Shown one piece after another: positions 1 to 64,000 of a stretch of DNA of 64,000 nt (its first letter is position 1; every line of letters begins with the position of its first letter). The notes beneath the pieces are model-generated. The model was not told the DNA's origin. It searched no databases and saw nothing but the letters and a program-made list of their open reading frames with translations. The translations under genes and the position numbers were made by a program. The DNA is from Clostridiales bacterium Firm_10 (GTDB taxonomy: Bacteria > Bacillota > Clostridia > Christensenellales > Aristaeellaceae). Location: positions 62,001 through 126,000 of the forward strand of contig LVAP01000007.1 in NCBI GenBank assembly GCA_001603025.1, written 5' to 3'.

Positions 1-2
1 AC

Positions 3-362
3 GCCCACCTGTTCGACCTGAAGGACAGCGGTGACGACTTCTATTTCGACAACGTGACGGACTATGTGCGCCGCGTGGCGGCCGACATTGAACGGCTCTC
101 CTTCGACGAGCTGTTCAAGCGGGAGATCCGCCTGACCGCGCAGCTGATCGAGCTGGGCAGCGAGGTGTGCAAGGTCAAGCTGCACCCGATCGAATCCGCC
201 TGCGGAGCCGGAGCGCTGGCCGACATGATCGACCGCATCCTGCCCGAATTCACCGACCTGTGGCGCCGGCGCAATTACGAAAAGGGCATTGAGCGGTTCA
301 GCGGCTGCCTCCTGGCCCGCAGGGACGAACTGCGCGCGCTCGCCGCCCAGCGGCAGGGCTGA
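3..362 (+). CDS. C-terminal part of an unidentified protein, possibly a glycoside hydrolase (5' end outside window)
   Basis: The reading frame is open from the first bases of the window to a TGA at 360-362, so only the last 119 residues are present. The GTG at 54 lies inside this frame and is not a convincing start because coding sequence continues upstream of it. The segment is helical and charged; its end (DLWRRRNYEKGIERFSG) resembles the helical tails of some clostridial GH20-type hexosaminidases, where an LW-x-x-RN stretch is common. That is a weak resemblance. The next genes downstream include glycosidases, which fits but proves nothing. The function is not established from this fragment. 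Confidence 0.6.
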   Translation, partial: AHLFDLKDSGDDFYFDNVTDYVRRVAADIERLSFDELFKREIRLTAQLIELGSEVCKVKLHPIESACGAGALADMIDRILPEFTDLWRRRNYEKGIERFSGCLLARRDELRALAAQRQG

Positions 363-394
363 CCGGCCCGAAGCGGGCCCCTGCGCATATAAAA

Positions 395-432
395 AGCGTC
401 CATGCCTCATTGCGCAGGAATGGGCGCTCCTT
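395..432. terminator. Bidirectional terminator hairpin
   Basis: A 9-bp stem with one G.U pair (395-403 with 420-428) is followed by CCTTTTG on the + strand and preceded by AAAAAG. It therefore ends in T-rich sequence in both directions. It sits between two convergent genes. Confidence 0.6.
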
Positions 433-448
433 TTGTGCATTGGCCAGT

Positions 449-1330
449 TTACGCCTGCCAGGAAGGCGTTTCGGCAAGCACGGTGTAAAACTCATCCAGG
501 CGCTTCTCCATCGGCTCGCCCCGATAGGCGCCCGCGCGGAACTGCCCGGCCGCCGTCTCCCGGAGTTTGCGCCAGGAATCGCTTTCCCGACCCGGAATGA
601 TCGGGTAGAACAGGCAGCCGTTGTCCAGCGCGGCCTGATGGTCGCCCGGCGCGTCGCCCACCTTCAGCACGTGATCCGGGTCATAGCCCTTCCGCATCGC
701 CGTGCGGATGCAGATGGACTTCGTGCCGCTTTCCTGCCCGGCCACCGCGTCGAAGTCGTTCAGGATGCCGCAGTTGTCCAACTCCCGGATCAGCGCCTCC
801 TGCGGCGTGGAAGACACCACCACCACGTCCGCGAACTCATGAAGCGCGGCGACGGCTTCCCGCACGCCGGGGAAGGGCCCGATGTTGCGCACGATATGGC
901 GCACGTTGGCGTTGACCTCCTGCGACCAGCGCAGCGCGTTGCGCAGGTCGGGCGCGGCTGCATCTTTCTGCCGCTCTATGAAGGACGCCAGCGCGCTCTC
1001 GCTGAAATTATCCGTCTCCGCCGACCATTTTTTCAGCGCGGCGATGTCCCACTGGCTGATGTGCCGTTCCTGAACCTCCGGACGCGCGTAGATAAGCTCC
1101 AGCGCGCGCACCAGCGCGGGGAAGCGGTTGGTGCCGCGGGTGCGTGAATACAGGTTGACAAACTCCCACACTTCCCGCGCGTAACGCGAGACGCTCTGCA
1201 GGTCCCACACATTGACAACCGCCGGGCAGAAGCACTCCTTGTGCTTGAGTTCCATGTTGTCCAGCAGGCACCCGTCCGAATCGATGCAAACCAGGTAACT
1301 CTTCCGCTTCTCCATCTCTGCCAAGCGCAC
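449..1330 (-). CDS. HAD-superfamily phosphatase
   Basis: This 293-residue protein is a haloacid-dehalogenase-type hydrolase. Motif I is CIDSDG (nucleophile Asp about residue 17, general acid Asp 19). Motif II is the Ser in VVSST, motif III the Lys in SGTKS, and motif IV is VGDAPGD. A large alpha-helical cap of about 120 residues lies between motifs I and II, as in C1-capped phosphatases. I chose the GTG at 1330 because GGGAGG lies 8 bases upstream; the ATG at 1315 is an alternative. The substrate cannot be named. It probably acts on a cytoplasmic phosphorylated metabolite. It is followed on the same strand by nothing within 80 bases and preceded by a glycosidase gene 57 bases upstream. Confidence 0.8.
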   Translation of the reverse strand: MRLAEMEKRKSYLVCIDSDGCLLDNMELKHKECFCPAVVNVWDLQSVSRYAREVWEFVNLYSRTRGTNRFPALVRALELIYARPEVQERHISQWDIAALKKWSAETDNFSESALASFIERQKDAAAPDLRNALRWSQEVNANVRHIVRNIGPFPGVREAVAALHEFADVVVVSSTPQEALIRELDNCGILNDFDAVAGQESGTKSICIRTAMRKGYDPDHVLKVGDAPGDHQAALDNGCLFYPIIPGRESDSWRKLRETAAGQFRAGAYRGEPMEKRLDEFYTVLAETPSWQA

Positions 1331-1387
1331 GCTTCCATCCTCCCTTTTTCTTCCTGCATCTCTCATGTCAGCTTTGATGAAAACCGA

Positions 1388-2497
1388 TCAACGCCCCGTC
1401 CCGCGCCCCCGCTCAAAGTCCTCGTCCGCCCGGGCGCAGAGGCTGCGGATCAGCTCGATCTCCTTCGGGTCGTAGGGTCGGTGGCTGGGCCGGTACAGGT
1501 CGTGAAACCATTTGGTGAAGTCGAAATCCAGTGAGGGGTTCTCCTCATACGCTTCCCACAGTCCGTTCCAGGGTTCGTAGGTCTGGTATTTCCCGGCCAC
1601 AAACCCCCAGTTGTAGCAGCCGATTTTCTCCAGATAGAACAGCGGGAACATCTCCTGAACGGTGTTATGCAGGCCGCGGGCCAGCCACTCCGTGTTCACG
1701 ATCGGGCGGCCGAACTGCTCGCGCAGCCGCCTGATGAGCAGCACGTTGTGAAGGTATGTCCCGTAATTGTGATAGGATATGATGTCGGACAAATCGCAGG
1801 CAATCTGCTCGATGGGCCTGAGCGGGCTGGCCAAATCCTCCGGCACCCGCCATGCGGCCGCGGTGAGGGGCTGGACCGGATCCACCCCGCGTGCGATTTC
1901 AAAGAAACGGCGCAGGTGCTTTTCCGTCACCATTTCGCGACGGGCGTTGCCGGGCTCGTTGTACAGATCCCACATGACGATGCGTTCGTCGTCCCTGTGG
2001 GCCGCGATGATCTCCCGCACCCACTCGTAGTGGCGTTCGGCCAGCTCCGGCTCGTCCAGCAGGTGATAACCCATTTCCGGAAGCCGGCCGTGCTGACTCA
2101 GCCGGCGCCCGCCGTGATAGCCCCAGTCGCAGGGCTGCTCGCCGAAAACGACGGGTTTCGTCCACGCCTTGGGCTGCATGCAGTCGTTTCCGAACACCAC
2201 CATGCAGGAAATGCCGTGTTTCCAGGCCGTCTCCAGGCAGCGCTCAAACCGTTCCATAAAGCCGTCGTGCTGCTTTTCCCACACCATGAATTCCAGAATG
2301 ATCCGAATGCTGTTGAAGCCCGTCTGCGCGGCAAGCGCCAGCTCCTCGTCGGCGGTGCGCAGGCGCTCCTCAAAGCCGTATTCCTGCCACTGATCGATGC
2401 GGTTGGCGCAGCCGCTGCTCATGAAGTTGCATCCGCGCAGCCATGGATGCCCGTTGTACCATGACCAGGCCCGTTCAGCGCTCCATCGTTCGCCCAT
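1388..2497 (-). CDS. Glycoside hydrolase with TIM-barrel fold (GH5/GH2-C type)
   Basis: This 369-residue protein has no signal peptide, so it is probably an intracellular glycosidase. The likely acid/base is Glu 181 in WDLYNEPGNA. The likely nucleophile is Glu 270 in VNTEWLARG. Both lie on strands in the order expected for clan GH-A enzymes. The N-terminus (WYNGHPWLRGCNF) resembles clostridial proteins annotated as cellulase-family or 1,4-beta-xylanase-like. The start at 2497 follows GGAGGAGG by 8 bases and overlaps the end of the upstream small gene by 23 bases, so the two are probably co-translated. The exact substrate is unknown. Confidence 0.75.
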   Translation of the reverse strand: MGERWSAERAWSWYNGHPWLRGCNFMSSGCANRIDQWQEYGFEERLRTADEELALAAQTGFNSIRIILEFMVWEKQHDGFMERFERCLETAWKHGISCMVVFGNDCMQPKAWTKPVVFGEQPCDWGYHGGRRLSQHGRLPEMGYHLLDEPELAERHYEWVREIIAAHRDDERIVMWDLYNEPGNARREMVTEKHLRRFFEIARGVDPVQPLTAAAWRVPEDLASPLRPIEQIACDLSDIISYHNYGTYLHNVLLIRRLREQFGRPIVNTEWLARGLHNTVQEMFPLFYLEKIGCYNWGFVAGKYQTYEPWNGLWEAYEENPSLDFDFTKWFHDLYRPSHRPYDPKEIELIRSLCARADEDFERGRGTGR

Positions 2498-2822
2498 AGT
2501 CGGCCTCCTCCTGTCTGTCGTCATCATCCTGTGCCAGCGTTCCGTAATAGAGCATCGCGCTGTAGCTGGCCTGGGCCTCCCGGCTCGCCTTTTTCTCGCG
2601 CCACGCGTCGATCTCCGCGCAGATGGCCAGCATTTCGTCGACGAGCATTTCCTCGCTGCGCGGCCGCGCCTGCCGCACATAGGACGTCATGCGGTCTATC
2701 GCCCGGGGGCTTTTCAGCTGCCTGGCCAGCAGCTCGCCCAACTCGGCGGGAAAGCCCTGCGCGGCCACGGCCGACACAAGCCTGTCCCGCGAGCGCGCCC
2801 ATACCTTCTGGTTTTCCCTCAT
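2475..2822 (-). CDS. Small hypothetical protein, helical
   Basis: This 115-residue protein is charged and predominantly helical (for example ARSRDRLVSAVAAQGFP and LVDEMLAICAEIDAWREKK). It has no membrane segment or recognised motif. GGAGG lies 8 bases before the ATG at 2822; a further ATG at 2837 lacks a good ribosome site. Its 3' end overlaps the downstream glycosidase gene by 23 bases, so translation is probably coupled. The codon usage matches its neighbours, which supports a real gene. No function can be assigned. Confidence 0.65.
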   Translation of the reverse strand: MRENQKVWARSRDRLVSAVAAQGFPAELGELLARQLKSPRAIDRMTSYVRQARPRSEEMLVDEMLAICAEIDAWREKKASREAQASYSAMLYYGTLAQDDDDRQEEADYGRTMER

Positions 2823-3026
2823 GCAGAGCGCCTCCATCCTGTTCGATTCATTATATCACGGATCATCGCGCCGCATCAACCCTGAAAAAACGCCCGGAGG
2901 ATACGCGCTTGCGCCCGTCATCCTCTTGCCTTTCTTTCGGGCTTATGTTAAAATTGTGCTGTGTTATTGAAAATCCGCCTTTGCGGCGCGATCGTTCCCA
3001 TCAGGAAGAAAGGACGGACATCGGCC

Positions 3027-4232
3027 ATGAGCAGCGAACATCTTGACAGGAACAAACTGTTGATCGGCACATACTGCCTGCAACCCTATGCGAGGAGTGA
3101 GGAGCACGTGAGGGCTCTCGCCGACGCGGGCGTCAATTACCTCTGCGCCACACCCGCCGAACGGGGCCTGCTCGACCTTTGCGAAAAATACGGCCTCGGC
3201 GTCTTCGCCAACGGCATCCTGCCCGCCTGGTGGGGCGGCGACGGCGACAACGCCGGCAAGTTCGCTGCGACGGTGCCCGTCTCCCTGTATGAGGAAGCGG
3301 CCCGGCATCTGGAGGATCACCCCGCGCTGTGGGGGCTGGACATGGGCGACGAGCCCAGCGCGCTCGATTTTCCCCACTACGGCCGGCTGTTTGAAGCCAT
3401 GAAGCGGCTCTTCCCGCGCCACTTCCCCTACCTCAACCTCTATCCGAATTACGCGTCCGTGCCGGAAAACACCGAAAGCGAATGCCGCTCCCAGCTGGGC
3501 GTGCCAACCTACCAGGCTTACATCGACGAATACGCCCGCTGCATTCCGAGCGACTATATCTGCTACGACTACTACATGTACGCGATCAGCATTTCCGGGG
3601 CCTATGAAAACCTGCGCATCGTGGCCAACAAGTGCCGCGAAACAGGGCGTGACCTGTGGATCGTACTGCAGGTCAATTCCAATCGGCCAGAGGAATGGAT
3701 AACGCTGCCGCAGCTGCGCCATCAGGCATACACTGCGCTCGCCTTCGGCGCGAAGAGCATCAACTGGGCCTGCTGGACTGCCGGCTGGTGGCACAATCAG
3801 GTGCTGGACGACGAGGGCCGGCAAACGCAGCAATATGCGAAGATGTGCGTGATCAACCGGGAGCTGCACGCCATGGGCGAACGATATATGCGCTATCAGA
3901 ACCGGTCCTCACACTTCGTGGGCGACTTCCCCGAAGGCCGGCTCGACGGCGTGAACCAGCCGGCGGAAGCCGCCGTGAGCGTCGGTCCCTTCCGCGACGT
4001 GCGCCTGGACGACGGCTTCGGCGCAATCATCGGCCACATGACCGCCCCGGACGGCGCCGACGCGCTGATGATCGCCGACGCCTGCGACCGCGGCGAAACC
4101 TATGTGACCTTCCGCAAGGCCGGAGACGCGCCTTCCGCGCTGCTGAACGGCCTGCCTACACCCGTGCTGCGCCTCGGCGGGGACGAATACCGCGTGCGGC
4201 TCGAGCCGTGCTCCGGACTCCTGATCGAATAG
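3027..4232 (+). CDS. Putative glycosidase, TIM-barrel type
   Basis: This 401-residue protein starts at the ATG at 3027 after AAAGGA. The first two thirds look like a TIM barrel of clan GH-A: LLIGTYCLQPY near the N-terminus, GLDMGDEPSALDF with Glu 109 as a possible acid, and NWACWTAGWWHNQ late in the barrel. The final 100 residues look like a beta-sandwich with no extra motif. This resembles proteins loosely annotated as beta-galactosidase-like or hypothetical glycosidases. There is no signal peptide, so it is likely cytoplasmic. The catalytic pair is not certain. It is preceded by the divergent 115-residue gene and followed by a small hypothetical gene. Confidence 0.6.
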   Translation: MSSEHLDRNKLLIGTYCLQPYARSEEHVRALADAGVNYLCATPAERGLLDLCEKYGLGVFANGILPAWWGGDGDNAGKFAATVPVSLYEEAARHLEDHPALWGLDMGDEPSALDFPHYGRLFEAMKRLFPRHFPYLNLYPNYASVPENTESECRSQLGVPTYQAYIDEYARCIPSDYICYDYYMYAISISGAYENLRIVANKCRETGRDLWIVLQVNSNRPEEWITLPQLRHQAYTALAFGAKSINWACWTAGWWHNQVLDDEGRQTQQYAKMCVINRELHAMGERYMRYQNRSSHFVGDFPEGRLDGVNQPAEAAVSVGPFRDVRLDDGFGAIIGHMTAPDGADALMIADACDRGETYVTFRKAGDAPSALLNGLPTPVLRLGGDEYRVRLEPCSGLLIE

Positions 4233-4304
4233 TGCGGCGGGATCGTCTCAATCATCGGGGCGGCTTCGCTCCGGCGCGTCGGCAAACGAAGGAGGAAGAA
4301 ACGC

Positions 4305-4703
4305 ATGAAGCGCGAAACACCGGACAAGCGCTCCTTCATATTGGGCATGATCACCGCTTTTTCGGAATGCGTGGCCGGCGGCTGCAAGCGGCTCGCCCTG
4401 TCGCCGCCGCTGTCGCGCGCCGATTATGGGCTGGTCGGGGATGAAGCGAACGCCATCATCGAAAAGCACGGCCTCCTGCACTATCACGAGCTGAACATGG
4501 ATCAGCCCGGGAATGTCCGGTTTGAGTGGATCCTGATCGCCGCGAAGCAAGAGACGATCGACCGGTATCTGGCGCTTCGCGGGCAGGGATACAGCCCCGT
4601 GGATTCGCTGGGACCCTTTGCCGAGCTGCTCAGCTATAATCCCGGGGAGGGCGTCCATACGGGTTACGACGCCTATCGGGCTTACTTCCCGGACAGTTTG
4701 TAG
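4305..4703 (+). CDS. Conserved-looking hypothetical protein
   Basis: This 132-residue protein has a strong AAGGAGG site 9 bases before the ATG. It has no membrane segment; the region around FSECVAGGCKRLALSPPL is moderately hydrophobic. The rest is a compact alpha/beta protein ending in YNPGEGVHTGYDAYRAYFPDSL. I recall similar unnamed proteins in gut Clostridia but cannot name a family. It lies 52 bases upstream of the TIR-domain gene on the same strand, so it may be co-transcribed with it. Confidence 0.65.
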   Translation: MKRETPDKRSFILGMITAFSECVAGGCKRLALSPPLSRADYGLVGDEANAIIEKHGLLHYHELNMDQPGNVRFEWILIAAKQETIDRYLALRGQGYSPVDSLGPFAELLSYNPGEGVHTGYDAYRAYFPDSL

Positions 4704-4754
4704 TTATTCATCGCATGCCGCGGAAAAACATACGTTGAGTGGGGGGATTGACGC

Positions 4755-6704
4755 ATGAAAGCCAGGAAGAATCAATACGACATCTTCATCTCCTATCGCC
4801 GCAACGGCGGGGAATACACCGCCAAAGTCCTGCGCGACCGCCTGAACGAGCTCGGCTACCGCGTGTTTTTTGACGTGGAATCCCTGCGCTCCGGCGATTT
4901 CAACACCAGGCTCTTTTCCGTCATCGAGGGATGCACCGATTTCCTGGTCATCCTCTCCCCCGATGCGCTGGAGCGCTGCAGCAATCCGGACGACTGGGTG
5001 CGGCAGGAGATCGAGTGCGCCCTGGCCAAGGGAAAAAACGTCGTTCCCGTGCTGATGCGCGGTTTCTCCTTCCCCAAAGAGCTGCCGCCGTCCATAGAGC
5101 CGCTGCGCTTCAAGAACGGCCTGGAGAGCAACACGCAGTTCTTTGATGCGTTCATGGATAAACTCTGCACGCGCTTCCTGCAGAGCAAACCGCAGAACAA
5201 GCGCGTGTCTCCGTGGAAAATGCTCACGATCGCCCTGCTCGTCTGCGCGCTGGCTGCCGGGGCGGTGTTCGGCGTGCGCCGCTACAACAGCGTATATCCC
5301 CGCACGGCGGCGGAATATGCCCTCACCGACGAGCTGCTCTACTGCGTGGAGGGCAATCTGTCCGCCTTCAGCCTCTCTGCCAAGGGCTTCAACAGGGCCA
5401 TCCAGGCCGGCCTGCGCTACCTGAACACAGGGGAAAAGGACCGGGAACTCCTGGAAAGCGACTTCGCGCTCGCGAAAGACGCCATTTCCAGCGCGGAGCA
5501 GGCCATCGTCCAGCCGTCCGATCAGCTGATGGCCCGCCTGGCGAGCGCGCCGGTCAGCGGCGCGGATCTGACAGCCATGTACGACCAGGCCCTGGTTTTC
5601 CGCGACGAGATGACGCAGAGAACCGAATACCTGCACTCCATTCTTCTCGCGGATGAAAACGTGGTAATCCCTTCCAGCGCCAAACAGAACATGCTGGAAT
5701 GCTATGAAAGATATCTGGACGAAACCATAAAGGCTTACACGCTCTGCGCCAACAGTCTGCTCCTGCCCCTGCGCGACGAGGCGCTGGAATCCTTCTGGTA
5801 CGAATACCTGCAAACCGTCGACAACCTGCCGCTGAGCGCCAGCCAATGGCTGAAAAACAAAAAGGAAATCGACGCCGACATCGACGCCTGCGCGTGGAAC
5901 ATCAGCGCGACGATCAATGAGCTGAGCCGACTGATCGGCAGCGTCGGCTACCAGTCCGAGGAAGATCTCCTCGCCGCGGTGCGCGCCGTACAGGAACGAA
6001 ATGCCGACGAGGCGGCCATGAATTTCGAGCAGCAGAAAGACAAAACCCTGGGGCTGCTGCTTCGGGCCGAGGCCATCGAGCTGCAGGTACGCATCGAAAA
6101 CGGCCGCAAAACGGGCCGGGATATGAGCGAGCTGGAAACCCGGCGGGCGGAATACCTCGCCATGGAAAAGAGCAGCATCCGCTCCCTCGGCAATGTGAAG
6201 GCGCTCTATGGCGCGGCGAAAGGCGACAGCGCGGAAACGCTCTTTGAAAAGATGGGGCGCCTGCTGGGCCTTCACTGCGACGCCTCGGCCCTGGAATGCC
6301 TGGAGGCGTATGAAGCGGCCATCCGGGGAAGCGATCCGAATATGGAAGCCGTGATTCCGACCATTCGCCTTTTCATCAACAGCATCCGCACGACAGGCTG
6401 CCGCTACGGCATCATCGTGGCAGACACAAACCCCCTCGGGGACGGGCCGAACGAGGTCTTCCGCCAGGGCGATATCATCGTCGCGTTCAACGGCCGCGAC
6501 TGCCGCACCCTGCCGAGCTACCTGGACCAGAAAAACGCCCTCGACGGCAATGAATTCTCGGTGACAGTGCTCCGCGAAAACACGGTCGGATCGCTGGAAA
6601 CCGTTGACCTGCATCTGACGAAGGACATGCCGCTCGTATACCTGACGACGATCACCATTCCCTTCCTTGTCATCGACGACGCCGAGGCCGCGCAGGTCTC
6701 CTGA
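4755..6704 (+). CDS. TIR-domain membrane protein with C-terminal PDZ-like domain
   Basis: This 649-residue protein has three parts. Residues 8-142 form a TIR domain. It contains DIFISYRRNGGE, FFDVESLRSGDF, LVILSPDALERC and DDWVRQEIECALAKGKNVVPV. This order closely follows the TIR domain of SARM1, and Glu 85 in WVRQE lines up with the SARM1 NADase Glu (WVHKE), so NAD+ cleavage is plausible. One transmembrane segment spans about 154-174. Residues 185-530 are mostly helical and probably extracytoplasmic. Residues about 535-630 look like a PDZ domain (YGIIVADTNPLGDGP, FRQGDIIVAFNGRDC). With the TIR domain in the cytoplasm, the helical and PDZ parts would face outward. It converges on the RNA-repair-type operon, 9 bases away. 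The role is inferred, not shown. Confidence 0.85.
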   Translation: MKARKNQYDIFISYRRNGGEYTAKVLRDRLNELGYRVFFDVESLRSGDFNTRLFSVIEGCTDFLVILSPDALERCSNPDDWVRQEIECALAKGKNVVPVLMRGFSFPKELPPSIEPLRFKNGLESNTQFFDAFMDKLCTRFLQSKPQNKRVSPWKMLTIALLVCALAAGAVFGVRRYNSVYPRTAAEYALTDELLYCVEGNLSAFSLSAKGFNRAIQAGLRYLNTGEKDRELLESDFALAKDAISSAEQAIVQPSDQLMARLASAPVSGADLTAMYDQALVFRDEMTQRTEYLHSILLADENVVIPSSAKQNMLECYERYLDETIKAYTLCANSLLLPLRDEALESFWYEYLQTVDNLPLSASQWLKNKKEIDADIDACAWNISATINELSRLIGSVGYQSEEDLLAAVRAVQERNADEAAMNFEQQKDKTLGLLLRAEAIELQVRIENGRKTGRDMSELETRRAEYLAMEKSSIRSLGNVKALYGAAKGDSAETLFEKMGRLLGLHCDASALECLEAYEAAIRGSDPNMEAVIPTIRLFINSIRTTGCRYGIIVADTNPLGDGPNEVFRQGDIIVAFNGRDCRTLPSYLDQKNALDGNEFSVTVLRENTVGSLETVDLHLTKDMPLVYLTTITIPFLVIDDAEAAQVS

Positions 6705-6713
6705 TCGCCGGCG

Positions 6714-7883
6714 CTAGACGCAGAGCCATTCCACGGTTCGGGCTTCATCCGTCGCGGGGGGAACCGTCTTTTCCAGCATTTTCTCCAGGGCCTGCGCAGG
6801 CACTTCCCCGGCGCGGCCCGCGTTTCTCTCCAGCTGCACCGCCCAGGGGGCTTCCAGATAGACAATCCTCACGCGCGCGCCGTAACGTTCAAACAGGTCA
6901 ACCTGCCTTTGGCGCATCTCCCGGGTGATATTCGTGGCGTTCCAGACGAAGGGCCGCTTCTTCCGCAGCAGCTCCCGCGCCTTTTCCTGCGCCGCCTGGA
7001 TCACGGCGCCCTGCGCCTCCGTCGGCGCGATCTTCATCGCCCGGCGAATCTCGTCCAGCGACACCATGGGAAGATCCGGCACGTTCCGGGCGATCCAGGT
7101 ATCCTTGCCGGTTCCGGGCAGGCCCGCCATGAGGATCACCTCGCCCCAGGTGCCGTCGTAAAGCGGCTGATCCGGCGAAACGTTCCGCCCGGCCAGGCAT
7201 GCACGCCTCACGCAGGCGTCGTAAAAGGGGTACGGCCCATAAAGGCACCGCGCTTCCTCTGCCAGCAGGCGCGCCAGCTCCACCTTCGTCAGCGCGTCCC
7301 GCACATCATCCGCGACCCTTCCCCTGACATCCGCCTCCGCCAGCAGGCCCAGCAAATGCCAGGAAAAATCCGGAACCATATCACCCAGCGCGGCTACCTG
7401 CCGCGCTTTTTGTTCCGGCGCGTCCTGTTCCATAAGGCGGACGGGCAGCATGTGGTGCCGGATCAGGGCGCACACCGTTTCCCGGAAGCGCTGGTTTTCC
7501 GGGCTGCCGCACAGCCCGCAGGCCTGCCAGAGGAAGACCCGCGCCATCCGGCTGCCCACCGAAGCATGGTGCGGTGACGTCCACCGGCCGTCCTCCAGGC
7601 GGGTGGTTTTCACCTTTCCCATGTCATGCAGGACGGCCGCGGCGAACAGCGCCGCCTTCTGAAGCGGCGCGAGGGCATGATACGCCCGCATGCCGTTCAG
7701 TTCCCGGCACACCAGGCGCGTGTGAGCCATTACATCGCCTTCCCCGTGGAAAAGAGGATCCTGGGGAACGCCTTCCGTGTCGGAAAAACGGCTGGCGGCA
7801 AACAGGGGCGCGATTTTATCCCACGCGATTTCCTCCGACGGAGCGGCGGGCAGGCAGTCCCCCAGCATTCCGATCCAGTCCAC
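6714..7883 (-). CDS. HD-domain phosphohydrolase fused to polynucleotide-kinase-type P-loop domain
   Basis: This 389-residue protein has two halves. Residues about 45-190 form an HD domain: H55 in MAHTR, HD at 86-87 in LHDMGK, HH at 105-106 and HH at 143-144. Residues about 248-389 form a P-loop kinase with Walker A GLPGTGKDT (254-262) and SLDEIRR, where D277 and R280 match the D-x-x-R of T4-type polynucleotide kinases. In T4-type repair a kinase/phosphatase heals broken RNA ends by removing a 2',3'-cyclic phosphate and adding a 5'-phosphate. Here the HD half could do the phosphatase step. The GTG start follows GGAGAG by 6-7 bases, 21 bases after the RNA ligase gene. Confidence 0.8.
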   Translation of the reverse strand: MDWIGMLGDCLPAAPSEEIAWDKIAPLFAASRFSDTEGVPQDPLFHGEGDVMAHTRLVCRELNGMRAYHALAPLQKAALFAAAVLHDMGKVKTTRLEDGRWTSPHHASVGSRMARVFLWQACGLCGSPENQRFRETVCALIRHHMLPVRLMEQDAPEQKARQVAALGDMVPDFSWHLLGLLAEADVRGRVADDVRDALTKVELARLLAEEARCLYGPYPFYDACVRRACLAGRNVSPDQPLYDGTWGEVILMAGLPGTGKDTWIARNVPDLPMVSLDEIRRAMKIAPTEAQGAVIQAAQEKARELLRKKRPFVWNATNITREMRQRQVDLFERYGARVRIVYLEAPWAVQLERNAGRAGEVPAQALEKMLEKTVPPATDEARTVEWLCV

Positions 7884-7904
7884 GGCCGTCTCTCCTTTCC
7901 CTGC

Positions 7905-8699
7905 TCATTCAAAAAGCGATTCAATGGGTACCGACAGCTGGTTGGGTATGATGGGCCTGTCGAGCCAGTGGGTCTCCGAAAAATCCACGCACTGCAGGAA
8001 GGCGGCGCGCACAAACTTGAGGCGCTCAAGGACCCGCCCCTGCTCTTCAACCTTGATATAGAGCCCCTCCATCATGCCGGAAAGATCGGTCTCTCCGCAA
8101 TTCCTCTCCGGATCGAGCCCCAGGCTGAGCGCCGCCCGGACCAGATGCTCCCGCTGTTTCCCCGTGATATAGCGGGAGGAACCAAGCAGCGCGAGCAGAT
8201 CCTCCTTCCGCCGGTAGACGCCCTCTCCCAGGACCGGAACAGATGAAACGGGCAGCCCCTCCAGCATGGCGCGTCGGCCTGGCGTATCCAGGAAAACGCC
8301 CGTTTCGCGATCCAGAATGTCGAATTCCAGGAAATAGCCGGGCAGCGCGTCGTAAAATACAGTGTGCTTGGCGTACATCCATTCGCCGTACATGATGTAC
8401 CGGGAGCCCAGGACCCGGTAAAACGCCTCCCGGTGAGTCGTCGCCCAGCGCTTCATGAAATTGAAATGCCGTTCCCGGTAGCCGCCGGTCAGATAATGCC
8501 CGCGGCTCTGAAGCAGGAGCTGGCCGTCCTCCCCAAAGGAGACGGCCGAGTTCGCCCCGTCGCATTTTTCTTCCACCACCAGGTGCTTTCCCGCGATGGC
8601 CGAAAAGGGGATCTGGCTCATGTCCTCGTCGCCTGGCTGGAGGCGCGAGCCCTCCAGGTGGGGCGTTCTCGGATATTTCCGCATTTTATACGCATCCAT
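7905..8699 (-). CDS. RNA ligase (Rnl2-like nucleotidyltransferase)
   Basis: This 264-residue protein has the covalent nucleotidyltransferase motifs in order. Motif I is EEKCDGAN with the AMP-accepting Lys 45. Motif III is in MYGEWMYAKHTVFYDAL, motif IIIa in YFLEFDILDRET, motif IV in MEGLYIKVEE and motif V in ERLKFVR. This fits ATP-dependent RNA ligases that seal 3'-OH/5'-phosphate nicks; the length suits a ligase without a large extra C-terminal domain. I chose the ATG at 8699, 9 bases after GGGAG. An ATG at 8720 overlaps the methyltransferase stop (ATGA) but has no ribosome site. It is the middle gene of a three-gene operon. Confidence 0.85.
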   Translation of the reverse strand: MDAYKMRKYPRTPHLEGSRLQPGDEDMSQIPFSAIAGKHLVVEEKCDGANSAVSFGEDGQLLLQSRGHYLTGGYRERHFNFMKRWATTHREAFYRVLGSRYIMYGEWMYAKHTVFYDALPGYFLEFDILDRETGVFLDTPGRRAMLEGLPVSSVPVLGEGVYRRKEDLLALLGSSRYITGKQREHLVRAALSLGLDPERNCGETDLSGMMEGLYIKVEEQGRVLERLKFVRAAFLQCVDFSETHWLDRPIIPNQLSVPIESLFE

Positions 8700-8716
8700 G
8701 CGTCTTCTCTCCCGTT

Positions 8717-9436
8717 TCATTGCCCGACGGCAGCCACCATGAACAGGTGGCCTTCCACGCCGTCGAAATGCAGTTTTTCACAGCCCGCCATTCCAAATAA
8801 GCCCGCCAGCCTGTCTTTGGTGAGCAGGTGGATGTGCTCCGGATTATCGTCCGGTTTGGAGGGAACAGTCACGACCACATAGCGTTTCGCCATGCGCACG
8901 GCCGCCTCAACGGCCTTCCCTACATCGGGAATATGCTCCAGCACCTCGAGCAGGGTGACTATGTCGAAGGAGCGCTCCGGGAAGGGCCGAGAGCAGACGT
9001 CTCCCCGCTCAGCGCGCAGCTGCGTGAAGCCACCCGAGGACAGCTCGTTCAGGAAGTCCACCCGCCTGGGAAGCAGATCCAGGGCGGTCACCCGCACCCA
9101 TGGAAATTCTTTCATGAATGGAATGAGGAACACGCCCCGGCCGCTTCCCACGTCCAGCATGGTTTCAAACGGAACGGAACGCAGGAAGCCGATCACCCGC
9201 CTGACGCGCTGCAGGCTCTGCGTGCCCGATTTGAAGGGATACAGTTTCAGCGACGCCTCCCAGCCCGCCGCCACAATCCGAAGAATTTCCTCCTGCGTGC
9301 ATTCTCCGGCGAGTTTGCCGCCCAGGTCGTCCGGCAAGGCGGGAACACCGGTTCGCTGGGCGTGGCCCAGGATCCAGGCGGCCGCAGTGGGCAGATCATA
9401 TCGCTGCGCCAGATCGCGCTCATCCATCGGCGGCAT
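8717..9436 (-). CDS. SAM-dependent class I methyltransferase, first gene of RNA-repair-type operon
   Basis: This 239-residue protein has a Rossmann methyltransferase domain from about residue 80. Motif I is MLDVGSGRGVFL, motif II is in VTALDLLPRR, and the motif IV region is SFDIVTLLEVLEHIPD. PEHIHLLTKDRL follows near the end. The ATG at 9436 lies 8 bases after GGGAGGG. The gene ends within 18 bases of the RNA ligase start, so the two are co-transcribed. The E-x-x-EH and H-x-H residues recall the metal ligands of Hen1 RNA 3'-end 2'-O-methyltransferases, but the same pattern occurs in many small-molecule methyltransferases. RNA as substrate is therefore only a guess from context. Confidence 0.75.
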   Translation of the reverse strand: MPPMDERDLAQRYDLPTAAAWILGHAQRTGVPALPDDLGGKLAGECTQEEILRIVAAGWEASLKLYPFKSGTQSLQRVRRVIGFLRSVPFETMLDVGSGRGVFLIPFMKEFPWVRVTALDLLPRRVDFLNELSSGGFTQLRAERGDVCSRPFPERSFDIVTLLEVLEHIPDVGKAVEAAVRMAKRYVVVTVPSKPDDNPEHIHLLTKDRLAGLFGMAGCEKLHFDGVEGHLFMVAAVGQ

Positions 9437-9479
9437 GCTGTCATCCCTCCCGCAATTGTCTTCCATGACCCTTTGACTT

Positions 9480-9508
9480 ATTATACCAACACATTGTTTC
9501 CTGTTCAA
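9480..9508 (-). promoter_or_regulatory. Sigma-A promoter for the methyltransferase/RNA ligase/HD-kinase operon
   Basis: On the minus strand TTGAAC (9503-9508) is separated by 17 bases from TATAAT (9480-9485), with TG before the -10. The -10 lies about 44 bases upstream of the methyltransferase start. Confidence 0.75.
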
Positions 9509-9534
9509 GTGGGTCGGGAATGCGTGTGAAACAC

Positions 9535-9563
9535 TTGCCGCAAAAATCGATTTCTGATATAAT
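9535..9563 (+). promoter_or_regulatory. Sigma-A promoter for the RyR-like membrane protein
   Basis: TTGCCG (9535-9540), a 17-base spacer and TATAAT (9558-9563) with an upstream TG make an extended -10 promoter. It is divergent from the promoter at 9480-9508; only 26 bases separate the two -35 elements. Confidence 0.65.
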
Positions 9564-9678
9564 TGCAGGAAGAAAAATACTGTTCCGGCGCACCGGGTCC
9601 GCGCAGCGCGGATGCCGTTCATGCCGGAACACACGCGGACTCAGCGCGGAACGACGATGCGCGGGAGGCAAAAACACC

Positions 9679-12012
9679 ATGAAAACACGCTGGAAATCGC
9701 TCAGAAAAAAGCTGCGCAGGTTCTTTTCCCTTTGGACGGTCAGGGCGGGCGTCGTGCTCGTTCCCTTCGCGCTGGGGCTGTTCGGCTACTATGTGTACTA
9801 TTCATGGACCATTGGGAAAAATGTTCCCAATCTTTCCCTTAACCCCTTTTCCTCCACCGTGCTCAACCTGACGGTTTACAGCGCCGTCAGGCTGTTCACG
9901 CTCTGCTTCGACGTCTCCGCAAAGGATGTCGGTGAGATGCTGGCGGCCGGAGGTCTTCAGCAAACCGCGATGTACTGCCTGCTCGTCGCCCGCTACATCG
10001 CGCCGGTCCTGTTCGGCAACGCCGCCCTGCGCCTGCTGAACAAGCCGATCAAAAGCATCACGACGCAGCTGGCCTACCACAGGCTCTGGCACAGGAAAGG
10101 CGAGCTGGCCATACTGATTGGCGGCAACGGGGAGAACAGGATGATTTACCATTCCGCTGAGGAAAGCGGCAAAAACGCTGTCATTCTCTGCAGCGCGCAG
10201 GAAATGGAGCGGGACCGCGACGTGCTGTGGGCGGATGACATCGCCTACGTCGTGATTCCCGATATGCACAAGGAGCTGGCCCGGCTGACAGGATACCTGT
10301 TCTCGCATGACGGCCGGAAGATCAACATCATCATCAACACCCAAAAAGAAGAAGAAAACCTGTCGCTGTGCCGGTCGGTCATCAACTGCCTGAAAACGGA
10401 CCAGAAGCTCGAGGCGAAAAGCGAGCGCCACAGGCAGCTGAAGGAAATGTGGAACAAAAAAAAGGAGCCTGCCGCCCGCGAGGAAATGATGAGCCTCGAG
10501 CGGGAACTGGTGGGCATGTTCCAGAAGCTGAAGATCGTCGTCTTCGGCAAAAAGGATTACCTGGATGTATATCACCGGATGCAGCGTGAATCCCTCGGCA
10601 TGCTGGAATATACGAACAAATACCAGATCATGGCCTACGATTTTATCTCCTCCCACCCCCTCACAGAGCCGCTCGTCGGAAACCAGGCCGCGCTGCTGGA
10701 CGATTACGCCTGCGTAGCCAGGGATTCGGCGTTCAACGTCATGCTCGTCGGCTTTGGCGGCGCAAACCAGGAGATCTTCACCGCCTCTCTGGCGACCAAC
10801 CAGCTGATCGAGCGGGAAGACGGCAGGATTCCGACGCCGAAGGCCGTGCGCTACCACATCTTCGACAAGGCTGAAATGCAGCACAACAAGAACCTCAACC
10901 ACACGGTTTTCCGCTACATTCTGGATTTTAAGCCGGCTTATGACAGCGGATCCATCCCGAAAGAGGAGTACCTGGCGCAGCCCGGCGTGCCCAGCTGGGA
11001 TGATTTTGACTTCGTTGTCATGAACGCAAACGACAACCGTTTCTACGACAGGATCCGGAAAATCTGCTCGTCTTCGCCCAAATCCGTCAACCAAATGGTG
11101 ATAGACATCGGCAACGACCTGGAAAACCTCGACCTTGCCCAGAAACTGGCTTCCAAAAAGCGGGAGTGGTCCCTCCCCAATCTGTATCTCTTCGTCCGGG
11201 TACGCGATCTTGAAAACGACCGTTCGACGGCGGCCCTGAACGATCATGACTACCAGGTCTTCGGCGACGAAAAAACCAGCGTGTTCACGCTGAATGCGAT
11301 CCTGCACAGCGATCTCGAGCAAATGGCCTTCCGGCGCAACCGGATGTACGAGTATGAAAACACCCGCATGGGCCTCAACGGCTGCGGGAACGGCGAAGAA
11401 ACTGAAACGCACGCCAGCTTCCTCTGGAACACCATGGACATCAACCGCCGGCTTTCCAACTTCTTTGCCATCCTCAGCCTGAGGATGAAGCTGCAGCTGA
11501 TGCGCCTGGACTACCGGGAAAAGAACGCCGCGCAGGGGCACGCCGCCTCCCCGGCCGGAGAAGTCATCGCCAGCAACGAGGCGTACTTCCGCCTCTACGC
11601 CGAGGATCGGCCGGATGTCTGGACCGACCGGGACGGAAAGGCCGTGCATGATGAATCGGAACCGTCCAAGCCGATTTACAGCTACAGCCGGATCCACGAC
11701 ATGGCGCACTATACCGAAGCCGGCCTCAGACGCTACATGACGGTTCAGGAGCATTATCGCTGGAACGCATTTATGATCGTCTGCGGCTTCATTCCCGCGC
11801 GGATCAGCCAGATGAAACGCGGAAACGTGAAGGATTATGCCCTGCGCACCCACGGCAACCTGACCACGTTCGAGGGCCTGTTCGATTACAGGAAAATCGC
11901 CGGCGGCGGATCACGGGAAGCGGAAGAAGACGTGATAAAGTACGACTATCAGCTGATGGACGACGCCTGGTGGTTCCTGAATCATATGGGATACGAAATA
12001 TACCGCCGCTGA
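9679..12012 (+). CDS. Membrane protein with two Rossmann/TrkA-N-like regions and C-terminal RyR-like domain
   Basis: This 777-residue protein starts after GGGAGG. It has a basic N-terminus, a transmembrane segment at about 21-43 and a second hydrophobic stretch at about 97-118. Residues 142-240 contain ELAILIGGNGENR, a glycine-rich turn as in TrkA-N/RCK domains. Residues 353-400 contain a second one (VMLVGFGGANQE) with an acidic residue after the next strand (IFDKAE). Residues 690-777 match the RyR-domain pattern: EHYRWNAFMIVCGF, then HGNLTTFEGL, then KYDYQL and a final GY. RyR domains in bacteria occur in predicted nucleotide- or ligand-sensing conflict proteins. No pore helix or selectivity filter is obvious, so I do not call it a channel. 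It shares a divergent promoter region with the RNA-repair-type operon. Confidence 0.75.
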   Translation: MKTRWKSLRKKLRRFFSLWTVRAGVVLVPFALGLFGYYVYYSWTIGKNVPNLSLNPFSSTVLNLTVYSAVRLFTLCFDVSAKDVGEMLAAGGLQQTAMYCLLVARYIAPVLFGNAALRLLNKPIKSITTQLAYHRLWHRKGELAILIGGNGENRMIYHSAEESGKNAVILCSAQEMERDRDVLWADDIAYVVIPDMHKELARLTGYLFSHDGRKINIIINTQKEEENLSLCRSVINCLKTDQKLEAKSERHRQLKEMWNKKKEPAAREEMMSLERELVGMFQKLKIVVFGKKDYLDVYHRMQRESLGMLEYTNKYQIMAYDFISSHPLTEPLVGNQAALLDDYACVARDSAFNVMLVGFGGANQEIFTASLATNQLIEREDGRIPTPKAVRYHIFDKAEMQHNKNLNHTVFRYILDFKPAYDSGSIPKEEYLAQPGVPSWDDFDFVVMNANDNRFYDRIRKICSSSPKSVNQMVIDIGNDLENLDLAQKLASKKREWSLPNLYLFVRVRDLENDRSTAALNDHDYQVFGDEKTSVFTLNAILHSDLEQMAFRRNRMYEYENTRMGLNGCGNGEETETHASFLWNTMDINRRLSNFFAILSLRMKLQLMRLDYREKNAAQGHAASPAGEVIASNEAYFRLYAEDRPDVWTDRDGKAVHDESEPSKPIYSYSRIHDMAHYTEAGLRRYMTVQEHYRWNAFMIVCGFIPARISQMKRGNVKDYALRTHGNLTTFEGLFDYRKIAGGGSREAEEDVIKYDYQLMDDAWWFLNHMGYEIYRR

Positions 12013-12015
12013 GCG

Positions 12016-12056
12016 TGCCTTCCCGGCCCAAAGCGGAAACAGCGCGAAGGCATTTT
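12016..12056 (+). terminator. Possible terminator after the RyR-like gene
   Basis: TGCCTTC (12016-12022) can pair with GAAGGCA (12046-12052), followed by TTTTGTCTG. The loop is long (23 bases), so this is a moderate call. Confidence 0.4.
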
Positions 12057-12094
12057 GTCTGTAATTTATAACATTAACGCTTTATCACTTTATC

Positions 12095-12123
12095 TTGACA
12101 TAGAATCCACTCCGTGTTATAAT
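12095..12123 (+). promoter_or_regulatory. Consensus sigma-A promoter of the his operon
   Basis: TTGACA (12095-12100), exactly 17 bases, then TATAAT (12118-12123) with TG at 12115-12116. Both hexamers are perfect consensus. Transcription should start near 12130, about 50 bases before hisZ. Confidence 0.9.
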
Positions 12124-12141
12124 GCCGGGCATAGTCAGGTT

Positions 12142-12166
12142 GTTTCCGCGCCGGCCGGGCGGAAAC
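12142..12166 (+). promoter_or_regulatory. Leader inverted repeat directly before the hisZ ribosome site
   Basis: GTTTCCGC (12142-12149) and GCGGAAAC (12159-12166) form a perfect 8-bp GC-rich stem with a 9-base loop. It ends one base before the GGGAGGAG ribosome site. It could be an operator or an RNA hairpin that affects translation. No his-codon leader peptide or T-box is visible in the short leader. Confidence 0.55.
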
Positions 12167-12182
12167 GGGAGGAGAGATCGGA

Positions 12183-13313
12183 ATGGGACAGGATATAACC
12201 GGCATCCTTCGCCGGGAGGAGCAGATAACCCTTTACCTCCGGGGCCTCTATGAGCGGTACGGCTACCGGAAATACCGCATGGGGCGCTTTGAGGAATACG
12301 ACCTCTATCTGGAAAACAAAAACTTTCTCAAGAGTCCAAACATCATCACTTTTCACGACCTGGACGGCCGGGTGCTGGCCCTCAAGCCCGACGTCACGCT
12401 GTCCATCGCGAAGAACACGCACGCCACCGCGCAGTCCAGCGAAAAATTCTACTATCAGGAGAACATATACCGCTTGGACAAACCGAGCGGCGGATACCGG
12501 GAAATCAGCCAGATCGGCCTGGAGTACATCGGATCGCTCGGCCTGATCCCCACCTGCGAAACGCTTTCTCTGGCTCAGAAAACCCTCGCGGCCATCAGCG
12601 AAAAGCACCGCATGCAGGTTTCTCACATGGGCTTCCTGGTCTCCCTGCTGGATGGGCTGGCCATCGAAGCGGCGACGCGAGGCGAACTGCTGGCCTGCAT
12701 CCGCGGGAAAAACCGCCATGAGCTCCGCAAGCACGCCGAGACGCGGGGCATCACCCCGGCGGCGACAGCCCTGCTGGAAACGGCCACCGACCTCTGTGGC
12801 GAATTCCGTGAAACGCTGAGCCGGGCGCGCACCATCGCCATCACCCAGAGCATGACTGATGCGCTCGACCAGCTGTCGGCGGTATACGATCTGCTGGAAT
12901 CCGAAGGCGAGACGGACGGGCTGGTGCTGGATTTTTCCCTGGCGGGCGACATCGACTACTACGACGGCATCGTGTTCCAGGGTTATGTGGAAGGTGTGCC
13001 GCGGGCGCTGCTGGCAGGCGGCTATTACGGCAACCTGCTGAAGAAATTCGGCCGCGACCTCGATGCCATCGGCTTCGCGGTCTACCTGAACGAGCTTAAC
13101 CTGCTTTTCCGCGAGAAGCGCAGGACAGACGTGGACGCGCTGATCCTCTATGCGGACGGCGACGACCCGGCCTCCCTCATCCGCGCGGCGGACGCGCTGG
13201 TGAAACAGGGCGTCAGCGTGCGGATGGAGCGCACCATTCCCACGGATCTGAGATACGGGCGGCTGTATCGTTTCCGGGCCGGCGAACTCACGGAGGTGAC
13301 AGACAATGCTTAA
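12183..13313 (+). CDS. hisZ: ATP phosphoribosyltransferase regulatory subunit
   Basis: This 376-residue protein is HisZ, the histidyl-tRNA-synthetase-like regulatory partner of short-form HisG. It shows class II synthetase-like motifs: LRPDVT-type sequence (ALKPDVTLSIAKN), an RLDKPSGGYREISQIGLEYIG stretch split across motif 2, and a later GGYYGNLLKKFG. It lacks the tRNA anticodon-binding domain of true HisRS. It has lost synthetase activity in characterised relatives and transmits histidine feedback. It is the first gene behind the consensus promoter and overlaps hisG by 8 bases. Confidence 0.92.
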   Translation: MGQDITGILRREEQITLYLRGLYERYGYRKYRMGRFEEYDLYLENKNFLKSPNIITFHDLDGRVLALKPDVTLSIAKNTHATAQSSEKFYYQENIYRLDKPSGGYREISQIGLEYIGSLGLIPTCETLSLAQKTLAAISEKHRMQVSHMGFLVSLLDGLAIEAATRGELLACIRGKNRHELRKHAETRGITPAATALLETATDLCGEFRETLSRARTIAITQSMTDALDQLSAVYDLLESEGETDGLVLDFSLAGDIDYYDGIVFQGYVEGVPRALLAGGYYGNLLKKFGRDLDAIGFAVYLNELNLLFREKRRTDVDALILYADGDDPASLIRAADALVKQGVSVRMERTIPTDLRYGRLYRFRAGELTEVTDNA

Positions 13314-13947
13314 CATCGCGCTGCCCAAAGGGAGGCTGGGCGATCAGGTCTATGAAATGTTCTCCTCCATCGGCTACGAATGCGCCGCCATCTATGAGGA
13401 CAACCGCAAGCTGGTATTCGAGAACCCGGAAAACGACGTCCGTTACCTGCTGGTCAAGCCGTCGGACGTGGCGATTTACGTTGAATACGGCGCGGCGGAC
13501 GTGGGGGTCGTCGGCAAGGACATCCTGTTGGACGCCAAGCCGGACGTTTACGAGCTGCTCGACCTGAACATCGGCAAGTGCCGCCTGGCGGTGGCCGGGC
13601 CGGAGGACTACATCGAGGATCGCGACCAGGTGCTGCGCGTGGCCACCAAATTTGTGGGCGTCACCAAGGATTATTACTCCTCCCTCAACCGGGAAATCGA
13701 GATCATCAGGCTGAACGGTTCCATCGAGCTGGCGCCTATCCTGGGTCTGTCGGACGTGATCGTGGATATCGTCGAGTCCGGCAAGACGCTGCGCGAAAAC
13801 CACCTGAAGGTGATTTCGACGATCGTCCCGGTGAGCGCGCGCTTCATCGCCAACCGTTCAAGCTATCTGTTCAAGAGCGAGGCCATCGCCGACATGCTCG
13901 CCAGGCTCAAGGAGGTGCTTTCCCGTGATGCGGATCATGCGCGCTGA
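13306..13947 (+). CDS. hisG: ATP phosphoribosyltransferase catalytic subunit, short form
   Basis: HisG joins ATP and PRPP to give phosphoribosyl-ATP, the first and committed step of histidine synthesis. At 213 residues it is the short form, which lacks the C-terminal regulatory domain and needs HisZ, encoded just upstream. It begins MLNIALPKGRLGDQV, typical of the family, and has the PRPP-binding loop near DVIVDIVESGKTLREN. It overlaps hisZ at its start and hisD at its end. Confidence 0.95.
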   Translation: MLNIALPKGRLGDQVYEMFSSIGYECAAIYEDNRKLVFENPENDVRYLLVKPSDVAIYVEYGAADVGVVGKDILLDAKPDVYELLDLNIGKCRLAVAGPEDYIEDRDQVLRVATKFVGVTKDYYSSLNREIEIIRLNGSIELAPILGLSDVIVDIVESGKTLRENHLKVISTIVPVSARFIANRSSYLFKSEAIADMLARLKEVLSRDADHAR

Positions 13948-15208
13948 TCAGTTCGACCTTGCCGCTTTCAAGACGCCGCCCATCCAGGCCGGCAACGACA
14001 TCGAGGCGCGCGTGGACGAGATCATCGCCCTCGTGCGCAGGGAGGGCGACAGGGCGCTGATCGACTGCGCGTCGCGATTCGACAAGGCACAGCTCGAATC
14101 CATCCTCGTCACGGAGGAGGAAATCGAAGCGGCCTTCCGCAGCATGCCGCCCTTCATGATAGAGACCCTCTCTCACGCTCGGGACAACATCGAGGCATTC
14201 CATGCGCAGCAGAAGCGCACGGGCTTTCAGATCGCCGGACCGGACGGCAGCCTCCTCGGCCAGCGCGTCATTCCCCTGCGCCGCGTGGGCATTTATGTGC
14301 CCGGCGGCACGGCCAGCTATCCCTCGACTGTGCTCATGAACGCCATCCCGCCCAAAATCGCGGGAGTCAAGGAAATCGTGATGGCCACGCCGCCCATGCG
14401 CGACGGAACGGTGGCCCCGGCCATCCTCGCCGCCGCGCACATCGCGGGCGTCACCAGAATCGTCAAGGCGGGCGGAGCGCAGGCCATCGCCGCGCTGGCA
14501 TACGGCACAGAGTCGGTGCCCGCGGTCGATAAGATCGTCGGCCCCGGCAACGTCTATGTGGCGACCGCCAAGCGGCGCGTATACGGCACAGTGGATATCG
14601 ATATGATTGCCGGACCCAGCGAGATCCTGGTCATCGCGGACGGGAAAACCAATCCCGCCCACGCCGCGGCCGATCTGCTTTCCCAGGCGGAACACGACCG
14701 CATGGCCTCGGCCATACTCATCACCGACAGCCCGCAGCTTGCCGCTGCCGTGCAGGCGGAAATCGAACGCCAGCTGGAAACGCTCCTGCGGCGCGACATC
14801 GCCCGCTCCTCCATCGAGCAGAACGGCCGCATCATCCTGGTGAACAGCCTCGAAGAGGGCGTAGACCTTGCCAACGCCATTGCCCCGGAGCACCTGGAGC
14901 TGTGCGTAGACGAGCCGCTGGCGCTCCTCGGGCGGGTGGAGAGCGCCGGTTCGGTGTTCCTCGGGCGCAACGCGCCGGAGGCCCTGGGCGATTACTGGGC
15001 CGGTCCCAACCACACGCTGCCCACCAGCGGCACAGCGCGCTTCTCTTCGCCGCTGTCGGTGGATGACTTTGTGAAGAAATCCCAGTTTATCTACTACTCG
15101 CGGGAGGCGCTGGAAGGCGCGAAGGACGCCATCGTGGCCTTCGCCAGGCAGGAAGGGCTCACCGGACACGCCGCTTCCGTCGCCATCCGGTTTGGAGAAA
15201 GCGTATGA
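13925..15208 (+). CDS. hisD: Histidinol dehydrogenase
   Basis: HisD oxidises histidinol to histidine through histidinal with two NAD+, using a bound zinc. The 427-residue length is normal. Diagnostic stretches include YVPGGTASYPSTVLMNAIP, VDKIVGPGNVYVATAKR, SQAEHDRMAS and APEHLEL, which carry zinc and catalytic His/Glu residues. AAGGAGG (13909-13915) lies 9 bases before GTG 13925 and 12 bases before ATG 13928, so either start is possible. The gene overlaps hisG by 23 bases. Confidence 0.95.
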   Translation: MMRIMRADQFDLAAFKTPPIQAGNDIEARVDEIIALVRREGDRALIDCASRFDKAQLESILVTEEEIEAAFRSMPPFMIETLSHARDNIEAFHAQQKRTGFQIAGPDGSLLGQRVIPLRRVGIYVPGGTASYPSTVLMNAIPPKIAGVKEIVMATPPMRDGTVAPAILAAAHIAGVTRIVKAGGAQAIAALAYGTESVPAVDKIVGPGNVYVATAKRRVYGTVDIDMIAGPSEILVIADGKTNPAHAAADLLSQAEHDRMASAILITDSPQLAAAVQAEIERQLETLLRRDIARSSIEQNGRIILVNSLEEGVDLANAIAPEHLELCVDEPLALLGRVESAGSVFLGRNAPEALGDYWAGPNHTLPTSGTARFSSPLSVDDFVKKSQFIYYSREALEGAKDAIVAFARQEGLTGHAASVAIRFGESV

Positions 15209-16257
15209 GCAGGTTTTTGTCGCCGCGGCGCGCGGCGCTCATCCCCTACACGCCCGGCGAACAGCCGAGAATGTCCGGCCTCATCAAGCTGAACACCAAC
15301 GAGAGCCCCTACCCCCCTTCGCCCCGCGTGGTTGAGGCGATCACGCAGGAGTCGTTGGCGGGGCTGCGGCTGTATTCCGACATCCAGGCGGAGGGCCTGA
15401 CGCGGGCAATTGCCGAACGATACGGGTTGGAGCAGGACCAGGTGCTGGCCGGCAACGGATCGGACGAGATCCTCTCCTTCGCCTTCCAGGCCTTCGGAGA
15501 GCGGGGCGTCGCCTTCCCGGACATTACCTACGGCTTCTACGCCGTCTGGGCCGCGCTGTACGGCTGTCCGGCGCGCGTCGTGCCCCTGGCGGAGGATTTC
15601 ACCGTTCCCCTCCCCGCCTTCATGAGCAACCGGGAAACCATCTTCCTGGCAAATCCCAACGCGCCCACGGGCATCGCCCTGCCGTCTGAGGCTGTTCGCG
15701 GCCTGCTGGACGCCAATCCGGACCAGGTGGTGGTGGTGGACGAAGCCTACGTGGACTTCGGCGCGCAATCGGTTGTTCCCCTGATCCGGGCCTATGAAAA
15801 CCTCCTGGTGGTGCAGACGTTTTCCAAGTCGCGCCAGCTGGCCGGCGCCCGGCTGGGATTCGCGATGGGATCCAAAGCGCTCATCGACGACCTGCGGCGC
15901 ATCAAGTTCTCCTTCAATCCGTACAACGTCAATTCGCTCACGCAGCGGGTGGGCGAGGCCGCCATGAGGGATGAAGCGTACTTCGCCAAATGCTGCGCCC
16001 TGATCGCAGAAACCCGTGAAAGAACGGCGGCGGCGCTGCGGGCGCTGGGCTTCGACGTGCTCCCCTCCCGCGCGAACTTCCTCTTCGCCGCGCCGCGCTT
16101 TATGGAGGGCGGCGAATATATGAGGGCGCTCAAGGAACGGAATATACTGGTGCGTCACTTCGACGGCAAGCGCACCCGCGACTATGTGCGCATCACCATC
16201 GGCACGCAGGCGCAGATGGACGAACTGGTGCGCGTGACAAAGGAGCTGATGACATGA
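15205..16257 (+). CDS. hisC: Histidinol-phosphate aminotransferase
   Basis: HisC transfers an amino group from glutamate to imidazole-acetol phosphate, using pyridoxal phosphate. This 350-residue fold-type I enzyme shows LNTNESPYPPSP near the start, NPNAPTGIALP, VVDEAYVDFG and the PLP-lysine region TFSKSRQLAGARLGF. It overlaps hisD by 4 bases (ATGA) and hisB by 4 bases, so translation is coupled. Confidence 0.94.
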   Translation: MSRFLSPRRAALIPYTPGEQPRMSGLIKLNTNESPYPPSPRVVEAITQESLAGLRLYSDIQAEGLTRAIAERYGLEQDQVLAGNGSDEILSFAFQAFGERGVAFPDITYGFYAVWAALYGCPARVVPLAEDFTVPLPAFMSNRETIFLANPNAPTGIALPSEAVRGLLDANPDQVVVVDEAYVDFGAQSVVPLIRAYENLLVVQTFSKSRQLAGARLGFAMGSKALIDDLRRIKFSFNPYNVNSLTQRVGEAAMRDEAYFAKCCALIAETRERTAAALRALGFDVLPSRANFLFAAPRFMEGGEYMRALKERNILVRHFDGKRTRDYVRITIGTQAQMDELVRVTKELMT

Positions 16258-16844
16258 GAAAGGCGGAAATCGCGCGCAAAACCCGCGAAACCGACATCAC
16301 CCTCAAGCTGAACCTGGATGGCGGCGGCTTTGCCAGCATCGACACCGGCTGCGGCTTTCTGAATCACATGCTGGAGCTGTTTGCCTTTCATGGCGGCTTT
16401 GACCTGGAACTCCTCTGCCGGGGCGATACGCAGGTGGACGACCACCATACGGTGGAGGATGTGGGCATCGCACTGGGCCAGGCGGTGTTCGAAGCGCTGG
16501 GCGACCGGGCAGGCATCGCGCGCTACGGCAGCATGTTCCTGCCCATGGACGAGGCGCTGGTGCTCTGCGCCATCGACCTGAGCGGCCGCGACACGCTGGG
16601 CTGGCAGGTGAGCATTCCCACGGAAAAGGTGGGCAGCTTTGACACGGAGCTGGTGAAGGAATTCATGCTGGGCTTCGTGCGCAGCCTTCGCGCCACGCTG
16701 CACTTCCAGCAGCTGGCCGGGGAGAACAGCCACCACATCATCGAGGCCATGTTCAAGGGCCTGGGCCGGGCGCTCCGGCAGGCGGCGGCCGCCGATCCGT
16801 CAAAGGCGGGACGCGCGCCTTCATCTAAGGGCATGCTGGTCTGA
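16254..16844 (+). CDS. hisB: Imidazoleglycerol-phosphate dehydratase
   Basis: HisB dehydrates imidazole-glycerol phosphate with manganese. The protein has 196 residues and only the dehydratase domain: FLNHMLELFAFHGGFD, DDHHTVEDVGIALG and a second metal-binding set GENSHHIIEAMFKGLGRAL. It lacks the N-terminal HAD phosphatase found in the enterobacterial fusion, so histidinol-phosphate phosphatase must be encoded elsewhere; no PHP-type HisK is in this operon. Confidence 0.95.
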   Translation: MRKAEIARKTRETDITLKLNLDGGGFASIDTGCGFLNHMLELFAFHGGFDLELLCRGDTQVDDHHTVEDVGIALGQAVFEALGDRAGIARYGSMFLPMDEALVLCAIDLSGRDTLGWQVSIPTEKVGSFDTELVKEFMLGFVRSLRATLHFQQLAGENSHHIIEAMFKGLGRALRQAAAADPSKAGRAPSSKGMLV

Positions 16845-16858
16845 GGGAGGAAGCGCGG

Positions 16859-17470
16859 ATGATCGCCATCATTGACTACGGCGTGGGCAACCTGTACTCC
16901 CTCAGCCACTCGCTGACGCACCTGGGCGTGGAAAACGCCGTCACCAGCGACCGCGCCCTGATTGGGGCGGCGGACAAGCTGATCCTGCCCGGTGTGGGCG
17001 CCTTCGGCGACGCCCGGAAGCGCCTGGACGACTGCGGCCTGACGGAGGTCATCGTGGGCCGCGCTCATGCGGGCATACCGCTGCTGGGTATCTGCCTGGG
17101 CATGCAGCTGCTGTTTGAAAAGAGCTTTGAATATGGCGAACACGAAGGTCTGAACCTGATTCCCGGCCAGGTATGCCCCATCCAGGCTGACCTGCCCCGT
17201 CCTCTCAAGGTGCCGCATATCGGCTGGAACCAGCTGCATATCGTGCGGCCCTGTCTGCTCACCCGGGATATCGCCGAGGGCGACAGCGTGTATTACGTCC
17301 ATTCCTACTATGCGAAAAACGTAGGCGATTGCCTGATGGCCTCGTCAGAATACGGCGTTGAGGTGCCCGGCATCGTGCAGAAGGACAACGTATACGGCGC
17401 GCAATTCCACCCGGAAAAGAGCGGCGAGATCGGGCTGCGCATACTGAGGGCCTTCGCCGAAGGCGCATGA
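16859..17470 (+). CDS. hisH: Imidazole glycerol phosphate synthase, glutamine amidotransferase subunit
   Basis: HisH releases ammonia from glutamine for HisF. The 203-residue class I amidotransferase has IDYGVGNLYS at the start, the nucleophile Cys in LGICLGMQLLFE and the catalytic His-x-Glu in GAQFHPEKSGE. The ATG follows GGGAGG, 14 bases after hisB. It works as a heterodimer with HisF, encoded two genes downstream. Confidence 0.95.
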   Translation: MIAIIDYGVGNLYSLSHSLTHLGVENAVTSDRALIGAADKLILPGVGAFGDARKRLDDCGLTEVIVGRAHAGIPLLGICLGMQLLFEKSFEYGEHEGLNLIPGQVCPIQADLPRPLKVPHIGWNQLHIVRPCLLTRDIAEGDSVYYVHSYYAKNVGDCLMASSEYGVEVPGIVQKDNVYGAQFHPEKSGEIGLRILRAFAEGA

Positions 17471-17482
17471 GGAGGCGTAAAG

Positions 17483-18214
17483 ATGCTGATATTTCCGGCC
17501 ATTGACCTGCGGGGCGGCCAGGTTGTGCGCCTGAGCGAAGGCGATTACGGGCGCATGACCGTCTATGCTTCCGATCCCCTGGAAATTGCCCGGCGTTTCC
17601 GGGCCGCCGGCGCGGCCTGCCTGCACGTGGTCGACCTGGACGGCGCGAAGGACGGCACGCAGGAGAACCTGCCCGTCATCGCCGCGATCGTGCGCGAGGG
17701 CGGCCTGTTCGTTGAGGTGGGCGGCGGCGGCCGCAGCGAGGAGAGCGTCGGCCGTTATATGGACCTGGGCGTGGATCGCGTGATTGTGGGCACCATGGCG
17801 GTGGAAAACCCGGCACTGATGGAAAAGCTGGCGGCGAAGTATCCCGGCCGCCTGGCCGCCGGCGTGGACGCCCGCGATGGCCGCGTCGCCATCCACGGCT
17901 GGCGTGCGCTGACGGACATCGACGCCTGCGAGTTTGCGCGCGGCCTGCCCGCCTGCGGCGTGGATACGGTTATTTATACCGACATCTCACGGGACGGCAT
18001 GCTGGGCGGGACGAACCTCGCGGTTTACGAGCGCCTCTCTCAGGTCCCGGGGCTGAAGGTGGTGGCGTCCGGCGGCATCTCCTTCGAGCGGGAAATCGCG
18101 GCGCTTCGCGGCATGAATCTGTATGCCGCCATTCTGGGCAAGGCGCTTTATACCGGCAAGCTGTCGCTCCCGCGCGCGCTGGCCATCGCCCGGGGAGAGG
18201 AGGCGCCCCAGTGA
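17483..18214 (+). CDS. hisA: ProFAR isomerase
   Basis: HisA isomerises the ProFAR aminoaldose to the PRFAR ketose. The 243-residue half-barrel-duplicated TIM protein has IFPAIDLRGGQVVRLSEGDY at its N-terminus with the catalytic Asp, and the second phosphate site ending in YTDISRDGML and VVASGGIS. A GAGGAGG site precedes the ATG. It ends overlapping the GTG of hisF. Confidence 0.95.
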   Translation: MLIFPAIDLRGGQVVRLSEGDYGRMTVYASDPLEIARRFRAAGAACLHVVDLDGAKDGTQENLPVIAAIVREGGLFVEVGGGGRSEESVGRYMDLGVDRVIVGTMAVENPALMEKLAAKYPGRLAAGVDARDGRVAIHGWRALTDIDACEFARGLPACGVDTVIYTDISRDGMLGGTNLAVYERLSQVPGLKVVASGGISFEREIAALRGMNLYAAILGKALYTGKLSLPRALAIARGEEAPQ

Positions 18215-19002
18215 TCTCCAAGAGAATCATCCCCTGCCTGGACGTGCGGAACGGACGTGTGGTCAAGGGCGTCAACTTCGAGGGCATTCAGGACGTGGCC
18301 GACCCGGTCGAAATGGCGCGCTTTTACAATGACAGCGGCGCGGACGAGCTGGTGTTCTACGACATCACCGCCTCCTTCGAGGGACGGGGGCTGTTCACGG
18401 ATATCCTCAGGCGCACGGCCGCCGAGGTGTTCATTCCCCTCACGGTGGGCGGCGGTATCAACGAAGTGGCGGACTTTGAGCGCGTGCTCGCCTGCGGAGC
18501 CGACAAGGTGAGCGTCAATTCCGGCGCGATCCGCAATCCCGGCCTGATCGAACAGGCGGCTCGCCGCTACGGCAACCAGTGCGTGGTGCTCTCCATGGAC
18601 GTGAAGCGGGTCGGCGGCCAGTTCCGCCTGTTTGCCAAGGGCGGACGCGTGGACACCGGCATCGACGCGCTGGAGTGGGCTCACGCCGGGCAGGAGCGCG
18701 GCGCGGGCGAACTGGTGGTCAACAGCATCGACACCGACGGCGTGAAGAACGGCTTCGATCTGGACATGCTCCGCGCTGTGGCCGCCCGCGTGAACATACC
18801 GATCATCGCCTCGGGCGGCGCGGGCAGCATGGAGCACTTCAAAGCCCTGTTCCTGGGCGAGGAAAAGGTGGACGCCGGCCTGGCCGCCTCGATCTTCCAC
18901 AGGCGGGAAGTCCCCATCGCGGCGCTCAAGCGCTATCTGGCGGACGAAGGCATTCCAATGCGCATCATACGGCAGCGGGAGGAGAATTCAAATGACAGTT
19001 GA
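18211..19002 (+). CDS. hisF: Imidazole glycerol phosphate synthase, cyclase subunit
   Basis: HisF uses ammonia from HisH to turn PRFAR into imidazole-glycerol phosphate and AICAR. The 263-residue TIM barrel begins MISKRIIPCLDVRNGRVVKG, with the catalytic Asp in CLD and the second catalytic Asp in NSIDTDG, and has IASGGAGSMEH late in the barrel. It starts at GTG, overlapping hisA by 4 bases, after GGAGAGG, and overlaps hisI/E by 11 bases. Confidence 0.95.
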   Translation: MISKRIIPCLDVRNGRVVKGVNFEGIQDVADPVEMARFYNDSGADELVFYDITASFEGRGLFTDILRRTAAEVFIPLTVGGGINEVADFERVLACGADKVSVNSGAIRNPGLIEQAARRYGNQCVVLSMDVKRVGGQFRLFAKGGRVDTGIDALEWAHAGQERGAGELVVNSIDTDGVKNGFDLDMLRAVAARVNIPIIASGGAGSMEHFKALFLGEEKVDAGLAASIFHRREVPIAALKRYLADEGIPMRIIRQREENSNDS

Positions 19003-19636
19003 CGAGCTGAAATTCGACGCGAACGGCCTCATTCCGGCCGTGGTTCAGGATTATTTCACCAAAAAAGTGCTGACGCTCGCGTACATGAACCGGGAATCCC
19101 TGGAAATCTCCATGAAGGAAGGCCGCACCTGCTTCTACTCGCGTTCCCGCAGGTGCCTGTGGCGCAAGGGAGAAACCTCCGGCAACGTGCAGGAGATCGT
19201 CTGCATCCGAGCAGACTGCGACTGCGACGCGCTGGTCGTGGAGGTCATCAAGGCGGGGCCGGCCTGCCACACGGGCGAGGATTCCTGCTTCTTCAACGAG
19301 GTCTACCAGAGCGAGGCGCATCCCTCCTTTTCTCTGGACGCGCTCTATGAACTCATCGCCGGCCGGAAGAGCCAGCCCAAGGAGGGCTCCTACACCACCT
19401 ATCTCTTCGAGAAAGGACTCGACAAGATCCTCAAAAAGGTGGGTGAAGAGTGCACAGAGGTGATCATAGCGGGCAAGGGCGGCGACAAAGCGGAAACCGT
19501 CTTTGAAATCGCTGATCTCACCTATCACCTGCTGGTGCTGATGGTGGAGGCCGGCGTCTCCATTGACGACGTGATGGGCCAGCTGGCCAGCCGCCATGTC
19601 ATCGACCACAAGGTGAAGCAGGAGAAGATGAAGTAG
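18992..19636 (+). CDS. hisIE: Bifunctional phosphoribosyl-AMP cyclohydrolase / phosphoribosyl-ATP pyrophosphatase
   Basis: This 214-residue protein joins HisI and HisE. Residues about 10-110 are HisI: LTLAYMNRESLE, YSRSRRCLWRKGETSGN and the zinc ligands in RADCDCDALVVEV with a later Cys (ACHTGEDSC). Residues about 120-210 are HisE: TYLFEKGLDKILKKVGEE with the E-x-x-E acidic helices of the MazG-like fold. It carries out steps 2 and 3 of the pathway. It closes the histidine operon proper. Confidence 0.94.
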   Translation: MTVDELKFDANGLIPAVVQDYFTKKVLTLAYMNRESLEISMKEGRTCFYSRSRRCLWRKGETSGNVQEIVCIRADCDCDALVVEVIKAGPACHTGEDSCFFNEVYQSEAHPSFSLDALYELIAGRKSQPKEGSYTTYLFEKGLDKILKKVGEECTEVIIAGKGGDKAETVFEIADLTYHLLVLMVEAGVSIDDVMGQLASRHVIDHKVKQEKMK

Positions 19637-19681
19637 CGTGCCCCGCGCGCGGCCGTCTGTAAGCAGGGAGTGGTTCATCCG

Positions 19682-21118
19682 ATGAAAAAGGTGGGAATAC
19701 AGATCGCCGTGCTGGCGGCGGTTCTGCTGCTGATGTGCGCCGTCTTCAGGCTGGCATCAGGCAACACCTATACCGCCTGCATCCCCTTTCGGCCCTGGAT
19801 GGCACAGGAGCTGGACCTCGAGGCCGAAATGCCGGATGTGATCGCATCCGGCGTGCCGGAACGGCGCGGCACCCGGTTATTGGTGCCCGTCGAGGCAAAA
19901 GGTCCGGGCGAGTCGTTTTTGTCCGTGAAGGCCGACGGCCAGGATGATGCGGAGGAAACGCTCTTCTTTCACGTGGATTCGCTGATGACCGTCTACGACA
20001 TAGAAACGGGCGGTTTCACCGGCGACCTGGCTGTGATGTGCGCCTTGACGGTATTCTGCCTGGCGGTAGCTTTCATCATGTTCAGGCATTACTGGCGGAC
20101 GCGCGGCCCGGCTTTCTATGCCTACAGCACCATCTACGCCGCAGGCTTCTCGCTGTTTGCGCTGCTGACCGGGCTCAGCATGCTGAACATCACTCTCCGA
20201 CACGTCATTCAGCCTTTGAATTACACCATGCTCGGCGTCTACTCGACGCTCTGCGGCGCCGGGTACAATTTCATGCTGCTGACATCGCCCCTCCTGCTGG
20301 CATTCGCCGTGGCGATGACCATAAGCAACGCCGCGCTGATGCGTCACGAGGGGTCCAAGCCCAAGAACGTGCTGGGCATCGTCATTGGCTTTCTGCTGGT
20401 GGCGGGAGAAATTGTGGGAGTACTGCTCTTCAACAGAAACTTTGCAGGGTCGGAATGGGAATACCGGGTGCAGCGCACGATCGAAAACGTATACGCCATG
20501 TTCTTCACTTACTTCGAGTGCATGCTGATCGGCGCCATCATCTGCGGCGTAAAAGCCGCGCGGCACATTCCCCCTATGGATCGGGATTATCTCGTCATCC
20601 TGGGCTGCAGCTTCCGGAAGGACGGCACGCTGACGCCGCTGCTGCGGGGCCGGGTGGACCGGGCGCTCGCCTTCTGGCGCTCGCAGAAGGAGACCACAGG
20701 TCACGAGGCGGTGCTGATGCCCTCCGGAGGCCAGGGCACGGACGAGGTCATGCCGGAAGCCGAAGCCATGCGGCGTTACCTGCTGACGCAGGGCGTGCCG
20801 GAAACGCTGATTCAGGTGGAAGACCGGTCGCGCAATACCTACCAGAACATGACCTGCTCCAAAGCGCTGATCGACGCCGCCGGCCCGAATGCCAAAGTGG
20901 CCTATGTAACCACGAATTATCACGTGTTCCGCAGCGGCGTATGGGCCGCCAGGGCCGGATTGCCCGCGGAAGGCATAGGAAGCCGCACGAAATGGTGGTA
21001 CTGGCCCAACGCCTTCATGCGGGAATGCGTGGGCCTGCTGGTCAATCACATCTGGCAGGAGCTCCTGCTGCTGGTGCTGATGATCGCCTTCTTTGGGGTG
21101 CTGTCGCTGACGCTGTGA
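19682..21118 (+). CDS. Membrane protein with YdcF/ElyC-type DUF218 domain
   Basis: This 478-residue protein starts at the ATG at 19682 after a GGGAG site. It has a signal-anchor at about 5-24, an extracytoplasmic beta-like region to about 110, then about five transmembrane segments to about 300. A DUF218 domain follows: YLVILGCSFRKDG, LLRGRVDRAL, MPSGGQGTDE, EDRSRNTYQNM and VTTNYHVFRSG. A last transmembrane segment closes the protein. DUF218 proteins such as ElyC and SanA affect envelope metabolism, but the substrate is unknown. It lies 45 bases after hisIE without a visible terminator, so it may be transcribed with the his operon by read-through. Confidence 0.8.
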   Translation: MKKVGIQIAVLAAVLLLMCAVFRLASGNTYTACIPFRPWMAQELDLEAEMPDVIASGVPERRGTRLLVPVEAKGPGESFLSVKADGQDDAEETLFFHVDSLMTVYDIETGGFTGDLAVMCALTVFCLAVAFIMFRHYWRTRGPAFYAYSTIYAAGFSLFALLTGLSMLNITLRHVIQPLNYTMLGVYSTLCGAGYNFMLLTSPLLLAFAVAMTISNAALMRHEGSKPKNVLGIVIGFLLVAGEIVGVLLFNRNFAGSEWEYRVQRTIENVYAMFFTYFECMLIGAIICGVKAARHIPPMDRDYLVILGCSFRKDGTLTPLLRGRVDRALAFWRSQKETTGHEAVLMPSGGQGTDEVMPEAEAMRRYLLTQGVPETLIQVEDRSRNTYQNMTCSKALIDAAGPNAKVAYVTTNYHVFRSGVWAARAGLPAEGIGSRTKWWYWPNAFMRECVGLLVNHIWQELLLLVLMIAFFGVLSLTL

Positions 21119-21266
21119 AGGAAGCGCCCATTCTGAAAGCCCGGCGCCATTTCCCCATCGTCTCAGGACATTGCCAGACTGCGTTTGTCAACGCCGCGAC
21201 TCCGAATCCCATGGCCGCATCGTCGAATCCTGTATTATTCCTGCCGGGAGGTCAATAAACAATTTG

Positions 21267-21290
21267 AGGCGGACGCAGATGCGTCCGCCT
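21267..21290. terminator. Strong hairpin after the DMT transporter gene
   Basis: A perfect 10-bp stem (21267-21276 with 21281-21290) with a 4-base loop lies 35 bases past the minus-strand DMT gene stop and 150 bases past the YdcF gene. The minus-strand tail is CAAATTGTTT, only weakly T-rich. The rest of 21119-21324 shows no gene. Confidence 0.5.
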
Positions 21291-21324
21291 GCTGTGTCTC
21301 CCCTGCCGGGCTCGCGGAGGACGG

Positions 21325-22176
21325 TTACAGGTTCAAAAGCACCACCGATGCCACGCCCATCGCATAGCCGACATACTGCAGCTTCGTGAAGCGCTCGCCG
21401 TATATGAACCAGGCCAGCACGAACGTAAACAGCATGCCCAGCGCCGCGTTGGTGGGATAGAGGATGGTGTTGGGGATGTGGCCGATCAGCGTCAGGATGA
21501 TCAGGTTCAGCAGGCCGTTGGCCGTACCGTTGACCGCGGCATAGGGCAGGCACTTCCTGACCTCCCCGCTGAAGCCGCGATTCCAGACCACCGATACGGT
21601 CATCAGGATCACGAAGGACACGGCCAGGGCGATGATCATGAATTCATGGGAAAAGCTGTCGCCCAGATGCCGTTTCTGCATGTTCGACATGATCATGCAG
21701 CCGCCGTTGCCGATGAAGGCGATGAACACCCACTTGAACCAGCGGCCCGACAGCGGCTGCCGTCCGTCAAACCTCAGGTTGACCAGCACCAGCGAGCCCG
21801 TGAGCAGCGCAAAACCCGCCGCCGTCAGAAAGGTGACCCGTTCGCCCAGCATTACCCCATAGGCCGCGGGAAAAACCAGGGCCAGCGATATGATCAGCGA
21901 AGTCAGCGCCACCGGTCCGTAGCGCATTGCGTATACCGTGCCGACCCAGGCTGATAAATAGCACAGGGCAAAGCCCAGCGAATATGGCCAGAGCCGGGCG
22001 TCAAAATCCAGCTGCAGGCGCGAGGTCAGCAGGAAGAAAGCCAGTGCGATCAGGCAGGTGACGGCGGAAAACAGGATCGCATCCGGCGATTTCGATTTGA
22101 GGTTGTATTGCTTCTGCGCCACGCTCTGGCAGCATCCGAAGAGCGGGGAGCACAGGAGCAGCAGGTAGTAGATCAT
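21325..22176 (-). CDS. DMT-superfamily (EamA-type) permease
   Basis: This 283-residue protein has about ten hydrophobic segments, in two repeats of five, as in EamA-type drug/metabolite transporters. It ends in FTKLQYVGYAMGVASVVLLNL, typical of the last helix of the second repeat. An AAAGGAG site precedes the ATG. It is 50 bases downstream of a GH5 gene on the same strand and is probably co-transcribed. Its substrate is unknown; the context hints at a sugar or breakdown product. Confidence 0.85.
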   Translation of the reverse strand: MIYYLLLLCSPLFGCCQSVAQKQYNLKSKSPDAILFSAVTCLIALAFFLLTSRLQLDFDARLWPYSLGFALCYLSAWVGTVYAMRYGPVALTSLIISLALVFPAAYGVMLGERVTFLTAAGFALLTGSLVLVNLRFDGRQPLSGRWFKWVFIAFIGNGGCMIMSNMQKRHLGDSFSHEFMIIALAVSFVILMTVSVVWNRGFSGEVRKCLPYAAVNGTANGLLNLIILTLIGHIPNTILYPTNAALGMLFTFVLAWFIYGERFTKLQYVGYAMGVASVVLLNL

Positions 22177-22226
22177 GATTCGCGCTCCTTTGAAGCGTCC
22201 GGCCCCTTCGGCCGCGCCGCTTCGCG

Positions 22227-23324
22227 TCAGTCGTCCGTCTGTCCCTGGATGATGCGCAGCATCCTGGAGCTGACAATGCGGCGCTCATCGTCCGTCACCA
22301 GCGAAAAACGATTGCAGTCGTAGGGCGTGCTCAGGTAATTCCACACGCTGTAGGGCAGACCATTCTGCCTGGCGAATCGGATGACATCGCTCATCCAGCT
22401 TTCCCGCCAGGCCGTGCGCGCGTGGCGTATGGTGCCGAACTCGCCCAGCCACAGCACCTTGTCGGGATGCGCCCGGTGAAACTCGGCTGCCCCGCGCAGC
22501 CCGTGCTCCACATAATCCCGCCCGATGATCGGCCAGGCGTCGAATTCGGATGGATCACCGCCGGAGAACACGGCGAAGTCCTTGTAATAGGCGTTGTCGC
22601 CCGGATAGGGAATCTCGCGGTTATAGGCGTACTGAGCGGGATGGATGGTCGTGCGCTGGTGCGTAAAGGCGAACGGGCCGTAATAGTGAAAGGTATAGGC
22701 GATGCGGTCGTCATCATACAGCCGCAGGTCACGCAGGCGATCCGGGCTGTTCCACTGGGCCGAGCCGATGATCAGGCGGCGGTCCGGGTTTTTCGCGCGG
22801 ATGGCGCTCACGCAGCGCCCGGCCAGTTCGTTCCAGGCCGCAGCGTCCGTCGTGGTCACCTCGTTGAGGGGCTCGAAGATGATGTCACAGCCGCTGTAGC
22901 GATCCTCGAGCATTTCCCACAGCCGGATGAATCGCTCCTGAAGCGCACTGTCCTGCATGAGCGACGAGGCTTCCGCAAAGTCGCAGTAGCAGCCGATGGC
23001 GTGGTGCAGGTTCAGCACGACCTCCAGCCCCTCATCGAGGCACCAGCCGACCATGCGATCGAGCAGTTTGAGCATGTCTTCGCGATAGCAATACGGCCGC
23101 TCGTATTCCTCCACCACAACCTGATCGAACGGAACGCGGATGTGATCCATGCCCATCGCCTTGATGTTGCGCACGTCCCACAGGCTCAGATAACGTTCAA
23201 AATGCTCCCTGTCGCCGATGCTCAGGTTGAAGGCCATGTGCTCCGGCAGAAAGCGCACGCGCTTGTAATTGGTCATCCAGCCTCCGACGCCCATTCCCCT
23301 GTGCAGTTTCCCAAAGGGCTCCAT
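22227..23324 (-). CDS. Glycoside hydrolase family 5-type enzyme
   Basis: This 365-residue protein is a TIM-barrel glycosidase of clan GH-A. The acid/base is Glu 155 in FEPLNEV and the nucleophile is Glu 295 in WLGEFG; VVLNLHHAIG and FHYYGPFAFTH are also typical of GH5 cellulase/glucanase proteins. There is no signal peptide, so it likely acts on imported oligosaccharides. The ATG at 23324 lies 8 bases after CGGAGG; a GTG at 23333 is less well placed. Confidence 0.85.
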   Translation of the reverse strand: MEPFGKLHRGMGVGGWMTNYKRVRFLPEHMAFNLSIGDREHFERYLSLWDVRNIKAMGMDHIRVPFDQVVVEEYERPYCYREDMLKLLDRMVGWCLDEGLEVVLNLHHAIGCYCDFAEASSLMQDSALQERFIRLWEMLEDRYSGCDIIFEPLNEVTTTDAAAWNELAGRCVSAIRAKNPDRRLIIGSAQWNSPDRLRDLRLYDDDRIAYTFHYYGPFAFTHQRTTIHPAQYAYNREIPYPGDNAYYKDFAVFSGGDPSEFDAWPIIGRDYVEHGLRGAAEFHRAHPDKVLWLGEFGTIRHARTAWRESWMSDVIRFARQNGLPYSVWNYLSTPYDCNRFSLVTDDERRIVSSRMLRIIQGQTDD

Positions 23325-23389
23325 GTGATGCACCTCCGTCTTATCCTGATTGCCGCCATCCGGCGGACCTGCCCCGAAAAGAAGCAGGA

Positions 23390-24085
23390 TTACGGTTCAG
23401 ATCTCTCATCCATGATGAAAACAGAACGCAGGCTTCCCTGCCGCCACTCGCTGCGCCATGCCTGAGCGCCCGCCAGCGTGAAGGATTCCATGGCGCCGGC
23501 GTCAAAATGCTCCAGGTGGCGAAGATGGGCCTCCGCCTGCGCCCGCTTCAGGGGGCTCGGAACATGCCCGGCCAGATACTCATCGAACGGCAGCGCCAGA
23601 ACGCTCCTGAGCGTTTCGTTCAGCCGGTCGAGGCCGGCCGCCTCCGGGCCGAGCAGCTGCAGCCGGGGATTCAGCGCGTCTCCAGCCAGAAGAAGGCGAC
23701 GCCTGCGAAGGAGCAGTCCCCGGGATCCGCGGGTGTGCCCCGCGAGGCACACGCACTCCGCCGTTTCGCCGCCCAGGTCAAATTCGGCGCCTGCCGGCAG
23801 ATCCTCCAGCGCGTAGTCCGGGGCTTCTCCCAGCAGCGGCCAATCCTCGCGGGCCAGGCGCACCGACGGAAAGCGCCGGTTGCCGCCCACGTGGTCGTAA
23901 TGCCCGTGGCTGTTCAGCACCAGACAGGGCGTCGAAACCTCCTGCTCTACGAACGTCCTCAGGTCCCTCTTCCCCATGCCCGTGTCCCACAGGAGGGCGT
24001 TCTTCTCGCCGGCCACCAGGACGCAGTAGACCCGATAGTCTTCCTCAATCTGGAAAACGCCCGGACAAACCTCATGCGTATTCAT
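23390..24085 (-). CDS. MBL-fold metallo-hydrolase
   Basis: This 231-residue protein has the metallo-beta-lactamase fold. The metal site is NSHGHYDHVGG (H60, H62, D64, H65), with further ligands in LAGHTRGS, LLAGDALN and LAGHVPSP. The set matches two-metal hydrolases of the glyoxalase II/general hydrolase group. The substrate is unknown. The ATG lacks a strong ribosome site. It lies 54 bases after gcvPB with a hairpin between them, so it may be partly insulated from the gcv operon. Confidence 0.8.
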   Translation of the reverse strand: MNTHEVCPGVFQIEEDYRVYCVLVAGEKNALLWDTGMGKRDLRTFVEQEVSTPCLVLNSHGHYDHVGGNRRFPSVRLAREDWPLLGEAPDYALEDLPAGAEFDLGGETAECVCLAGHTRGSRGLLLRRRRLLLAGDALNPRLQLLGPEAAGLDRLNETLRSVLALPFDEYLAGHVPSPLKRAQAEAHLRHLEHFDAGAMESFTLAGAQAWRSEWRQGSLRSVFIMDERSEP

Positions 24086-24087
24086 GC

Positions 24088-24124
24088 CAAAACACCACGC
24101 GGCGGGGCCCGCAAGAGCCCCGCC
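24088..24124 (-). terminator. Hairpin between gcvPB and the MBL-fold gene
   Basis: On the minus strand GGCGGGGC (24117-24124) pairs perfectly with GCCCCGCC (24101-24108), followed by GCGTGGTGTTTT. It probably ends most gcv transcripts, although the T tract is displaced. Confidence 0.5.
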
Positions 24125-24139
24125 TGTCCGTTCAGTTGA

Positions 24140-25576
24140 TCATTGTGCGAATTTGTAGCGCAGCACCGGGCTGCGGGCCGCGGTCACCTCGTCAGGCCGC
24201 CCGATGGGGCAGCTGTGCGGCGCGCTGTGCAGGCTTTCCGGGTCGGTTCTGGCCTCCTCCAGAATGCCCAGGAAGACGGAAGCCGCTTCGTCCAGGGTCT
24301 CGGGGCTCTCCGTCTCGGTCGGCTCCACCATCAGCGCCTCGTGGACGATCAGGGGGAAGTACATCGTCGGAGGATGCATACCGAAATCCAGCAGACGCTT
24401 GGCAACATCCATGGCCGATACGCCCGTCTCGTGCTTCAGCCGCTCCAGCGTCATGACGAATTCGTGCATGCAGATGGTATCAAAGGACATATCGTAGCTG
24501 TCCTTCAGCTTATTCATCAGGTAGTTGGCGTTCAGTACGGCACCGGCAGAAGCTTCCGGGATGCCTTCCCGGCCCAGCGTGAGGATGTAAGTCAGCGCGC
24601 GCACCGCCACCAGGAAGTTGCCCCAGAAGGAGCGGACCCGGCCCATCGTGTGCGCGGGAGTACAGAAGCGGTAGGCGCCGTTTTCCTCGCGGATCCGGGG
24701 CTCAGGCAGGTATTCCTCCAGGAACGCCTTGCAGCCCACCGGACCGCTGCCAGGGCCGCCGCCGCCGTGCGGCGTGGAAAATGTTTTGTGCAGGTTCAGG
24801 TGCACGCAGTCAAACCCCATGTCGCCGGGACGCACATGCCCCATGATGGCGTTCAGATTCGCGCCGTCATAATAGCACAGGCCGCCGGCGCGGTGGACGA
24901 TCTCGGTGATTTCCAGGATGTTGGGGTCGAACAGTCCCACGGTGTTGGGATTGGTGAGCATAAGGCCCGCCGTATCCGGGCCGACAGCTGCACGCAGCGC
25001 ATCCAGATCAACGCCGCCCTGGGCGTTGGAAGGGATGGAGACGACGGAGAAGCCCGCCATCACCGCCGAAGCGGGATTTGTGCCGTGGGCGGAATCCGGT
25101 ACGAGGATTTTCGTGCGGGCCGCGTCGCCGCGGGCCTGGTGATAGCGGCGGATGAGCAGAAGCCCGGTGTATTCCCCGTGGGCGCCCGCCGCGGGCTGGA
25201 AGGTCATGCCGTCCATGCCCGTTATTTCACACAGCAGCTTCTCCAGCCTGAAGAGAACCTCCAGACACCCCTGCGCGGTGTCCTCACCCTGCAGAGGATG
25301 GATGCCGGTGAAGCCGGGCAGCGCCGCCATTTCCTCGTCGATCCGGGGATTGTACTTCATGGTGCAGGAGCCCAGCGGGTAGAAGCCATCATTCACACCG
25401 TGAGTCTGCTTGGCCAGCTCGGTGTAGTGCCGACCCAGATCCACCTCGGAGATTTCCGGCAGACGCGGCGCTTCGGCGCGCAGCAGCGAAGGATCAAAGG
25501 AGACAGCCGGCACATCGCAGGCGGGAATCAGGCTCTGGCCGCGGCCAGTCCGGCTCCGTTCAAACAAAAGCTTCAT
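24140..25576 (-). CDS. gcvPB: Glycine dehydrogenase (decarboxylating) subunit 2
   Basis: This is the PLP-binding half of the P-protein, which decarboxylates glycine and passes the aminomethyl group to lipoyl-GcvH. The 478-residue chain has LGSCTMKYNPRI, the glycine-rich GGGGPGSGPVGC and, just before it, the PLP lysine in NLHKTFSTPHG. The start at 25576 overlaps the gcvPA stop (ATGA). The two-chain P-protein is typical of Firmicutes. Confidence 0.95.
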   Translation of the reverse strand: MKLLFERSRTGRGQSLIPACDVPAVSFDPSLLRAEAPRLPEISEVDLGRHYTELAKQTHGVNDGFYPLGSCTMKYNPRIDEEMAALPGFTGIHPLQGEDTAQGCLEVLFRLEKLLCEITGMDGMTFQPAAGAHGEYTGLLLIRRYHQARGDAARTKILVPDSAHGTNPASAVMAGFSVVSIPSNAQGGVDLDALRAAVGPDTAGLMLTNPNTVGLFDPNILEITEIVHRAGGLCYYDGANLNAIMGHVRPGDMGFDCVHLNLHKTFSTPHGGGGPGSGPVGCKAFLEEYLPEPRIREENGAYRFCTPAHTMGRVRSFWGNFLVAVRALTYILTLGREGIPEASAGAVLNANYLMNKLKDSYDMSFDTICMHEFVMTLERLKHETGVSAMDVAKRLLDFGMHPPTMYFPLIVHEALMVEPTETESPETLDEAASVFLGILEEARTDPESLHSAPHSCPIGRPDEVTAARSPVLRYKFAQ

Positions 25577-26889
25577 TTCCGGCTCACCTCCCTGCAGATT
25601 TCCGCCAGGCGTTCGATCTGGCCGCGGGTGTTCTTCTCGGTGCAGCACCAAAGGATGCCGTCATCCAGCGGCAGGCCGCCAAGCATCCCCTCGTCGTCCA
25701 GGCGCTTTTGCAGCGTTTCAGGCGGCACGGGGCAGGCGGTGACAAACTCGTGGAAGAAAGGCTTCGCCGTCTTCAGCTCAAAGCCGGGGATGGCATTCAA
25801 CAGGCCGGCCAGGCAGTGCGCGTGCGCAGCGGAATTCTCAGCCGCCCGCTTCAGGCCGGCGGGCCCCATGGCTGCCAGGTAGACCGACGCCGTCATGGCG
25901 CAGAGCGCCTCATTGGAACAGATGTTGGAGGATGCCTTTTCACGGCGGATGTGCTGCTCCCGCGCCTGCAGGGTCAGCACAAAGCAGCGCCGGCCCTCCT
26001 TGTCGACGGTTTCACCCACGATGCGTCCGGGCAGCTTGCGCATCATGGCCGCCTTGCAGGCCATAAAGCCCAGGTAGGGGCCGCCGAAGCTCAGCGGCAT
26101 ACCCAGCGGCTGCCCTTCGCCCACGGCGATGTCGGCGCCGTATTCGCCGGGCGTCTTCAACAGGCCCAGGGAGATGGGATTGGCCGCCATGATGACCTTT
26201 GCGCCGGCCTCGTGGGCGATGGCAGTGATTGCGTCCATATCCTCCAGCACGCCGTAGAAGTTGGGGCTCTGGGCATACACACAGGCGACGTTGTCGGCAA
26301 GGGCTGCCTTCAGCGCGTCCGCATCCAGCGCGTAGCCGGTCGTAGGCAGCACCGTCACGGGCACGCTGCGGCTCTCGCAGTACGTCCTGACGACGCCCAG
26401 CACCTGGGGATCCACGGTGTCCGGCAGGACCACGCCGCTGCGCTTATGCTCCTGGCACATCATGACTGCCTCAGCAGCGGCCACCGCGCCGTCGTACACG
26501 GAGGCGTTGGACACATCCATGCCGGTCAGCTCGCAGATCTGGGTCTGATACTCGAAGATGGACTGCAACACGCCCTGGCTGATCTCCGCCTGATAGGGCG
26601 TGTAGGCCGTCACAAACTCCTCCTTGGAGGTCACGGTCTTCACAATGGCGGGGATGTAATGATCGTAGGCACCGGCTCCGCGGAAGATGGCACGATAGCG
26701 CCGGTTTTTATCCGCCAGCGCGCCGACCGCCTGCGCCGCCTCCATTTCGCTCATGCCCTCGGGAATATCCAGCACCTTCAGCCTGGCCGAAGCGGGCACA
26801 TCCCGATACAGTTCCTCGGTGGAGGAAAGGCCGATGGCTTCCAGCATTCGCTGCCGCTCCTCGGCCGTTGAGGGGATATAGCTTCCCAT
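25573..26889 (-). CDS. gcvPA: Glycine dehydrogenase (decarboxylating) subunit 1
   Basis: This 438-residue protein is the first half of the two-chain P-protein. It begins MGSYIPSTAEERQRMLEAIG, with AYTPYQAEISQGVLQSIFEY and the glycine-rich GEGQPLGMPLSFGGPYLG typical of the family. It pairs with GcvPB to form the active decarboxylase. Its ATG overlaps the gcvH stop by one base (TAATG). Confidence 0.95.
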   Translation of the reverse strand: MGSYIPSTAEERQRMLEAIGLSSTEELYRDVPASARLKVLDIPEGMSEMEAAQAVGALADKNRRYRAIFRGAGAYDHYIPAIVKTVTSKEEFVTAYTPYQAEISQGVLQSIFEYQTQICELTGMDVSNASVYDGAVAAAEAVMMCQEHKRSGVVLPDTVDPQVLGVVRTYCESRSVPVTVLPTTGYALDADALKAALADNVACVYAQSPNFYGVLEDMDAITAIAHEAGAKVIMAANPISLGLLKTPGEYGADIAVGEGQPLGMPLSFGGPYLGFMACKAAMMRKLPGRIVGETVDKEGRRCFVLTLQAREQHIRREKASSNICSNEALCAMTASVYLAAMGPAGLKRAAENSAAHAHCLAGLLNAIPGFELKTAKPFFHEFVTACPVPPETLQKRLDDEGMLGGLPLDDGILWCCTEKNTRGQIERLAEICREVSRK

Positions 26890-27275
26890 TACGCGTCCTC
26901 CTCGGCAGCGCAGACAGCCTCATAGGCGGAGGCGTCCAGCAGCTCGTCCGTCGCTTCGGTGCCGGCAATCTTGATGAGCCAGGCTCCATAGGGATCCTCA
27001 TTGACTGCCTCAGGCGCGTCGTTCAGCGCTTCGTTCACCTCGGCCACCTTGCCGGTCGCGGGACTGAAGACGTCGGAGACGGCCTTGACGGATTCCACCT
27101 CCGCGAAGGACTCGCCCGCGGTCACTTCTTCGCCTGCTTCAGGCAGACGAATAAACACGATGTCGCCCAGGGCCGTCGCGGCAAAGTCCGTAAGGCCCAC
27201 GACCAGCAGGCCGTCCTCTTCCTTCACCCATTCGTGAGACTTGGTATACTTCAGATCCGCAGGAATGTTCGCCAT
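26889..27275 (-). CDS. gcvH: Glycine cleavage system H protein
   Basis: This 128-residue protein carries the lipoyl group of the glycine cleavage complex. The lipoylated lysine lies in VESVKAVSDV. The start (MANIPADLKYTKSHEWV) is typical, and GGAGGAG precedes the ATG at 27275. It sits between gcvT and gcvPA in the operon. Confidence 0.95.
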   Translation of the reverse strand: MANIPADLKYTKSHEWVKEEDGLLVVGLTDFAATALGDIVFIRLPEAGEEVTAGESFAEVESVKAVSDVFSPATGKVAEVNEALNDAPEAVNEDPYGAWLIKIAGTEATDELLDASAYEAVCAAEEDA

Positions 27276-27301
27276 GATGGTCTCCTCCTTATAATTCAGG
27301 T

Positions 27302-28393
27302 TCACTGATCCTTTTTGACATAAAATGGAAGCGGCACGATTTCAGCTGCCACGCGGCGCCCGCGCACATCCGCTTCAACGGCGGTTCCGGTCGCGGCATG
27401 CGCGGCGTCCACCAGCGCCATGGCCACGGCTTTGCCCAGATACGGGCAGTGGGTGCCTGAAGTGCTGTGCCCGATCAGCTCGTCGCCGATGAACACGTCC
27501 TGGTGCTCGCGAATGATGCCCCGGCCCGTCACGGCCAGGCCCACGCGGACCCTCCGGGGCTCGCCGGCGGCGATCAGGGCGTCCCGTCCGATGAATTCCT
27601 CCTTGCCCAGCTTGACGCCAAAGCCCAGGCCGGCCTCCAGGGGCGTGATGTCCTCGTCCATCTCGTGGCCGTAAAGCGGCATGGCCGCCTCCAGGCGCAG
27701 GGTGTCGCGCGCGCCCAGGCCGCAGGGAATCAGGCCGTATTCCTCACCCGCCGCCCGCAGGGTCTTCCACAGGTTCTCCGCATTCCCGCAGGCCGTATAG
27801 ATCTCGTAGCCGTTCTCCCCCGTGTAGCCGGTGCGGGAGATCATACAGCTCATGCCGTCGATCTTCACCTCGCGGATGGCGGTGTAGTACTTCTGCGGAA
27901 TGCTCTCCGCGGGCAGCAGCTTCGCCATGATGGCAGGCGCTGCAGGGCCCTGGATGGCCACCTGGGCCACGGCGTCGGAGATGTCCCTGATCTCGGTACC
28001 CTCCAGCACGTTCGCCGCCATGTGCGCATAGTCCTTGTGCCGGTTGGAGGCGTTGACCACCACCAGGTACTCCTCCTCGCCGAACTTGTACACCAGCACG
28101 TCGTCCACACAGCCGCCGCGCTCATTGCACATGACGCTGTAGCGCACGCGGCCCGTCTTCATGCCGGTAAAGTCGTTGGTCAGGATGTGATTCAGCGTTT
28201 TGAGGGCCGTCGGGCCGGTGAATGTGATCTCGCCCATATGGGAAACGTCAAAAAGGCCTGCCTTCTCCCGCACGGCCATGTGCTCCGCCACCACGCCGGT
28301 CTTGTACTGCACCGGCAGCAGATACCCTGCAAACGGTACGATTTTGCCGCCTTCGGCGATGTGAACGTCGTAAAGAGGAGTCTTGAGTTCCAC
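27302..28393 (-). CDS. gcvT: Aminomethyltransferase (T protein)
   Basis: GcvT moves the one-carbon unit from aminomethyl-lipoyl-GcvH to tetrahydrofolate and releases ammonia. The 363-residue chain shows [23 protein letters not shown], the [17 protein letters not shown] stretch and [15 protein letters not shown] chose the GTG at 28393 because GGAGGTGA lies 7 bases upstream; the frame upstream of it runs into the riboswitch. It is the first gene under glycine riboswitch control. Confidence 0.94.
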
Positions 28394-28413
28394 GATGCCG
28401 TCACCTCCGTGAA

Positions 28414-28459
28414 CAAAATGACAGAGGCACAGATGGACTGCGTCCATCCGCGCCTCTGT
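28414..28459 (-). terminator. Riboswitch-controlled terminator before gcvT
   Basis: On the minus strand ACAGAGGC (28459-28452) pairs with GCCTCTGT (28428-28421), with further pairing of GGATGGA and TCCATCT inside, followed by CATTTTG. The 5' arm overlaps the P1 3' strand of aptamer 2. Confidence 0.75.
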
Positions 28460-28602
28460 TTAATGACCTGAAAGATTCTCCGCGCAGGCGGATTGCTTCT
28501 TCGGTGCGTTGCCGCTTTCCAGAGGTTCGTCCCGAGCCGGTTCTTTTGCCTGAGAGTTTTGTGCCCCTTCGGCTCCATATCAAAATGATCTCTCCCGGTT
28601 CG
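28453..28602 (-). ncRNA. Tandem glycine riboswitch
   Basis: Two glycine aptamers lie in tandem on the minus strand. Aptamer 1 (about 28535-28602) has GGGAGAGATC, then GCCGAAGGGGCA, then ACTCTCAGGCAAAAG. Aptamer 2 (about 28453-28530) has CTGGAAAGCGG, then CACCGAAGAAGCAA, then GAATCTTTCAGGTCATT. Both match the conserved cores of the family. P1 of aptamer 2 is CCTCTG (28525-28520) with CAGAGG (28458-28453). That 3' strand is also the 5' arm of the terminator, so glycine binding should prevent termination (ON switch). This fits control of a glycine-degradation operon. Confidence 0.92.
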
Positions 28603-28638
28603 TTCATCCGAAGCTGCGCTATTCTTCTGTCTGAACCC

Positions 28639-28667
28639 ATTGTAAGGGATGGAAAGCGAAAAGTCAA
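28639..28667 (-). promoter_or_regulatory. Sigma-A promoter of the gcv operon
   Basis: On the minus strand TTGACT (28662-28667), 17 bases, TACAAT (28639-28644). It sits in the 30 bases just after the kbl stop and about 40 bases before the riboswitch. Confidence 0.8.
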
Positions 28668-28696
28668 GCGAACTTTTGCCGTGGCTCAGTTCACTT

Positions 28697-29884
28697 TCAA
28701 ATACCCATCTCTTCCTTGACTTCCCGGAAACAACGGACAGCAAAATCCAGGTCCTCCCTGGTGTGCCCCGCCGAAACCTGCGTGCGCACGCGCGCCTTTC
28801 CCATGGGCACCACGGGATAGGAGAAGCCCACCACGTATACGCCCTTTTCCAGCATGCGTGCGGCGAACTCCTGGGCCACACGGGCGTCGTAGAGCATGAC
28901 CGGCACGATGGGATGCGTGCCCTCGGGAACATCAAAACCCAGCTTGCTCAGCTCGCTGCGGAAATACGCGGTGTTGGCATGCACGCGGTCGCGCAGCTCA
29001 GTGGATTCGCTGAGCATGTCGAACGTCTCGCAGGCCGCCGCGGCGATGGCCGGAGCCAGCGTGTTGGAGAACAGATAGGGCCGGCTGCGCTGGCGAAGCA
29101 GATCCACGATGCTCTGCCGGGCCGCGGTGTAGCCGCCGCTGGCACCGCCCAGGGCCTTGCCGAGCGTGCCGGTGATGACGTCTACGCGGCCCATCACGCC
29201 GCAGTATTCCGGCGTGCCGCGGCCGTGCTCGCCCATGAAGCCCACGGCATGGCTGTCGTCCACCATGACCAGCGCGTCGTACTGCTCAGCCAGGTCGCAG
29301 ATGCCCTGCAGGTTCGCGATGAAGCCGTCCATGGAGAACACGCCGTCGGTGGCGATCATGATCGTGCGGGCGCCGGCCGCCTTGGCTTCGGCGAGCTTCG
29401 CGGCCAGATCGTCCATGTCGTTGTTCTTATAGCGGTAGCGCATGGCCTTGCACAGGCGCACGCCGTCGATGATGCTGGCGTGGTTGAGCTCGTCGGAGAT
29501 GATGGCGTCTTCCTTGCCCAGCAGCGTCTCGAAGAGGCCTCCGTTTGCGTCGAAGCAGGAGGAATAGAGGATGGCGTCGTCCATGCCCACGAAATCGGCG
29601 ATCTTCTTCTCCAGCGTCTTATGCAGCTCCTGGGTGCCGCAGATGAAGCGGACGCTGGAAAGGCCGTAGCCCCAGCGGTCATAGCTTTTCTTCGCCGCCT
29701 CAATGATGCGCGGATTATCGGAAAGCCCCAGGTAGTTGTTGGCGCACATATTCACCACATTCCGGGCCTTTGTGGTGTCGATCCGGCTGCGCTGAGGGGT
29801 AGTGATGATGCGTTCGTCCTTAAAAGTGCCGGCCGCGCGGATGTCCGCCAACTCGGCTTCGTAGCGCTTAAGTGCTTCCTTCAT
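28697..29884 (-). CDS. kbl: Glycine C-acetyltransferase (2-amino-3-ketobutyrate CoA ligase)
   Basis: Kbl splits 2-amino-3-oxobutyrate with CoA into glycine and acetyl-CoA. The 395-residue PLP enzyme of the alpha-oxoamine synthase family has [31 protein letters not shown] and the PLP-lysine region [15 protein letters not shown]. It lies 3 bases after tdh, so both are co-transcribed, and it feeds glycine to the adjacent gcv operon. Confidence 0.95.
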
Positions 29885-29887
29885 GAG

Positions 29888-30940
29888 TCATTCCTCCTCG
29901 CTATGCGTCCAGTCCAGCACGACCTTGCCCGCCATGCCGCTGTTCATGGCCTCAAAACCCTTTTCATAGTCTTTATAGCTGAAGCGATGGGTGATCATGG
30001 GGGTGAGATCCAGGCCGCCCTCCACCATGGTGATCATCTTATACCAGGTCTCAAACATCTTGCGGCCGTAAATACCCTGCAGGGTCAGGCCCTTCATGAT
30101 CACATGGTTCCAGTTGATCTGCACGCCGGGCTGCTGAAGGCCCAGCAGGGCGATCTTGCCGCCGTTGCGCATATGCTCGATCATACTGTTCAGCGCCGCG
30201 CCGCTGCCGCTCATTTCCAGGCCCACGTCGAAGCCCTCCACCATGCGGAGGTCGCCGTAGATGTCGTCGAGGCTTTCCCGGGTCAGGTTCACGGTGCGGG
30301 TCGCGCCCATCTTTCTGGCCAGGTCGAGCCGATAATCGTTCAGGTCGGTGACGACCACGCTGCGCGCGCCGTTCTTGCGGCAGATGGCCGCGGCCATCAT
30401 CCCGATAGGGCCCGCCCCGGCGATGAGCACATCTTCGCCGATCACGTCGAACATCAGCGCCGTGTGGGTGGCGTTGCCGAAGGCGTCGAAGAAAGCGACG
30501 ACTTCCTCGTCTATGCCCGCAGGGATGGGGATGACGTTATAAGCGGGAATCACCAGGTATTCGGCGAAGGCGCCGTCGCGGTTCACACCCACGCCCTTGG
30601 TGTTTTCGCACCACTGGCCGTTGCCGGCGCGGCAGTTGCGGCAGTGTCCGCACACGATATGCCCTTCGCCGGAAACGATCTGGCCGATGTGATACTGGGT
30701 GACGCCCATGCCGAGAGCGGCGATCTCGCCCACGTATTCGTGGCCGGTGATCACCGGAGGCTTGATGTTTTCCTGGCTCCAGGCATCCCAGTTATAGATG
30801 TGCACGTCCGTGCCGCAAATGGCGGTCTTGTGCACCTTGATGAGTACTTCGCCCAGGCCCGGCTTGGGTACGGGCATTTTCTTGAGCACCAGTCCCTTGC
30901 CCGGTTCGGCTTTGACAAGGGCATCCATCATGGTTTTCAT
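29888..30940 (-). CDS. tdh: L-threonine 3-dehydrogenase
   Basis: Tdh oxidises threonine to 2-amino-3-oxobutyrate with NAD+. The 350-residue zinc alcohol dehydrogenase-type protein has catalytic zinc residues C42 and H67-E68 ([15 protein letters not shown]), a structural zinc site (C97, C100, C103, C111) and the NAD fold [10 protein letters not shown]. The ATG at 30940 lies 8 bases after GAGGAGG. Confidence 0.95.
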
Positions 30941-30998
30941 ACGAAATGCCTCCTCAGATTGCTGCGGCGGGAAATCCGGAACGATCCGCGCCAGACAT

Positions 30999-31027
30999 AT
31001 TATAACAATCATTGACTGAAAACACAA
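30999..31027 (-). promoter_or_regulatory. Promoter of tdh-kbl
   Basis: On the minus strand TATAAT (30999-31004) preceded by TG (extended -10), with a weak TTGTGT (31022-31027) 17 bases upstream. Confidence 0.6.
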
Positions 31028-31093
31028 TATTTCCCGCGAACAATGTCAAAAAAACATCGCGGATTCCTGCAAATGCGCCGAAAGCGGAAGCCG

Positions 31094-31987
31094 TCAGGGT
31101 TTTGCTTCCTCCGTCTGCTGCGGCAGCCTGTGAACGACCTTTGCCCCGTCGATGCCCAGGAAGCGCATCAGGTTGTCGCGGTAGATCTTGCGGACCACGG
31201 CTTCGGAAACGCCCAGCTCGCGATAGAGCGCGTCGTCGCGCGCCATCCAGCCCGCGACCCAGTCGGCCCGGTAGGCGGGCACGATCGAATCCGTGCCGAA
31301 CATGAGGTTGTTTTCAACGTCGTAGCCCACGTTGAACAGCTTGAACAGCAGATCGCGGCGGTAGATGGGCGGCGTGCCGGGCGTCAGGTCGAAGAACATT
31401 TCGCAGGGATCGCCGCCGCCGTACACGTTCAGATGGTTCAGGAATTTGCCGTACATGGCGATGCATTCATCGTGCCATGGCCAGGAGCAGTGTCCCATCG
31501 AAAACCGCAGCGCGGGCACGTCGATAAGCGCCTCCCAGTTCAGCGGGCGGTTATACTTGCTGGTTTCGCCGCCATACCAGAGGATGCCCGAGTGGAAGAT
31601 TGCCGGCTTGCCCAGCGAGGCGATGAGGCGCAGCAGGCGCAGGCACTTCTCCTCATAGACATAGTACGAATCGCAGATGAATTTGAACGCGGCGACGCCC
31701 CGGCGATGCGCGTCCAGGATGTGCGGCTCGGCCTCCGGCTCGTCCGGATGAACCCAGAACACGGGAAAGAGCCGGCCGGCCTGGCCGTGCGTAAAGGCCT
31801 CCAGCGCGCGCATGCGCTCCTCATAGGGGACAAAACGGCCCTCCCTGTCCTTCGGACTGGGGGAAAAGAGGCAGCCGCCCGCCACGCCCGCCTTTGCCAG
31901 CTGGTCGAGCAGCAGGGCCGGCGCGTTCCCGGGAACAGGCTGCGGAAACGGCGGCTCCAGATGCATGTGCATGTCGTATCGTTCCAT
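31094..31987 (-). CDS. Amidohydrolase-family protein (amidohydrolase 2 type)
   Basis: This 297-residue TIM-barrel metal hydrolase has the N-terminal H-x-H of the superfamily (H7 and H9 in YDMHMH), FHSGILW, SMGHCSWPWHDE and FGTDSIVP, whose Asp would be the catalytic metal ligand. These fit amidohydrolase 2 enzymes, which decarboxylate or hydrolyse small aromatic and sugar-lactone substrates. The N-terminal extension upstream of 31987 is disregarded because the H-x-H motif normally sits near the start. The substrate is unknown. It lies upstream of tdh on the same strand. Confidence 0.75.
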   Translation of the reverse strand: MERYDMHMHLEPPFPQPVPGNAPALLLDQLAKAGVAGGCLFSPSPKDREGRFVPYEERMRALEAFTHGQAGRLFPVFWVHPDEPEAEPHILDAHRRGVAAFKFICDSYYVYEEKCLRLLRLIASLGKPAIFHSGILWYGGETSKYNRPLNWEALIDVPALRFSMGHCSWPWHDECIAMYGKFLNHLNVYGGGDPCEMFFDLTPGTPPIYRRDLLFKLFNVGYDVENNLMFGTDSIVPAYRADWVAGWMARDDALYRELGVSEAVVRKIYRDNLMRFLGIDGAKVVHRLPQQTEEAKP

Positions 31988-32193
31988 CTTCGCCTCGGCG
32001 CCGGTGCGGCAGCCGGCGGAAAGCCGGGCGCGGACGCCGCTCGATTTGTCCGCCGCCTCTATCATTGTACACCGCAGGCCGGAAAAGCGCAACAGAACGC
32101 GGCGCGAAAAGCGTCCTTCGCTTGCAAATTGCCCCGTCCTGTGGTAAGCTGAAAAAAGCGGAAAGCATCGAGGCGCAAAAAGGGAGGCATCGC

Positions 32194-32652
32194 ATGGATC
32201 TCAAAAGCACGACCGCCGCCAGCATTGAGGTGCTGCTCGGCAAGCGCTGCTGGGTAATAGACATACTGCCCCGGCGGGTGCCGGCCGGCGGCGAAGGCCG
32301 CTATTTCTCCGTCGAACGCTGTTTCCTGAACCAGCCCCGCTTCGGCGCGCTGCGGCGTCAGTTCGCCGACCTGCTGCTGAAGCTGTACTGCTACCATGAT
32401 CTCCTGGTGCTCCCCTCGCCCGACGGCCAGCCGGTTCATAACCCCGAACCCGAGGCGCTGGCACGCTGGGTATTGGAGGCCCGGACCGCGATCAGCATCC
32501 TGCTGGAATCCGGAAACGCGCTGATCACCCTCGACCGGGACGACACTCACGCGGCGCTGTTCAACCCCTCGGAGACGCTGCTGTGCCTCGTGCGGCAGCT
32601 CGCCGCCGCCCAGGGGCTGTTCGTGTGGGAATCCGTCGGCCGGGCGGAGTGA
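32194..32652 (+). CDS. Hypothetical protein
   Basis: This 152-residue soluble protein starts after AGGGAGG. I do not recognise a family. It reads as a small alpha/beta domain (CWVIDILPRRVPAGGEGRYF at the start) followed by helices. Codon usage and the ribosome site support a real gene. It sits alone between a divergent amidohydrolase gene and a promoter for the next gene. Confidence 0.6.
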   Translation: MDLKSTTAASIEVLLGKRCWVIDILPRRVPAGGEGRYFSVERCFLNQPRFGALRRQFADLLLKLYCYHDLLVLPSPDGQPVHNPEPEALARWVLEARTAISILLESGNALITLDRDDTHAALFNPSETLLCLVRQLAAAQGLFVWESVGRAE

Positions 32653-32677
32653 GGGGCGGCGCGCCCGGCGCGCATGC

Positions 32678-32706
32678 TTTACAAACCGATGGCGGCGTAT
32701 TATGAT
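32678..32706 (+). promoter_or_regulatory. Promoter before the first Gfo/Idh gene
   Basis: TTTACA (32678-32683), a 17-base spacer and TATGAT (32701-32706), about 65 bases before the start codon. Confidence 0.65.
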
Positions 32707-32770
32707 ATGAAAAACGGGGCTGGCAGCCCGCGACGCGCCAAACGGCGCAGAAAGAGAAAGGTGAATGGAT

Positions 32771-33919
32771 ATGAGAGAGACATTGCGTTACGGACAGGTC
32801 GGCGGTTCACTGGACGCTTTCATCGGGGCCGTGCACAGGATCGGCGCTTCGTTTGACGGCAGGGCATCGCTGGCGGCAGGGTGTTTCAGCGGGAACCCGG
32901 AGAAAAACCGCCGCTGCGGCGCGTTCTTCCACCTTGACGGAGACAGGATCTATGACGACTACAAAGCCATGGCGAAGGCCGAGGCCGCCCGCGGCGACGG
33001 CATCGATTTCGTGGTGATTTCGACGCCCAACAGCACGCACTATGACATCGCGCGGGCCTTCCTGCAGGAGGGCATCAACGTGCTGTGCGAAAAGCCGCTG
33101 TGCTTCGACGCCTCGCAGGCGCTGGACCTGCGGCGGCTCGCAGCGGAAAACGGCGCGATGTTCTGCGTCAATTACTCCTACTCCGGCTGCGGCATGGTCA
33201 AGGAAGCCCGCGCGCTGATCCGGAAGGGCGCCATCGGCGAGGTGATCAACGTCAACGCCGAATACCTGCAGGAATACCTAGTGGACGACGTGGGCGCGGG
33301 CGAGGACACCATGGTCAAGCTTTCCTCCTGGCGCAAGGACCCATCCGTTGCGGGCATCTCCAACTGCGTGGGCGACATAGGCTCCCACATCGAGCACACG
33401 GTGGCCTATATGACCGGCCTGAAGCTCCGGCGCGTGGCCGCGAAGCTGGACTATTTCGGGCAGCCGCTCGACCTGAACGCCAACATCCTGGTGGAGTTTG
33501 AGAATGGCGCCCACGGCGTGTACTGCTGCTCACAGGTGTGCGTGGGCCACATGAACGGCCTGGTGGTGCGCGTGTTCGGCACGAAAGGTGCCATCGAATG
33601 GGTGCAGGAGAACCCCAACGTGCTCTATGTGACGCTGAAGGGCCAGCCCACCCAGATTTACAACCGGGGCATGGGCTACATCAGCGACGAGGCGAAGGCA
33701 TTCAACCTCCTGCCCTCCGGCCATCCCGAGGGCGTTTACGAGGCCTTTGCGAACATCTATCGGGCATGGATCGGCGCGCTCCTGAAGAAAGTCAACGGCG
33801 AGCCCTTCGCAGAGGGCGACTGCGACTTCCCCACCGTCGAGGACGGCCTGAACGGAGTGAAGTTCATTCACGCCTGCGTGGAGAGCAGCAAAAAAGATGC
33901 CGCCTGGGTGGAGGTCTGA
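32771..33919 (+). CDS. Gfo/Idh/MocA-family oxidoreductase
   Basis: This 382-residue protein is a probable NAD(P)-dependent sugar or inositol dehydrogenase. The N-terminal Rossmann part includes FVVISTPNSTHYDIA and the family's EKP signature (VLCEKPLCFDA). The C-terminal half is the alpha/beta domain with GDIGSHIEHTVAYMTG, whose His is the usual catalytic residue. The ATG at 32771 is spaced 6 bases from AAGGTGA, whereas the ATG at 32765 abuts it. It is followed 39 bases later by a GH35-type gene, suggesting work on the released sugar. Confidence 0.85.
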   Translation: MRETLRYGQVGGSLDAFIGAVHRIGASFDGRASLAAGCFSGNPEKNRRCGAFFHLDGDRIYDDYKAMAKAEAARGDGIDFVVISTPNSTHYDIARAFLQEGINVLCEKPLCFDASQALDLRRLAAENGAMFCVNYSYSGCGMVKEARALIRKGAIGEVINVNAEYLQEYLVDDVGAGEDTMVKLSSWRKDPSVAGISNCVGDIGSHIEHTVAYMTGLKLRRVAAKLDYFGQPLDLNANILVEFENGAHGVYCCSQVCVGHMNGLVVRVFGTKGAIEWVQENPNVLYVTLKGQPTQIYNRGMGYISDEAKAFNLLPSGHPEGVYEAFANIYRAWIGALLKKVNGEPFAEGDCDFPTVEDGLNGVKFIHACVESSKKDAAWVEV

Positions 33920-33958
33920 CCCGGCGCTCAGATAACACAGAAAAGGAAGGCGATTGGC

Positions 33959-36067
33959 ATGAACGGCTTTTCTTTTGACAGCACCGGCTTCCGCATCGAC
34001 GGGGAGGACCGCTACCTCGTATCCGGCGAATTCCACTATTTTCGCGTGCCGAAGGCGGACTGGCGGAGGCGGATGCAGCTTTTCAGGGAGGCAGGCGGAA
34101 ACTGCCTGGCCACCTATGTGCCCTGGCTGATTCACGAGCCTGAGGAAGGCGACATCCGCTTCGGCGACGTGGATTACCGGGATCTGGCCGGCTTCCTCGC
34201 GCTGGCGCAGGAGATGGGGCTGAAGGTGCTGCTGCGGCCCGGCCCTTACCAGTATTCCGAGCTGGACTGCGCAGGCCTGCCCGGCTGGCTGTTCCGGCGC
34301 TATCCCGAGGTTCTCGCCCGGGACACCGACGGGAATGCCTTCAACGACTTCGCCGTCTCTTATCTGCATCCCGTTTTCCTGGCAAAGGCGCGGATTTATT
34401 ATCGGGCTTTCGCGGAGCAGGTGCGTCCATTCATGGCGGAAAACGGCGGGCCGGTGTGCATGCTGCAGGTGGACAACGAGCTGACGGGCGTGCACGTCTG
34501 GTTCGGCTCGCTGGACTATAACCGGGAAACCATGGGCTTCGGCGAGCCGGACGGCCGCTATCCCCGCTGGCTGCGGGCCAAATACGGCTCCGTCGCGGCG
34601 ATGAACGAGGCGTATGAAACGCGGCTGCGCTCTTTTGAAGAAGCGCGGCCCATCGCCGCCGCGGACAGGAAAAGCGTCGCCTCCTGCCGCCGCGTGAAGG
34701 ATTACCACGATTTCTACCTTGGCACGATCGCCGAATATGCGGGCCTGCTGGCCAGCTGGCTGCGGGAAGACGGGCTTGGCGGCCCCATCTGCCACAACTC
34801 GGCGAATCCGGGCATGAACGCGCTCTTTCCGGAAACTGTGCGCGCCATGGGCGACGGCTTCCTGCTGGGCAGCGATCACTACTACACGCTGAACCAGTCC
34901 TGGGAGCAGAACAACCCTACGCCGCAGTATTGTCTGCGCGTCATGATGAGCTGCGACACGCTGCGCGCTCTCGGCATGCCGCCCACGGTGCTGGAGCTGC
35001 CCGGCGGTTCCCCCTCCGACACGCCGCCCATCCTGCCGGAGGATCTGCTGTGCTGCTACATGAGCAACCTGGCCCTGGGCATGAAGGGCCTCAACTACTA
35101 CGTGTACACCGGCGGCCCCAACGCGCCGGACACAGGCACCACCTGCGACGTGTACGACTACAACGCGCTGGTCCGTGCGGACGGCAGCCTCAACGGGACC
35201 TACGCCTCCGCCAGGGCTTTCGGCGCCTTCATGGCCGAAAACAGCTGGCTGCAGAGGGCCCATCGGGTGGCTTCCGTGCAGGTTGGCTTCGAGTGGAACA
35301 CGCTGCGCTGCCGCGACTATGATCCCGACCTGCCCTGCGGCGGAGCAAAGATCGCGCATTTCCTGGAGCGGGGCGTGCTCTACACGCTGATGTGCTCGCG
35401 CTTCTCGCCGGAAATGACGCCGGTCTGCGGGAGGCTCGATCCCTCCCGCCCGCTCATTCTCCCCTGCCCCTCCGCCATGTCCGCCGAGGCGCAGGATGCG
35501 GCGCTTCATTTCCTCAAAAGCGGGGGAAATCTGCTGGTGATGCCTGCGTTCCCCGAAACGGATCTGGATTTCCATCCGCTCAGTCGCTGGGACGATGTGC
35601 TGCGCGGGGCGTCGTTCCTGCACGATCAGGCCGTAGGGCCGGCAGTCGAGATCGAAGGCGTCGGGCGCGTGTTCGGCATATCCCGCGCGACGGTGTGCGA
35701 ACGCCTGCCCGAAGGCGCGACACCCATTGCCTTCGACGCGCGCACCGGCCGCGTGCTCGGCTTCGAGCTGAGTGTGGGCGGCGGCAGGCTGATCTGGTTC
35801 GGCGGCACCTGGGAGATGACCGGCTTCCCGCAGGCGCAGATGATGGAACGATTTCTGGAGCGGCTGGACGCGCGGCCCTGCGTGGCCAGCTCGAACAGGA
35901 ATGTCTTCACGGCGCTCTGGACGGACGAAATCGGCCGGCGCATGCTGTTCGTCCTGAATCCGTACAGCGGCGCGCAGCGCACGCGGCTTCATGTGTTCGA
36001 GGGCGGCGGGGTGGCGCTGGACGAGATGGCCCTCCGGCCGATGGAAGTGCGGGCCGTGGCGCTGTGA
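33959..36067 (+). CDS. Beta-galactosidase-type glycoside hydrolase (GH35-like)
   Basis: This 702-residue enzyme has a GH35-style TIM barrel: YLVSGEFHYFRVPKADWRRR, ATYVPWLIHEPEEG, LLRPGPYQYSELDCAGLPGW and LQVDNELTG with Glu 174 as likely acid/base. Glu 346 in VLELPGG is a candidate nucleophile. A flavodoxin-like glutaminase-type domain (about 440-590) and a short beta domain follow, as in longer GH42/GH35-like enzymes. No signal peptide is seen. AAAAGGAAGG precedes the start. It is co-directional with the Gfo/Idh gene upstream. Confidence 0.85.
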   Translation: MNGFSFDSTGFRIDGEDRYLVSGEFHYFRVPKADWRRRMQLFREAGGNCLATYVPWLIHEPEEGDIRFGDVDYRDLAGFLALAQEMGLKVLLRPGPYQYSELDCAGLPGWLFRRYPEVLARDTDGNAFNDFAVSYLHPVFLAKARIYYRAFAEQVRPFMAENGGPVCMLQVDNELTGVHVWFGSLDYNRETMGFGEPDGRYPRWLRAKYGSVAAMNEAYETRLRSFEEARPIAAADRKSVASCRRVKDYHDFYLGTIAEYAGLLASWLREDGLGGPICHNSANPGMNALFPETVRAMGDGFLLGSDHYYTLNQSWEQNNPTPQYCLRVMMSCDTLRALGMPPTVLELPGGSPSDTPPILPEDLLCCYMSNLALGMKGLNYYVYTGGPNAPDTGTTCDVYDYNALVRADGSLNGTYASARAFGAFMAENSWLQRAHRVASVQVGFEWNTLRCRDYDPDLPCGGAKIAHFLERGVLYTLMCSRFSPEMTPVCGRLDPSRPLILPCPSAMSAEAQDAALHFLKSGGNLLVMPAFPETDLDFHPLSRWDDVLRGASFLHDQAVGPAVEIEGVGRVFGISRATVCERLPEGATPIAFDARTGRVLGFELSVGGGRLIWFGGTWEMTGFPQAQMMERFLERLDARPCVASSNRNVFTALWTDEIGRRMLFVLNPYSGAQRTRLHVFEGGGVALDEMALRPMEVRAVAL

Positions 36068-36137
36068 GCGCCGTCGGGCGCATCTGGTAAAAAAGCGCCC
36101 ACGCGGGAAACTTGCCCTTTCGGTTTTCCCCATTACA

Positions 36138-36146
36138 TGGTATACT
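36138..36146 (+). promoter_or_regulatory. Extended -10 promoter before the second Gfo/Idh gene
   Basis: TGG-TATACT (36138-36146) forms an extended -10; there is no good -35 at the right spacing. It is 85 bases before the start codon. Confidence 0.45.
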
Positions 36147-36231
36147 TGTCACAGGCGGCTCAACGGCCGCTGTCCCTGCGCGCCAGGCGCGCAGGCATCC
36201 TCAACAACATGCGAACAGGAGTGAACGGTGT

Positions 36232-37290
36232 ATGGCTAAACTGCGTCAGGCAATCGTGGGATTCGGCGGAATGGGCGGCTGGCATGCCGAGAGCGTAAAG
36301 ACGAAGGTTCCGGAAATTGAAGTTTACGGCGTATACGACATTCGCCCGGAGGCCATGGAGGCCGCCAGGGCCAAGGGTCTGCATACCTATGACTCGCTGG
36401 AAAGCCTGCTGGCCGACAAGACGATCGATCTGGTCACCATCGCTGTGCCCAACAACTTCCACAAGAGCATCGCCATTGCCGCGCTGCGGGCGGGGAAAAA
36501 CGTGGTCTGTGAAAAGCCCGTTACCCTGAACGCCGCCGAACTGGAAGAGATCATCGCCGTGCGCGATGAAACCGGCAAGGTGTTTTCCATTCACCAGAAC
36601 CGGCGCTGGGATAGGGATTTCCGCATCGTGAAAGCCGCCAAGGACCAGGGACTGCTGGGCCAGGTCTACATGGTCGAGAGCAAAGTGCAGGGATCCCGCG
36701 GCTCCATGTACGGCTGGCGCGGCCACAGGGAAAACGGCGGCGGCATGCTGCTAGACTGGGGCGTTCACCTGCTGGACCAGGCCATGCAGATGTTCGACGA
36801 GAAGGTTGTCAGCGTGGACGCGCACCTGCTGAGCATGTACACGCCCGGTGTCGACGACAACATCAAGCTCTTCATACGTTTTGAAGGCGGCTGCTCCTAC
36901 CTGATGGAGATGAGCACCAACTGCCTCATCAATTCCCCCCGCTGGCACGTGCAGGGCACCGAAGGCACGCTGCAGATCGACGACTGGAGCTGCAAAGGCC
37001 GGCTGCTGAAGCTCAAGCCCAACGCGGAGATGAAATGGTCGGACGACATCGTGTACACGGAGGCCGGCCCCACCCGCACCATGGCGCCCCGGCCCGAATA
37101 CACCATGAATGAGATTCCCCTGCCGGACGAGCATCCCGACTGGTCGGACTACTACAAGAACATCGCGGCCGTCATCGATGGCCGTGAGGAGCTCATCGTC
37201 AAGCCCGAACAGGCCCTGCGCGTGATGAAGGTGATCGACCTCATGTTCAGGGCCGAGCGCGAGGGCGTCGGCCAGAAGTGCGAGATCTGA
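36232..37290 (+). CDS. Gfo/Idh/MocA-family oxidoreductase
   Basis: This 352-residue protein has the Rossmann start AIVGFGGMGGWHAE, IDLVTIAVPNNFHKS and the signature VVCEKPVTLN. The catalytic-region motif is GGMLLDWGVHLLDQAM with the conserved His. It is a different subgroup from the other Gfo/Idh protein in the window. An AGGAG site lies about 10 bases before ATG. The substrate is unknown, probably a sugar or sugar acid. Confidence 0.88.
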   Translation: MAKLRQAIVGFGGMGGWHAESVKTKVPEIEVYGVYDIRPEAMEAARAKGLHTYDSLESLLADKTIDLVTIAVPNNFHKSIAIAALRAGKNVVCEKPVTLNAAELEEIIAVRDETGKVFSIHQNRRWDRDFRIVKAAKDQGLLGQVYMVESKVQGSRGSMYGWRGHRENGGGMLLDWGVHLLDQAMQMFDEKVVSVDAHLLSMYTPGVDDNIKLFIRFEGGCSYLMEMSTNCLINSPRWHVQGTEGTLQIDDWSCKGRLLKLKPNAEMKWSDDIVYTEAGPTRTMAPRPEYTMNEIPLPDEHPDWSDYYKNIAAVIDGREELIVKPEQALRVMKVIDLMFRAEREGVGQKCEI

Positions 37291-37330
37291 CGCCCCGTCA
37301 GGATCGCCCGCCGTCCAAATAAAGCACACA

Positions 37331-37367
37331 GGCGCGGTCTCCCGGCTGAACGCCGGGAAACCGCGCC
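37331..37367. terminator. Bidirectional terminator
   Basis: GGCGCGGT-CTCCCGGC pairs with GCCGGGAAACCGCGCC around a 5-base loop, followed by TTTCCC. It lies between two convergent genes. Confidence 0.8.
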
Positions 37368-37394
37368 TTTCCCTCCCTTTGGGGCCGGATCGCT

Positions 37395-37793
37395 TCAGCG
37401 CTCCAGGATTTCATCCAGCGCCGGATAGATTTCCTCCTCCGCCCGGTAGGGATGGACGATGAACCAGCCGTTTCCGTTCAGCATGGCGGAAAGCCGCGCT
37501 TTGCCCGCGTCGTAAAATATGTGGCAGGGCTTGCCCAGCGCCTCCGCATAGGCCAGCTCGTATCCCACGCCCAGAGACGGACAGCTGCACTCCGCGATCA
37601 GCAGGTCGGCCTCCCGGAGCCATGCCGTGTCCCGGGCATAGATCTGCCTGTCCGAGGCGCTTTCCTCAAGGCTCAGATCGCCCACGTGCTCCGTCAGCAC
37701 CTCGGCTTTCCGCCGAATGCAGGCGATCATCCTGCGATATAGGCCGGCGTCCACGCGACCGGCCCGGATCGAACCAGCGAAATAAACCTTCAT
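37395..37793 (-). CDS. Nucleoside 2-deoxyribosyltransferase-like protein
   Basis: This 132-residue protein has the DNPH1/nucleoside deoxyribosyltransferase pattern: KVYFAGSIRAGR at the start, ADLLIAECSCPSLGVGYELAYA with the likely catalytic Glu, and KPCHIFYD. Relatives cut or exchange the N-glycosidic bond of deoxynucleosides or their monophosphates. It is the third gene of a Nudix-Smr-deoxyribosyltransferase group, so it may act in nucleotide clean-up. A GGAGAAAGGA site precedes ATG. Confidence 0.8.
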   Translation of the reverse strand: MKVYFAGSIRAGRVDAGLYRRMIACIRRKAEVLTEHVGDLSLEESASDRQIYARDTAWLREADLLIAECSCPSLGVGYELAYAEALGKPCHIFYDAGKARLSAMLNGNGWFIVHPYRAEEEIYPALDEILER

Positions 37794-37827
37794 GCCCCGC
37801 AGTCCTTTCTCCGTCTCTGCCGTGCTG

Positions 37828-38079
37828 TCAGTACAGCTCCCTCAGCACCAGCACCGTCACGCCGGGATTGTCTCCGGGCATGATGCGCAGCACCTTCGGA
37901 TGATACCGGTATTCGGCCTGGATCATCGAGCGCAGGCTCGTTCCCCGGTGAAAGCCGTGAATCAGCTGCAGCTGATAAGTCCCCGGCCCTGCGGCGGCGA
38001 GGCCCCGGTCGATCATCCGGATCGCCTCATCCTGGCGCAGCCCGTGGAGGTTGATTCTCACAAACGGCTCGTCCATCAT
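37828..38079 (-). CDS. Small stand-alone Smr-domain protein
   Basis: This 83-residue protein is a bare Smr domain: INLHGLRQDEAIRMID at the start and LQLIHGFHRGTSLRSMIQ in the middle, which is the LDxH/HGxGxxxL-type core. Smr domains are nucleases or nucleic-acid binders in MutS2 and related proteins. Here the LHGL and HGFHRGT motifs are kept. GGGGAGG lies 6 bases before ATG. Confidence 0.75.
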   Translation of the reverse strand: MMDEPFVRINLHGLRQDEAIRMIDRGLAAAGPGTYQLQLIHGFHRGTSLRSMIQAEYRYHPKVLRIMPGDNPGVTVLVLRELY

Positions 38080-38116
38080 GTCACGCCTCCCCTGTCAGGC
38101 GCGCAAACCGGCGGCT

Positions 38117-38596
38117 TCAGCGGCCCGCGCGGTAGCAGCGCGGCACGCTGGTGCCGTCCCTGCCGTATTCGTAGTACATCTCCTGAAGCGTCGGATCCTC
38201 GTATACCGCGAGCTGTTCGGCAAACCAGTCCGCCAGCGGCTGGCTGCGCAGCGAGGCAAGCGGCACCCAGCGGTTGATCGCCTCGTCACATGCCGGCCTG
38301 AGCGTGCCGCTGAACGTCTCCGTACGGAAAAACACGATCACCGTGCGCTCGTGGGTGTCCCGGTTTTCCCAGTGCACAATGCCCTCCATGCGGGGATTGA
38401 GGATCTCCAGCCCCGTCTCCTCCCGCACCTCGCGGATCACGCACTCCGTGTAGCTCTCGCCGTCTTCCGCGTGGCCGCCCGGAAAACACATGCCCGTCCA
38501 ATCGCCGTTTGTGCGCTCCTGCACGAGCACATTTCCCGCCTGGACATCCACGATCATGCAGGCGGTTGTCAGCTCTGTCTGATAACTTCTGCTCAT
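38117..38596 (-). CDS. Nudix hydrolase
   Basis: This 159-residue protein has a complete Nudix box, GX5EX7REUXEEXGU: from GGHAEDGESY to REVREETGLEI. It may hydrolyse oxidised or non-canonical nucleoside triphosphates, as MutT-like enzymes do. The ATG at 38596 follows a GGAGGGAAAGAA-type site. It leads the Nudix-Smr-deoxyribosyltransferase group on the minus strand. Confidence 0.87.
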   Translation of the reverse strand: MSRSYQTELTTACMIVDVQAGNVLVQERTNGDWTGMCFPGGHAEDGESYTECVIREVREETGLEILNPRMEGIVHWENRDTHERTVIVFFRTETFSGTLRPACDEAINRWVPLASLRSQPLADWFAEQLAVYEDPTLQEMYYEYGRDGTSVPRCYRAGR

Positions 38597-38757
38597 GGCT
38601 TTCTTTCCCTCCGCCGCGCCCCGCATCCGCCGGGCCTTATACGCTTATTATACCATCAAACGAACTGTCGCGCAACGCTTGCCGCGCGACATGTCCTGCG
38701 CGGACATACACGAGCAGGGCGCAGTCCCACCGGAAAGCCGCCGCCTCCGCAAAAGCA

Positions 38758-38775
38758 GCGCAATTTTGCGCAATT
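38758..38775 (+). repeat. Direct repeat GCGCAATT x2, possible operator
   Basis: GCGCAATT occurs at 38758-38765 and 38768-38775, 10 bases apart (one helical turn), about 35 bases upstream of the -10 of the GH4 gene. It could be an operator or activator site. Confidence 0.35.
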
Positions 38776-38809
38776 GCCCGGATAAGGAGTGCCCATCCGC
38801 GCCTTTTTG

Positions 38810-38818
38810 TGATATAAT
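38810..38818 (+). promoter_or_regulatory. Extended -10 promoter before the GH4 gene
   Basis: TGA-TATAAT (38810-38818) lies 64 bases before the start; the -35 is weak (TGCCCA), as expected for an activated or extended -10 promoter. Confidence 0.6.
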
Positions 38819-38882
38819 GCTGTTGGATTAACCTAAAACTGCGCCTGAGCGCCGGGAAAATGACCTGAAGGAGGAAAAACAC

Positions 38883-40397
38883 ATGAAAATCGCATTCATC
38901 GGAGCGGGCTCCATTGGCTTCACCAGGCGGCTGCTGGCCGATATCCTCACCGTGCCGGAATTGCGGAATTCCGAAATCGCCTTCACTGACATCAACAAGC
39001 ACAACCTGGACATGGTCACGCAGCTGTGCCAGCGCGACATCGAGGCCAATGGCCTGGACATCAAAATCCTGTCCACGCTGGACCGGCGCGAGGCATTCGC
39101 CGGCGCGAAATATGTCATCAACTGCGTGCGCATCGGCATGCTGGAGGCCTTCACGAAGGACATCGAAATCCCGCTGAAATACGGCGTGGACCAGTGCGTC
39201 GGCGACACGCTGTGCGCGGGCGGCATCATGTATGCCCAGCGCGACATCGCCTATCTGGAAGGGCTTTGCCGGGATATCAACGAGGTCTGCCTGCCCGGCT
39301 GCCTGCTGCTCAACTACTCCAACCCCTGCGCCATGGTCACCTGGTATTGTCTGAAGTATGGCCATGTGAACACCGTGGGCCTGTGCCACGGCGTGCAGGG
39401 CGGCCATGCGCTGATCGCCCGGGCGCTGGGTTACAAAAAAGAGGAGATCGACATCATCTGCGCCGGCATCAACCACATGACCTGGTACATCTCCGTGAAG
39501 CACAACGGCGAGGAGCTGAACGGCCGCCTGCTGGAGGCGCTGATGGCGGATCCGGAAATCGCCCAGACGGAAAAAGTGCGCATCGACATGATGAAGCGCT
39601 TCGGCTATTTCAGCACCGAGTCCAACGGCCACCTGAGCGAATACGTGCCGTGGTACCGCAAGCACACGGACAAGATCATGGACTGGATCGACCTGGGCTC
39701 CTGGATCAACGGCGAAACGGGCGGCTACCTGCGCGTGTGCACCGAGGGCCGCAACTGGTTTGAAACCGACTTCCCGAACTGGCTGAAAGAGCCGCCGATG
39801 GCATATGTGCGGGAGAAGCGCAGCAGCGAGCACGGCAGCTATATCATCGAGAGCCTGGAGACCGGCCGCGTCTACCGTGGTCACTTCAACGTGATGAACA
39901 ACGGCTGCATCACCAACCTGCCGGATGAATGTGTCGTGGAAGTGCCCGGCTTTGTGGACACGCACGGCATCAACATTCCGCGGATCGGTGACCTGCCGAT
40001 GGGCTGCGCGGCCTGCTGCCAGAGCAACATCACCGTGCAGAAGCTGGCCGTCGAAGCCGGCGCGCACGGCGACATCACCCTGCTGCGCCAGGCCATGATG
40101 ATGGATCCGCTGACCGGCGCGGTCTGCGATCCCAACGCCATCTGGCAGATGGTGGACGAGATGCTCATTGAGGAAGCCGAATGGCTGCCGCAGTATTCCG
40201 AAGAGATCGGCCGGGCCAAGGCGCGCTGGGCGGATGCCGAGCGCAATGGCACGCTCATCCCGCCCATCGTCACACAGGGCGCCGCCCGCCTGCACACCAA
40301 AACCGTGGAGGAAATGGCGAAGGACAAGGCGGCTGCCCGCAGTAACGCCGCCGAGGCGGACAAGGCCAAGGAGCGCCCGGCCGCGAAAAACAAATAA
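38883..40397 (+). CDS. GH4-family glycosidase (alpha-galactosidase/MelA type)
   Basis: GH4 enzymes use NAD+ and a divalent metal and cleave by an oxidation-elimination route. This 504-residue protein has FIGAGSIGFTRRLLADIL (NAD fold), VINCVRIGM, LLNYSNPCAMVTW, VGLCHGVQGG and CAGINHMTWY, the Asn, Cys and His positions used for metal binding and the base. These suit the alpha-galactosidase or alpha-glucuronidase branch rather than phospho-beta-glucosidases. The last about 45 residues are a Lys/Ala-rich tail (KDKAAARSNAAEADKAKE), unusual for the family. GGAGG precedes the ATG. Confidence 0.9.
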   Translation: MKIAFIGAGSIGFTRRLLADILTVPELRNSEIAFTDINKHNLDMVTQLCQRDIEANGLDIKILSTLDRREAFAGAKYVINCVRIGMLEAFTKDIEIPLKYGVDQCVGDTLCAGGIMYAQRDIAYLEGLCRDINEVCLPGCLLLNYSNPCAMVTWYCLKYGHVNTVGLCHGVQGGHALIARALGYKKEEIDIICAGINHMTWYISVKHNGEELNGRLLEALMADPEIAQTEKVRIDMMKRFGYFSTESNGHLSEYVPWYRKHTDKIMDWIDLGSWINGETGGYLRVCTEGRNWFETDFPNWLKEPPMAYVREKRSSEHGSYIIESLETGRVYRGHFNVMNNGCITNLPDECVVEVPGFVDTHGINIPRIGDLPMGCAACCQSNITVQKLAVEAGAHGDITLLRQAMMMDPLTGAVCDPNAIWQMVDEMLIEEAEWLPQYSEEIGRAKARWADAERNGTLIPPIVTQGAARLHTKTVEEMAKDKAAARSNAAEADKAKERPAAKNK

Positions 40398-40406
40398 TGC
40401 GAAACA

Positions 40407-40448
40407 GGAGGTTTGTCCCGCGGCGCCGCGCCGCAGGGGCAGGCCTCC
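40407..40448 (+). other. Large GC hairpin between the GH4 and GH106-like genes
   Basis: GGAGGTTTGTCCC (40407-40419) can pair with GGGGCAGGCCTCC (40436-40448) with three G.U pairs; inner CG-rich bases also fold. The tail is TTCATTGATGC, not a clear T tract. It may be an attenuator or stabilising structure between the genes. Confidence 0.4.
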
Positions 40449-40516
40449 TTCATTGATGCTTTTCCCGGGCCGCCGCAGGCGGCACGGCGTTTTATGAGGA
40501 TGGAGGTATTATTTGC

Positions 40517-43075
40517 ATGGATGAGAGACTGCATGATGTCCTCTCTGGCCGGGAAGGCAACCATCTGCTGCCCTTTCTGTGGATGCATGACGGGCACCAC
40601 GACGAGCTGCCCGCCCTGGTGCAGCAGGTTTACGACAGCGGCGCGCGGGCATTCTGCGTGGAGTCCCGCCCGCACGAAGGCTTCTGCGGGCAGAGCTGGT
40701 GGGACGACATGGACGTGGTGCTTTCCGAGGCTGAAAAGCGCGGCATGAAGGTATGGATTCTGGACGACAAGCACTTCCCCACCGGCTACGCCAACGGCCT
40801 GGTGCCGAAAAAGTATCCCGAGCGCCGCAAGTGGCAGCTGGTCGAAGAACATGTGGACGTGGTGGGCCCCGCGCTTCAAAATGCCCTGCTGCTGCATCCG
40901 GACGAGGAGAACATCATCGTGGGCGTGTATGCCTACCGCCGGAACGAAGAGGCCGAAGTGCTGGACGGACAGCCCATCGACCTGACCGCCGGCGTGAAGG
41001 GCCGCTATGTCTATTGGGATGTGCCCGCGGGCGTGTGGCGGGTGATGGCGCTGTACAAGACGCGCCGCGGCACAAAGCAGAACGACTACATCCACCTGAT
41101 CGACGCGGATTCCGTGAAGGTGCTCATCGAAGCGGTATATGAACCCCACTACGCGCACTACAGCCGCTATTTCGGGAACACCATCGCGGGCTTCTTCTCG
41201 GATGAGCCCAGCCTGGGCAACTGCCAGACGGTGGGCGGCTCGGGCGACGTGAGCATGTACAACCAGCGGCTGGGCCAGCCCGGCCTGGCGCTGCCCTGGA
41301 CGGATGAGCTGCTGGCGCGGCTGGATAAAGCGCTGGGCGGAGCCGCCCGGGGCCGCCTGGCGGCGCTGTGGTACGAGCAGGGCAGCGATACGCCCGCCAT
41401 CCGGCTGGCCTACATGGACGCGCTGACGGCGCTGTGGCGCGAGCATTTCAGCGAGCAGCTGGGCCAGTGGTGCCGCGCGCGCGGCGTCGAATACATCGGC
41501 CACATCATCGAAGACAAGAATGCCCACGCTCGGCTGGGCTGCAGCGGCGGGCACTACTTCCGCTCGCTGGACGGGCAGGACATGGCCGGCATCGACGTGG
41601 TGCTGCACCAGATCATGCCGGGACTGGCCCATTACCGGCACGCCATGATCTCAGCCACCGGCGTGAGCGACCCGGCGTTCTTCCAGTATGTGCTGGCGCG
41701 GCTGGCGGCTTCCCACAGCCACATCCAGCCCCGCATGAAGAACCGGGCCATGTGCGAGATCTTCGGCGCCTACGGCTGGGCCGAAGGCGTGCCCATGATG
41801 AAGCGCCTCATGGATCACATGCTGGTGCGGGGCGTGAATCAATTCGTGCCCCACGCCTTCTCGCCCAAATATCCCGATCCCGACTGCCCGCCGCACTTCA
41901 ACGCGGGCGGCTGCAACCCGGAATTCACCGGCTTTGCGAAGCTGATGAATTACACAAACAAAGTCGCGCATCTGCTGGAAGGCGGCACGGAGATCGTCAG
42001 CGCGGCGATCCTGTATCACGCCGAGGCCGAGTGGTCAGGCCGGGATTACATGCTCACGCAGGAGCCGGCAAAGCGTCTGTATGACGCGCAGCTGAACTAC
42101 GACATCCTGCCCGTCGACGCGATCATGGAGCAGGCCCGCGTGGAGGACGGCGCGCTGCGCGTGGAGGCCATGCGCTATCCCGCGCTGATCGTGCCCTACG
42201 CCGCATTCCTGCCCGCGGCCTTCCTGGAAAAGCTCGCGACGCTGGAGAAGCAGGGTGCGAAGATTGCCTTTATCAACGGCCGACCCGATGGCTGTGCCTG
42301 CGGCGAGGTGATTGCGCTGGACAGCGTCGCGGACTACGTGCGCGGCATCGGCGGCGCGGACGTCCAGTTGGAGAAGCCCTTCCCCCTGCTGCGGCAGGCG
42401 CACGTGCGGCGGGACGGCTGCGACGTCTTCATGGTGGTGAACGAGTCCATGGAGGAAGCGTTCGACGGCACGCTGCTGCTGCCGGTCCCGGGCCGCGGCG
42501 CGAAGCTGAACCTGCTGGGCGATGCCTGCCATGCCGTCGAGGCCAAAGACGGCGCGCTGCCGCTCAAGCTGGAGCGGGGCGAATCGGCCATCCTGCTCTT
42601 CGGCGACGACTCCTGGCGGAATTTCCCGCCCGAACACACCTTCACCCGCGTCGAACCGATCGACGGACCGTGGACGCTCACGCTCAGGGCGGCTCACGGA
42701 ATGCCCTGCGATGAAGCGCCTAAACGCATCGACGCGCTGTACAACGTGACCGGGCCGGAGGGCGACGACGCCTTCTCCGGCTGGATGCGCTATGAGACGG
42801 CCTTCGAGGCGGAGCCCGGCGCGGCGGCGCTGGACCTGGGCGAGGTGGGCGAATGCGCACGCGTATGGCTCAACGGCGAAGACCTGGGCGAGCGCATCCA
42901 CGCGCCCTATGTGTTCGACATTTCAAAGGCGCTCCGGGAAGGAAGCAACGCACTGACGGTAGAGGTGACCAACAGCCTGGTCCACCAGCAGCCGGACGTG
43001 TTCTCCCGCTATGTGCAGATTCCGCCCTCCGGCCTGCTGGGGCCTGTCAGGGTTCTCCATGCGGCGGAAACATGA
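40517..43075 (+). CDS. Large glycosidase, GH106-like, with C-terminal sugar-binding-type beta domain
   Basis: This 852-residue protein begins with a TIM-barrel-type region containing HDELPALVQQVYDSGARAFC and WILDDKHFPTGYANG, and GFFSDEPSLGN carries a likely catalytic acid. The region HIIEDKNAHARLGCSGGHYF follows. The last about 120 residues (FSGWMRYETAFEAEPG, VWLNGEDLG, NALTVEVTNSL) form a galactose-binding-like domain as in GH2 and GH106. The whole resembles alpha-L-rhamnosidase-like GH106 proteins, but the call is tentative. No signal peptide is seen. It follows the GH4 gene and probably acts on a co-imported oligosaccharide. Confidence 0.7.
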   Translation: MDERLHDVLSGREGNHLLPFLWMHDGHHDELPALVQQVYDSGARAFCVESRPHEGFCGQSWWDDMDVVLSEAEKRGMKVWILDDKHFPTGYANGLVPKKYPERRKWQLVEEHVDVVGPALQNALLLHPDEENIIVGVYAYRRNEEAEVLDGQPIDLTAGVKGRYVYWDVPAGVWRVMALYKTRRGTKQNDYIHLIDADSVKVLIEAVYEPHYAHYSRYFGNTIAGFFSDEPSLGNCQTVGGSGDVSMYNQRLGQPGLALPWTDELLARLDKALGGAARGRLAALWYEQGSDTPAIRLAYMDALTALWREHFSEQLGQWCRARGVEYIGHIIEDKNAHARLGCSGGHYFRSLDGQDMAGIDVVLHQIMPGLAHYRHAMISATGVSDPAFFQYVLARLAASHSHIQPRMKNRAMCEIFGAYGWAEGVPMMKRLMDHMLVRGVNQFVPHAFSPKYPDPDCPPHFNAGGCNPEFTGFAKLMNYTNKVAHLLEGGTEIVSAAILYHAEAEWSGRDYMLTQEPAKRLYDAQLNYDILPVDAIMEQARVEDGALRVEAMRYPALIVPYAAFLPAAFLEKLATLEKQGAKIAFINGRPDGCACGEVIALDSVADYVRGIGGADVQLEKPFPLLRQAHVRRDGCDVFMVVNESMEEAFDGTLLLPVPGRGAKLNLLGDACHAVEAKDGALPLKLERGESAILLFGDDSWRNFPPEHTFTRVEPIDGPWTLTLRAAHGMPCDEAPKRIDALYNVTGPEGDDAFSGWMRYETAFEAEPGAAALDLGEVGECARVWLNGEDLGERIHAPYVFDISKALREGSNALTVEVTNSLVHQQPDVFSRYVQIPPSGLLGPVRVLHAAET

Positions 43076-43094
43076 CAGCCCCCGAAAAAAACAG

Positions 43095-43129
43095 CCGGAC
43101 CCTGCGATCAACGCGGGATCCGGTTTTTT
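43095..43129. terminator. Bidirectional terminator
   Basis: A 12-bp stem (CCGGACCCTGCG with CGCGGGATCCGG, one mismatch and one G.U) is followed by TTTTTT and preceded by AAAAAAA, between convergent genes. Confidence 0.85.
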
Positions 43130-43134
43130 GCGGT

Positions 43135-43578
43135 TTACTCCGGCGCCTGGGTGATCAGGCGGCGGAAGCTCTCCTCGAACCGCCTGTCGTCCTCCCTGGT
43201 GCGCCTGGCCGGGCCTTTGAGATGGCTTTTGCCCCTGCGCCGGGCCACCTGTGCCAGGTGGCGCTCCATGAGCAGGCCATCGATGTTCCCGTCGGTGTAC
43301 CAGCGCCCGCTCTGGTGGATGGCCCGGGCGCCTTTGCCCAGCGCCAGCGCCGCCACGCCATAGTCCTGGGTGACCACGACGTCGCCGCGCCTGCACAGGT
43401 TGATCAGCGCGATGTCCACCGCATCGGCACCCGCGCCGACCACCCGAACCTCGCTGTAATCCGAGACCAGCAGGTGATTTGTGTCGCACAGCAACACCAC
43501 GGGCAGGGCAAATTCCCTCGCCACCCGCTCGACAATCCGCGTCACCGGGCAGGCGTCCGCATCAACATAGACCGTCAT
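43135..43578 (-). CDS. DUF188/UPF0178 family protein (YaiI/YqxD)
   Basis: This 147-residue protein belongs to the YaiI/YqxD family of PIN-like fold. It starts MTVYVDADACPVTRIVERVA and has VVGAGADAVDIALIN and DVVVTQDYGVAALALGKGA, both typical. The function is not known; the acidic residues suggest a nuclease-like site. It has no clear ribosome site; its ATG overlaps the stop of the small upstream gene (ATGA), so translation is coupled. Confidence 0.85.
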   Translation of the reverse strand: MTVYVDADACPVTRIVERVAREFALPVVLLCDTNHLLVSDYSEVRVVGAGADAVDIALINLCRRGDVVVTQDYGVAALALGKGARAIHQSGRWYTDGNIDGLLMERHLAQVARRRGKSHLKGPARRTREDDRRFEESFRRLITQAPE

Positions 43579-43745
43579 ATGATTTCATACTGAAGCATCT
43601 CATACTTCAGGTTCGTCCCTTCGTCGATTTCCTCTGGCAGCAGTGCCCGCGCCACCAGCAGCAGCTCCTCGCCGGACACATCCGTGCGCTTCAGCCAGGC
43701 ATAGTCGCCGTCGAGGCGAACCACCGTGTAGTATTTTGTTTCCAT
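43575..43745 (-). CDS. Small 56-residue hypothetical protein
   Basis: A short gene on the minus strand encodes 56 residues, beginning METKYYTVVRLDGDYAWLKR, with LLPEEIDEGTNLKYEML near the end. GGGGAG lies 8 bases before the ATG. The protein is soluble, with beta-like then helical character, and ends in an ATGA overlap with the DUF188 gene. The overlap, ribosome site and sensible composition support it. No function is known. Confidence 0.65.
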   Translation of the reverse strand: METKYYTVVRLDGDYAWLKRTDVSGEELLLVARALLPEEIDEGTNLKYEMLQYEII

Positions 43746-43865
43746 GTCTCTATCTCCCCGTGTGCTCTCTCCGCAGCCATCCGGCCGCCCCGTTCGCGGA
43801 ACCTGCTTCTATTGTAGTCCATCTGCAGCGGCATTGCAAGGCGAAATGAAGTTTTTCAAACGATA

Positions 43866-43894
43866 TTGACATATGTCATTAATTCGGGTATAAT
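43866..43894 (+). promoter_or_regulatory. Consensus sigma-A promoter of the DUF134 gene
   Basis: TTGACA (43866-43871), 17 bases, TATAAT (43889-43894). Both hexamers are perfect consensus. Confidence 0.88.
43867..43878. promoter_or_regulatory. Palindromic operator 1 (TGACATATGTCA)
   Basis: A perfect 12-bp palindrome that overlaps the -35 hexamer. A second copy lies 44 bases downstream. Confidence 0.7.
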
Positions 43895-43910
43895 TCTAAC
43901 GCATCATTAC

Positions 43911-43922
43911 TGACATACGTCA
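43911..43922. promoter_or_regulatory. Palindromic operator 2 (TGACATACGTCA)
   Basis: A 12-bp near-perfect palindrome (central A-C step) differing from operator 1 at one base. It lies just before the AAAGGAG ribosome site. A regulator bound here would sit in the leader, so repression at both copies is likely. Confidence 0.65.
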
Positions 43923-43935
43923 GAAAGGAGAGCTT

Positions 43936-44661
43936 ATGTCCAGGCCAATCAGATGCCGCAGAATAGAGCGGCTGCCGGTCTTTCGCAGTTTCTCGCCTGA
44001 CGACGCGGAAGCCTCCGAGAGCGTCCGCATGACTGTGGATGAATTTGAAGCCCTGCGCCTCCTGGACGGCGAGGGACTTACGCAGGAAACATGCGCGTCC
44101 AGAATGAACATCGCCCGCACCACGGTCACGGCCATCTATGACAGCGCGAGGAGAAAAGTCGCGGATGCCCTCGTCCATGGGAAACGGCTGCTGATCACGG
44201 GCGGCCGCTGCGAATTCAAGCCGGTTGAACTTCAACAGGAAATCATGGAGAAAGGAAGCATAGCAATGAGAATCGCAGCCACCTATGAAAACGGAGAGAT
44301 ATTCCAGCATTTCGGCCATTCGGAGCAGTTCAAGCTGTACGATGTCGAAGAGGGTAGGATTGTAAACGAACAGATCGTCAGCACAAACGGCAGCGGTCAC
44401 GGCGCGCTGGCCGGCTTCCTGCAGGCAGCCCGGGTCGACGCCCTGATTTGCGGCGGCATCGGCATGGGTGCCCAGATGGCGCTGGCCGAAGCCGGGATCA
44501 GGCTTTATGCCGGCGTACAGGGCTCCGCGGACGCCGCGGCAAAGGCGCTCGCCGAAGGAACGCTTGCCTATGATCCCACCGCCCGGTGCGATCACCACGA
44601 ACACCACGGTGGGGATTGTGGCCACGAGCACTGCGCCGAGCATCACTGCCCCGGAAACTGA
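43936..44661 (+). CDS. DUF134 HTH regulator fused to a NifB/NifX-type cofactor-binding domain
   Basis: This 241-residue protein has two parts. Residues 1-100 are a DUF134 DNA-binding region: RPIRCRRIERLP, MTVDEFEALRLLD and the HTH stretch TQETCASRMNIARTTVTAIYD. Residues 111-213 are a dinitrogenase iron-molybdenum cofactor-type domain: AATYENGEIFQHFGHSEQFKLY and ICGGIGMGAQMALAEAGI. Residues 218-240 are His/Cys-rich (CDHHEHHGG, CGHEHCAEHHC), a likely metal-binding tail. It probably senses a metal or metal cluster and controls its own operon at the two palindromes. The two chromate-transporter genes follow. Confidence 0.88.
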   Translation: MSRPIRCRRIERLPVFRSFSPDDAEASESVRMTVDEFEALRLLDGEGLTQETCASRMNIARTTVTAIYDSARRKVADALVHGKRLLITGGRCEFKPVELQQEIMEKGSIAMRIAATYENGEIFQHFGHSEQFKLYDVEEGRIVNEQIVSTNGSGHGALAGFLQAARVDALICGGIGMGAQMALAEAGIRLYAGVQGSADAAAKALAEGTLAYDPTARCDHHEHHGGDCGHEHCAEHHCPGN

Positions 44662-44685
44662 CACAGCCCACGGAGGAGCCGGCAC

Positions 44686-45261
44686 ATGAGTCTTTTGCTG
44701 CAGTTATTCACGACGTTTTTCAAAATCGGGCTTTTCACCTTCGGCGGCGGATACGCCATGATCTCGCTGATCGCAGATGCCTGCGTGGAGAAAAAGCAAT
44801 GGATCACCCACGATGAAATGATGGATATCACCGTCATCGCCGAATCCACGCCGGGGCCAATCGCCATCAATTGCGCCACCTACGTAGGATACAGGCAGAA
44901 GGGACTGGCGGGAGCCATCGCCTCAACGCTTGGTATCGTGCTGCCCTCGTTCTGCATCATCTTCCTGATCTCCACGTTCCTGGACCATTTTCTGGAAATC
45001 GCATGGATCGCGCACGCCTTCATGGGAGTCAGGCTCGCCGTCGGCATCCTGATTCTTGACGCCGCGCTCAAGATGATTGGGAAAATGCAGAAGAAGCCGT
45101 TGCCCCGCGCCATCGCAGGCTGCTCTTTCATCATCATGCTGCTGGCTGACGCGTTTGCGCTGCGCGTGTCCTCCATCGGGCTGATGCTGGCCGCAGCGGC
45201 CGTCAGCATCGCCGTCTTCCTTGCGGGATGCCGCAGCGGAAGGGAGGGCGCCGGCCGGTGA
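44686..45261 (+). CDS. Chromate transporter, first half-size subunit
   Basis: This 191-residue membrane protein has about five segments and the CHR-family motifs FTFGGGYAMI and ESTPGPIAINCATYVGY. It is a short-chain CHR protein, which normally works as a pair with a homologous partner, here the next gene. CHR proteins export chromate or move other anions. Placed behind a metal-binding regulator, the substrate could be another oxyanion. CGGAGGAG precedes the ATG. Confidence 0.85.
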   Translation: MSLLLQLFTTFFKIGLFTFGGGYAMISLIADACVEKKQWITHDEMMDITVIAESTPGPIAINCATYVGYRQKGLAGAIASTLGIVLPSFCIIFLISTFLDHFLEIAWIAHAFMGVRLAVGILILDAALKMIGKMQKKPLPRAIAGCSFIIMLLADAFALRVSSIGLMLAAAAVSIAVFLAGCRSGREGAGR

Positions 45262-45824
45262 TTTATTTCGATCTGCTCTTCGGGTTCCTGAAGGTCGGCC
45301 TGTTCGCCTTTGGAGGTGCTTACGGCGCGATCCCGCTCATTCGGGATGTCGTCCTGTCATACGGGTGGATTGACGACGACATGCTGGCCTATATGATTGC
45401 GGTCAGCGAAAGCACGCCGGGGCCCATCATGGTCAACCTGGCGACCTATGTGGGCAGCTCTCAGGCCGGATTGCCCGGCGCGCTGATCGCGACAGCAGCG
45501 GTCGTCCTGCCCTCATTTGTCATCGTCCTGCTCGTCATGCTTCTGCTGAAGAAGCTGCTGAAAAACCCCTGCGCGCAGGCGGTTCTCCGCGGCCTGAAGC
45601 CCTGCGTCGCCGGCATCATTCTGGCCACAGGCGTTCATATGATCCTGCAGCGCTGCGTTGGCAGCCCCGGCGCATTCTCGGCAGATGCGACGGCATCCGC
45701 AATGACCGCCGCGCTGGCCGGCGTCTATTTCGGGTCAAGGAAACTCCTGAAGAATGGGCTCTCCCCCATCGGTTTGATCGGCCTTTCAGCCGTAGCCGGC
45801 CTGCTGATCTACGGCTGGCGCTGA
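45258..45824 (+). CDS. Chromate transporter, second half-size subunit
   Basis: This 188-residue protein is the partner of the previous gene. Motifs FAFGGAYGAIPLI and ESTPGPIMVNLATYVG align with those of the first. It starts at GTG 45258, overlapping the upstream stop by 4 bases. Separate homologous half-transporters in tandem are the usual short-CHR arrangement. Confidence 0.85.
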   Translation: MIYFDLLFGFLKVGLFAFGGAYGAIPLIRDVVLSYGWIDDDMLAYMIAVSESTPGPIMVNLATYVGSSQAGLPGALIATAAVVLPSFVIVLLVMLLLKKLLKNPCAQAVLRGLKPCVAGIILATGVHMILQRCVGSPGAFSADATASAMTAALAGVYFGSRKLLKNGLSPIGLIGLSAVAGLLIYGWR

Positions 45825-45833
45825 TCCATACCA

Positions 45834-45861
45834 ACGCTTCCGGATACCCATCCGGAAGCGT
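45834..45861 (+). terminator. Terminator hairpin after the chromate transporter genes
   Basis: A perfect 11-bp stem (ACGCTTCCGGA with TCCGGAAGCGT) with a 6-base loop, followed by GTTTATG. Confidence 0.7.
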
Positions 45862-45918
45862 GTTTATGCCGTTTCGGCAGGGAAGCGCGCATGTCTGCCT
45901 CACTCGGAAGCCTGCCCC

Positions 45919-45947
45919 TTGACAGGCGCGGGCCGGAATCGTATTAT
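45919..45947 (+). promoter_or_regulatory. Promoter before the TIGR04076 gene
   Basis: TTGACA (45919-45924), 17 bases, TATTAT (45942-45947). A TATAAT at 45945-45950 would give a 20-base spacer and is less likely. Confidence 0.6.
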
Positions 45948-46040
45948 AATAAACAACAGGATACTCTGTGCGGCACGAATTCGGCGCCGCCGCGATACGG
46001 CGTACGTTCGCTTCAGGCACCGGCAAAAAGGAGAATAGCC

Positions 46041-46394
46041 ATGAAAAAATGGTACGATGAGGAATATGAATTCCAGGTTGAAGTAATCGGCTTCCTCAGG
46101 GGCGACCATACCGAGCGCTATTGCCGGAACGGAGAGGAAATCGGCGACCGGTATACCTGCACTTACGGCTGCCCGGTCAATCAGGATGGATATGGCATCT
46201 GCTCCAAGACCATGATGATGCTGTTTCCGCTGATGGAGGCGGTGCGGAGCGGCGGCGACCTGGAAAACCTGGGCGGCGACGGCAGATACAGCAAAACCGT
46301 CGTCTGCCCGGACGGCTGCGTCATGTTCCGCCTGACGGCAAAGCCGCTTGGCAACGAGAATTTCCACAAGGGCGGATTTTGGAAGGAGCCGTAA
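46041..46394 (+). CDS. TIGR04076-family small protein
   Basis: This 117-residue protein has the Cys-rich pattern seen in TIGR04076 proteins of anaerobes: FQVEVIGFLRGDH, YTCTYGCPVN, GYGICSKTMMMLFPLMEAVRSGGDLENLGG and VVCPDGCVMFRL. Its role is unknown. The Cys pairs may bind a metal or be redox active. AAAAGGAG precedes the ATG, and the gene has its own promoter. Confidence 0.75.
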   Translation: MKKWYDEEYEFQVEVIGFLRGDHTERYCRNGEEIGDRYTCTYGCPVNQDGYGICSKTMMMLFPLMEAVRSGGDLENLGGDGRYSKTVVCPDGCVMFRLTAKPLGNENFHKGGFWKEP

Positions 46395-46446
46395 CCGCAC
46401 GCACAGCGGCAGCGGGAGCCAGGAATAAAGGAGAGAGAGAAAAACC

Positions 46447-47412
46447 ATGTACGATGTCGTTGCTTTGGGCGAACTGCTGATCGATTTCGCCCCCCAGTCC
46501 GTCAACGAGGCGGGCTACCCCATTCTGGCCGCCAATCCCGGCGGCGCGCCGGCCAACTTCCTGGCAGCCGTCCACAGATACGGCTGCAGCGCCGCCATGA
46601 TCGGCAAGGTGGGCGACGACATGTTCGGCCGCCTGCTGGAAAACACCCTGCGGGAAGCCGGCATTGGAACGGACGGTATCATGGTCGATCCCGGTTGTTT
46701 CACAACGCTGGCCTTCGTGGCCCTGGACGCCTCCGGCAACCGGGATTTCAGCTTCGCCCGCAAGCCGGGCGCCGACACCTGCCTCAGGCCGGAGGAGATC
46801 AACGAAGCGCTGATCGCTTCCGCCCGCGTCTTCCATTTCGGCACCCTCTCCCTCACAGACGAGCCTGCCACCTCCGCAACCCGCCGCGCGATCGCGCTGG
46901 CAAAGCAGGGCGGTCTGCTCGTCAGCCTGGATCCCAACCTGCGCAGGCCCCTCTGGAAGAGCGAGGCGGACGCCAGGGCCGCCATTGAGTGGAGCCTCCG
47001 GCAGGCCGACATCGTGAAGATCAGCGACGAAGAGATCGACTTCATGTGGGGTATATCTCCGGAGAAAGGCGCCCGGAAGCTGCTGGACGAGTACGGTGCG
47101 TCGCTGGTGTATGCCACCCTCGGCCCGAAGGGCTGCCACGCGGCGACCAGGACGCATCACGTCACGGTCGCCTGCCCGGAAGGCATCCGCGCAATCGACA
47201 CCACCGGCGCGGGCGACATATTCGGCGGCAGCGCCATGAGCCGCTTCCTGAGCCTCGGCAAGGCGCCCGCCGCGCTGAGCGAAGGGGAGCTGGCGGAAAT
47301 CGTGTGCTTTGCCTGCGCGGCCGCCAGCCTGTCCACGCAGAAGCACGGCGGCATATCCAGCGTGCCGGCGCCGGAGGACGTCGCGAGGTGCCTGGAGCGC
47401 ATCCCGCGGTAA
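46447..47412 (+). CDS. PfkB-family sugar kinase (fructokinase type)
   Basis: This 321-residue ribokinase-like enzyme has the PfkB motifs: VVALGELLIDFAP at the start, NPGGAPANFLAAVHRYG, and IDTTGAGDIFGG, whose Asp is the catalytic base. These fit fructokinase-like members that phosphorylate fructose or a related sugar with ATP. AAAGGAGAG lies before ATG, 52 bases after the TIGR04076 gene, so co-transcription is likely. Confidence 0.88.
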   Translation: MYDVVALGELLIDFAPQSVNEAGYPILAANPGGAPANFLAAVHRYGCSAAMIGKVGDDMFGRLLENTLREAGIGTDGIMVDPGCFTTLAFVALDASGNRDFSFARKPGADTCLRPEEINEALIASARVFHFGTLSLTDEPATSATRRAIALAKQGGLLVSLDPNLRRPLWKSEADARAAIEWSLRQADIVKISDEEIDFMWGISPEKGARKLLDEYGASLVYATLGPKGCHAATRTHHVTVACPEGIRAIDTTGAGDIFGGSAMSRFLSLGKAPAALSEGELAEIVCFACAAASLSTQKHGGISSVPAPEDVARCLERIPR

Positions 47413-47662
47413 AAAAGCGTCGCGGCGGATTTCTCCGAACAGGAATCCCGAATCCGCCCCTTACTTCTCAGCGCGCTTTCCGCCTTTTCCAATGGGAGCG
47501 TCTTCCTGCCGGGTCTGAGCGTTCCCTGTGCTAAAATGACCGTCAACAGGGTGAATCGTCCCCGTCGGCGGTCATATGGAACCATGGCATGCGACTTCTG
47601 CCCGTCATCGCCAACCAGTCAATAAAGGCAGCAATGGTATCTTTCAGCTCTGGCAAATATCA
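47413..47662. other. Intergenic region between convergent genes
   Basis: 250 bases without a supported gene. GGCGGATT (47424-47431) pairs with AATCCGCC (47451-47458), a possible pfkB terminator without a T tract. ATGACCG (47536-47542) pairs with CGGTCAT (47569-47575). Nothing else is clear. Confidence 0.5.
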
Positions 47663-50068
47663 TCAGCCAACCACAGAGGCAATGGCAGGTTCCGCATTGC
47701 AGTTCACCAGCTCAAACTGAGTGGGCTGATCAAAAGGAGCGCCGTTTGCGGCCATTTCGTCACTATAGAAACCGCTGCCCACGATGTCTCCGATCCCCTC
47801 CGCGTTTGCCCCGGCTATCACGGTGACACCCAGCGCCTGGCAATTGGTGAAGACGGTCACAGGCATGCCGAGTCCTTCGACCGGATAGCCGCCCGCATAG
47901 CCGGTGATGCCGCCGATCCAACGGCAGTTGTCGCCCGCAGTGATGGTAACATCCTGCGCGGTCAGGTTTGTGAATTGCTCCGAGGTAAAGCCGCAGCCGG
48001 AGATACCGCCGATGCCATAGCAGCTATTTCCGGCGGTCACAGACCCGGTGGCCTTACAGTCCACAACGCTGGTCATTTGCAGTCCGCCGCCCACAATGCC
48101 CGCGTTCGCGGTATTGTCCGGGATCACAATATCAGCCTGCGCCTCGCAGCCGGTGATGAGGCTGCCCAGGCCCGCTCCGGCGATGCCGCCGTACATGCCT
48201 TCCTCACTCATCTCGGTCCAGTGTGCGGTCACCTTACCGTTCAACAGCTTCACATCAGAAATGGTGGAGCAGTAGGTATAACCGACGACATCGGCGGTCA
48301 TGACGCTGCCGTCCACGGCGGCGTTTTCCAGCGTGAAATTGCCGATCTCCGCGTTGGCTATGCAGCCGAACAGACCCAGTGCCCAGCCTTCCGGCTGATG
48401 GACAGTCAGGTTGCGGATGGTATGGCCCTGACCGTCAAACGTCCCGGTGAAGGCGACCGTCAGATCGGGGATTTCTCCCTCTTCGCCGCCTCCCATAACG
48501 AATGCGCCGATGGGCGTCCATTCCATGCCCGCCAGGTCGATATCCGCAGTCAGCACATAATGGCCGGAAGGATTCTCATTGATCGCCGCCAGTTTTTGCG
48601 CTGAATCGATTTCGACTGCATCCGCCTGCTCCTGGAACAATTCGCCCACATTTTCATCCACGAACAGCTTGATGCAGGCCTTGATCAGCTTGTCGCTATA
48701 CCCATCCTGAATCGCGCCGGCAAGCCAGTAGGCGTAGGAACCGTCGGTGTAACTGCCCATGTTCTCAAGGGATTCGCCATAACGGAACTCGATGTGCTGA
48801 GTCTCGGCCAGCGTGTCGTCGCTGAACGCAAAGCAGGTAAACATCCCCGCGTCCGCGTCTTCCGTCCGATAGACATGCAACACGGCGGGCATTTCCTCGC
48901 CAAAGTAGGTGACGGGCACGTCCTCCGCATAGGTGTAAGCATGGCGGAACAGCTCGTCGCCCTCCGCGTCGACGCCGGAGATCACATTGCCGTTGACGGT
49001 TACCCTGGCAATGCCGTTTTCAAAAAAGCAGTCAAAGAGCATGCCGGCTGGATCGTCGCCGTAGGCGTCGACGGCTTCCTGCCCGCACAGGCGGCCCATG
49101 AACCGGGTGGTCAGCATGGCATAAAAGCCCTCGGCTGTTTCGTCGTCCACCGGATACGCTTTGATGCACTCCATCCAGTAGTCCTTGTATTCCTCTTTGG
49201 CAAATTCGGGGAACAGCTCAATGTAGGTATCGCTGAGAGCCGCCAGCCGCTGATCCGCCGCGATGCTGACCGCCGTATCGAAAGCATAATGCCCGTCTTT
49301 CGTCAGGTATTCGATGGAAACGATGGTCTTGCCCTTCAGCGCGTCGTAGACGTCGCTGTCAAAGTCGAAGCCCAGCGCCGCGCCGCGCCAGATATTGGCG
49401 ATATGGCGCAGGCCGACCCTTGTGCCGTCGTCCGCAGCCAGGATGACGCCGCTGACCTGCTGGTCCCCAAGCGCGTCCGAAATGCCGCTCACGGCGATGA
49501 CCTGATCGGCGTGCTTGTCGTACCGGAGGGAAGCGGAAGCCTTCACCGTTTCCGCCCCGGCGCTGACCGCGCTGAAAACGGGCCGTCCGTCCGCGACGGT
49601 CAGAGTCTTATACTGGGCCGGTGCTTCCGCCAGCGCATACCATGAATAGCTGAGGGCTTCAAACAGCGCGTCCCTGCCCTCGTAAACCGTGGTCGTCTCC
49701 TTGCCCTTGTTGGTCACGGTGATTTCCACGCTTGCGTCATCTGTGATCTCCGTGCCGCCAAGCGCCGCCAGCACGGAAGCATCCTCCACATACACGGGGA
49801 AGGTCACGCCGGAAATATCCGTGCCCGCCGGATCCTCATGATAGGAGCCTCCGGCCAGGCCGCCGGTGCGCGGCTTCATCTGGGTGGCGGAAGTCACCGC
49901 ATCCATCGCAGCCGCATCCGTCACCTCGGCGGCGTAGAATTCCGCGTAAGGGATGTTCATCAGCACATACGCGCCGTTCCCACCCTCCGCCTGGGAGAAA
50001 GAGCTGAAAACAACCAGCAGAAGCAATGCAACAGCAAAGGGTACCAGCTTGTTCAGGATTCGTTTCAT
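47663..50068 (-). CDS. Secreted ZinT-domain metal-binding protein with GLUG-type repeats
   Basis: This 801-residue protein has a signal peptide (about 1-27, ending SFSQA). The N-terminal part (33-265, with VLMNIPYAEFYAAE) may resemble a Tp47-type domain; this is tentative. Residues about 290-475 look like a ZinT (YodA) domain: YKDYWMECIKAY, VLHVYRTEDADAGMF and AETQHIEFRYG, where the ZinT H-x-H-x3-G motif is H425-x-E427-x3-G431. Residues about 515-800 contain GLUG-like repeats with glycine-rich turns (GGIAGAGLGSLITGC, GIGGISGCGF). ZinT proteins bind Zn and pass it to ABC importers, so cell-surface metal capture is likely. TTAG-N6-CTAA sites precede it. Confidence 0.75.
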   Translation of the reverse strand: MKRILNKLVPFAVALLLLVVFSSFSQAEGGNGAYVLMNIPYAEFYAAEVTDAAAMDAVTSATQMKPRTGGLAGGSYHEDPAGTDISGVTFPVYVEDASVLAALGGTEITDDASVEITVTNKGKETTTVYEGRDALFEALSYSWYALAEAPAQYKTLTVADGRPVFSAVSAGAETVKASASLRYDKHADQVIAVSGISDALGDQQVSGVILAADDGTRVGLRHIANIWRGAALGFDFDSDVYDALKGKTIVSIEYLTKDGHYAFDTAVSIAADQRLAALSDTYIELFPEFAKEEYKDYWMECIKAYPVDDETAEGFYAMLTTRFMGRLCGQEAVDAYGDDPAGMLFDCFFENGIARVTVNGNVISGVDAEGDELFRHAYTYAEDVPVTYFGEEMPAVLHVYRTEDADAGMFTCFAFSDDTLAETQHIEFRYGESLENMGSYTDGSYAYWLAGAIQDGYSDKLIKACIKLFVDENVGELFQEQADAVEIDSAQKLAAINENPSGHYVLTADIDLAGMEWTPIGAFVMGGGEEGEIPDLTVAFTGTFDGQGHTIRNLTVHQPEGWALGLFGCIANAEIGNFTLENAAVDGSVMTADVVGYTYCSTISDVKLLNGKVTAHWTEMSEEGMYGGIAGAGLGSLITGCEAQADIVIPDNTANAGIVGGGLQMTSVVDCKATGSVTAGNSCYGIGGISGCGFTSEQFTNLTAQDVTITAGDNCRWIGGITGYAGGYPVEGLGMPVTVFTNCQALGVTVIAGANAEGIGDIVGSGFYSDEMAANGAPFDQPTQFELVNCNAEPAIASVVG

Positions 50069-50101
50069 TGTGACTACCGTCCTTTCTGGCCGTGATCCAA
50101 G

Positions 50102-50115
50102 TTAAAAATCACTAA
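50102..50115. promoter_or_regulatory. Imperfect DtxR-type dyad (TTAA-N6-CTAA)
   Basis: TTAAAAATCACTAA, one base away from the TTAG-N6-CTAA consensus, just upstream of the ZinT-domain gene start (minus strand). Confidence 0.45.
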
Positions 50116-50182
50116 CTCATCGTCCCGATAAAAGCCGCGAAGCCTGCCTGAAGCGGATGCTTGCGCGGCGTTCATGAGTTAG
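50112..50182. repeat. Inverted repeat CTAACTCAT/ATGAGTTAG in the ZinT-gene leader
   Basis: CTAACTCAT (50112-50120) and ATGAGTTAG (50174-50182) are perfect inverted copies 53 bases apart. An inner CCGCG/CGCGG pair could extend them into one RNA stem. The outer arms overlap the two metal-type dyads. Confidence 0.5.
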
Positions 50183-50192
50183 ATTAATCTAA
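50179..50192. promoter_or_regulatory. DtxR-type dyad TTAG-N6-CTAA upstream of the ZinT-domain gene
   Basis: TTAGATTAATCTAA is a perfect palindrome of the type bound by DtxR/IdeR/MntR regulators. The same pattern occurs near 55130, 55155 and 55282. Confidence 0.7.
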
Positions 50193-50262
50193 TAATCAGA
50201 TCATATCATGGATCGCGTTGTGTGTCAACCCCTGTCTCTGTCCTGATATTCGCTTTTTGAAA

Positions 50263-50298
50263 AGCCCCGGCTATCGGCATGCAGACGACAGCCGGGGC
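50263..50298 (-). terminator. Terminator after the MerR gene
   Basis: A perfect 9-bp stem (AGCCGGGGC at 50290-50298 with its complement at 50264-50272) ends in a CTTTTC run on the minus strand. It lies 30 bases past the stop. Confidence 0.75.
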
Positions 50299-50328
50299 CT
50301 GTCCATATCCGTGAAATCGGAAGTCGTT

Positions 50329-51144
50329 TTACTTCTTTTTCACGGGATAGCAGATCTCCGTCACAAATTCATCCGGGTTCTGCGTCTCATGGGGACTTAC
50401 GTGGTAGATATTGAACATCGGGCCCGCGGGCTCATAACTGTTTGCCTCCATCCACGCCACGACCGCCGCGTATACATCCACGATCTGCGTGTAGCTTCCC
50501 TGATAGACGCAGCTTGCCACCGTCACCTCCGGCAGCGTGCGGAACTTCACGTGCTCCGTGTCGGGATAGCTGCCCTTCACGGTCTTCCACGCCATCATTT
50601 CCACGTTTTCTTCCTTGTACTCCCCATCCAGATAGGTCACCGCGCAGAGGCATGGGTCCGCCTCCACAAGTTTCATCCGGCATGTTTCTTCCGTCAGGAT
50701 GCCCCAAATCATCCCCTCGTCTTCATAGCGCGGAATGGTCATCTGAACGGTCGCGGCGTAACGCTCCGGAATCGTCTTGATGCTAACGCTGTAGCTCATA
50801 TCTTCTTCCTTTCTCAGCCTGTTCCAGGCTGCGTCCAGAAGCGTCAGCTTATGCGCCGTATCATGAGACAATGCTTCCAGTTCCCTTTGCCGTGCGGAAA
50901 AGAACCGCTCCAACTGCTCCCGGTCGTCATAAACCGCAAGGATTCTGACGATATCCGCAAGGGAAAAGCCCATATCCTTCAGGGCCGCAATGCGGCCTGC
51001 CGTCGGAAGCTGGTCTTCCCTGTAATACCGGTAATCCGTGAAGCGATCGATTTCCGCAGGTTTTAAGAGACCGATCTCATCATAGTGGCGAAGCATCCTG
51101 ACGCTGATCCTGGACAACTTTGAAAACTCTCCGATTTTCAGCAT
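50329..51144 (-). CDS. MerR-family regulator with GyrI-like effector domain
   Basis: This 271-residue protein has an N-terminal MerR winged HTH (LKIGEFSKLSRISVRMLRHYDEIGLL, DYRYYREDQL, ALKDMGFSLADIVRIL), a coiled coil, and a C-terminal GyrI-like domain (about 118-271) ending in NIYHVSPHETQNPDEFVTEICYP. BmrR/TipA-like relatives sense drugs or small molecules. The ATG at 51144 follows GGAGG. It lies downstream of an ABC pair and has its own promoter, so it may control that pair or itself. Confidence 0.88.
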   Translation of the reverse strand: MLKIGEFSKLSRISVRMLRHYDEIGLLKPAEIDRFTDYRYYREDQLPTAGRIAALKDMGFSLADIVRILAVYDDREQLERFFSARQRELEALSHDTAHKLTLLDAAWNRLRKEEDMSYSVSIKTIPERYAATVQMTIPRYEDEGMIWGILTEETCRMKLVEADPCLCAVTYLDGEYKEENVEMMAWKTVKGSYPDTEHVKFRTLPEVTVASCVYQGSYTQIVDVYAAVVAWMEANSYEPAGPMFNIYHVSPHETQNPDEFVTEICYPVKKK

Positions 51145-51185
51145 AGCGGCGCCTCCTGCCATTGATCCTTTTTGAGCTCAGGTAT

Positions 51186-51216
51186 ATTGTAATGCCTGCC
51201 ACAGTGAGAGAGTCAA
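51186..51216 (-). promoter_or_regulatory. 19-bp-spacer promoter before the MerR gene
   Basis: On the minus strand TTGACT (51211-51216) and TACAAT (51186-51191) are 19 bases apart. MerR regulators activate by untwisting such over-spaced promoters, which suggests autoregulation. Confidence 0.65.
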
Positions 51217-51266
51217 GCGTTTTTTGCCGGCCATCAGTTTATTATGTCCGTTCCCCCATTCACGTC

Positions 51267-53564
51267 TTACTCTTCCGTCTTCAGCGCCGCGACCATATCG
51301 ATATGCCGGTTCTTCCTCGCCACCATCAATCCCACGACGAACGACACGCCGAAGGTCAGCAGGACGCTGACCAGCCAGGTGGCAGGGCCCAGCGCCAGCT
51401 TCAACTCATATTCGGAAGCCAGCGCTGTCAGCAGGTATTGCAGCACGCCCACGCCCGCAGGGGCCCCGACCAGGATGCCGAGCACCGTCAGCCACAGGTT
51501 CTGGCTGATCAGCAGCCGCCCGATCCGGCCGTCCTTAAAGCCCACCACCTTCAGCGTGGCCATCTCCCGGTATCGCTCTGTGTAGCTCATCACGCCCAGG
51601 TTATAGAGAACCACGATGCCCAGGATCACCGCCGCCAGCACCAGCAGCCAGATCATCTTGTTCATCAGATCCATGAAGGTATCGAAGGAGTCCATGATGG
51701 ACTGCTTGCTCTGTTTGTTCAGGATGTGCTCATCCTCCGGGATGTCGGCTTTGTCAGTGAAAACGGAAGAGACCGCATAGGGAATGCCTGTTTGATCGGC
51801 GAAGCTGTCGGTCATGAAGACACCCTCCACCATGGAATCCAGCACGCCCGCCACGGGAACGGCGTAGTGCTCGTCGCTGTCATAGGGCGAGAAGGACAGC
51901 GTATCCCCGGCCTTCAAATGATGATCCCGCGCGATCCGGGCGCAGATGTACGCGCCGTCGTCGGTGAGCGGAACGATTTTCATATCGGTATCGGCAAAAC
52001 GAACCTTGTCCCGGGTGATCGAATAGATCTCCAGTGAATAGCCCTTGTCACCGATCTGGATGGCCCGGGAAGCCGCCCAGTCGCCGTCCAGTCGCTCCGC
52101 CAAGGCCTTTCCCTCATCCAGCGTCATGCTGTCCGCGTCCAGGTTGACCCGCGTGGTGTAGTTGATAGCCTTTTCATAGAACACATCCAGGAAGGCGTCC
52201 ATGGTGTCCTTCATGCCCAGGCCGCCCACCAGCAGCACCATGCAGCCCACGATGCCGAACAGCGTCATCAGGCTCCGGGCCTTGTGGCGCACGCAGTCCC
52301 GCAGGTTCCATTTGGTGCCGAAGCTCAGCGCCTTGAACCGCTTCGTCTCCTCAAGCCGGAGGTGCTTCATGCGGCCGGGCGTATAGGGCCGCAGGGCGTC
52401 GGCCGCCGTGCCGGAGAGCATCCTGCGCACGGATAGGAAGCCGATCAGCATCAGGAAGGCGTTGATCCCGACCAGCACGTACCAGGTAAACCGCGGCGCG
52501 TGAAGCGTCCAGGAGGGCATGTCGATGTATGTGGCCATGGCGCCATTTGGGTTCATGATAAACCAGCCCAGCCAGTAGCCGACGCCCACGCCCAGCAGCG
52601 TGCCCATGAGGCCGATGATCAGCGCATAGGCAGAGTAATGAACCAGGATGCGCCAGTCCTTGAAGCCAAGGGCCTTGAAGGTGCCGATCTGGGTCTTCTC
52701 GCTGGCGGTGATGCGGTGCATGGTGGTCACCATGGTGAGGATAGCGATGGCCAGGAACAGCACCGGCAGGATGGAGGCCATGGTCTTTCCCTCGTTCACC
52801 TCGCCCTGCGCCTCAGACCAGGAGACGGTTTCATTCTTGGAGAGGATCAGCCGGGTGCTGCCCAGCGCCTCGTCCGCCCGTTCCACAAAGGCGGCCTTGT
52901 CCAGCGGGGATTTTACGTTGATCTGATGGTACATGGAGCCGATGAGCGCCTTGTACAGCGCGGGAACGACCCGATCCAGCATGGCCGGGGATATGTAGAC
53001 ATAGCCGTAGGAGGAATAATCCGGCATCATCTGGGTGGAATCCGGCAGGCAGATCAGGTATTCGCTGGATTTGACCAGGCCCCTGACCGTTCCCTCCACC
53101 GTGATGGACTGATAGGTCAGCGTCAGCGGATCGCCCAGTGCGATCCCATTGGCCGCAGCGTAGGAATCCGAAAGCCAGAAGCCGTCGGGATCGTTTTCGT
53201 CATAGGGGGCTCCCGACATGAGCAGCACGCCGGATACGTTCATGTTCTCGCTGACTGTGAGGGCCAGCGTATCCGTATCGTCCTTCACCGCCACGTTCAG
53301 GGAAAGGAAGCGGGTGGCGTCCTCCACGCCGGGGATGCCCTTCACGGCCTGCAAATCCTTCTCGCTGAACCCTTTGTCGGAATAGACGCGGAAATCGGCG
53401 AATCCGGTGGCGTCGTAGATTTCCTTCGTGTTCATTTCCAGCGAATACCACTCCACGTTGAAGCCCAGGAACACGCCCACGCCCAGTGCCACCATGATCA
53501 CCATGGAGATGAACTGGGCCCTGTATTGCCAAAGCGTTCGGAACAGTTTTTTCAGCAGCATCAC
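51267..53564 (-). CDS. ABC transporter permease, FtsX type with two FtsX domains
   Basis: This 765-residue protein has about eight membrane segments. The first is near residue 20, followed by a large extracytoplasmic domain (about 45-255). Three segments come next (about 260-385), then another segment (about 430-450), a second extracytoplasmic domain, and three last segments. Each set ends with an FtsX motif (MHRITASEKTQIGTFKALGF; MSYTERYREMATLKVVGF). The architecture is the duplicated MacB/LolCDE-like permease used to export peptides or lipids or to mediate envelope stress. It overlaps the ATPase stop by 4 bases. Confidence 0.88.
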   Translation of the reverse strand: MMLLKKLFRTLWQYRAQFISMVIMVALGVGVFLGFNVEWYSLEMNTKEIYDATGFADFRVYSDKGFSEKDLQAVKGIPGVEDATRFLSLNVAVKDDTDTLALTVSENMNVSGVLLMSGAPYDENDPDGFWLSDSYAAANGIALGDPLTLTYQSITVEGTVRGLVKSSEYLICLPDSTQMMPDYSSYGYVYISPAMLDRVVPALYKALIGSMYHQINVKSPLDKAAFVERADEALGSTRLILSKNETVSWSEAQGEVNEGKTMASILPVLFLAIAILTMVTTMHRITASEKTQIGTFKALGFKDWRILVHYSAYALIIGLMGTLLGVGVGYWLGWFIMNPNGAMATYIDMPSWTLHAPRFTWYVLVGINAFLMLIGFLSVRRMLSGTAADALRPYTPGRMKHLRLEETKRFKALSFGTKWNLRDCVRHKARSLMTLFGIVGCMVLLVGGLGMKDTMDAFLDVFYEKAINYTTRVNLDADSMTLDEGKALAERLDGDWAASRAIQIGDKGYSLEIYSITRDKVRFADTDMKIVPLTDDGAYICARIARDHHLKAGDTLSFSPYDSDEHYAVPVAGVLDSMVEGVFMTDSFADQTGIPYAVSSVFTDKADIPEDEHILNKQSKQSIMDSFDTFMDLMNKMIWLLVLAAVILGIVVLYNLGVMSYTERYREMATLKVVGFKDGRIGRLLISQNLWLTVLGILVGAPAGVGVLQYLLTALASEYELKLALGPATWLVSVLLTFGVSFVVGLMVARKNRHIDMVAALKTEE

Positions 53565-54262
53565 CAGTCCACCTCTTCCGCAGACAGGGGATGATCCTGA
53601 TCCTCGCAGGCCTCGATCCGCCCGTTCTTCACCCGGATCACCACGTCCGCCATCTTCGCGATGTTCTGGTTATGGGTCACGATGATGATGGTTTTGCCCA
53701 TGTCCCGCGCCATTGACAGCAGGAGTTTCAGCACCATTACACCGGTCCGGGAATCCAGCGCGCCGGTGGGTTCATCACACAGCAGGATGTGCGGGTTCTT
53801 GGCCAGTGCCCGGGCGATGGACACGCGCTGCTGCTCCCCGCCGGACAATTCCGAAGGAAATTGATGGATGTGATCCGAAAGTCCAACCGCTTTCAGCATG
53901 TCGTGGCTGCCGAGGGGATTGGGCGCGATTTCCTTCACCAGCGCCACGTTTTCAATCACGGTCAGGGTGGGAATCAGGTTGTAGCTCTGGAACACGAAGC
54001 CCACGGAAGCCGCCCGGTAATCCGCCAGTTCGTTGGGCGTCAGGGTGGAGATGTCCTTTCCGCCCACCAGGATGGTCCCTTCCGTGGGGCTGTCCAGCCC
54101 GCCCAGCATATTCAAAAGGGTGCTTTTCCCCGCGCCGCTGGGCCCCAGGATCACGATGAATTTTCCCTCCTCCAGGCTCAGGTTCACATGGTCCAGCGCC
54201 CGCTGCTCGTGTTCTCCATTCCGGTAAACCTTGGATACATCCTTGAATTCCACAATGGCCAT
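53561..54262 (-). CDS. ABC transporter ATP-binding protein (MacB/LolD-type)
   Basis: This 233-residue ATPase has Walker A GPSGAGKST, Q-loop FVFQSYNLIP, the signature LSGGEQQRVSIARAL, Walker B ILLCDEPTGALD and the H-loop IIIVTHN. It pairs with the two-FtsX permease that follows. The ATG at 54262 is 10 bases after GAGGG. It is 63 bases after the DtxR-type gene, so it is probably in the regulator operon. Confidence 0.9.
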   Translation of the reverse strand: MAIVEFKDVSKVYRNGEHEQRALDHVNLSLEEGKFIVILGPSGAGKSTLLNMLGGLDSPTEGTILVGGKDISTLTPNELADYRAASVGFVFQSYNLIPTLTVIENVALVKEIAPNPLGSHDMLKAVGLSDHIHQFPSELSGGEQQRVSIARALAKNPHILLCDEPTGALDSRTGVMVLKLLLSMARDMGKTIIIVTHNQNIAKMADVVIRVKNGRIEACEDQDHPLSAEEVDW

Positions 54263-54325
54263 GATGCTTCTGCCCTCTTTCTTATTATTCTGCAAATGCC
54301 TTGAAAACAAAGTATGCCATGTTTT

Positions 54326-54700
54326 TCACGGTTCCGTTCCCGTCAAATCGGCCTTCATGGCTTTGAACGCCTCATAGGAGGTTTCGCTCATTTCCCAGCT
54401 GAAGGAGATGGCGTCGCGCAGCGCCTGAGACGACTCAACGCCCGCGCTGGTCAGCCACTGCTGAAAAAACATGACCCGTTTGTTCAGCCGCTCAGCCCGC
54501 GCCTTGCTCAAATCCGTCAACACCAAATTGCCGTCTTCTTCGACGACAATCAGCCCCCGCTCCCGCAGCAGCCGGACGGCCGTGCTGACGGACGCCTTGG
54601 AAATGCCCAGATAATGCGCCACATCCACCGATCGAACGCACATATACCGATCGTGCAGCGTCCTTATCGTATATAAATACCGATCCAGCGACTGACTCAT
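54326..54700 (-). CDS. DtxR-family metal-dependent regulator
   Basis: This 124-residue protein has the DtxR/MntR winged HTH (SLDRYLYTIRTLHDRYMCVRS, VAHYLGISKASVSTAVRLLRERGLI) and the metal-binding dimerisation helices, but no C-terminal SH3-like domain. It would bind Fe or Mn and repress. Its ATG overlaps the AraC gene stop (ATGA). The TTAG-N6-CTAA dyads near the metal genes are of the DtxR-type and are its likely sites. Confidence 0.85.
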   Translation of the reverse strand: MSQSLDRYLYTIRTLHDRYMCVRSVDVAHYLGISKASVSTAVRLLRERGLIVVEEDGNLVLTDLSKARAERLNKRVMFFQQWLTSAGVESSQALRDAISFSWEMSETSYEAFKAMKADLTGTEP

Positions 54701-55137
54701 AGCGGCTCCTTCCTCTCGCCTGAAAGCCTGCTCCTCATGCGGTATTCGGTAGGCGTGCAGCCTTCCAGCTTGTTGAAAACATGCGCAAAATGGGAGGAGG
54801 AAACAAAGCCGGTTATCTCCCCGATCTCGGATATGCTCCGATCCGAGCCGGCCAGGAGTTCTTTGGCCTTCGCACAGCGAACGCAGTGATGATAGGAAAG
54901 CGGCGTACATCCGGTGTGCCGCTTAAAGGCGCGCAGCAGATAACTCCCATTCACGAACAGCGCGCCGGCCATCGTCTGGAGAGAAAACTTCTCCGCGCTG
55001 TGCGCTTCGATATAGGCCATGGCGGCCCGCGCCAGCGCCTCGCCGCCGGTTTCCCGTTCGGACGGCGAAGCCCTCCCCGATATGTTCTTCAAATCAAGGC
55101 CCCCTCCCGATTTGCATCCTCTCAGAGAATTAGCCAT
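54697..55137 (-). CDS. AraC-family HTH regulator
   Basis: This protein of up to 146 residues is mainly the C-terminal AraC DNA-binding domain (FSLQTMAGALFVNGSYLLRAFKRHTG; SISEIGEITGFVSSSHFAHVF) with little N-terminal sensor. ATG 55137 has no ribosome site and overlaps a metal-type dyad; TTG at L16 has a strong GGGAGGGG and could be the real start. It is translationally coupled to the DtxR-type gene. Confidence 0.8.
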   Translation of the reverse strand: MANSLRGCKSGGGLDLKNISGRASPSERETGGEALARAAMAYIEAHSAEKFSLQTMAGALFVNGSYLLRAFKRHTGCTPLSYHHCVRCAKAKELLAGSDRSISEIGEITGFVSSSHFAHVFNKLEGCTPTEYRMRSRLSGERKEPL

Positions 55138-55143
55138 ATCTAA
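55130..55143. promoter_or_regulatory. DtxR-type dyad at the AraC gene start
   Basis: TTAGCCATATCTAA fits TTAG-N6-CTAA and covers the ATG at 55137. Confidence 0.6.
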
Positions 55144-55154
55144 CCGCGCTCATA

Positions 55155-55168
55155 TTAGCATAATCTAA
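55155..55168. promoter_or_regulatory. DtxR-type dyad upstream of the AraC gene
   Basis: TTAGCATAATCTAA fits TTAG-N6-CTAA. It lies in the AT-rich part that should hold the AraC-DtxR promoter. Confidence 0.65.
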
Positions 55169-55262
55169 CTCATTTTTCTACCTATTTTCGTAAAAAGTCA
55201 ATTTCAGACAATTAGATATGACAAACTGGTCAATATCAGGATAGCGGGGCAGGCCGCCGTTG

Positions 55263-55271
55263 TGCTATCAT
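55263..55271 (+). promoter_or_regulatory. Extended -10 promoter of the iron-uptake operon
   Basis: TGC-TATCAT (55263-55271) with a poor -35 fits an extended -10 promoter. The dyad at 55282 would overlap the start of transcription. The rest of 55144-55355 shows no gene. Confidence 0.45.
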
Positions 55272-55281
55272 ATCAAGTGGG

Positions 55282-55295
55282 TTAGAAAATACTAA
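55282..55295. promoter_or_regulatory. DtxR-type dyad upstream of the FTR1 gene
   Basis: TTAGAAAATACTAA (within GTTAG-N6-CTAAC) fits TTAG-N6-CTAA, at about +4 to +18 of the predicted transcript, a repressor position. Confidence 0.7.
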
Positions 55296-55355
55296 CGCAA
55301 TGCGTCGCAGCCTTCTGCATTTGCCGGGAGGATGCAGGGGAAAGGAAGACTCATC

Positions 55356-57113
55356 ATGAAAAGAGGAAGGTTCGCCTGCCGCCTGCTGTGCGGCCTGATG
55401 ATATGGATCACTCTGGCGCTGTCGCTTAACGGCCTGGCGGAGGAAGCGGCCTCCACCCGCTGGGCGGACGCGGCGGATGAAATCGATAAATTCCTGGACG
55501 CGGCCTTTGAAGCCTATCTGGACGGCGATCCGGATGCCGCCTACAGCAATGTGAGCAACGCCTATTTCCGGGTGTATGAGACAACCGGGTTCGAGCGTCA
55601 GACCATGAGCTACATTTCAGGCAACCGCAAGAACGCCGTGGAGATGCAGTTCTCGGCCTGCAAGGCGGCTGTCAAAAAGGAAAACGAGACTCTGGACACC
55701 AAAATCGCCGTGCGCAGTGCCCTTCAAAAGCTCAAGGCCATGATCCGCGAGGACGGCAACAAGCTGGCCGCCATGCAGGACGGCGTACAGAGCGAGACAA
55801 AATACTACCTGCGGGGTGAGCTGGTTTCTTCCGATCCCTACGCCGATTTCAGCGCCGATCCCAACGCGGCCGCAAAATACGAAAACTGGTATGAGGCCGC
55901 GACGCTGGTGAAGGAGCTGCTGGATACCGCCTACATGGGGTATCTGGACAAGGACTTCGAAGCGGCGGCGGATAACCTGAACACCGCCTATTACTCGGTA
56001 TACGAGGAATCCGGACTCGACCACGCCATCTATGCCGATCTCTCCCTGAAAGACCGGCAGGCTATGGAGAAGCACTTCACCAATCTTCGTTCTCTGGTCT
56101 CCTCCGGAGAAGAAAAGTATCAGAAGAACAAATTCCGCACCTCCACTGACGCGGCCAAGAACGCGATTCTGAAATACGCCAAAGCCATCGACGAGAAGAA
56201 CGAGGAAGCCAGGGCCGCGGCCGCTGCAGAAGCCGCGGAGAAGGCCGCTGCGGAAGCGGAACAGACTGAAGCAAAGCAGAGCGACCCGAAGCTGCTCACC
56301 TTCCTGGGAGCTTTCGGCATCATCGTGCGCGAGGGCCTGGAGGCCATCCTGGTCATCGCCGCCATCATCGCCCATCTCATGAAGAGCGGCAACGGCAGGC
56401 GCCTGAAAAACGTATATCTCGGCGCAGCCGCCGGCGTGGCCGCCAGCTTCGTCGCCGCCGCCGTGCTGGCCTGGGCCAAGCGGGCGTTCGTAGGCGCGGG
56501 GCTGGCGCAGGAGGTCATCGAGGGCATCACCGCCCTGATCGCCGTGTGCGTGTTGTTCTACGTGAGCAACTGGATGATCTCCAAAGCGGAAGCCGCCTCC
56601 TGGAGCCGCTATATCGACGGCAAGGTGCAGTCCTCCGTGGAACAGGGCAGCGCCTTCGCCCTGGCCTTCACCGCCTTCCTCTCCGTATTCCGGGAAGGCG
56701 CGGAGGTGGTGCTGTTCTATCAGCCCATGCTCTCCGAGGGCAATCCCGGCATGGTGTGGGCCGGCTTCGCGACGGGCTGCGTGCTGCTGGTGTTCGTATA
56801 TCTGGCCATCACCAAGCTGTCCATCAAACTGCCCATCCGGGTGTTCTTCACCGCCACGTCGATCCTGATGGCCGTGATGTGCGTTTCCTTCCTGGGCAGC
56901 GGCATCAAGGAACTGGCCGAGGGCAACGTGTTCGACCTGGCCCTCCGCGTGCCCGGCATCCCGGAGAACGACGTGATCCAGATCTTCGGCGTGTACCCCT
57001 GGCTGGAGACGCTGGTGCCGCAGCTGATCCTCTCGATCATCCTGCTGGTCACCTTCCTGATCGCCCACTACCGCGGAAAGATGGACGCACTGAAGGCGAA
57101 ATACGCCAAATGA
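55356..57113 (+). CDS. FTR1-family iron permease with duplicated extracytoplasmic N-terminal domain
   Basis: This 585-residue protein has a signal peptide (1-28), an extracytoplasmic helical region (about 35-310) made of two similar repeats (about 43-110 and 184-250), a Glu/Ala/Lys-rich linker, and a seven-helix membrane domain. The iron-permease REXXE motifs are REGLE (325-329) and REGAE (446-450). It imports iron, probably Fe3+, with the P19 protein encoded next. AAAGGA precedes the ATG. Confidence 0.9.
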   Translation: MKRGRFACRLLCGLMIWITLALSLNGLAEEAASTRWADAADEIDKFLDAAFEAYLDGDPDAAYSNVSNAYFRVYETTGFERQTMSYISGNRKNAVEMQFSACKAAVKKENETLDTKIAVRSALQKLKAMIREDGNKLAAMQDGVQSETKYYLRGELVSSDPYADFSADPNAAAKYENWYEAATLVKELLDTAYMGYLDKDFEAAADNLNTAYYSVYEESGLDHAIYADLSLKDRQAMEKHFTNLRSLVSSGEEKYQKNKFRTSTDAAKNAILKYAKAIDEKNEEARAAAAAEAAEKAAAEAEQTEAKQSDPKLLTFLGAFGIIVREGLEAILVIAAIIAHLMKSGNGRRLKNVYLGAAAGVAASFVAAAVLAWAKRAFVGAGLAQEVIEGITALIAVCVLFYVSNWMISKAEAASWSRYIDGKVQSSVEQGSAFALAFTAFLSVFREGAEVVLFYQPMLSEGNPGMVWAGFATGCVLLVFVYLAITKLSIKLPIRVFFTATSILMAVMCVSFLGSGIKELAEGNVFDLALRVPGIPENDVIQIFGVYPWLETLVPQLILSIILLVTFLIAHYRGKMDALKAKYAK

Positions 57114-57195
57114 CCCCGATACCCCCGCGGCTCTGCCCCGCGCGGCGCCGCGACGGATATACAATCAATCATCATTTTCAAGGAGGATTATCACA

Positions 57196-57753
57196 ATGAA
57201 GAAGTTTCTTGCCCTGCTGCTGGCTGCCCTGACGATCATGAGCTTTTCCGCCTTTGGTCTTGCCGATGATACGGAAGCTGGCTTTGACGAGTACGAGCTG
57301 GGCGTCGAGGGCGAACAGGATGTCGATTTCATGACCATGAGCATGGTGTATTTCCAGCCCGTCGACATGGCCCCCGCCGAGAACGCCACGCCCAAGGAAG
57401 GATCCGACCTGCACATCGAAGTGGACCTGACCGCCAATGAGAATCCCTACGGCTTCCCGGTGGACGGCTGGGTGCCCTACCTGAGCATCGACTTCGTCAT
57501 CAAGGACCTGGACGGCAAGGAAGTGTATTCCGGCTCCATGATGCCCATGGCGGCCTCCGACGGCCCCCACTACGGCAACAACATCCCGCTGCCCGAAGGC
57601 GAGTACACCATCACCCTGTACATCAAGAGCCCCGCTGAGAACGGCTACCTGCTCCACGTAGACGCCGAGACCGGCGTCGAAGCCAAGGAAGGCTTCTGGG
57701 CCGAGCCGCTGACCGCCACCTGGACGGGCTGGAAGTTCGTCAAGGAATGGTAA
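57196..57753 (+). CDS. P19/Tp34-type periplasmic or surface iron-binding protein
   Basis: This 185-residue protein has a signal peptide (about 1-23) and the P19 beta-sandwich: GEEQ-like acidic start, FMTMSMVYFQPVDMAP, SDLHIEVDLTANENPYGFPVDGWVPYL with His 73, and SDGPHYGNNIPLPEGEYT with His 125. P19 binds Cu2+ and Fe and works with FTR1 in bacteria such as Campylobacter. AAGGAGG precedes the ATG. No lipobox is seen, so it may be secreted or wall-bound in this Gram-positive-type cell. Confidence 0.92.
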   Translation: MKKFLALLLAALTIMSFSAFGLADDTEAGFDEYELGVEGEQDVDFMTMSMVYFQPVDMAPAENATPKEGSDLHIEVDLTANENPYGFPVDGWVPYLSIDFVIKDLDGKEVYSGSMMPMAASDGPHYGNNIPLPEGEYTITLYIKSPAENGYLLHVDAETGVEAKEGFWAEPLTATWTGWKFVKEW

Positions 57754-57784
57754 TCCGCAAGGCCGACTGAATCAATCCCATTTT

Positions 57785-57823
57785 ATGCTGGCGCGTCATC
57801 CGCGGGGGAGGACGCGCCAGCAT
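57785..57823. other. Perfect 13-bp hairpin between the P19 and DUF2318 genes
   Basis: ATGCTGGCGCGTC (57785-57797) and GACGCGCCAGCAT (57811-57823) are perfect complements with a 13-base loop. There is no T tract on the + strand (GCGCGCG follows). It may stabilise the upstream mRNA or partially terminate, which could raise P19 over the membrane genes. Confidence 0.6.
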
Positions 57824-57862
57824 GCGCGCGTATACATACTCTGTTTGCCGGAGGTTTTCGCC

Positions 57863-59158
57863 GTGTTCAAATATCTCTGGATGGTGACGCAGGATCTGTT
57901 TCTCGCCGTCACCTTCGCCACGCTCATGCACGTCATGCTGGCCCGCCTGTTTGGCCGCAGGGGGCGGATGATCCACGGGATCGCCCTGAGCACGGGCGTT
58001 CTGGCCGCCGCAGCGCTGGCCATCGTCAAATTCAACTCCAAGCTCATCATTTCCAGCCATTGGAACCACTATATCTACGCCATAGTCATCGCGCTGACTG
58101 TCCTGATTCTGCCGCTTACCCTGCTGTTTGGCCGAAAGGAAAACAGGCCGATGAACGCGGGCGGCATTCTTCTGTGCGCCGCAGGCGCTCTGATGTCAGC
58201 CACACTGATTTTCTACGCCCTGCCCGGCGTGCTTCTGTATCCCTTCAGCTTCAACACCATGGGGCAGGGGTATCTGTCCTCCTATTACCTGGTGCGCCTG
58301 GCCGGGTGGCTGGGAGCGCTTGTCCTGCTGCTGATTTATGCGCGCCTGCTTGCCGGCTGCGCGTCTGATATAAAGCCCTTCGGCCTGGCGCCCCTCCTGC
58401 TGAACGCGGGCCTCCTGTCCTTCGCCGTGTACTGCTTCGGCCGCTTCTTCGTGCCCTGGGTGAATCGGGCCAAGTGGCTGAAATGGCCCGTGAAATACAC
58501 CGACGCGGCCTACGGCTGGATCGGAGACTGGATGATGTTCACCGCCAATCATTCCATGCTGTTCATCTGGATCGTCGCAGCGCTGGCCGCAGTGTTGGCC
58601 GCCGTCCTGTTCCGCCAGGGCACGGTCATTAAAGAACCCTACGACAATCCCGCCCGGCTGCGCAAGCTGAAGGCCCGCAACCGGCACTGGCGGCGCATGG
58701 CCGCGGGCGTGCTGGCGTGCCTGATCCTGTGCACGGTCATCATGACGACTGTAAAGGCCAACGATACAAAACAGGTGGAGCTTTCCGCCCCGGAGGCCTA
58801 CACGGTGGACAGGGACGCGGGCGTCATTCTGGTGAGCATGGAAAACGTGAGCGACGGGCACCTGCACCGCTTTGAATATAAGACTGAAAAGAACATCGAC
58901 GTACGCTGGATCGTTGTGAAAAAGCCGAATTCCGCCAGCTTCGGCGTGGGCCTGGACGCCTGCGAGGTGTGCGGCAACGCCGGCTACTTTGAGCGCAACG
59001 GGCAGATCATCTGTAAGCGCTGCGACGTGGTGATGAACATCAACACCATCGGCTTCAAGGGCGGCTGCAATCCCATTCCACTGGCCTACGAGGTGAAGGA
59101 CGGCAACCTGGTCTTCCGTCTGGAGGACATCGTCGCCGGGGAGAGAGAATTCAGATAA
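57863..59158 (+). CDS. DUF2318 membrane protein with Cys pairs
   Basis: This 431-residue protein has about eight transmembrane segments in its first 300 residues and a C-terminal extracytoplasmic DUF2318 domain. The Cys residues are C367 and C370 (DACEVCGNAGY), C384 and C387 (IICKRCDVVMNINTIG) and C402 (FKGGCNPIP). DUF2318 is predicted to bind a metal cluster or heme-like group and to pass electrons for iron reduction. It starts at GTG 57863, 8 bases after CGGAGG. It follows the P19 gene as in Campylobacter and E. coli iron loci. Confidence 0.88.
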   Translation: MFKYLWMVTQDLFLAVTFATLMHVMLARLFGRRGRMIHGIALSTGVLAAAALAIVKFNSKLIISSHWNHYIYAIVIALTVLILPLTLLFGRKENRPMNAGGILLCAAGALMSATLIFYALPGVLLYPFSFNTMGQGYLSSYYLVRLAGWLGALVLLLIYARLLAGCASDIKPFGLAPLLLNAGLLSFAVYCFGRFFVPWVNRAKWLKWPVKYTDAAYGWIGDWMMFTANHSMLFIWIVAALAAVLAAVLFRQGTVIKEPYDNPARLRKLKARNRHWRRMAAGVLACLILCTVIMTTVKANDTKQVELSAPEAYTVDRDAGVILVSMENVSDGHLHRFEYKTEKNIDVRWIVVKKPNSASFGVGLDACEVCGNAGYFERNGQIICKRCDVVMNINTIGFKGGCNPIPLAYEVKDGNLVFRLEDIVAGEREFR

Positions 59159-59170
59159 GGAGGACCGTTC

Positions 59171-60466
59171 ATGCTGTTTCGTATGATTCGCGGCGTGCTC
59201 TTTCACCAGAAGAGCAAGATGCTGCTGATCGCGCTGACCATCGCGCTGGGCGCGTCGCTGGCCACCGGCATGCTCAACGTGGTGCTGGGCGTGGAGGAAA
59301 AGGTCAACAAGGAACTGAAAAACTACGGGGCCAACATCGTGGTGAAGCCCAAGGATTCTTCGCTGCTCTCCGACATCTACGATGTGGGCGAAGGCGCGGA
59401 GCTGAACGCCGCGTATCTGCGCGAAGACGAGCTGGGCAAAATCAAGACCATCTTCTGGGCTTTCAACATCGTGGACTTCACGCCTTTCCTGGATACGCAG
59501 GCAATGCTGCCCGACGGAAGTCACGTCAGGATGACCGGCACCTGGTTCAATCACCACCTGGACCTGCCCACTGGCGAGAGCCTGGACGCGGGTGTGGTGG
59601 GCATGCGCTCCTGGTGGGACGTAACCGAGGGCCGCTGGCTGGATGAGAAAGACGAGAACGCCTCCTCCGAGATCATGGCCGGCGCGCTGCTGGCCCAGAA
59701 AATGGGCTGGCACGCAGGCGACACCGTGCACATCACCGCCTCGGCTGGGGAGAAGGACGTGACCATCGCCGGCGTCTACGACGCGGGCGGCGACGAGGAC
59801 GAGCAGATCTTCGCCACGTTGGATCTCGTTCAGGCGCTGACGGATCGGGAGAACAAGGTGGCCTCCATCGAGGTCTCCGCCCTCACCACCCCGGACAATG
59901 AGCTGGCCCGCCGGGCGGCCCGCAATCCCGCGGCGCTGAGCAGCCGCGACTACGAGACCTGGTACTGCACGGCCTATGTGAGCGCCATCTGTTATCAGAT
60001 TCAGGAGGTTGTCACCGGCTCGGTGGCCAGCGCCGTGCGCAAGGTGGCGGAGAGCGAGGGCACCATCCTCGACAAGACGAAGCTCCTGATGATCCTCATC
60101 ACCGCGCTGAGCCTCATCGGCTCGGCCCTGGGCATATCAAACCTCGTCACCGCCTCCGTGATGGAGCGCAGCCAGGAGATCGGCCTTTTGAAGGCCATCG
60201 GCGCGCGGGATCATTCCATCACCGGCGTGGTGATGACGGAGATTCTCATCACTGCTCTCATCGGCTTCGCGGGCGGATATTTCCTGGGCTTCGGCTTCGC
60301 CCAGCTCATCGGGCGCAGCGTGTTCTCATCGGCCATCGACATGAACCCACGGGTGATTCCCATCGTGGCGGGACTGATCGCCCTGGTCACCATCGCGGGC
60401 AGCCTGCCCGCCATCCGCATGGTGCTGCGCCTGCGGCCCGCGGAAGTGCTGCACGGCGGGCATTGA
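59171..60466 (+). CDS. ABC transporter permease 1 (FtsX/MacB type)
   Basis: This 431-residue protein has an N-terminal membrane segment, a large MacB-type periplasmic domain (about 50-290) and three C-terminal segments (from about 300) with the FtsX signature VMERSQEIGLLKAIGARDHS. The GGAGGACC site precedes ATG. It is the first of two adjacent permeases serving the iron operon's ATPase. Confidence 0.9.
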   Translation: MLFRMIRGVLFHQKSKMLLIALTIALGASLATGMLNVVLGVEEKVNKELKNYGANIVVKPKDSSLLSDIYDVGEGAELNAAYLREDELGKIKTIFWAFNIVDFTPFLDTQAMLPDGSHVRMTGTWFNHHLDLPTGESLDAGVVGMRSWWDVTEGRWLDEKDENASSEIMAGALLAQKMGWHAGDTVHITASAGEKDVTIAGVYDAGGDEDEQIFATLDLVQALTDRENKVASIEVSALTTPDNELARRAARNPAALSSRDYETWYCTAYVSAICYQIQEVVTGSVASAVRKVAESEGTILDKTKLLMILITALSLIGSALGISNLVTASVMERSQEIGLLKAIGARDHSITGVVMTEILITALIGFAGGYFLGFGFAQLIGRSVFSSAIDMNPRVIPIVAGLIALVTIAGSLPAIRMVLRLRPAEVLHGGH

Positions 60467-60479
60467 GGGAGGTAAGCGC

Positions 60480-61937
60480 ATGACGAAGAGAAGAATGTTT
60501 CTGCGCATGATCACGGCCTCGCTGCTGAGGCGGCGCTCCCGCATGCTCATCGCGCTTCTGTCCATCGGCATCGGCGCCACCATCCTGGCAGGCCTTGTGA
60601 CCATCTATGTGGACGTGCCCCGGCAGATGGGCGCGCAGTTCCGTTCCTATGGTGCGAACATGCTCATCCTGCCCAAAGAAGGCGGCGAGCTGAACAGCGC
60701 GAACCTGCAGAACGCACTGCTGGTCATTCCCGGCGACGCGCTGGTGGGCGCGGCCCCCTATCGCTACGTGCGCCTGGATATGACCAGCCGCCAGCAGTCC
60801 TTCACCGCGGCGGGCACGGACTTTTCGCAGATCGTAAAGACCAGCCCCTATTTCAGCGTGGAAGGCCGCTATCCCGAGAACACCCGGGAAATCCTGGTGG
60901 GCAAGGAAATTGCCGACACCATCGGCGTGAAGCTGGGCTCCACCATGGAACTAACATATCAGCCCGCGGCCTCGCCAGAGGACGCGTCCTCCGACGGAGA
61001 GGGCGTGTCTGGCGATACGCTGAGCGGCAGCGCCGAGGGCTTCGGCGGCGGCATGGTGTATGTGACCATTGAGGTGGACGACGGCGGGACAATCGCCTCG
61101 CTGTCTGTGGACGCCTCCACGCAGACGCCGGAGTTCGGCGGCACCGTGCCGAAGGATGAGGCGTTCCTCAGTCAGTTTATCGGAAAGAGCCTGCCCGTTG
61201 CGGAGGAGGACATCGACGCCGTTTCCGGCGCGACCATTACCTCCGAGGCTGTGGTCAAGGCCGTAAACGGCGCCCATAAGACCTCCGCTCCCACCCAGCC
61301 GCGCACGGTGATTTTCTCCGTGGCCGGCATTTTGACCACCGGCGGCGAGGAGGAGGATTACGTGTTCCTCTCCCTGGAGGACATGGAAGCCATGACCGGC
61401 ACGAATAAACTGGATGTGGCGGAACTGAGCGTGTCCGCCTCCGCGGATCAGCTGGAGGCTTGGGCAAACGTCATTTCCGAAGGCGGCGAGAGCGTTCAGG
61501 CCCGGCTGGTCAAGCGCGTGGCCCGTTCAGAAGCGGCAGTGCTGGAAAAGCTGACGGCGCTGGTGTTCCTGGTAACGCTGGTGGTGCTGCTGCTGACTAT
61601 GATCTGCGTGTCCACCACCATGATGGCGGTGGTCTCCGAGCGGCGGCGGGAGATCGGCCTGCGCAAGGCGCTGGGCGCGTCGGACGGCTCCATCCGGGCG
61701 GAGTTCTTGGGCGAGGGTCTGTTCCTCGGCCTGCTGGGCGGCGTGATGGGCGGTATACTGGGCTTTGTGTTCGCCCAGGTGGTCAGCGTGAATGTGTTCG
61801 GCTCCTCCATCACCTTTCAGCCGCTGCTGCTGCCTGCGGCCGTCGTCGTTTCCATGGCCATCGCGGCCCTGTCCTGCCTGCTGCCCATCCGGCGCGCCGT
61901 GGCCATCGACCCCGCGCTGGTACTGAAAGGAGAATGA
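60480..61937 (+). CDS. ABC transporter permease 2 with inserted FMN-binding domain
   Basis: This 485-residue protein is a MacB/FtsX-type permease with one N-terminal segment and three near the end (FtsX signature ERRREIGLRKALGASDGS). Its extracytoplasmic domain carries an extra block at about 192-266 with the FMN-binding (NqrC/RnfG-like) pattern: VTIEVDDGGTIASLSV and AVSGATITSEAVV. Thr 252 in SGAT is the residue that ApbE-type transferases load with FMN in NqrC and RnfG. An FMN carrier in the extracytoplasmic part suggests electron transfer, perhaps for Fe3+ reduction. GGAGGTAAG precedes ATG. Confidence 0.82.
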   Translation: MTKRRMFLRMITASLLRRRSRMLIALLSIGIGATILAGLVTIYVDVPRQMGAQFRSYGANMLILPKEGGELNSANLQNALLVIPGDALVGAAPYRYVRLDMTSRQQSFTAAGTDFSQIVKTSPYFSVEGRYPENTREILVGKEIADTIGVKLGSTMELTYQPAASPEDASSDGEGVSGDTLSGSAEGFGGGMVYVTIEVDDGGTIASLSVDASTQTPEFGGTVPKDEAFLSQFIGKSLPVAEEDIDAVSGATITSEAVVKAVNGAHKTSAPTQPRTVIFSVAGILTTGGEEEDYVFLSLEDMEAMTGTNKLDVAELSVSASADQLEAWANVISEGGESVQARLVKRVARSEAAVLEKLTALVFLVTLVVLLLTMICVSTTMMAVVSERRREIGLRKALGASDGSIRAEFLGEGLFLGLLGGVMGGILGFVFAQVVSVNVFGSSITFQPLLLPAAVVVSMAIAALSCLLPIRRAVAIDPALVLKGE

Positions 61938-61939
61938 GC

Positions 61940-62614
<675 letters not shown>

Positions 62615-62626
62615 CAGGAGGCTTCC

Positions 62627-63013
62627 ATGAAGAAAGCGATGATCCCCGCCTGCGTAATGCTGGCGCTTTCACTGGTCGTGATCGTCGGCAGCCAGACTTT
62701 CCTCTCCCCCTGCGTCCATGAGGACGGCAGCTTTGGCCCGTGTCATTGGGCAGGACGGGCGCTCATGGGGCTCGGCTGCGCAAACGGCGTGCTGGCGCTG
62801 CTGGTTCTGATATTCAGAAAAGCGCGGTTCGGCGTGTATATGAGCGCAATGCCTGTGTGCCTGATGGGAATTTTGACGCCGGGCACGCTGATCGACCTGT
62901 GCCATATGAGCACGATGCGCTGCCGGATGGTGATGCAGCCTGCCATGATTATCCTGTTCGCCGCCACCGGAATCGCGGCCCTGTTGGGAACGCTGTCAAG
63001 CGCGAAGGAGTAA
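62627..63013 (+). CDS. DUF4418 small membrane protein
   Basis: This 128-residue protein has four membrane segments (about 5-24, 42-62, 69-88 and 103-122) and conserved-looking Cys residues in LSPCVHEDGSFGPCHWAG and LIDLCHMSTMRC. DUF4418 proteins sit in FtsX-type ABC operons for iron or envelope systems; the role is unknown. The ATG follows AGGAGG. Confidence 0.8.
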   Translation: MKKAMIPACVMLALSLVVIVGSQTFLSPCVHEDGSFGPCHWAGRALMGLGCANGVLALLVLIFRKARFGVYMSAMPVCLMGILTPGTLIDLCHMSTMRCRMVMQPAMIILFAATGIAALLGTLSSAKE

Positions 63014-63016
63014 GCG

Positions 63017-64000
63017 ATGAGCAAGACGTTTTCCCTGTCCGCCAAAAACCTGATCAGGAAGCCGGGGCGCACCGCCATCCTTGCCCTGCTGACCGCCTTC
63101 CTCGCACTGGCGGTGTTCGGCGGCTCAGTGGTGGTACTGAGCCTGCGCAGCGGGCTGAACAGCCTGGAGGCCAGATTAGGCGCGGACATCATTCTTGTGC
63201 CCACCGAAGCCCAGAGTAAGGTGAGCTTCCAGAACATGTTCCTGCAGGGCACCACCGGCGCGTTCTATATGGATGCTTCTGCCCTGGAAAAGGTTACGGA
63301 GGTGGAAGGCGTGGAAAAGGCCGCGCCGCAGACCTTCCTGGCCTCCCTGAAGGCAGACTGCTGCTCCATCAAGATACAGGTGATCGGCATCGATCCCGAG
63401 AAAGACTTCACCGTTCAGCCCTGGATCGCGCGCAGCCTCACGAAGGAGCTCGGCGACATGGACGTGGCCGTGGGCTGTAAGGTGGAGGCGAACGTGGGCG
63501 AGATCATCCGCCTCTATGAGCAGCGCTGCAAGGTGGTGGCCAGGCTGGAAGCCACCGGCACCGGTCTGGACACGGCGGTCTACTGCAACATGGACACCAT
63601 GAACGCCCTGCTGAAGGCGGCGGAGGAAAAGGGTGTGAGCCACAAAATCGAAAGCGGCTCGGACGTGATTTCCGCCGTTTATATCAAGGTGAAGGACGGC
63701 TGCGACATCGATGCCGTGAACAGCAGGTTAAACGGGCATATACGCAAAGCCACCGCCGTGCGCACCCGCAGCATGATCACCGGCGTTTCGGACAGTCTGG
63801 CAGGCGTCAGCCGCACGGTATCTGGTTTGATCGTCGCGGTATGGATGCTGGCCTTCATCATCCTGCTGTTGGCCTTCGCGCTGATCATCCAGGAGCGAGC
63901 GCGGGAATTCGCTGTTCTGCGGCTGCTCGGCTCATCCAGGAGGATGCTTTCGCGCATGGTGCTCACTGAGTCCGCGCTGTGCGGGCTGCTGGGCGGCATA
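63017..64000 (+). CDS. FtsX-type ABC permease, third in the operon (3' end outside window)
   Basis: The frame is open from the ATG at 63017 (after AAGGAG) to the window end, giving 328 residues. It has an N-terminal segment (SAKNLIRKPGRTAILALL), a MacB-type periplasmic domain with GCKVEANVGEII and ATGTGLDTAVYC, and a membrane segment at about 270-292 followed by the FtsX stretch REFAVLRLLGSSRRML. It has no stop here, so more of the C-terminal segments lie outside. It may work with the same ATPase or another encoded further on. Confidence 0.85.
   Translation, partial: MSKTFSLSAKNLIRKPGRTAILALLTAFLALAVFGGSVVVLSLRSGLNSLEARLGADIILVPTEAQSKVSFQNMFLQGTTGAFYMDASALEKVTEVEGVEKAAPQTFLASLKADCCSIKIQVIGIDPEKDFTVQPWIARSLTKELGDMDVAVGCKVEANVGEIIRLYEQRCKVVARLEATGTGLDTAVYCNMDTMNALLKAAEEKGVSHKIESGSDVISAVYIKVKDGCDIDAVNSRLNGHIRKATAVRTRSMITGVSDSLAGVSRTVSGLIVAVWMLAFIILLLAFALIIQERAREFAVLRLLGSSRRMLSRMVLTESALCGLLGGI

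Follow-up and report, generated by a model that had tools for sequence, protein, structure and literature searches.

Gene order and a predicted tandem glycine riboswitch upstream of gcvT

On the minus strand of the 64-kb stretch of DNA analysed here (the window), the genes of the glycine cleavage system lie behind a leader carrying two predicted glycine aptamers, raising the question of whether, and in which direction, glycine controls these genes. According to NCBIfam, the minus-strand gene order is tdh, kbl, riboswitch, gcvT, gcvH, gcvPA and gcvPB, with tdh at 30940-29888 and kbl at 29884-28697. gcvT (28393-27302) matched TIGR00528 and NF001567, and gcvH, gcvPA and gcvPB (27275-24140) matched TIGR00527, NF001696 and NF003346, all above cut-off. 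The GTG start of gcvT is our choice, and the open frame extends up to an ATG at 28447. A Shine-Dalgarno sequence, GGAGGTGA, was found just 5' of gcvT, after the predicted terminator described below and outside its hairpin.

When the whole window was scanned with Rfam cmscan, two matches reached the gathering threshold, both to RF00504 and both in the kbl-gcvT interval of the minus strand, in agreement with the tandem glycine riboswitch proposed in the preliminary description. Aptamer 1 (28607-28528, model positions 1-94) scored 58.5 bits and aptamer 2 (28525-28453, model positions 8-87) 38.5 bits, both exceeding the gathering score of 32 bits, and their model ends are 2 nt apart, forming a tandem with a short linker. 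A leader-linker kink-turn helix, P0 (span 28612-28526), was assigned by eye from the letters, without a model run, by pairing leader UUCG (28612-28609) with linker CGAA (28529-28526), and by eye the same letters are present in two leaders of the same genus, G004 and G002. The upstream limit originally given for the region, 28602, is the first base of aptamer 1 P1, but the region reaches further, as the RF00504 match starts at 28607 and the kink-turn helix extends, on its leader side, to 28612. Aptamer 1 P1 itself (28602-28533, minus strand) has an A.C mismatch at 28599/28536 (CGAACCGG with CCGGCUCG), and the helix is fully paired in G004 (CCGGUUCG). The two RF00504 aptamers are a tandem glycine riboswitch of the known gcvT type with an ordinary mechanism and, judged from their sequence, predicted glycine binding. 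A search of the whole genome to which the window belongs (179 contigs, 88% complete) found no tandem other than this one.

A likely sigma-70/A type promoter, TTGACT-17 nt-TACAAT (28667-28639, minus strand), which matches 10 of the 12 consensus letters, lies 3' of kbl and 5' of the aptamers. By itself this match hardly exceeds chance, since the scan of 4.5 kb returned two promoter-like sites versus 1.0 expected by shuffling. In G002 (locus L046), the same hexamers with the same spacing lie 5' of the riboswitch; in G004, TACAAT alone was recognized by eye and the scan picked another, weaker promoter-like site. In one batch of 20 gcvT loci, a promoter-like site was present at most 150 nt upstream in 15 of 19 leaders.

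One strand is common to aptamer 2 P1 and a predicted terminator

Aptamer 2 P1 is formed by 28525-28520 (CCUCUG) and 28458-28453 (CAGAGG), and the RF00504 match places its 3' strand at exactly the coordinates reported earlier. Downstream, a hairpin scan with shuffles uncovered a predicted terminator hairpin (28459-28421, minus strand) with a perfect 18-bp stem and the loop GCA, consisting of a 5' arm at 28459-28442 (18 nt), the loop at 28441-28439 and a 3' arm at 28438-28421. Its energy is -32.6 kcal/mol versus a shuffle mean of -11.4 (z -8.3), and none of 200 shuffles was as stable. In a terminator scan of the window (stem of at least 8 and at least 4 T in 8), it ranked second by energy among 19 terminator-like hairpins; the strongest one (37370-37328, minus strand) has a 19-bp stem, an energy of -39.7 kcal/mol and the tail GTGCTTTATT. 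The stable, G+C-rich hairpin upstream of gcvT is followed by a weak T run in the tract CATTTTGTTC (28420-28411, minus strand).

All six bases of the aptamer 2 P1 3' strand (28458-28453) lie inside the 5' arm of the hairpin, and P1 and the full hairpin are therefore mutually exclusive. The preliminary description had given the terminator 5' arm as 28452-28459; its location and the shared strand stand, and the arm is 18 nt long, the 8 nt claimed being its lower part.

Both pairings are kept among relatives

Under strict filters, an RF00504 match was found in 39 of 100 genomes, the window's own included, and 60 of 80 gcvT loci from genome contigs carried one (19, 18, 15 and 8 in successive batches of 20). 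Both aptamers exceeded the gathering score in 24 of these 60 loci; besides L111, aptamer 2 was below it in 35 of the 60 and was placed there by letters. Leaders were taken from the window, G004 and 59 of the 60 loci, L111 being omitted since about 1.4 kb separates its aptamer from gcvT. From these 61 leaders, L112, in which the aptamer 1 core motif was not found, and L092, in which the aptamer 2 core was not found, were dropped, giving 59 analysed leaders (57 distinct), all from riboswitches in front of gcvT. L092 (238-447) contains a gcvT leader with aptamer 1, no aptamer 2 core, and then a hairpin with a T run; it resembles a singlet glycine riboswitch accompanied by a ghost aptamer.

The assignment of P1 and hairpin was anchored on the start of aptamer 2, and the counts below were taken from that search. 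At least four shared bases can pair each way, in P1 and in the terminator, in 59 of 59 leaders, although the shared strand was picked as the one pairing best with the 5' strand of P1, a choice that leans towards P1. All five tested aptamer 2 P1 pairs are possible in 58 of the 59 (four in L099), and the local fold of the downstream hairpin pairs at least four of the six shared bases in all 59. The window and the 24 loci with both aptamers above the gathering score gave 25 of 25 for both the P1 and the terminator pairing measures, and both pairings are intact in the three same-genus leaders (window, G004 and G002). These results support the earlier claim that the two pairings exclude each other through a common strand. 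A shuffled control of the shared strand alone gave no discrimination, with at least four of six bases pairing in 57% of shuffled downstream sequences on average (47% for the window), because this strand is G-rich, and the pairing of this strand by itself is not counted as evidence. A sixth aptamer 2 P1 pair is possible in five of the 59 leaders, three being those of the window, G004 and G002, and the aptamer 2 core AATCTTTCAGG is present in 55 of 59, the window included.

The way in which the shared bases change was followed in triples of P1 5' base, shared base and terminator 3' base, of which the leaders gave 30 distinct strand triples. Position 2 showed T-A-T in 16, C-G-C in 5, C-G-T in 2 and T-G-C in 1, with 6 lacking a terminator partner; position 3 showed C-G-C in 20, C-G-T in 8 and T-A-T in 2; position 4 showed T-A-T in 22, T-G-C in 4, C-G-C in 3 and T-G-T in 1; and position 5 showed C-G-C in 25, C-G-T in 4 and A-G-C in 1 (L099, in which P1 is broken). 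Position 1 is invariant among the 30 triples, and in most leaders P1 does not include position 6. Thus, at three positions (2, 3 and 4) a change in the shared base is matched in both partners. At the outer shared base, position 6, A in G004 replaces the window's G at 28453, and U replaces the window's C at both partners, 28525 and 28427. A shared base that varies together with both partners is what is expected of a strand common to two exclusive helices. This three-way change among relatives points to a strand, common to aptamer 2 P1 and the terminator, that is kept for both pairings before gcvT. The attenuator had been read correctly by hand, and it offers little beyond what a riboswitch specialist would expect.

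Folding energies and the proposed mechanism

In constrained folding of the full leader with ViennaRNA, whose energies leave out ligand and tertiary contacts, the terminator form lay 7.8 kcal/mol below the P1-forced form. With so large a gap, the choice between the two must fall while the leader is being transcribed or be strongly aided by tertiary contacts. The native aptamers are absent from the minimum-energy fold of the full leader, and the fold of 28640-28453 forms aptamer 2 P1, suggesting that the decision is probably made during transcription. The P1-forced fold keeps an 11-bp upper stem that ends 7 nt before the tail; the switch therefore probably denies the base of the stem.

Together, the data make it very probable that this tandem glycine riboswitch, with glycine as the inducer, controls gcvT-gcvH-gcvPA-gcvPB by transcription attenuation, a model in which the use of the promoter, the binding of glycine, termination at the hairpin and the direction of control are predictions. 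At low glycine, aptamer 2 P1 would be weak, its 3' strand would join the downstream 18-bp hairpin and polymerase would halt at the T tract. At high glycine, the folded tandem aptamer would keep the shared strand within P1; the hairpin could still form its top 11 pairs, but its stem would stop 7 nt short of the tail, and polymerase would read through into gcvT. Since the downstream genes are glycine cleavage genes, glycine-ON is the sensible polarity. In B. subtilis, according to PMC5666159, the gcvT riboswitch is glycine-ON, and in its off state, when glycine is lacking, a Rho-independent terminator forms. By analogy with this precedent and from the nature of the downstream genes, glycine-ON appears by far the likeliest polarity.

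The T tract and alternative readings

The weak T run could alter how tightly the switch works. The T run had been described as poor, and CATTTTGTTC indeed has five T in its first eight bases and a longest run of four, starting two bases after the stem. Among the 59 leaders, at least six T were counted in the first eight tail bases in 35, five in 17 (window included) and fewer in 7, with tails misplaced in at least L058, L063, L073 and L086, where the fold stretches the stem beyond the T run, so that their counts (5, 4, 1 and 0) are not trusted. The T runs of the same-genus leaders G002 (CTATTTTTGA, a run of five) and G004 (CATTTTTTTG, a run of seven) are longer, suggesting that the weak run is a trait of this genome's copy in its genus, as judged from three leaders. 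Partial control in this genome is a possible consequence of the weak run. A poor T tract and the richer runs in most relatives are also what would be seen if the same architecture ended in an inefficient terminator, one that is leaky or acts through pausing or Rho, and on which glycine has only a slight effect. This reading, a weaker form of the attenuation model and compatible with it, seems rather unlikely to us, as the stem is unusually strong and all three same-genus leaders keep the pairing; most other terminator-like hairpins in the window scan, none of them a proven terminator, are also imperfect-tailed.

Two other readings depart further from glycine-ON attenuation and were rejected. 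The riboswitch might hide or free the gcvT ribosome-binding site, and the predicted full-leader fold does put the Shine-Dalgarno GGAG in the loop of a small hairpin. However, this site lies outside the conserved hairpin, and the small hairpin, which takes its bases from neither the aptamers nor the terminator, has letters not found in G002 or G004, which makes translational control highly improbable. OFF glycine riboswitches go with transport genes. A glycine-OFF switch is equally improbable for the leader studied here: the class may activate or repress (PMC6944388), but here the aptamer helix and the terminator are in direct competition, no antiterminator was seen between them, and the downstream genes degrade glycine.

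The tdh-kbl genes upstream

Immediately before the riboswitch-gcv operon lies tdh-kbl (30940-28697, minus strand), an arrangement found in 2 of 82 gcvT loci, those of the window and G002. The underlying search (tblastn, E 1e-20) covered 81 gcvT loci, namely the 80 and G004, with L046, which is G002, as the one positive; cases may have been missed, as the upstream sequence is shorter than 3 kb in several loci. Across 60 genomes, the window's own included, 14 had a Kbl match at E 1e-80, and by coordinates it lay beside the riboswitch only in the window's own genome (G000) and G002; the other assemblies are mostly in many contigs, so that adjacency across a contig end is conceivable there. The genes upstream in G004 (L045, 1391-4470), judged by eye from open reading frames, resemble those of a glycyl radical enzyme activase and a glycyl radical enzyme, not tdh-kbl.

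In the gap between kbl and the promoter, the only hairpin found has 7 outer pairs and -9.2 kcal/mol, and 6 of 200 shuffles were as good; in G002, the -35 hexamer follows the kbl stop at a distance of 11 nt. This weak hairpin and the short gap in G002 make read-through from tdh-kbl into the riboswitch possible. It is conceivable, if doubtful, that the window and G002 hold a threonine-to-glycine-to-C1 cluster, in which tdh-kbl transcripts may cross the riboswitch, the terminator would end them at low glycine, and glycine made by Tdh and Kbl would open the cleavage genes. Of five papers found to combine at least three of glycine riboswitch, threonine dehydrogenase, kbl and gcvT, PMC12674515 alone contains "glycine riboswitch", and it does not contain "kbl".

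Comparison with known glycine riboswitches

Tandem aptamers are also found in VCI-II of Vibrio cholerae, as in the riboswitch described here. The two also have the linker letters GGACGAACCUCUGG in common. According to PMC5666159, the VCI-II expression platform lacks a detailed in vivo characterisation. Closer to the window, 57 gcvT-linked leaders of uncultured Clostridia and other bacteria have the same common-strand platform, and most of them the same aptamer 2 core; unlike most of the compared leaders, that of the window has a possible sixth aptamer 2 P1 pair and a poorer T run. Different from B. subtilis gcvT, tdh-kbl lies just upstream here and gcvPA-gcvPB follow gcvT-gcvH. Like B. subtilis gcvT (RF00504), the riboswitch of the window has two aptamers, one expression platform, glycine cleavage genes and a predicted leader-linker kink-turn, whose role comes from the B. 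subtilis work (PMC5666159). The terminator, the kink-turn letters and the gene order gcvT-gcvH-gcvPA-gcvPB fit a glycine-ON attenuator that would work, by analogy, like that of B. subtilis gcvT.
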